Shown: piece by piece, positions 1 to 22,314 of the stretch
How the letters are laid out: each line of letters starts with the position of its first letter
Position numbering within the stretch: the stretch's first letter is position 1
Source: a virus
Virus record (IMG/VR): IMGVR_UViG_3300022927_000136
Location: 1 to 22,314 of that record
Direction: 5' to 3' (one strand)
Length of the DNA stretch: 22,314 nt
Made by a program: the position numbers and the translations under genes
The notes under the pieces: generated by a model
Told to the model about the DNA's origin: nothing
Seen by the model: the letters and a program-made list of their open reading frames with translations, nothing else
Databases searched by the model: none

Positions 1-143
1 TCAACAATTGCTTTTTTAGCCTTGGCCACAAGGCCTCGGTCGTTAGCAATAAATCTTGCACCTGAAGTGGTGCGTGAGGAAGAGCGGCGGGTTGTGCAAG
101 ACAACTTGAACAATTGGTCGTCGGTAGCGGGGATGAATTTCAT
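1..143 (-). CDS. Hypothetical protein, N-terminal part only (runs off the window start)
   Basis: On the minus strand an ATG at 143 opens a frame that stays open to base 1, giving 47 codons. The product begins MKFIPATDDQLFKLSC and continues with a serine/threonine/arginine-rich stretch (about residues 16-28) and a basic end containing KAKKA. I do not recognise the family. The start lies 36 bases after the stop of the gene at 595-179 on the same strand, so the two probably share a transcript. The basic, Ser/Thr-rich composition would suit a nucleic-acid-binding protein, but that is only a guess from composition. The rest of the gene lies outside the window. Confidence 0.5.
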   Translation of the reverse strand, partial: MKFIPATDDQLFKLSCTTRRSSSRTTSGARFIANDRGLVAKAKKAIV

Positions 144-178
144 AACTCCGGGGGTTTTATGCGTTACTGGAACGCGGT

Positions 179-595
179 TCACAATAGGATTGTCAATCTA
201 TTAATTTGCTCGTTAGCGATTTTAAGACCTTTTGCTTTGATGTCCGCATCACGCTCTACAAGAGCCACGCGGAGTTCAGCACCGGTCATTCCAATAAATT
301 GGCGGTGCTCATTGATTACGCTGAATTTGAAGTCACCTTCAGCGTGAACTTCAGTAACATATCCTTTAGATATGTACTTGTTGATTTCAATAGCGAATTC
401 TTTCGCAGTATTAAATTCTTTCTTGTCGTAAGAAGAACGGAAAGAAGAAGTGCGCTCAAATCCGTAGCGAAAATTATAATCATCATCTAAACCGATAGCA
501 CCGCTATGAAAAGTGGCGCAACATTTAGCATTTGAATTATTGCTACAAACTTTGATAACAAAATGTGGGATGGTTTTTTTAGAAAAGGTAGACAT
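179..595 (-). CDS. Hypothetical phage protein, 138 aa
   Basis: This is a complete minus-strand frame from ATG at 595 to TGA at 181-179, and the only good frame in this stretch. The product starts MSTFSKKTIPHFVIKVCSNN. Visible features are a beta-like N-terminal part with Cys17, Cys25, Cys26 and His30 (which could bind metal, not shown), a central charged part, and a C-terminal helix rich in Ala, Glu, Lys and Arg at about residues 105-134. No family is recognised. It lies upstream of the partial gene at 143-1 and downstream of a compact three-way-junction structure at 623-670, which would fall in its 5' leader if the promoter is farther up. The nearest promoter-like box (TATATTTTG read on the minus strand, 691-683) has one base too many for a perfect match. 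Confidence 0.65.
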   Translation of the reverse strand: MSTFSKKTIPHFVIKVCSNNSNAKCCATFHSGAIGLDDDYNFRYGFERTSSFRSSYDKKEFNTAKEFAIEINKYISKGYVTEVHAEGDFKFSVINEHRQFIGMTGAELRVALVERDADIKAKGLKIANEQINRLTILL

Positions 596-622
596 AGTTG
601 AAAATGATTAAGATTAAATAGT

Positions 623-670
623 GGGTGAGTCGGTCACGAACCGGCGACAGGCGTAGCCCTGTGCTCACCC
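623..670 (-). ncRNA. Compact three-way-junction RNA candidate, tRNA-like or leader element
   Basis: Read on the minus strand, GGGTGAG (670-664) pairs perfectly with CTCACCC (629-623), a 7-bp closing stem. Inside are two hairpins: ACAGG/CCTGT with a 6-nt loop (662-647) and CGGT/ACCG with a 5-nt loop (643-631). Sixteen base pairs are packed into 48 nt. The second arm and its loop resemble a tRNA T-arm next to an acceptor stem, but there is no D-arm and the other arm lacks a 7-nt anticodon loop, so it is not a normal tRNA. It ends 27 bases before the start codon at 595, so it could be a cis-regulatory leader. The strand is inferred from that gene. Confidence 0.35.
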
Positions 671-681
671 TGTGGTAGGGT
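667..681 (-). promoter_or_regulatory. Alternative hairpin competing with the three-way-junction closing stem
   Basis: ACCCT and AGGGT, separated by five bases, form a perfect 5-bp hairpin. Four of its bases (667-670) belong to the closing stem of the junction at 623-670, so both cannot form together. Mutually exclusive stems are typical of switching leaders. No terminator or ribosome-binding site is visibly sequestered, so a switching role is speculative. Confidence 0.25.
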
Positions 682-850
682 TCAAAATATACTTGCCGTA
701 GACGGAGGCGATTGCGTCGGCTGACCTTGGTAGGCCTGTGCAATGAAGGTATCCGGTGGGCGTTCATTAAGCACTTCTCGTTTCGAAAGCGGCGATGCGC
801 GTATTTCGTTTTTCCGTTCGTTTTCCCATATGACATTTGTGCGTTGTGGC

Positions 851-970
851 CGTGAATTCTAATGTATCCGTGCCTAAAACGCCTCTGTCCGTTCGCCCAA
901 GGGCGTCCGGGAATCCTACTATCGTCGGCGTTGATGCTATCGGGTCGTGAATTCTAAAGTATCCGTACCT
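851..970 (+). repeat. Pair of 25-bp direct repeats, each followed by a hairpin
   Basis: Copies at 851-875 and 946-970 begin CGTGAATTCTAA and end GTATCCGT-n-CCT, with two differences. They are 95 bp apart, which is not a multiple of three, so they do not encode a protein repeat. Each is followed by a hairpin: CGCCC-AA-GGGCG at 894-905, and CCTGACC-GG-GGTCAGG at 977-992. Confidence 0.6.
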
Positions 971-976
971 CAATTT

Positions 977-992
977 CCTGACCGGGGTCAGG
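977..992. repeat. Perfect 7-bp inverted repeat with 2-bp centre
   Basis: CCTGACC and GGTCAGG are separated by GG. There is no T-tract on either side, so it does not look like an intrinsic terminator. It follows the second 25-bp direct repeat by six bases. Confidence 0.55.
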
Positions 993-1234
993 CAACACAT
1001 CGTCGCACCAAATAACTGATTCGAACGAGGAGTGGAAGTTATAAGCGTTGAGGGGTGTGTACCTCGGCGTGTTACGCTATGGAGTGTCTTGTCAACTTTA
1101 CGGGTCAACCACTCTCGATGCTAACTTCTTAACATCACCCCCCGCAGTTTGAAACTCGTACTCCTCGGAGAGGGGGTTCGAACATCGGCCTTCTTATGTG
1201 GGGGCTGTCGCCCCTCTCGGCCTGTTCGATGGTT

Positions 1235-1264
1235 CAAATGTAAAAAGAGTTTTTGGATAAACAA
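1235..1264 (-). promoter_or_regulatory. Minus-strand Bacteroidota-type promoter candidate
   Basis: Read on the minus strand, TTG (1264-1262) is followed after 19 bp by TACATTTG (1242-1235), which fits the Bacteroidota pattern TTG, 17-23 bp, TAnnTTTG. Transcription would start near 1230 and run left into a region with no gene. The first 30 nt would include a GGGGC-GACA-GCCCC hairpin (1214-1201). A short motif can occur by chance in 2 kb. Confidence 0.35.
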
Positions 1265-1286
1265 GCCCCCCCCAAAAAAAAGTGCG

Positions 1287-1301
1287 TTACTGGACGACAC
1301 C
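1287..1301 (+). repeat. 15-bp direct repeat, copy 1
   Basis: TTACTGGACGACACC occurs here and again at 1850-1864, 563 bp away. In the second copy its first seven bases also form one arm of a hairpin. The first bases are shared with GCGTTACTGGA near 161-171. Confidence 0.5.
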
Positions 1302-1340
1302 CTCATCAGCCCTCTAATTGTTACCCGCGCGAGGGAGGCT

Positions 1341-1439
1341 CTGAAACCCGCGCCACCACTGCGTTTGCGGAGGGTCAGTCATCATAACTTCCGGGGAATG
1401 ATAGCGATAGGCCTAATCTCCTGAAACCCGCGCCACCAC
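1341..1439 (+). repeat. 19-bp direct repeat pair with further partial copies
   Basis: CTGAAACCCGCGCCACCAC is identical at 1341-1359 and 1421-1439, a period of 80 bp. Shorter relatives follow: AAACCCGCGCC at 1591-1601 and GAAACCCGC at 1731-1739. Repeated short motifs in a gene-free region could be iterons or protein-binding sites. Confidence 0.6.
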
Positions 1440-1492
1440 AGGGTTGTAGAGAGTTATTAAAAAATCAGTCACTTTTTCAACATTTTTAGTTA

Positions 1493-1507
1493 GTGTACCA
1501 AGTACAC
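1493..1507. promoter_or_regulatory. Palindrome GTGTAC-CAA-GTACAC, operator-like
   Basis: A perfect 6-bp inverted repeat with a 3-bp centre, which is too tight for a stable RNA hairpin and so more likely a site for a dimeric DNA-binding protein. No promoter box is visible beside it. Confidence 0.4.
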
Positions 1508-1620
1508 ACCCTAAATCAGGCCAATCAGGCCGTCCCAAATGATACACTCAATAGATGTTATAACATAGAAACCAAATTGACATTTAAAGCAAACCCGCGC
1601 CCCGCCTCACTTTGCGCCAC

Positions 1621-1772
1621 ATTAAATGTTTGTCAGACACTTAATCAACACCCCTCATTTCAGGAAACTTTCGCTGCACCCCCCGCCACCATTGAGATAC
1701 AGAGAACGCCGAAGGCGTCGGCGACGACCGGAAACCCGCATTAAAATTAAATGTCAACAGGACACTTAATCA
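1621..1772. repeat. Two 27-bp dyad sites with conserved arms and fully divergent 6-bp centres
   Basis: The sites are at 1621-1647 and 1746-1772, in the same orientation. Each has the left arm ATTAAATGT and the right arm GACACTTAATCA. The arms are inverted relative to each other (ATTAAATGT against ATTAAGTGT, 8 of 9). The central six bases are TTGTCA in one and CAACAG in the other and differ at every position. Inverted arms around a short variable core recall tyrosine-recombinase core sites. A pair of operators for a dimeric repressor is the plainer explanation. Confidence 0.5.
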
Positions 1773-1801
1773 GGTTTTGTCGAGGCCTGTCGGAGGCTAA
1801 C

Positions 1802-1856
1802 TGCTCAACTGGAGAGCAAAACCCCGTTCCAGTAACGGCCTTTTCCGTCTTACTGG
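1802..1856. repeat. Two adjacent hairpins
   Basis: TGCTC/GAGCA with a 7-nt loop (1802-1818) is followed by CCAGTAA/TTACTGG (1829-1856), which has an inner CGG/CCG pair. The second arm of the latter is also the start of the 15-bp direct repeat TTACTGGACGACACC (1850-1864). No U-tract follows. Confidence 0.45.
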
Positions 1857-2143
1857 ACGACACCAGCCCAGCCCGGCAACAGGTCTAAACAGGCATATTT
1901 AGCCCGGAGTTATGCACACAAATCGGCAATGGGAACACCAAGAAACACGGCAAAATCAGGGGTATTTCATCACCCAAATGGGGGCAAACTGATGAGATTA
2001 CAAGCCCACAACAGGGGGACAAAGGCCAAGAAAACAAGGGGAAAACAGGGGAGGGGAGAGTTCCGCACCTTCGGGAAACTGAACAAAAACGGGACAAAAG
2101 GTGGGGGGTATTGATGCCGACAAAATCGGGGGGAGGGGGTATA

Positions 2144-2194
2144 GATGTTTAAACATCAAACCAAAAAGCCAAAACTATTTTGAATGTTTGAACA
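2144..2194. promoter_or_regulatory. Pair of related palindromes, operator-like
   Basis: GATGTTTAAACATC (2144-2157) is a perfect 14-bp palindrome. A related site, TGTTTGAACA (2185-2194), differs by one base from the inner ten bases of the first and has its centre 39 bp away. Two spaced copies suit a cooperative DNA-binding protein. Confidence 0.4.
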
Positions 2195-2205
2195 CGCATC
2201 GGGGT

Positions 2206-2273
2206 GTGGGGTTTGGGAATCCGTTTCGGGTCACGCGCGCGAACGTTGGGGCCGTATAGAATCCCATACCCAC
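2206..2273. repeat. Imperfect inverted repeat, about 15-bp arms
   Basis: GTGGGGTTTGGGAATCC (2206-2222) and GAATCCCATACCCAC (2259-2273) are approximately inverted copies, with three or four mismatches. They enclose a GC-rich segment containing CACGCGCGCG. Confidence 0.35.
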
Positions 2274-2289
2274 GTATAACACACCATTT

Positions 2290-2310
2290 TTACCACTTTT
2301 GGGGTGGTAA
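2290..2310. repeat. Hairpin TTACCAC/GTGGTAA
   Basis: A perfect 7-bp stem with a 7-nt loop (TTTTGGG). No T-tract lies directly beside the stem on either strand, so a terminator role is not supported. Confidence 0.4.
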
Positions 2311-2384
2311 TTAGCGTTTTTAGGAGGGTGGTGGGGAAATGTGGGGGATTGTGTTACTTTTCAAAAGTGAACACATATATGGGC

Positions 2385-2411
2385 AATAAAAAAGCACGCG
2401 AGAATGCGTGC
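2385..2411 (-). terminator. Intrinsic terminator for leftward transcription
   Basis: On the minus strand GCACGC, a 6-nt loop and GCGTGC form a perfect stem (2411-2394), followed at once by TTTTTTATT (2393-2385). It is the clearest terminator in the non-coding region. It could end the transcript of the regulator gene (3049-2594), a short RNA from the box at 2549-2542, or both. Confidence 0.75.
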
Positions 2412-2537
2412 GATAGAGTTGAGCGTAGTTAGGGCGAATTCAAGTGTGGTTGTTGTCGGGTTGGTCGTTTGCGTCGTGTGGTCGACGCTGACCTTTTGAG
2501 TGACTACTGATGTTCCGACTCACATACGTTTAGCAGT
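2385..2537 (-). ncRNA. Candidate small non-coding RNA, about 150 nt
   Basis: A perfect -7 box TAACTTTG (2549-2542, minus strand) predicts a start near 2537, and an intrinsic terminator ends near 2385. The interval has no useful reading frame: its only early ATG is followed directly by TGA. It can fold: TGAGT/ACTCA, then GCGTCG/CGACGC with a 6-nt loop, then the terminator stem. No -33 TTG is seen at the usual distance. It may instead be just the 3' untranslated end of the regulator transcript. Confidence 0.35.
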
Positions 2538-2541
2538 ATAG

Positions 2542-2549
2542 CAAAGTTA
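2542..2549 (-). promoter_or_regulatory. Minus-strand -7 promoter box TAACTTTG
   Basis: A perfect match to TAnnTTTG on the minus strand, 45 bases downstream of the regulator gene stop. No TTG or TTTG is seen 17-23 bp upstream, so it is a half promoter at best. Confidence 0.3.
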
Positions 2550-2593
2550 CAGCATATTTTTGACATTTTTAAGGGATGGGGGTGGGCGACTGA

Positions 2594-3049
2594 CTAAAGG
2601 TGGCGCTCGTTCATATTGCGTGTACCCTCTAGGTATTGATAGAACTTAGACACAAACTGCCTACCCTTTGTGGATAGAGCCCAGCGGCGCTTGAGCACTC
2701 CGTTACGTCTTGATGATGGCTCCGATGTTGCGTAGAACTCTTTCTCTGGTCCGTTGGAGTACAGCTGTTCGTATATGTAGTCAGACACCACAAGGTCTTT
2801 CATCACCTTCTCCCAGAGCTTCTGTGGGTCGCGGTTCATCTTCTTGGCCATAGGCTCAAGTAGGAACGACTCCATAGAGTATATAAAGAGCATCAGTTTT
2901 ATTTGTGATTCACGAAGCTGGTATCTAGACGTGCAGTAATCCATCACTACGGACACGTTCCACAGGTAGTCGGCCTGGGGGGCCTCGTTGGTGCGCAGGT
3001 ATATGATATCTCTATATTGCTTCTTTTGCTGTAGCCTGCTTTGATTCAT
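2594..3049 (-). CDS. Winged-helix (MarR-like) transcriptional regulator candidate
   Basis: The 151-aa product starts MNQSRLQQKK. An upstream in-frame ATG at 3076 would add nine residues, but it lies before the transcription start expected from the -7 box at 3081-3074, so 3049 is preferred. Residues about 46-92 read as a helix-turn-helix (RESQIKLMLFIYSME, then EPMAKKMNRDPQKLWEKVMKDL), and residues about 93-128 as a wing ending RRWALSTKGRQFVSKF, the typical close of winged-helix regulators such as MarR and PadR. It lies head-to-head with the late operon across overlapping promoters, which suits a repressor or switch protein of that operon. A terminator follows at 2411-2385. The family call is from pattern recognition only, and no DNA-contact residue can be proven. 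Confidence 0.55.
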   Translation of the reverse strand: MNQSRLQQKKQYRDIIYLRTNEAPQADYLWNVSVVMDYCTSRYQLRESQIKLMLFIYSMESFLLEPMAKKMNRDPQKLWEKVMKDLVVSDYIYEQLYSNGPEKEFYATSEPSSRRNGVLKRRWALSTKGRQFVSKFYQYLEGTRNMNERHL

Positions 3050-3069
3050 TATATGCAATTTAATATATG

Positions 3070-3101
3070 TTTGCAAAATTAGTATATAATATGTATATTT
3101 G
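3070..3101 (+). promoter_or_regulatory. Bacteroidota-type sigma-A promoter of the plus-strand operon
   Basis: TTTG (3070-3073), 20 bp, TATATTTG (3094-3101): an exact match to the -33/-7 consensus with ideal spacing, the best promoter in the window. The predicted start is near 3106, leaving a leader of about 20 nt before the ATG at 3126. Confidence 0.75.
3074..3081 (-). promoter_or_regulatory. Minus-strand -7 box TAATTTTG of the regulator gene
   Basis: A perfect TAnnTTTG on the minus strand, with a predicted start near 3069 and a 20-nt leader to the ATG at 3049. No -33 box is visible. It directly abuts the -33 box of the opposite promoter (3070-3073), so polymerase can hardly occupy both. Confidence 0.5.
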
Positions 3102-3125
3102 CGTATAATTTAATTGAATGTCATT

Positions 3126-3446
3126 ATGAGTCTAAGTCAAGAACATCAGGAGTTCTTTTCCCTTATCCGCGAAAAGCTAGTAGACATACAGAACATCGCT
3201 GAGGACTTCGGTTATAGCGATGACTTTGCGTACTTCACAGTCGCTGGTATGTATACGCATAACGAAGACGGTACACAAAACCTAAAGGTTATGAGTGATT
3301 TCTACATCGGAGATGAGGATGAGCTGGACAACCTAATATCAGTCGGGCTGCAGGTGTATCAAGACACCATTCGCAGCTCTGAGCGGGCTGATGACTTGGA
3401 CGACTTTCTTAGTGACTTCGGAATAACAACAAGCGAAGATGAATAA
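3126..3446 (+). CDS. Small acidic hypothetical protein, first gene of the late operon, 106 aa
   Basis: I chose the ATG at 3126 (product MSLSQEHQEFFSLIREKL). A TTG at 3114 is in frame but lies too close to the promoter and would add only four residues. The protein is strongly acidic. The C-terminal third holds many Asp and Glu, including ADDLDDFLSDFG and a final SEDE. No transmembrane or signal segment is visible and I do not recognise the family. It follows the strong promoter at 3070-3101 by about 20 nt and overlaps the next gene by eight bases, so it is translated with that operon. Small acidic phage proteins sometimes mimic DNA or bind host factors, but nothing specific here shows that. 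Confidence 0.65.
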   Translation: MSLSQEHQEFFSLIREKLVDIQNIAEDFGYSDDFAYFTVAGMYTHNEDGTQNLKVMSDFYIGDEDELDNLISVGLQVYQDTIRSSERADDLDDFLSDFGITTSEDE

Positions 3447-3684
3447 TTCAAATATTATCCGAAAGATTGTAGTTGGGGCGGACCCAAAAAACGGTCTAGC
3501 CTACAAGGTGGGTAACTCAGTTGGTGATAACACCATTTGCGCAGTAGAACTAGACGAGCGAGCACTGTCCCTATACGGGATTGAGCGCTACCTTATATAC
3601 ACAGAAGACCAAAAAGGCAATATTGTGCTTTGGAAGCAGGTATCTGGCGCGCCTACAATGATTGAGTTTGACATAAACTTCTAG
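3439..3684 (+). CDS. Small hypothetical protein, 81 aa
   Basis: The ATG at 3439 lies inside the end of the previous gene: an 8-base overlap, which suggests translational coupling. The product starts MNNSNIIRKIVVGADPKNG and is predicted to be mostly beta-strand, with alternating hydrophobic residues (YLIYTEDQKGNIVLWKQV at about residues 52-69). No known motif, signal peptide or membrane helix is visible. Its place between the first operon gene and the GroES-like gene suggests a role in late gene expression or head assembly, but this is inference from position only. Confidence 0.65.
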   Translation: MNNSNIIRKIVVGADPKNGLAYKVGNSVGDNTICAVELDERALSLYGIERYLIYTEDQKGNIVLWKQVSGAPTMIEFDINF

Positions 3685-3685
3685 T

Positions 3686-4270
3686 ATGCGACCTTTATAC
3701 GACTTTTTTGTAAAGTTGGAGAAGCCATTCGAGGAAGAATTTAAAGTTGGCTCGCTAACGCTCGCCAAGGATATGCGCTTCGACGACTTTGAAGGCCGAA
3801 TTTCGTATGCAGAAATAGTTGCTACACCTCAGAAATTTGGAACCGACGCCGAAATCGGCGATTTGCTTATTTTCCACCACCATATCAACCAAGAAAAGGA
3901 TAAGTATAGGGTGGATGGCGACGTGGTGAAGGTGTCATATGACCCAAAAAACTACCAGGGGCAGGCCTATGCGGCCATTTCCCCCTCCGGAGAGGTTAAG
4001 ATGCTTGGAGACTGGGTCTTCCTGCGCGCCGTGAGCCAAAAACAAGAGGAACAGGCCTCAAAATCTGGACTTTTTCTTGGATACAAGACAAAAGAAGACA
4101 ACCAAGAGGCAGAAGTATACTGCGAGGGCACCGGAACTGATGAACTCGAACTCAAAAAGGGTGATTTGGTCGGATATTCAAAGAATTCAGACTACCGAAT
4201 CAAGCTACCAAACGGAGATGAGGTTTTTCGTATGAAGCCAAACGACATTTTATATAAGAAAAATGGGTAG
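3686..4270 (+). CDS. GroES-like co-chaperonin with two Cpn10-type halves, 194 aa
   Basis: The product has two segments that each read like the GroES (Cpn10) fold. Residues about 12-114 contain EIGDLLIF, a His-His-His loop and a closing GDWVFLRAV. Residues about 124-191 contain KKGDLVGYSK and end FRMKPNDILY, closely matching the GroES pattern of vkxGDxV followed by a terminal exxDIL. GroES has about 97 residues, so 194 is almost exactly double. GroES-like phage proteins such as T4 gp31 cap the host GroEL ring, often to fold the capsid protein. Here the gene sits two bases after its upstream neighbour and overlaps the next by eight bases, directly upstream of the packaging genes. No clear GroEL-binding mobile loop can be pointed to, so function is inferred. 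Confidence 0.6.
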   Translation: MRPLYDFFVKLEKPFEEEFKVGSLTLAKDMRFDDFEGRISYAEIVATPQKFGTDAEIGDLLIFHHHINQEKDKYRVDGDVVKVSYDPKNYQGQAYAAISPSGEVKMLGDWVFLRAVSQKQEEQASKSGLFLGYKTKEDNQEAEVYCEGTGTDELELKKGDLVGYSKNSDYRIKLPNGDEVFRMKPNDILYKKNG

Positions 4271-4556
4271 GAAGCGACAGTTCAACACGGCAAACGAGAT
4301 GCAGGACTTCCTAGAGGCTATGGAGACTGCTATTCGCACTATGGTGCAGGAGATTCAAAAACCTGTCGACCCAGACATCTCTGGCTCCGCACGAAAAGCG
4401 GAACTGCAATCAATTAAGCAGACCGCCCAGGATTGTCGGGATATGTTCCGTATGCGTATGGAAGTAGAAAATATGCTCAGCGAAATTAGAGATGGCGGGG
4501 ATATGGAAGATATAAAAGATTTCTCCGCCGGCTTTGCCGAGCAGTTTAGTAAATAA
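4263..4556 (+). CDS. Probable small terminase subunit (by position), 97 aa
   Basis: The ATG at 4263 overlaps the end of the co-chaperonin gene by eight bases (shared ATGGGTAG). The product begins MGRKRQFNTANEMQDFLEAME and is almost entirely helical, with a basic N-terminus and a charged heptad-like stretch at about residues 45-80 (AELQSIKQTAQDCRDMFRMRM) that could form a coiled coil. Small terminase subunits usually combine an N-terminal DNA-binding part with a coiled-coil oligomerisation part and lie just upstream of the large subunit, as here. No clear helix-turn-helix is seen and the protein is short for the family, so a scaffold or other head protein remains possible. Its 3' end overlaps a lipoprotein gene on the other strand by 11 bases. 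Confidence 0.4.
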   Translation: MGRKRQFNTANEMQDFLEAMETAIRTMVQEIQKPVDPDISGSARKAELQSIKQTAQDCRDMFRMRMEVENMLSEIRDGGDMEDIKDFSAGFAEQFSK

Positions 4557-4686
4557 TATGGCTATGAATGGATGAATTGCTACAATCAACCACAGAACAA
4601 GATGGGTGTGTGTAGGACAATTCATAGCTGGAAGAACAAGAGGACAAGATAGACAAGATAAAGAGTGCGATTAGTAATTTTTTCAT
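4546..4686 (-). CDS. Small lipoprotein, 46 aa, antisense within the packaging operon
   Basis: A complete minus-strand frame runs from ATG at 4686 to TAA at 4548-4546. The product starts MKKLLIALFILSILSSCSSS, a textbook lipoprotein signal: two lysines, a 12-residue hydrophobic core and the lipobox Leu14-Ser-Ser-Cys17. The mature part is only about 30 residues, with Cys30 and Cys35, and ends SIHSHIIY. It fills the 168-base gap between the putative small terminase gene and the large terminase gene and points against both, tail to tail with the former (11-base overlap). A -7-like box lies at 4716-4709. Small phage lipoproteins such as T5 Llp block superinfection at the receptor, and entericidin-like or lysis-related roles are alternatives. 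Function is inferred. Confidence 0.6.
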   Translation of the reverse strand: MKKLLIALFILSILSSCSSSYELSYTHPSCSVVDCSNSSIHSHIIY

Positions 4687-4708
4687 ATGCTCCAATGTTA
4701 ATTTAATG

Positions 4709-4716
4709 TAAAGTTA
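4709..4716 (-). promoter_or_regulatory. Possible -7 box (TAACTTTA) for the lipoprotein gene
   Basis: On the minus strand this is one base from TAnnTTTG. The predicted start near 4704 would give an 18-nt leader, like the other short leaders in the window. No -33 box is seen. Confidence 0.25.
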
Positions 4717-4724
4717 CAAAAAAA

Positions 4725-6857
4725 ATGTCTGGTTTAATCAGTATTAAGGGATTCGACAGCGAGATTGTAAACATCTGCCCAAACAACACGTCTGGAAAGA
4801 TTGTGGAGATTGACGGCCTATATATTCAGCTGCCGGCCCAGCCAGACGACAAGGATATACTGTACCACAACCTCCCCAAAGAGAATCAGATGTGGAGCAG
4901 GAACGTTGTTCCGGACTCCATTGATAAAACAAAAACTATGGATGCGTGGATGGAGCAGCCAAAAGAGGTTCAGTCCAAATTCCTCCCGTATATTAAAGAA
5001 GAGTTCCGAAGGAGAAAAGAGGGGCTGTGGTTCTACAATAACGGTGTTCCAACATACATTACGGGTAACCATTATATGATGCTGCAGTGGAGCAAGATTG
5101 ATGGCTCTTTTTATGGCAACTATCTAGACTTTCAGCGAAAACTGTTCATACACGCTGAGGCGTGTAAGGTTGACCCGAGATGCGTTGGGCAGTTGTTTGT
5201 TAAGTGTCGACGCTCTGGATACACCAATATGGCCTCCTCGATGATTCTAAGCGAGGGTACCGTAGCAAAAGACAAGGTGTTGGGGATTATGTCAAAGACC
5301 GGCTCTGACGCTCAAGAGAACGTATTTATGAAGAAGGTTGTGCGTATGTACAAATCATACCCGTTCTTTTTCAAACCAATTCAAGATGGAACAACAAACC
5401 CGCGTATGGAGTTGGCCTTTCGTGAGCCTTCGCAAAGAATTACTAAAAGCAATAAGGCCGCCCAACAGGGAGAGGCGCTGAACTCGGTTATCAACTGGAG
5501 GAACACGGTGAACAACGCCTATGACGGAGAGCGTATGTATATGCTGTTTCTTGATGAAGCCGGAAAATGGGAAAAGCCAACGGACATACGAGAGGCGTGG
5601 AGAATCAACAGAACCTGCCTTATCGTTGGTAGAAAGGTTGTTGGAACGGCCCTGGTTGGCTCCACCGTTAATCCTATGGATAAGGGCGGCCAGCAGTTCA
5701 AAGACCTGTGGATGGACAGCAATCCATCCGAGAGAAACTCAAACGGAAGGACGCGCTCTATGTTGTACCGTATGTTTGTTCCAGCATACGAGGCGCTTGA
5801 GGGGTTCTTTGACAAGTACGGGAATCCAATCGTAGACACCCCAGAAGAGGCTGTGCTAAACAACGATGGCGAGTATGTGAATATAGGAGCTAGACAATAC
5901 CTAGAAAATGAGCGCAACGGACTAAAAAGCGATAAAAACGAACTTAACGAAGTTATTCGTCAGTTTCCGTTTTCTTCAGATGAGGCCTTTAGGGATTCTG
6001 TTGAGGGTAGCCTGTTTGACCTAGGAAAAATATACGAGCAGGTCAATTATAACGATATGATGTATCCGTCTCCAGTTGTTCGTGGTAATTTCCACTGGGC
6101 CGCCGGGGTAAAGGACACAGAGGTTCTGTGGGAGCCTAGCGCCGAAGGAAGGTGGTATTTGTCTTGGATGCAAAGTCAGGACAAGAGAAACAGTAGAGCA
6201 AAAGGCCGAAGTGGACATTGGTCCCCCGGTAACGCCGAAATGGGAGTTGGAGGATGTGACTCATATGACCTTGACTCCACGGTTGATGGGCGAGGCTCAA
6301 AGGGAGCCTGTCACTTTTACAACAAGTTCAATATGAACGACGTATCTAATATGTTTGTAGCAGAGTACGCGGAGAGGCCCCCGCTTGCATCTATATTCTA
6401 TGAAGACGTCCTTATGGCTGCTGTGTTCTTTGGCTATCCAATTCTAATAGAGAACAACAAGTACGGCATAGCGAGGTACTTCGAGCAAAGGGGGTATATA
6501 GACTATTTGCTAGATAGACCAAAACATCTTGGCGGCTCCGCATCATCCTCAAAGACAAAGGGTATACCGTCAAACTCTCAAGAGATACTTCAGGCTCACG
6601 CCCAGTCAATAGAGGCCTACATACACAAATATGTTGGGGAGCGAGAAGATGGCTCCTATGGAAATATGTATTTAAACAGAACGCTAGAAGATTGGATTTC
6701 ATTTAAGATTAACAATCGTACCAAATATGACCTGTCAATTTCAAGCGGTCTTGCCCTTCTTGCCGCACAGGTAAAAACAGATAAGCCGAAGTTGTCCAAC
6801 TTCGAAGGAAAAGAATTTTTTAGGCGGCATAAATACTGGACTAGGGATTCTATGTAA
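4725..6857 (+). CDS. terL: Large terminase subunit (DNA-packaging ATPase and nuclease), 710 aa
   Basis: The terminase motor pumps DNA through the portal into the empty head and cuts it. The N-terminal ATPase half shows KCRRSGYT (residues 160-167) at the Walker A position, a classical Walker B MYMLFLDEA (271-279, Asp277-Glu278) and a coupling motif VGSTVN (311-316). The C-terminal RNase H-like nuclease shows Asp512/Asp515 (GGCDSYDLD), Glu576 (PILIENNKYG) and Asp669 (YDLSISSGLALLAA), the expected acidic triad. The length is on the high side for the family. The Walker A lacks the usual GK-S/T lysine and has Lys at its first position, like the deviant P-loop I recall for phage lambda gpA. The ATG at 4725 follows an A-rich stretch without Shine-Dalgarno. 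The portal gene follows, and the likely small subunit precedes. Confidence 0.9.
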   Translation: MSGLISIKGFDSEIVNICPNNTSGKIVEIDGLYIQLPAQPDDKDILYHNLPKENQMWSRNVVPDSIDKTKTMDAWMEQPKEVQSKFLPYIKEEFRRRKEGLWFYNNGVPTYITGNHYMMLQWSKIDGSFYGNYLDFQRKLFIHAEACKVDPRCVGQLFVKCRRSGYTNMASSMILSEGTVAKDKVLGIMSKTGSDAQENVFMKKVVRMYKSYPFFFKPIQDGTTNPRMELAFREPSQRITKSNKAAQQGEALNSVINWRNTVNNAYDGERMYMLFLDEAGKWEKPTDIREAWRINRTCLIVGRKVVGTALVGSTVNPMDKGGQQFKDLWMDSNPSERNSNGRTRSMLYRMFVPAYEALEGFFDKYGNPIVDTPEEAVLNNDGEYVNIGARQYLENERNGLKSDKNELNEVIRQFPFSSDEAFRDSVEGSLFDLGKIYEQVNYNDMMYPSPVVRGNFHWAAGVKDTEVLWEPSAEGRWYLSWMQSQDKRNSRAKGRSGHWSPGNAEMGVGGCDSYDLDSTVDGRGSKGACHFYNKFNMNDVSNMFVAEYAERPPLASIFYEDVLMAAVFFGYPILIENNKYGIARYFEQRGYIDYLLDRPKHLGGSASSSKTKGIPSNSQEILQAHAQSIEAYIHKYVGEREDGSYGNMYLNRTLEDWISFKINNRTKYDLSISSGLALLAAQVKTDKPKLSNFEGKEFFRRHKYWTRDSM

Positions 6858-6882
6858 TTGAACGTATATTTACGTATCTTTG
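6858..6882 (+). promoter_or_regulatory. Promoter candidate upstream of the portal gene
   Basis: TATCTTTG (6875-6882) matches TAnnTTTG exactly. A TTG lies at 6858-6860, but the 14-bp spacer is shorter than usual. The predicted start near 6887 gives a 35-nt leader and excludes the in-frame TTG at 6880 as a start codon. Confidence 0.5.
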
Positions 6883-6921
6883 CATTTGAGTTCTTCCGCG
6901 AAATGCTTTAGAAACAAAGAT

Positions 6922-9342
6922 ATGTCAACAGAAAAAAACATAGGGTCATTCCCAGACCCAACAGCCCCAGCCTTAGTAAAGGCCGGAAGCGATTATGGCA
7001 AAAAATACGCCAAGGCTATCCTAGGGCAGTGGGGAGGGGTTGACAACACGCAAGGTCTTTTCCAAAAGCGCCAGCGTGAATTCGAGCGAAACCGCGACTA
7101 CGCGCAAGGAACTCAAGACACTCGAATCTACAAACAGATTCTCAGCAGTCTAGACCCAACAAATAACGATGGAACACTTTTGAACATTGACTGGTCTCCA
7201 GTTCCAATCGTACCCAAGTTCGTTAAGATTGTAGTTAACAAGATTTTGGCCCGAAAGCCATATCCAAATGTTGACGCTATCGACACCATTTCCCGCACAG
7301 AAAAAGAAGAGCGCAAGGCTCGAATCAAGGCTGCAATTGAAAATAAGCAATTCCTAAAGGAGATGCGCCAAATGGGCGTTCAGCTTATGGATGACATTGA
7401 CAGCTTGCCAGACTCCACCGATGAAGCGGAAATCTTCTTAGACACAAACATAAAGATAGCAGCAGAGATTGCGGCACAGATTTCAACAAACTTAACCCTG
7501 GAGTGGAACTCCTTTAACGACTCTGTTTTCCGCCGTGCGGTTGAGGACCTTGTCGTGTGCGGGGTGGCGGCTGTTAAGCGGGAAAACGACCCAAATCACG
7601 GAATCGTAGAGCGATATGTTGACCCATCTGGTATTGTTCATTCATACTCTGAGGACCCAACTATGCGTGACCTTGTTTACGCTGGTGAAATTCGTCAAAT
7701 GTCAATCATTGACCTAAAGCGAATTGCAAAAAACCTAACGGAAGAAGAGTGGAAGAAAGTTGCTGTATCAAACCAAAGTAAATTTGGGAATGACTCCAGC
7801 AAGCTGAACTCTATGTGGTATGACCCAACTTCTGGGCGAAACTCATACGGGTATGATGACTTCCGAGTAACTGTTCTTGACTTTGAATTCATTGGTCTCG
7901 ACCAACAGATTTACGAAGAGAAGCAGTCTAAGTACGGCAATATAGGCTTTTATTATAAGGGAGAAGAATATAAGATGCCGACCCAGTCGGTATTTGACCG
8001 TAACCCATTCTATATGGATATTATGTGCGTGTATGGAGGTATTTATATCCCCGGAGCGGACGCATTGGTTTCGTATTCTAAGAAGAATAATCAACCAAGA
8101 AATATCCACGATATATCACGAACAACACTATCATACTCTATCGTCTACACGAATTTCCGACGTATGATGCCTAAATCTATGGTTAGCAGTATCGTTGGAT
8201 TCGCTGACCAATTACAGATTACGCACCTGAAGATTCAGCAGGCAATTGCTAAAGCAAAGCCTGACGGAATTATGATTGACATTGAGGGTCTTTCTAATGT
8301 ATCCTTGGGCAACGGTGGAGAGTTGTCTCCACTTGACATTCAAGATATCTACGAGCAGACTGGAGTTATGTATTACCGCTCAAAGAACCCAGAGGGCGGA
8401 TTTCAAAATCCTCCAATTCGAGAGATAAACAATACCATTCGAAACATCAACGAGCTTGTCACCCTTTATAATCATTACTTAGGTATGATTAGAGATGCAA
8501 CAGGAATCAATGAGGTTATGGATGGCTCAACCCCGAAGGGTGAGGCGCTTGTTGGAGTTCGGGAGCAGGCTTTAGCGGCCGCCAATAACGCCATATACGA
8601 CATCACACACTCCTCTATGGTCCTTTATAAAAAGGTCTGTGAGGACATCATTAAATGTGTTCAAATACTGCCTAAAGACTCTGTTCTTTATAAGACCTAC
8701 ACAAAGGCAATAGGCAAGGAGTCTATGAATACGATTAAGGAGTTTGAGAAGCTTCCTATGTACAACTTTGGTGTTGTTGTTCAAACAGAAATGGACGACA
8801 CCGATAAAATGTATTTAGAGCAAAACATTCAGCAATCTCTAGCCCAAGGCGAGATTGACCTAGAGGATGCAATTGCAATTCGCAAATTGCGAGACATTGA
8901 CCAGGCTGAAAGGTTGTTGATTGTACGTCGCTCTAGACGAATTAAGCGCCGCCAACAGGAGGCTCAGCAAAACATTCAGAATCAAATTGACGCACAGACC
9001 TCCGCTGCTCAAGCTAAGATGCAAGCGGATTCTCAAATCGAACAGGTGAAGGCTCAGTCTAGGCTTCAGGTTGAATCTCAGCTAATGCAGCTGGAGATGC
9101 AAAAAATACAACTTGAATACCAGCTAAAGGCGCAACTAGAAAGCATCAAAGGGGAGAACGCTAAGGCTGCAGCTCAGGTTTCTGCAAATATGAAAAAAGA
9201 GCTAAATAATATGCAGGAAGACCGAAAGGATGACCGCATTAAAAAGCAGACGGCGGACCAGAGTAAATTGATTTCTCAACGTCAGGGTGTGCGCGGAGAA
9301 ATTCAAGATGAATCGGAGGACTTAGACAATTTGTTCCGATAA
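6922..9342 (+). CDS. Portal protein, 806 aa
   Basis: The portal forms the ring at the head vertex through which DNA enters and to which the tail attaches. I chose the ATG at 6922 (product MSTEKNIGSFPDPTAPALVK). The in-frame TTG at 6880 falls inside the promoter box. Portal-like features are the N-terminal RDYAQGTQDT and NIDWSPVPIVPKFVKIVVNK region, the DLVVCGVAAVKRENDPNHG and RYVDPSGIVHSY core, and the IRDATGINEVMDGSTPKGEALVG segment seen in portals of podovirus-type phages. The last 140 residues or so are a long Gln/Lys/Glu-rich coiled coil (from about residue 665), as in large P22-like and crAss-like portals. The gene follows the large terminase by 64 bases. The next gene is an adhesion gene rather than a protease, scaffold or capsid gene. 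Confidence 0.85.
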   Translation: MSTEKNIGSFPDPTAPALVKAGSDYGKKYAKAILGQWGGVDNTQGLFQKRQREFERNRDYAQGTQDTRIYKQILSSLDPTNNDGTLLNIDWSPVPIVPKFVKIVVNKILARKPYPNVDAIDTISRTEKEERKARIKAAIENKQFLKEMRQMGVQLMDDIDSLPDSTDEAEIFLDTNIKIAAEIAAQISTNLTLEWNSFNDSVFRRAVEDLVVCGVAAVKRENDPNHGIVERYVDPSGIVHSYSEDPTMRDLVYAGEIRQMSIIDLKRIAKNLTEEEWKKVAVSNQSKFGNDSSKLNSMWYDPTSGRNSYGYDDFRVTVLDFEFIGLDQQIYEEKQSKYGNIGFYYKGEEYKMPTQSVFDRNPFYMDIMCVYGGIYIPGADALVSYSKKNNQPRNIHDISRTTLSYSIVYTNFRRMMPKSMVSSIVGFADQLQITHLKIQQAIAKAKPDGIMIDIEGLSNVSLGNGGELSPLDIQDIYEQTGVMYYRSKNPEGGFQNPPIREINNTIRNINELVTLYNHYLGMIRDATGINEVMDGSTPKGEALVGVREQALAAANNAIYDITHSSMVLYKKVCEDIIKCVQILPKDSVLYKTYTKAIGKESMNTIKEFEKLPMYNFGVVVQTEMDDTDKMYLEQNIQQSLAQGEIDLEDAIAIRKLRDIDQAERLLIVRRSRRIKRRQQEAQQNIQNQIDAQTSAAQAKMQADSQIEQVKAQSRLQVESQLMQLEMQKIQLEYQLKAQLESIKGENAKAAAQVSANMKKELNNMQEDRKDDRIKKQTADQSKLISQRQGVRGEIQDESEDLDNLFR

Positions 9343-9356
9343 TTTTCATAAATTTG
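9330..9356 (+). promoter_or_regulatory. Promoter candidate at the start of the adhesion operon, possibly leaderless
   Basis: TAAATTTG (9349-9356) matches TAnnTTTG exactly, and a TTTG lies at 9330-9333 with a 15-bp spacer (short). If transcription starts about five bases after the box, as in Bacteroidota, it begins at or next to the A of the ATG at 9361, giving a leaderless message. Confidence 0.45.
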
Positions 9357-9360
9357 CAGT

Positions 9361-9756
9361 ATGGCTATTACATCAGTAAATCTAGACATTTCAAAAAGGG
9401 TTGATATCACCTGCAGAAAGGGTGATACGTTTACTCTTGAGTTCACAATAAAGGATTCTGATGGAGCAGCTTTAGATGTTACAACACCATCTGTATACAC
9501 GTTCAAGATGGAGGTGCGAGAAACAGACACGACCCCCGGAGGTGCAGTAATTGGAACGACGGGAGATACGTCTACTGGATTTAATATTCTTGGCACATCG
9601 GCTGGGCTTGTTACGGCATCTAGTTCCGCATCATTTATGGCTACTGTATCTTCAGGTATTTATGTGTATGACTTAGAGGCCACCAAGGTGGATGATTCAA
9701 GCGTACAAACTTGGTTTTATGGAATCTTCAAGATTAACGAGGACGTAGCAGTATAA
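9361..9756 (+). CDS. BppU-like beta-sandwich tail or baseplate protein, 131 aa
   Basis: The product begins MAITSVNLDISKRVDITC and continues RKGDTFTLEFTIKDSDGAALDV, the pattern of the N-terminal domain of lactococcal phage BppU and many related tail or baseplate proteins (a GDT turn followed by a strand and a DxDG turn). The rest is Ser/Thr/Gly-rich beta-strand, ending VQTWFYGIFKINEDVAV. There is no signal peptide or membrane segment. It is the first gene after the portal, has its own promoter-like box, and its stop overlaps the next start by one base (TAATG), so the two are coupled. It most likely forms a small structural or adaptor piece to which fibres attach. That is inferred from the fold and from the fibre genes that follow. 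Confidence 0.5.
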   Translation: MAITSVNLDISKRVDITCRKGDTFTLEFTIKDSDGAALDVTTPSVYTFKMEVRETDTTPGGAVIGTTGDTSTGFNILGTSAGLVTASSSASFMATVSSGIYVYDLEATKVDDSSVQTWFYGIFKINEDVAV

Positions 9757-10103
9757 TGGCAGACTTAAATGTAGATATCACCAATGGACAGCAGCAGAAT
9801 GTAGCCATTACTCTGCCTGATACACAGCGTGTATCAACTGTTACGCAACCGACCCAGACGGTAACGGTACTTGATAAGTATTCTATCGTTGGTCTTGGCG
9901 GCTCTGCCGACAAGCATTATGTATATGTGCAATCCTTACCCTCGGCATCGTGGGTCGTAACGCATAACCTAAATAAGCGCCCATCAGTAGTAGTAGTTGA
10001 CTCAGCTGAGAGCGTTGTTGTGGGTGAAGTTGAATATAACTCTGACAACCAAGTAACATTAACCTTTGCTGGAGCCTTTAGCGGCAAGGCATACTTTAAC
10101 TAA
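9756..10103 (+). CDS. Small tail protein with receptor-binding-type C-terminal domain, 115 aa
   Basis: The start overlaps the previous stop by one base (TAATG). The product starts MADLNVDITNGQQQNVAITL. The first 45 residues are Thr/Gln/Val-rich and look extended. The remainder (about residues 50-115) is a compact beta domain: HYVYVQSLPSASWVVTHNLN, then RPSVVVVDSAESVVVGEVEY, then VTLTFAGAFSGKAYFN. This module (W-x-x-x-HNL, PSV-x-VVDS, VTLTF, GKAY-N) is common at the ends of phage tail proteins and resembles the C-terminus of the next gene product (AISHGLGTRDVIVQVYDN ... VVTLTFAAAPSAAAYRVL), which suggests an ancient duplication. It is probably a short tail or adaptor component. The exact role is unknown. 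Confidence 0.6.
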   Translation: MADLNVDITNGQQQNVAITLPDTQRVSTVTQPTQTVTVLDKYSIVGLGGSADKHYVYVQSLPSASWVVTHNLNKRPSVVVVDSAESVVVGEVEYNSDNQVTLTFAGAFSGKAYFN

Positions 10104-10109
10104 CAAACG

Positions 10110-11600
10110 ATGGCTATTAAGTATCTATCACAAATTTTAGCTACCGCAGGTGTAAACCTAAACAAGACGGAGCTTCAGAATGCTGTCATTCAAAATCTTG
10201 CTACGGCTCCATCAACCCCAGCCCAAGGTCAAATCTATTACAACACCGTTGATGATAGAATGTACTTCTATGACGGTGCTGCGTGGGTGGATATGTCCGG
10301 AGACATCCAAGACGTACTTGGTGGTGCAGGTCTAACAGCCTCAACCTCTGGCACTGGTGATGTCATTACCCTCAATATTGGTCAGGGCACAGGTATCCAA
10401 GTAAATGCTGATACCATTGAGCTGAACCACTTGGGCTTGGAGGACTTGGTTGACCCCAACGCTGACCGCATCTTATTCTGGGACGATAGCGCAGGTAAGT
10501 CTGAATGGCTGACGGCATCTACCGCCTCTGGTATCAATATCAGCGGAACAACCCTTCAGCTTGGCTCTATCCCCAACAGCTCACTGACCAACAGCAGTGT
10601 AACGGTTACTGCCGGCGCTGGTCTTGTCAATGGCGGTACGGTAGCCCTAGGCTCAAGCATCACATTGAACGTAGGTGCCGGGGAAGGTATCACTGTTAAC
10701 GCTGACGACATCGCCCTTAAAAACGGAACGAACCTCAGCAACAACTACGTTCTTAAATGGGATAATAGTAACAACCAGCTCACCAACTCTTCCATCACGG
10801 ATGACGGTACGACTGTAACGATTGGCGCTAACCTTACGGTTACTGGCACCACTACCTACGTGAATTCCAACACCGTTGAGATTGGCGACAGCGTTATTTT
10901 GCTTAATGCTGACGAGGCTGGCACTCCTTCACAGAATGCTGGTTTTGAGGTTGAGCGTGGAACGTCTGCCAACGTAAGCTTCGTATGGGATGAGACGGGA
11001 GACTATTTCTCTACCATTGACCAACCCTTCCATATTGGTAGCATCGCTACAGGTCTTGCTGGTCAAGGAACTTCAATGCTCGTACAGGAGTCTGGTGTCG
11101 TTAAGAAGATTAACGTACAGGATGCTCTTGATGCTCTTTTAATCTCTACGGAAAGCGGTTCTGCTAGCCCCTCTAGCGGTGACATTACGATTGCTGCCGG
11201 AGAAGGCATCAATACTACGGGTTCAGGCTCTACCATCACAATCAGCGGAGAAGACGCTACAGACGCTAATAAGGGTATTGTAGAGCTTGCTACCAACGCT
11301 GAGGTTATCACGGGTACGGACACTGTACGTGCTGTCACCCCTGCTGGCGTTAAGGCTGCTATTGTTGACTACGCTGCCAACAGTGGATACTATGCGAATG
11401 TTGGCGATGGAACTAACACCGTTTATGCCATCAGTCACGGCCTTGGGACCCGGGACGTTATCGTGCAGGTGTATGACAACGCTACGTATGATACGGTTCA
11501 CGTAGATACGGTGCGTACTTCTGCGAGTGTTGTTACGTTAACTTTTGCTGCTGCCCCCAGTGCTGCTGCTTATCGTGTTTTGATTAGCAAGGTGTACTAA
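10110..11600 (+). CDS. Tail fibre or receptor-binding protein, 496 aa
   Basis: The N-terminus MAIKYLSQILATAGVNLNK probably docks to the tail. It is followed by PSTPAQGQIYYNTVDDRMYFYDGAAWVDMSG, a motif frequent in phage fibres. The middle is Gly/Thr/Asn/Ser-rich repeating beta structure with several related units (GAGLTASTSGTGDVITLNIGQG, GAGLVNGGTVALGSSITLNVG). Then come VEIGDSVILLNADEAGTPSQN and VELATNAEVITGTDTVRAVTPAGVKAA, both known from fibres of T4-like and marine phages. The C-terminal domain (about residue 425 on) resembles that of the preceding gene product. The gene starts six bases after its neighbour and ends before a terminator. It appears richer in G and C than the next two genes, which hints at a different origin. 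Confidence 0.75.
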   Translation: MAIKYLSQILATAGVNLNKTELQNAVIQNLATAPSTPAQGQIYYNTVDDRMYFYDGAAWVDMSGDIQDVLGGAGLTASTSGTGDVITLNIGQGTGIQVNADTIELNHLGLEDLVDPNADRILFWDDSAGKSEWLTASTASGINISGTTLQLGSIPNSSLTNSSVTVTAGAGLVNGGTVALGSSITLNVGAGEGITVNADDIALKNGTNLSNNYVLKWDNSNNQLTNSSITDDGTTVTIGANLTVTGTTTYVNSNTVEIGDSVILLNADEAGTPSQNAGFEVERGTSANVSFVWDETGDYFSTIDQPFHIGSIATGLAGQGTSMLVQESGVVKKINVQDALDALLISTESGSASPSSGDITIAAGEGINTTGSGSTITISGEDATDANKGIVELATNAEVITGTDTVRAVTPAGVKAAIVDYAANSGYYANVGDGTNTVYAISHGLGTRDVIVQVYDNATYDTVHVDTVRTSASVVTLTFAAAPSAAAYRVLISKVY

Positions 11601-11631
11601 GAGTAGTGCTTAAACATAGATTATTAGGAGG

Positions 11632-11660
11632 GGGAGGTTGTGATACCTCCCTTTCTATTT
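11632..11660 (+). terminator. Intrinsic terminator after the 496-aa fibre gene
   Basis: GGGAGG (11632-11637), an 8-nt loop and CCTCCC (11646-11651) are followed by TTTCTATTT. It separates the 9361-11600 operon from the giant fibre genes. Confidence 0.7.
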
Positions 11661-11664
11661 ATCG

Positions 11665-11672
11665 TATTTTTG
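11665..11672 (+). promoter_or_regulatory. Promoter candidate for the giant fibre genes (TATTTTTG)
   Basis: An exact TAnnTTTG match just after the terminator, with an estimated start near 11677 and a 13-nt leader to the ATG at 11690. The nearest upstream TTG (11638-11640) is 24 bp away and lies in the terminator loop. A T-rich setting makes chance matches easier. Confidence 0.4.
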
Positions 11673-11689
11673 TGTAAAATAAAGAAGAT

Positions 11690-14600
11690 ATGGCAATTCG
11701 TTATCTGTCCGGTATAAACGTAGACTCCAATACATTATTTGTTGATGATGCTAATAACCGTGTTGGTATTGGTACTGCGAGTCCAACTACGTCACTGGAT
11801 GTTGTTGCGTCTAGTACTACAAGTGTAGATATAGCTCACTTTGCAAACTCCAATCAGGTAGCTAAGGTTCTAATAAAGCTTGATGGAGTTGGTTCTTCTG
11901 CAATTTCTATGCTTGATGCTGGGAACAATGAGGACATTTTACTTAGCACACAAGGAAACTCTTGGTTCAACGCAGGAAACGTCGGTATTGGTACTACCAT
12001 TCCGGGGCAAAAACTAGAGATAAATCAAGGTGGTACTGGTAATGGTGAAATTGTAAGAATGCGTTACAATGCATCTTACTATACTGATTATGGGTCAAAT
12101 CAAATAAACTTTACTGGAACTAACCAAATATTTTCTTTTAAAAACAATGGTACTGATGTTGTCCGATTAGCAGCAAATGGCAACGTCGGTATTGGTACAA
12201 CTAGTCCTACTGCTAAGCTTGTTGTTCAAGGAGCTGCTGGAAATCTATATATAGACGACTTAGGCGCTGGGTATAACTACTATGATGCAAGCAACGTACA
12301 CAACTTTAGAAATACTGCAGGAATATCTAGACTGTATATAAATACCGCAACTGGAAACGTAGGCATTGGCACTACGAGTCCGTCAACAAGGCTTCATACT
12401 ATTGTTGATTTTAGCGTTAGCACCACTGATTATGTAAATGGTACGACGGGTTCAAGACTGCTTTTAAAGACTTTCGCTAGTACAGGTAATACATATTCTC
12501 TTATTCAAGCACAGGATGTAGGCGGCACGAGTAATAACGCATTGGTTTTACAGCCTTACGGAGACAACGTAGGTATTGGTACTGCTGCTCCAGACCAAAA
12601 GTTGCACGTAGTTGGTAATGCTAAAGTCACAGGAGTATTTTATACCGACTACGTTCAAACGCTAAGCGGAACATCAATTGACTTTAGACATCAAGATGCA
12701 TCTACGATTATGCGTGTTGACACCGCTAATGCAAGAGTAGGTATTGGTACTACAAGTCCTGCAGGTAAGTTAGATATTCGCCAAGCTCAAAGCACAACAG
12801 CGTTTGCTTACCCTTTCTTAAAGTTATATCCATCCGCTACAACAAACGTAACTGGATTAACAACAATTACTCTTGGAACATCTCCAGTAGACAGTTACGG
12901 TGTCTCATTAAGTGGGTGGAGATACGGGACCGATGGGGACCCTAAGTTCATCATCAAGATGCATTACGGTACTGCAAATGGTCTTGATGCTTTAACTATT
13001 AACTCTTCAGGCAACGTCGGCATTGGTACTACTAGTCCTACAAATAAATTAGACATTAGACCGACCACCTCTGGCGGTTCTGACGTAATTGGAACAGGGG
13101 CTATTACTGTTGGTTCGGATAATCCGTACTGGACACTTAGGGGTACAGCAACATCATTACAAGATTTAGCTTTTGACAGAAGCTATTCAGGTACTTGGTA
13201 CGAGGCAATGAGGATTCAAAGAAGTACAGGTAACGTAGGTATCGGCACAACGAATCCGTTTCAAAAACTTCAAGTAGACGGAAGCATTTACTCTAACGGA
13301 GGCAATCTTTATGTCAACGGGGGAAAAGCTTTAATAGCCGTTGGAGATTTGGCATTTCAAACAAATAATGGTACAAGCTACGCAGAAGTAATGCGTATGA
13401 CCGGTGCTGGCAACGTTGGTATTGGAACTACGAGTCCGGGTTATAAGTTGGATGTAAACGGGGAGAGCCGGGTACAGGGTCAATTTAGAATTACTGGCAA
13501 CAATATTGTAGGCGGGTACACAGATATTACCGGAGTTATCTATCACAGAAATGATTTAACCTCTTTAAACAAGGCTGGAACTGGTTGGGTAGGCTGGGCA
13601 ATCAGAAACACTTCAGGAAGTGAAACTGTAACTGACCTACAAAACATAGGTACGTTTAGCGCTTCGGGAGCTGTAACGTTATCCAACTACGGAGCAGGTT
13701 ACCTCAAGTCAGATGCTAGCGGTAATATTACTGTAGATGCTGACATCATTGAGGACACGTTAGACAGCGTTACGGATAGAGGTAATACTACGACTAATAA
13801 CATCACTGTAGGCAACCTTACAGCTAACGGAAATATCACCACAAACACAGGAATATTTTATAGTGGTAATGCAGCTAAATTAGACCTTAACCAATACAAC
13901 GCTGGTTATCTAAGACTGCTTACTGACAACACTGAAAGGGTTAGGATAACAGCCACAGGCAACGTCGGTATTGGCACTACTAGTCCGACTTATAAGCTTG
14001 ATGTAAACGGAGAAGCTAGATTTGGTGGTAATGTAAATATCTACAAGACATCTCCTAAATTAACTGTTGAGGCAAGTGATGCAAATCAAGCAAGTATTGA
14101 TGTAAAAAATACATCGTTATACGCAAGATGGATTTTAGATGCAGATGACCTCTTTAGAGTATATAATCAAACATCAGCCTTTGATGCATTTGCTGTTAAA
14201 TCTTCAGGTAACGTAGGTATTGGTACTAATAGTCCAGCTTCTAAGCTACACGTTGTAGGCGATGCCCGCATTGAAGGTAACCTAACCATCAACGGAACAG
14301 TAACTCAGATTGACACAGACACCTTAACTACAGAGCAGTGGTTAGTTACTAATGATGGAACGGGTCCGGCTGTTGTAATCAATCAGAAAGGCTCACAGCC
14401 TGTTATTGATATCCAAGACGATGGTACAAGTGTAATGTACATTGAGGATGGCGGTAACGTTGGTATTGGGACTACTAGTCCTGGTACTAGGCTTCACGTA
14501 TCAAAAACTGACCTATCAAATGAACTTGTAGCAGTAAGAGTACAGAACGACACAAACTATTCTGAGTTTGGTACTCAGAGTGGATATGCGAGAATCCTGT

Positions 14601-17600
14601 CTGGTGGGTATCTTTTATATGCTGGCTCAAGTAATTCCACTTATTTCTACAACGGTGGGAATGTAGTAATGACTACGAACTACCTAGGCAACGTAGGCAT
14701 TGGGGATACTACACCATCTTATAGACTTGATGTAAGCGGTGACGCTAGAGTAACGTCTCACTTGTACTCAAATGCAAGTATGAGAGCACCCATCTTCTAT
14801 GATATAGATGATACTAATTACTATGTAAACCCAGCTGGTGCTACATCAGCAATTCTAGCAGGTAACGTTGGTATTGGAACTAATAGTCCTTATGGTAAGT
14901 TAGATGTTATTGGAGATAGTTCTAGTCACGTAGCAAGATTTTCAAACCTAACTACCACAGGATATGCTCCGGGGTCTATTCTTCTTGAAGCGGGTCAATC
15001 AGACTCTAGAGGTCAGGGTGTATATCATTACAATCCAGTAGCCGATGAATCTTGGTTTACAGGTGTTCCTTATGCTGTAGGAAGTAGGAAGTGGATTGTA
15101 GCTAATAAACTAGACTCTGTTTGGAATCCAGACGTAGCACAGCTCAGCTATGCGATGATGACTATTGATTCTGACACTGGCAACGTAGGCATTGGTACTA
15201 CTAGTCCAACAGCGACACTAGACGTTGCTGGTGAAATAGCAATAAGAGGGGGGGAGTCTGCTGATGATGCCAGAATGTATTTTAGAGCATCTGACAATAG
15301 TAACAGGTTTACTATTGAGACAGACTTGGATGGCACTACAAGCAACGATTTACTGACATTTAGAGCAGCAAATGCTGATGACATCTTAGTACTCAAAGGA
15401 AACGGTAACGTCGGTATTGGTACTAGTAGTCCTAATGCAATACTAGCCATCAAGAGTGGCTCTAATTCTGATTTAGAGTTTTTCTCAGAAGCTTCAGGCA
15501 CGGCACTTCAGTCTTATAATAGAACTTCAAGTGCTTGGGGATATTTAAGATTTCTTGCTGGTGGCGGAGAGCAAATGCGTATCCACACTAATGGCAACGT
15601 AGGTATTGGTACTACTAGTCCTGCCGCTAAGCTTCACGTACATGAAACTACAGCTGGTATTGGTGGTGTTTTAGTTGGGAATGCAAGTAATTCAAATTCA
15701 GCTTATTCAGCAGTTACACTTAAGAGTGACTATCCACATTCATACTATCCCGGATTATTCTTAAACTCATCCACTAACACTGCTTACGCAGGTGTTGACC
15801 AATTGATGCTTTATCAGTTCCATAGTAAGCCTATAGCATTAGTAACTAATAACACTGTAAGATTAACAGTGACAGGCTCAGGCGATGTCGGAATTGGTAC
15901 TACTAGCCCAGTTGAAAAGCTTTCTGTTAATGGTAATATAAACTCAAATAAAGTATTAGCAGGAACAACTGCTAATTTAGCATATTCAGAAGGTACAGGT
16001 GGTACTAACGGACAGATATACCTTAATCCTTTACGTGGTAATAGAACACTCTCAATTACTACACAGCAATCAGCTGCCGGCGATGATATAGACGGAACAA
16101 CAATTAGTACATTCTACACAAACACAGGAAATCCAGTGGATTTACTATTTAAGAATGGTTCTACTAATACAATGATTCTGAAGTCTACAGGCAACGTCGG
16201 TATTGGAACTACATCGCCTACTGCGGCACTACACGTTCAAAAATCTATTAGTGGTGGATTTGCAGGAACTGTATACAATACTCAATCTACTGGTGGGTTT
16301 GGGTTAAGTGTAAGAGGAGGAAACTCATCTTCTGAAGACGCATTAAGAGTGCAAAATGTAGGTGGTTCATATTTATTAAATGTAAAAGGAGATGGCAACG
16401 TAGGTATTGGTACAACAGCACCATCTGTTCAACTAGATATTGAAGATAGTGGTAATGTAATAGTAGACTTAAATACTACTACCGCTAACGCCAACACTAC
16501 TGTTAGATTCCAAGAAAGTGGTACAGTAAAAGCTACTATGGGTTACGAAGGTACTTCTGATGTGGTGCTTATTGCAAACGGAGGATTTACTGCTGGTAAC
16601 GGTATTAACATTGATGCAAGTAACAACGTAGGTATTGGTACTGCTAGTCCTACCTCTCCTTTGCACGTAGTATCTTCCACTAACAAGACATTACTCTTAG
16701 ATTACACAGGAGGCTCAGGATCATATACCTGGGCATCTTTTAAACAAAGTGGCACTGAGCAGTTTAGAATTTGGGGAGACTATTCTAATAACTATTTAAG
16801 CTTTTATAACGACCAAACCAGCAGCCATCAATTAACATTAGCTTCTAACGCCTACGTGGGTATTGGTACTAGCAATCCTCAAAAGCCTTTACACGTTATT
16901 AGTGCTAACGATGCTCCTATTAGAGTTGAGTCAACAGATCCAACTACAGGTATATTATTTGTTGATTCAGATAGTAGCAATGCTTTATACTATGTAGGAT
17001 CTGGAGATTATTTTTACACAAGTTCTAAATTAGGCATTGGTACTACTAGTCCGGCTGCAAAACTTGATGTATCTACCACTGGAACAGTTCAGACTGCCAT
17101 ACTTGGGCGTGGCTCTGATACCAACTTTAGACTTATATCTAGGCAGGATGTAACCGCAAATACAAGTGGTGCTGTAATAGGTGAGTTTGGACTAGACCAT
17201 ACCACAACTAGGAATGCTGCAATAAGATTCCATAGGGGTGGCTCATCTACTGGTGGTTTTATAACACTTACCGCAAATGATGGTACGGAGAGAGTGCGAA
17301 TCGCTTCAGATGGCAAGGTAGGTATTGGTACTACAAGTCCTAACCACAGAGTTGACATTTATTCTAACGAGAATGTACCATTAAGAATACACAGACCTAG
17401 TAATGCTAATCTAGATTCATCAGGTGCTTGGGGTATAGGTTTTTCTACTAGGGGTGATGCTAATACTAGCACGACAGATACTAGAGCAGGTATTTTTAGT
17501 TACTACAATGGTAATCTTTTCTTGGCTGCTGCTAATACAAGTATTGTAGCAGACCCGGATGCTTATGCTAGATTAACTATTCTTAATACTGGATACGTAG

Positions 17601-18259
17601 GTATTGGTACTACTAGCCCATCACAAGAGCTTCACGTATCTGGCAACCTCCGGGTAACTGGAGCCTACTACGACTCCAACAACTCAGCAGGAACTAGCGG
17701 ACAGATTCTAAAGTCTACAGGTACTGGTACTGACTGGGTAACTCTTTCTGAGATCACAGGAGTAGACGGAACCGGTACTGCTAACTACATTGCTAAGTGG
17801 AGCGATACGGACACTATTGCTAACTCACAGATTCAAGACAACGGAACCACTGTTGGTATTGGACAAGCTCCGGGATCTGCTAAGCTTTCTGTTGCTGGAA
17901 ACTCAATAGAGGCTGGCGGTAAGGTAACCTACAAAAAATCATATAGCTCTGGCGTTGACACAACAGGTGTTGCTGTTGCTGGTCTTCCATCTTCATCCAA
18001 TGGAAATAGCACATTGCTTGAATTCACTTGTAGCGGAGGCGCTGGACACTACCAAAAAATCGTATATAGTTGCTGGAATGCTGCTACTGTTTGGTATACT
18101 AAAAAAGTTGTTGATGAGGGCACTAATGCCTTTGATGTTGAAGCATCTGCTGATGCGGCAACTATTACTTTTACGTTTAAATCAAGAAGCGGTTTACAGC
18201 AATACACTCCAAAAATTGTTGTTGAAGCCAATGGAACTTACGACACCTCTTACTTATAA
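11690..18259 (+). CDS. Giant repeat tail-fibre protein, 2189 aa
   Basis: The N-terminus MAIRYLSGINVDSNTLFVDD resembles that of the previous fibre and may be a shared docking peptide. The body is a long series of about 26 units, each built around NVGIGTTSP followed by KLDV or KLHV, at spacings of roughly 55-100 residues, with unrelated Ser/Thr/Asn/Gly-rich beta sequence between them. This repeat is common in predicted fibres of marine viruses and probably forms an elongated trimeric stalk carrying receptor-binding segments. One interval (about residues 580-755) is much longer and contains LKSDASGNITVDADIIEDTL. The last unit is degenerate (VGIGQAPGSAKLSV). A different C-terminal domain of about 110 residues, with SCWNAATVWYTKKVV, follows. 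I see no S74-type self-cleaving chaperone signature. A second giant fibre starts ten bases later. Confidence 0.8.
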   Translation: MAIRYLSGINVDSNTLFVDDANNRVGIGTASPTTSLDVVASSTTSVDIAHFANSNQVAKVLIKLDGVGSSAISMLDAGNNEDILLSTQGNSWFNAGNVGIGTTIPGQKLEINQGGTGNGEIVRMRYNASYYTDYGSNQINFTGTNQIFSFKNNGTDVVRLAANGNVGIGTTSPTAKLVVQGAAGNLYIDDLGAGYNYYDASNVHNFRNTAGISRLYINTATGNVGIGTTSPSTRLHTIVDFSVSTTDYVNGTTGSRLLLKTFASTGNTYSLIQAQDVGGTSNNALVLQPYGDNVGIGTAAPDQKLHVVGNAKVTGVFYTDYVQTLSGTSIDFRHQDASTIMRVDTANARVGIGTTSPAGKLDIRQAQSTTAFAYPFLKLYPSATTNVTGLTTITLGTSPVDSYGVSLSGWRYGTDGDPKFIIKMHYGTANGLDALTINSSGNVGIGTTSPTNKLDIRPTTSGGSDVIGTGAITVGSDNPYWTLRGTATSLQDLAFDRSYSGTWYEAMRIQRSTGNVGIGTTNPFQKLQVDGSIYSNGGNLYVNGGKALIAVGDLAFQTNNGTSYAEVMRMTGAGNVGIGTTSPGYKLDVNGESRVQGQFRITGNNIVGGYTDITGVIYHRNDLTSLNKAGTGWVGWAIRNTSGSETVTDLQNIGTFSASGAVTLSNYGAGYLKSDASGNITVDADIIEDTLDSVTDRGNTTTNNITVGNLTANGNITTNTGIFYSGNAAKLDLNQYNAGYLRLLTDNTERVRITATGNVGIGTTSPTYKLDVNGEARFGGNVNIYKTSPKLTVEASDANQASIDVKNTSLYARWILDADDLFRVYNQTSAFDAFAVKSSGNVGIGTNSPASKLHVVGDARIEGNLTINGTVTQIDTDTLTTEQWLVTNDGTGPAVVINQKGSQPVIDIQDDGTSVMYIEDGGNVGIGTTSPGTRLHVSKTDLSNELVAVRVQNDTNYSEFGTQSGYARILSGGYLLYAGSSNSTYFYNGGNVVMTTNYLGNVGIGDTTPSYRLDVSGDARVTSHLYSNASMRAPIFYDIDDTNYYVNPAGATSAILAGNVGIGTNSPYGKLDVIGDSSSHVARFSNLTTTGYAPGSILLEAGQSDSRGQGVYHYNPVADESWFTGVPYAVGSRKWIVANKLDSVWNPDVAQLSYAMMTIDSDTGNVGIGTTSPTATLDVAGEIAIRGGESADDARMYFRASDNSNRFTIETDLDGTTSNDLLTFRAANADDILVLKGNGNVGIGTSSPNAILAIKSGSNSDLEFFSEASGTALQSYNRTSSAWGYLRFLAGGGEQMRIHTNGNVGIGTTSPAAKLHVHETTAGIGGVLVGNASNSNSAYSAVTLKSDYPHSYYPGLFLNSSTNTAYAGVDQLMLYQFHSKPIALVTNNTVRLTVTGSGDVGIGTTSPVEKLSVNGNINSNKVLAGTTANLAYSEGTGGTNGQIYLNPLRGNRTLSITTQQSAAGDDIDGTTISTFYTNTGNPVDLLFKNGSTNTMILKSTGNVGIGTTSPTAALHVQKSISGGFAGTVYNTQSTGGFGLSVRGGNSSSEDALRVQNVGGSYLLNVKGDGNVGIGTTAPSVQLDIEDSGNVIVDLNTTTANANTTVRFQESGTVKATMGYEGTSDVVLIANGGFTAGNGINIDASNNVGIGTASPTSPLHVVSSTNKTLLLDYTGGSGSYTWASFKQSGTEQFRIWGDYSNNYLSFYNDQTSSHQLTLASNAYVGIGTSNPQKPLHVISANDAPIRVESTDPTTGILFVDSDSSNALYYVGSGDYFYTSSKLGIGTTSPAAKLDVSTTGTVQTAILGRGSDTNFRLISRQDVTANTSGAVIGEFGLDHTTTRNAAIRFHRGGSSTGGFITLTANDGTERVRIASDGKVGIGTTSPNHRVDIYSNENVPLRIHRPSNANLDSSGAWGIGFSTRGDANTSTTDTRAGIFSYYNGNLFLAAANTSIVADPDAYARLTILNTGYVGIGTTSPSQELHVSGNLRVTGAYYDSNNSAGTSGQILKSTGTGTDWVTLSEITGVDGTGTANYIAKWSDTDTIANSQIQDNGTTVGIGQAPGSAKLSVAGNSIEAGGKVTYKKSYSSGVDTTGVAVAGLPSSSNGNSTLLEFTCSGGAGHYQKIVYSCWNAATVWYTKKVVDEGTNAFDVEASADAATITFTFKSRSGLQQYTPKIVVEANGTYDTSYL

Positions 18260-21200
18260 AACCTGAAATATGCCTATCATCTATATTAACAACGATGACA
18301 TTCGTCTAAACAGCAGCTCCTCAGATAAGGTAGTTGTAAACGGTAGCCTTGGTGTTGGTACTACTAGTCCTAGTGAGAAACTGCACGTTATTGGTAACAT
18401 TAAAGCAGAGCAAACAACTAACAATAATGCAGTCCTTAGTTTAAGTGCAAATTCAACTGCATTAGGAACGAATTATCAATGGAACTTAGTTGGTGCTAAC
18501 TCAACACAAAATTATGGTTTTCAAATCAGACAAGCATCAACTGTTTACTTACACATTAACAATTCTGCTGGTGGTAATGCAGGCAACGTCGGTATTGGCA
18601 CTACTAGTCCTTCAGCTAAGTTGCACGTAAGCGGCGGCGATGTTCTAGTTAGGAATGATTCAACAAATATTGTAAGAATTTCTCTATCTGAGAACCTAAC
18701 AGATAGACATATAATAATGGAGTATGATGGCACTGGCACTGGTGACAGCAATTACTTTACTATTTATAGTGATGTTGATGGATGGATGACAAAAGGGTCT
18801 TCTTTAAGTATTCAGCCATCAACAGGCAACGTAGGTATTGGCACTACTAGTCCAGGCTATAAATTACAAGTAGCAGGAAATGCTCGTATAGACAATACTC
18901 TCTATATAAATAACAGCAATGGTACCGCTATTGTAAATGCTTACAGCGCAGGCTCAATTGGAACCTATTTAGCAAAAGCATCATCTGCTACTGCAAACTT
19001 TACAACTACTGGAGTATCATATCCACGTGGTCTTGGTTTTGGTGCAATCATAGGTCAAGGTAACACAACAGACATTCCAGTAAAAAACTCAAGTTGGAAT
19101 GGTGGATTCGGTGGTCTTATTGGTTTTTGGTCTGATTTAGATTATGGAGTAGAAGGGGGAACTAATGCTGTTGGATACAATGCAGTAATAAAGGGAACAG
19201 GAGCCAGTAATTCTTACGGTTTCTTTGCTGACTTAAGTGGAGCAACAGTTGGAACTCGTTATGGAATCTACACAAAAGGAGAGCAATACAACTACTTTAG
19301 CGGTAATGTAGGTATTGGTACTACTAGTCCTGCTGAAAAGTTACACGTAGAAAATGGCAATATAAGATTAAAATCAAACTCAGACGGAGGCACCGGACTA
19401 CTTAGATTAGTTGATACCGCCGGAACTGAAGCTGGTCAAGTATATCCTCACTCAGGAGACTTAAGAATATACTCTCCGAATGATGTTCTATTTAATAATG
19501 CTGGAAACGTCGGTATTGGTACAACATCGCCAGAATCTAAGTTACACGTTGCAGGTGGGGATGTTTTAATAAGCAATGGTCAATACTATGGTGTTGAATC
19601 TAGTACTGGAGCAAACTATAAGATAGCCGGTCTTACTACTGGTAATGTTATAGTAATTGGAGCTATTGATTATACTTCTGCCGGGACAATCTTTGCTGGT
19701 GGTGATAATGTTAACTTCACCATAGGTGGAGTTTCGGGTAGTACTATAATTAAGATTAGTAGTTCTGGTAACGTAGGTATTGGTACTACAAGTCCAGGTT
19801 ATTTATTAGACGTAAATGGTTCTTTCCGCACCACCACTATGGCTATTAGAGGTGGAGGATTTGGGGCGGCATTTAATAGTTACACCCAGCACGCTTTAGG
19901 ACAGTTAACAATACAGTCGGGTCTTGGAGGTTTAGGTGAAGGTGGAGCAGCAGACCACTTCTTGTTTAGAGCGCCTAGTCTGTATGAGGTAACAACAACA
20001 CAGGGTGGTGCTTATTCTGATGTAACAAGTACATATGCCGATACCTATAAAGCTCTATTTACAGGTCAGAAAGCTGGAGTAACGGTAGCCAATGCATCCA
20101 TTTACTCCTTGAGGATGACTTGGGATAATATTGGTTACAAGTGGTTTGATACTTTGTACATCCCTTGCAGTTTCGCAGGAAACACAATGGATGTAACTAT
20201 TGAGAAATACGATGGAACAAACTGGGTTACTGTAGCTACCAGAACTGGATTTTCTGGATGGGAGGGAAGAAACGTATACATTAACCCTTGGAACAATTCT
20301 TCTTATCAGCAAAAGCTTAGAATAACATTTGATATAAACTGGAACAACTCTAATGGTGCTCAGTTCTATAGAATAGCATACTACGGTGGCTACCCAGCAG
20401 GTTCAGAGAATAGACTGTTTACTTGGGACTATGAAAGAAATACGTTTTTTAATTCGGGCAAAGTAGGTATTGGTACTACGAATCCTGCCACTAGTCTTCA
20501 CGTAAATGGAGGTATTATTACTGTTAATGATGGAACGGGAATTACATACTACGAAGGTGTAAAAATACATTCTTATGATACAAACGGATTTGACATTATT
20601 GGAAGAGAGGGATTAACCCTATCAACGGCATCTGCAAATAAAAATATAATACTATCTCCAACGGGCAACGTAGGTATTGGTACGACTAGTCCAACTTCTA
20701 AACTAGATGTAAATGGAGTTGGTAATTTCTCTAATGGATTTAGTGGACCGTCTTCTGAAACCGGATACAGATTGAAGTTCTATGACAATGGAGGAATACA
20801 TAATGACGTAGGTGTCGGTTTAGATGGAACCGCAGGAGGTGGAGAACAAATGTGGTTCAATGCTCTTGGTGGTTTTTATTGGGGACTTGGAACAGGCGGA
20901 ACAAAAATGCGCCTTGATTCCAATGGAAACGTCGGTATTGGGACTACGAGTCCAAATAGTAAGTTACATATTTCTATTGCTGACACAAATGAGGTAGCAA
21001 GATTTGAAGCAACAGGTACTGGAGAAGGTCACGTTAGGATTTTAGGTACAGCACCTGTTTTGATAGCTAACTCTTCTAACGCAGCATCAGGATTTAGAAT
21101 CAACGTAACCGGACTAGACAACGACTCAGATGATTTACTGAGAATACAGGACAGCGGAGCTACTAGGTTAAATATAAAAAAGAGTGGCAACGTTGGTATT

Positions 21201-22230
21201 GGTACGACTTCTCCAGAATTTAAGCTTGATACAAGAATATCAAGAGCTTCAGGAAGCTTCTTAACAGATGGACTAGTTTACGCAATAGGTATACAGAATA
21301 CAGATACTACAGCCGGTAATGCTACAGCAATGACATTTGGGCACGGCGGATATGAGTATACAAACTTCATTGCTAGTGTAAGAACAGGCACTGGAGCTAA
21401 CCCGACAGGAGATTTAGCATTTGGAGGCAGACCCAGTGATGGAGCTACATTTGCTGAGAGGTTACGGATTACCAGCGCAGGCAACGTCGGTATTGGTACG
21501 ACTAGTCCTGCTGCTAAGCTTCACGTATTTACAACATCTAACTCTGACCAAGAGCAGCTAAGATTAACCGTATCTCCAGCAGATACGTCTGGAGCAAAAC
21601 CTAAAGCAATCTTAGGGTTTTATACGCCAGCTGAAACAAATTTATCTAATTATACTAGCGGACGTATAACATCAAAGTTTGATACAAATGGATACGCTAA
21701 CTCAAGAGTTACTATTGAATCGTTAAATTCATCTGGTGCTTTTATAGAGACCCTAACTGCAAAGAATGGCAGCGTAGGTATTGGTACTACTAGTCCGGGG
21801 GCAAAGCTTCACGTTTCATCAGGTAGCATATTTATAGATAATAATTTTTCATACAGACAAAAAACAAGCTCAGGGGGTAATGTTGGTCTTATATACATAG
21901 ACTCGTCAAACCTTATGGGTATTTATGATGGGAAAGTTAATGTTACCTCCGCAGGCAACGTAGGTATTGGTACTACGAGTCCTCAAGCAGTTGGTGCAGC
22001 TTGGACTACCCTTGAAGTTCAAGGAAAGTCAACTGGAGGCGGTGGAATAGTTTACACAGCAAATAATGGAGCAAGTGTTAAATCCCACTTTTATTCTGAT
22101 GGTACAGGCGGTTATATTGGAACACAAACAAACCACTTTTTTGGATTTACTACAAATAATACCGAGGTAGCAAGATTTACAGCAGGTGGAAACTTTGGTA
22201 TTGGTACTACTAGTCCAAATAGAACCCTAA
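11760..22230 (+). repeat. About 40 copies of a short conserved DNA core inside the two giant fibre genes
   Basis: The core reads approximately AACGTnGGTATTGGTACTAC followed by TAGTCC and encodes NVGIGTTSP. I counted about 26 copies in the first gene (including degenerate ones) and 14 in the second up to the window end. Codon choice is nearly constant across copies (GGT ATT GGT ACT), while the sequence between copies is unrelated. Many copies contain the palindrome ACTAGT. A second short core, AAGCTTCACGTA or similar (encoding KLHV), follows about 12 bases later. Confidence 0.85.
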
Positions 22231-22314
22231 CTGTAAACGGTGTTTTTGGTGTGGCGTCTGGTGATACAAATGTACCAGAACTTGTTTTGTCTGCCGATGC
22301 AAATGGAACTTATA
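18270..22314 (+). CDS. Second giant repeat tail-fibre protein, N-terminal 1348 aa (runs off the window end)
   Basis: The ATG at 18270 lies ten bases after the previous stop, and the frame is open to the window end. The product starts MPIIYINNDDIRLNSSSSDK and reaches its first repeat, LGVGTTSPSEKLHV, by residue 32. Fourteen NVGIGTTSP units follow, with codons in the same register throughout, so no frameshift is seen. Two intervals are unusually long: about residues 200-345 (with GLGFGAIIGQGNTTD and YGFFADLSGATVGTRYGIY), and about residues 515-728, an apparently separate beta-rich domain with aromatic residues (MTWDNIGYKWFDTLYIPC, DGTNWVTVATRTGFSGWEG). Such a domain could bind a surface sugar. 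The protein is a paralogue of the first giant fibre and may form another part of the same fibre or an alternative adhesin. The C-terminus is not in the window. Confidence 0.8.
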   Translation, partial: MPIIYINNDDIRLNSSSSDKVVVNGSLGVGTTSPSEKLHVIGNIKAEQTTNNNAVLSLSANSTALGTNYQWNLVGANSTQNYGFQIRQASTVYLHINNSAGGNAGNVGIGTTSPSAKLHVSGGDVLVRNDSTNIVRISLSENLTDRHIIMEYDGTGTGDSNYFTIYSDVDGWMTKGSSLSIQPSTGNVGIGTTSPGYKLQVAGNARIDNTLYINNSNGTAIVNAYSAGSIGTYLAKASSATANFTTTGVSYPRGLGFGAIIGQGNTTDIPVKNSSWNGGFGGLIGFWSDLDYGVEGGTNAVGYNAVIKGTGASNSYGFFADLSGATVGTRYGIYTKGEQYNYFSGNVGIGTTSPAEKLHVENGNIRLKSNSDGGTGLLRLVDTAGTEAGQVYPHSGDLRIYSPNDVLFNNAGNVGIGTTSPESKLHVAGGDVLISNGQYYGVESSTGANYKIAGLTTGNVIVIGAIDYTSAGTIFAGGDNVNFTIGGVSGSTIIKISSSGNVGIGTTSPGYLLDVNGSFRTTTMAIRGGGFGAAFNSYTQHALGQLTIQSGLGGLGEGGAADHFLFRAPSLYEVTTTQGGAYSDVTSTYADTYKALFTGQKAGVTVANASIYSLRMTWDNIGYKWFDTLYIPCSFAGNTMDVTIEKYDGTNWVTVATRTGFSGWEGRNVYINPWNNSSYQQKLRITFDINWNNSNGAQFYRIAYYGGYPAGSENRLFTWDYERNTFFNSGKVGIGTTNPATSLHVNGGIITVNDGTGITYYEGVKIHSYDTNGFDIIGREGLTLSTASANKNIILSPTGNVGIGTTSPTSKLDVNGVGNFSNGFSGPSSETGYRLKFYDNGGIHNDVGVGLDGTAGGGEQMWFNALGGFYWGLGTGGTKMRLDSNGNVGIGTTSPNSKLHISIADTNEVARFEATGTGEGHVRILGTAPVLIANSSNAASGFRINVTGLDNDSDDLLRIQDSGATRLNIKKSGNVGIGTTSPEFKLDTRISRASGSFLTDGLVYAIGIQNTDTTAGNATAMTFGHGGYEYTNFIASVRTGTGANPTGDLAFGGRPSDGATFAERLRITSAGNVGIGTTSPAAKLHVFTTSNSDQEQLRLTVSPADTSGAKPKAILGFYTPAETNLSNYTSGRITSKFDTNGYANSRVTIESLNSSGAFIETLTAKNGSVGIGTTSPGAKLHVSSGSIFIDNNFSYRQKTSSGGNVGLIYIDSSNLMGIYDGKVNVTSAGNVGIGTTSPQAVGAAWTTLEVQGKSTGGGGIVYTANNGASVKSHFYSDGTGGYIGTQTNHFFGFTTNNTEVARFTAGGNFGIGTTSPNRTLTVNGVFGVASGDTNVPELVLSADANGTY

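Follow-up and report, generated by a model that had tools for sequence, protein, structure and literature searches.

An antisense lipoprotein gene at the terminase junction of marine Bacteroidota phages, accompanied by a Pho-box-like element

Between the terminase genes of a marine Bacteroidota phage, represented by 22,314 nucleotides of DNA (positions 1 to 22,314 of IMG/VR record IMGVR_UViG_3300022927_000136, called the window here), the minus strand carries a short frame that is a genuine, conserved gene under selection. It stands far beyond chance, because homologues of 25-98% identity are found at the same place and on the same strand in dozens of contigs and have been held under purifying selection. 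The predicted product is a tiny lipoprotein, and the unexpected aspect is its control box, which looks to be of the host phosphate-regulon type.

The features of the locus are collected in Table 1. The lipoprotein frame, which translates into the 46-aa protein MKKLLIALFILSILSSCSSSYELSYTHPSCSVVDCSNSSIHSHIIY*, occupies the 168-nt gap 4557-4724 with the TerS-like gene on one side and the gene of the terminase large subunit (TerL) on the other, shares 11 nt with the 3' end of the former, and opposes the packaging genes, among which this gap is the sole junction of more than 100 nt. The N-terminus shows two Lys, a hydrophobic core and a lipobox L14-S-S-C17, after which a mature lipopeptide of 30 residues would be left. 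The initial annotation had described such a frame, its lipoprotein signal and its exceptional gap from the letters alone, and this description holds in all its coordinates. The Pfam model LPAM_1 matches residues 1-18 with 18.4 bits (E 0.003), just below its cut-off of 20. Under a single criterion for lipoprotein ORFs, this frame has been the only one to pass in the whole window, and random 220-nt stretches of matched dinucleotide composition have passed in ∼0.01% of trials (about 1 in 10,000).

Table 1. Features of the terminase junction in the window
Feature	Position	Strand	Basis
Gene of 97 aa preceding TerL, TerS-like by position	4263..4556	plus	ORF, conserved before TerL in relatives
Predicted tiny lipoprotein gene, 46 codons + stop	4546..4686	minus	ORF, homologues, pN/pS
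C-terminal motif C30-x4-C35-x5-H41-x-H43	4558..4599	minus	34/35 members; first H replaced by R in one
Signal peptide (residues 1-16) and lipobox Cys17	4636..4686	minus	Sequence, LPAM_1 match, Cys invariant in alignments
Pho-box-like direct repeat TTTACAT-TAAA-TTAACAT	4695..4712	minus	Set 8 nt ahead of the lipoprotein start codon
Possible -7 element TAACTTTA, 7/8 to TAnnTTTG, overlapping the box	4709..4716	minus	Proposed from sequence
Terminase large subunit (TerL)	4725..6857	plus	phrog_6681, E 4.9e-181

The surroundings are those of a packaging gene block. The TerS-like gene has found no match in PHROG and none above cut-off in Pfam; it is directly preceded by a GroES-like co-chaperonin (phrog_13932, window 3686-4270), a gene also annotated close to TerL in phages of Flavobacterium and Cellulophaga. 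A textbook Bacteroidota promoter, TTTG-N20-TATATTTG, lies at 3070-3101 ahead of the forward block that runs to TerL and portal, and further downstream (11690-18259) a fibre-like protein of 2189 aa with many NVGIGTTSP-type repeats is encoded.

Relatives of the gene have been reached from two sides. Scanning viral contigs with TerL has returned close copies with at most one residue changed (L001-L007), many phages whose TerS-like gene directly adjoins TerL, and a more distant locus (L074, TerL 63-64% identical) whose gap holds the minus-strand frame MRVLLGICAVCLLSSCASSTSAAAQTCVIEDCGITAVHSHTSYWATY, which has the lipobox, C-x3-D-C and HSH in common with the window protein; a second TerL scan has brought further carriers. 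A scan of 2.9 million viral contigs with the protein only has retrieved the same small lipoprotein at 37 loci, and in all 37 the gene lies antisense at the junction of a TerS-like gene and TerL. Position was never part of that query, and the protein therefore predicts the position. For 35 coding sequences in six groups, pN/pS amounts to 0.24-0.51, in sums built from non-independent pairs, with 0.51 for the window's own group, where changes are few. The initial annotation had named a lipobox-bearing small ORF at the same position in related phages, with more synonymous than non-synonymous change, as what should be seen for a real gene, and both have been observed. Alternative frames are interrupted by stops in all 35 members, except for one on the same strand that is interrupted in 29 of them.

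The family, whose frames measure 41-50 codons, appears by sequence to carry the hallmarks of a bacterial lipoprotein, namely a Lys/Arg n-region, a hydrophobic core and a lipobox ending in Cys. The lipobox is present in every one of the 35 members, and its Cys is invariant in alignments A3 and A7. Towards the C-terminus C-x4-C-x5-[HR]-x-H is kept in all members but L163, which has C-x5-C, and the predicted mature lengths are ∼26-36 residues. By simple inspection for the acidic export signal (LES) of surface-exposed Bacteroidota lipoproteins, an acidic residue follows the Cys at +2 to +6 in seven of the 35 members including the window's (SSSYE), and is lacking there in the remaining 28.

This lipoprotein family is without counterpart in Pfam, PHROGs, NCBIfam, the PDB and cultured phage records. 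Models of Pfam, NCBIfam and PHROG match it weakly and chiefly via the signal peptide, no solved structure matches past the first 20-25 residues, and tblastn searches of phage and plasmid records with the 46- or 47-aa proteins have given zero matches. The full-family alignment is too diverse for seeding scans; with alignment A4, bacterial genome contigs have yielded 22 pattern matches, none of which was confirmed, and thus no bacterial homologue has been found at that sensitivity. In the cultured relatives MW202828, elemoB, phi13:2, Calle_1 and Gundel_1, the TerS/TerL junction shows neither an annotated gene nor a comparable gap. An AlphaFold2 model from 25 sequences has been of low confidence and uninformative (pLDDT 57).

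The distribution of the gene is patchy. Among 143 loci selected by TerL and with enough upstream sequence, from which those retrieved by the protein itself were left out as biased, 23 carry it, and on a midpoint-rooted FastTree phylogeny of TerL its presence and absence require 12 changes, at least 10 of them forced by well supported branches. One locus nested among carriers (L090) is without the gene, and its comparison with L089 reveals a clean block of ∼175 nt bounded by ...GGGATTATTA and ATGGCGGGA. Lipoprotein gene and 18-bp box behave as one cassette, which some phages have at the TerS/TerL junction and others lack.

Other material occupies the same junction elsewhere. The gaps of L021-L028 have been considered for the same gene and dismissed; their content is a forward TATATTTG promoter-like stretch, which in L021 and L023-L028 stands ahead of TerL in place of the lipoprotein. 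Small or medium insertions are present in L099 (3430-3596, a Cys-rich 47-aa frame), L136 (5435-6001), L159 (3970-6001) and L161 (3628-6001), and since further genes have been inserted here, the junction seems to be a hot spot for gene gain. Loci of the 27-60 nt gap class, among them L090, L074, L120, L123, L124 and L126, have a conserved +1-frame tail past the TerS-like stop, x-x-(W)VF(I/V)YWD(Y/S/Q)*, whose changes fall largely on synonymous positions, and this pattern points to a programmed +1 frameshift at that stop codon. The window's own gene shows no such tail.

The lipoprotein and TerL genes start divergently, with a single conserved block between their start codons. On the lipoprotein strand its consensus is TTWACAY-TAAM-TTAACAY (18 bp), one member having T at the sixth base, and it stands beside 34 of the 35 lipoprotein genes, ending 7-8 nt ahead of the start codon in 31 of these 34. 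Across ∼160 loci the box is confined to the site beside the lipoprotein gene; at a tolerance of one mismatch, nine whole phage records whose loci carry the gene have a single copy each, and six others have none. Separate expression of the gene, as initially proposed, is supported by this box of its own. The proposed transcript start near 4704 has turned out to point to the right region, which holds no perfect TAnnTTTG, the flavobacterial -7 element (PMC9723704), and instead the conserved box. About 20 of the 34 members have a near-consensus TAnnTTTA that overlaps the first repeat, and no perfect sigma-A -7 element TAnnTTTG has been found on either side of the phage box at the spacing seen in hosts.

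The same box has been encountered in bacteria. Exact matches to the box in 84,980 species genomes amount to at least 80 loci; ∼64 of 80 are Bacteroidota by title among the matches listed, and the 63 neighbouring genes tested among these matches include PHO4 (4), Na/Pi cotransporter (2), PhoU-like DUF47 (2) and Porin_O_P (1). In Flavobacteriaceae, a perfect NTWACAY-N4-NTWACAY within 380 nt upstream accompanies 13 of 30 PHO4 genes (0.13 in shuffles) and 8 of 30 Porin_O_P genes (0.17), all in one orientation, two of the porin boxes (L409, L410) being identical to phage forms; none was found upstream of gyrB (0/30, shuffles 0.06) or of PhoX-like genes (0/20). TAnnTTTG follows the host box at a distance of 17-19 or 30-31 nt in 9 cases (shuffle 0.45) and lies 29-30 nt away on the opposite side in 14, a contrast somewhat flattered by the fact that the distances were chosen after part of the same data had been viewed. 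In the host loci (L203-L282, L361-L438), TAnnTTTG stands downstream of the candidate box as well as on its opposite side, and genes are apparently driven in both directions. The host box thus behaves as a promoter-linked regulator site, and its gene set points to phosphate.

Since the box also stands upstream of phosphate transporters and porins of Flavobacteriaceae, the phage element looks like a host-type phosphate (Pho) box. It resembles the direct repeats bound by PhoB in its 7-bp units and 11-bp period, and it is common to phosphate genes of the likely hosts. It differs in standing 7-8 nt before a start codon without a -7 element at a spacing that would permit activation. As PhoX-like genes lack the box and the F. 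johnsoniae porin OprP was not induced by phosphate depletion (PMC8115612), PhoB is its regulator only by inference. Control of phage genes by host PhoBR has a precedent in cyanophages (PMC10976474), where phage genes are likewise linked to the phosphate regulator of the host; phosphate depletion induces the cyanophage genes, several of which have known metabolic roles, whereas here the box sits in the start region of an uncharacterised lipoprotein.

Regarding function, our best guess is superinfection exclusion from the periplasmic side, as for T5 Llp, Cor and Rtp45, and we tentatively favor a scheme in which the peptide alters an outer-membrane protein to exclude sibling phages under a box read by a PhoB-type regulator, with repression as the likelier outcome. 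The peptide would be exported by Sec, lipidated and anchored in the outer membrane, and most members, without a surface-export-like acidic residue just after the Cys, would face the periplasm. A C-C disulfide or a metal at CX4CX5HXH may keep it compact, and it would most likely bind an outer-membrane protein from inside and alter it, like Llp acting on FhuA or Rtp45 acting on LptD, so that sibling phages are kept out of the infected cell or off debris. The host's PhoB-type phosphate regulator would read the box. If TAnnTTTA serves as the -7 element, the start region falls under the box and a bound regulator would repress, leaving the gene mainly on at sufficient phosphate and off in starved cells. 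Repression through the box appears more plausible than classical activation, since the likely transcription start is either covered by the box or immediately precedes it, and since, by the host spacing, an activated transcript would begin inside the ORF.

Small periplasmic phage lipoproteins with a disulfide are known to modify outer-membrane receptors from inside (PMC9586334, PMC12685063). T5 Llp, with its disulfide Cys11-Cys58, is alike as a small phage lipoprotein at the periplasmic face of the outer membrane with two further cysteines (PMC9586334), but its chain is longer (83 residues), the alignment of the two proteins covers residues 1-20 only, and both its genomic place and the Pho-type box set the two genes apart. 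Rtp45 of phage Rtp, a ∼6 kDa lipoprotein with a disulfide Cys30-Cys38, acts on an outer-membrane protein from the periplasmic side (PMC12685063); about twice the size of the mature window peptide, it is likened to the latter by description. The Cor proteins are small exclusion lipoproteins with a weak N-terminal match (NF047972, 15.3 bits against a cut-off of 31, residues 1-33; phrog_1119, residues 1-32) that leaves the H-x-H part unaligned. The initial annotation had invoked exclusion as for T5 Llp; the mature part, however, is without homology to Llp or Cor, the matches being weak and below cut-off where one exists. With these confined to the N-terminal signal-peptide part, we infer the exclusion role from the kind of protein.

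Other readings have to be weighed against exclusion. The lipoprotein might be a phosphate-linked auxiliary that aids or modulates a Pho-regulated porin or transporter and so provides phosphate for phage DNA. The box is common to a porin-Pit phosphate operon, the Na/Pi cotransporter and PhoU-like genes, and PhoB-controlled genes occur in cyanophages, but the peptide is very small and without homology to any phosphate protein, and the position of its box speaks against induction under starvation, so that we regard this role as unlikely. We give still less credence to a variant of exclusion in which the peptide inactivates a phosphate-regulated porin or transporter used as receptor, one host box tuning both receptor and blocker, with exclusion following the phosphate state. 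Distinctly doubtful, too, is a small peptide that acts on membranes or binds metal, as an entericidin-like agent or a metal scavenger, and has another role in host takeover: CX4CX5HXH does resemble a metal site, yet the AlphaFold2 model lends it no structural support and the library matches are weak and N-terminal. An Rz1-like outer-membrane spanin for host lysis is very improbable, despite the small outer-membrane lipoprotein and weak PHROG matches to Rz-like spanins. Those of the window protein begin at the signal peptide (E 0.007-0.009), and Cor gets similarly weak ones; the proteins are proline-poor (0-3 Pro, mostly 0); the gene stands alone and antisense among packaging genes, flanked by TerS-like and TerL genes and without an adjacent Rz partner in the inner membrane; and its patchy distribution fits an accessory rather than a lysis gene. 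That there is no protein gene, and the conserved part only serves the terminase operon as a regulatory or RNA element, as the conserved box and a short inverted repeat noticed by eye in the gap could suggest, is scarcely credible given the protein-level conservation, the stops in other frames, the retrieval of the same position by protein alone and zero Rfam matches for the region.

Relative to the libraries searched, the lipoproteins form a new family, encoded by an antisense frame in a packaging operon that gene callers easily overlook. A presumably membrane-acting phage protein is here tied to a host operator of the phosphate type, and a candidate Bacteroidota Pho box, NTWACAY-N4-NTWACAY with phased TAnnTTTG, has been defined along with it. 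As the gene is present in some and absent from others of nearly identical phages, a natural comparison is at hand. Exclusion from the periplasmic side remains our preferred reading, and the findings suggest that these phages have a hitherto undescribed means of altering the outer membrane of the host.
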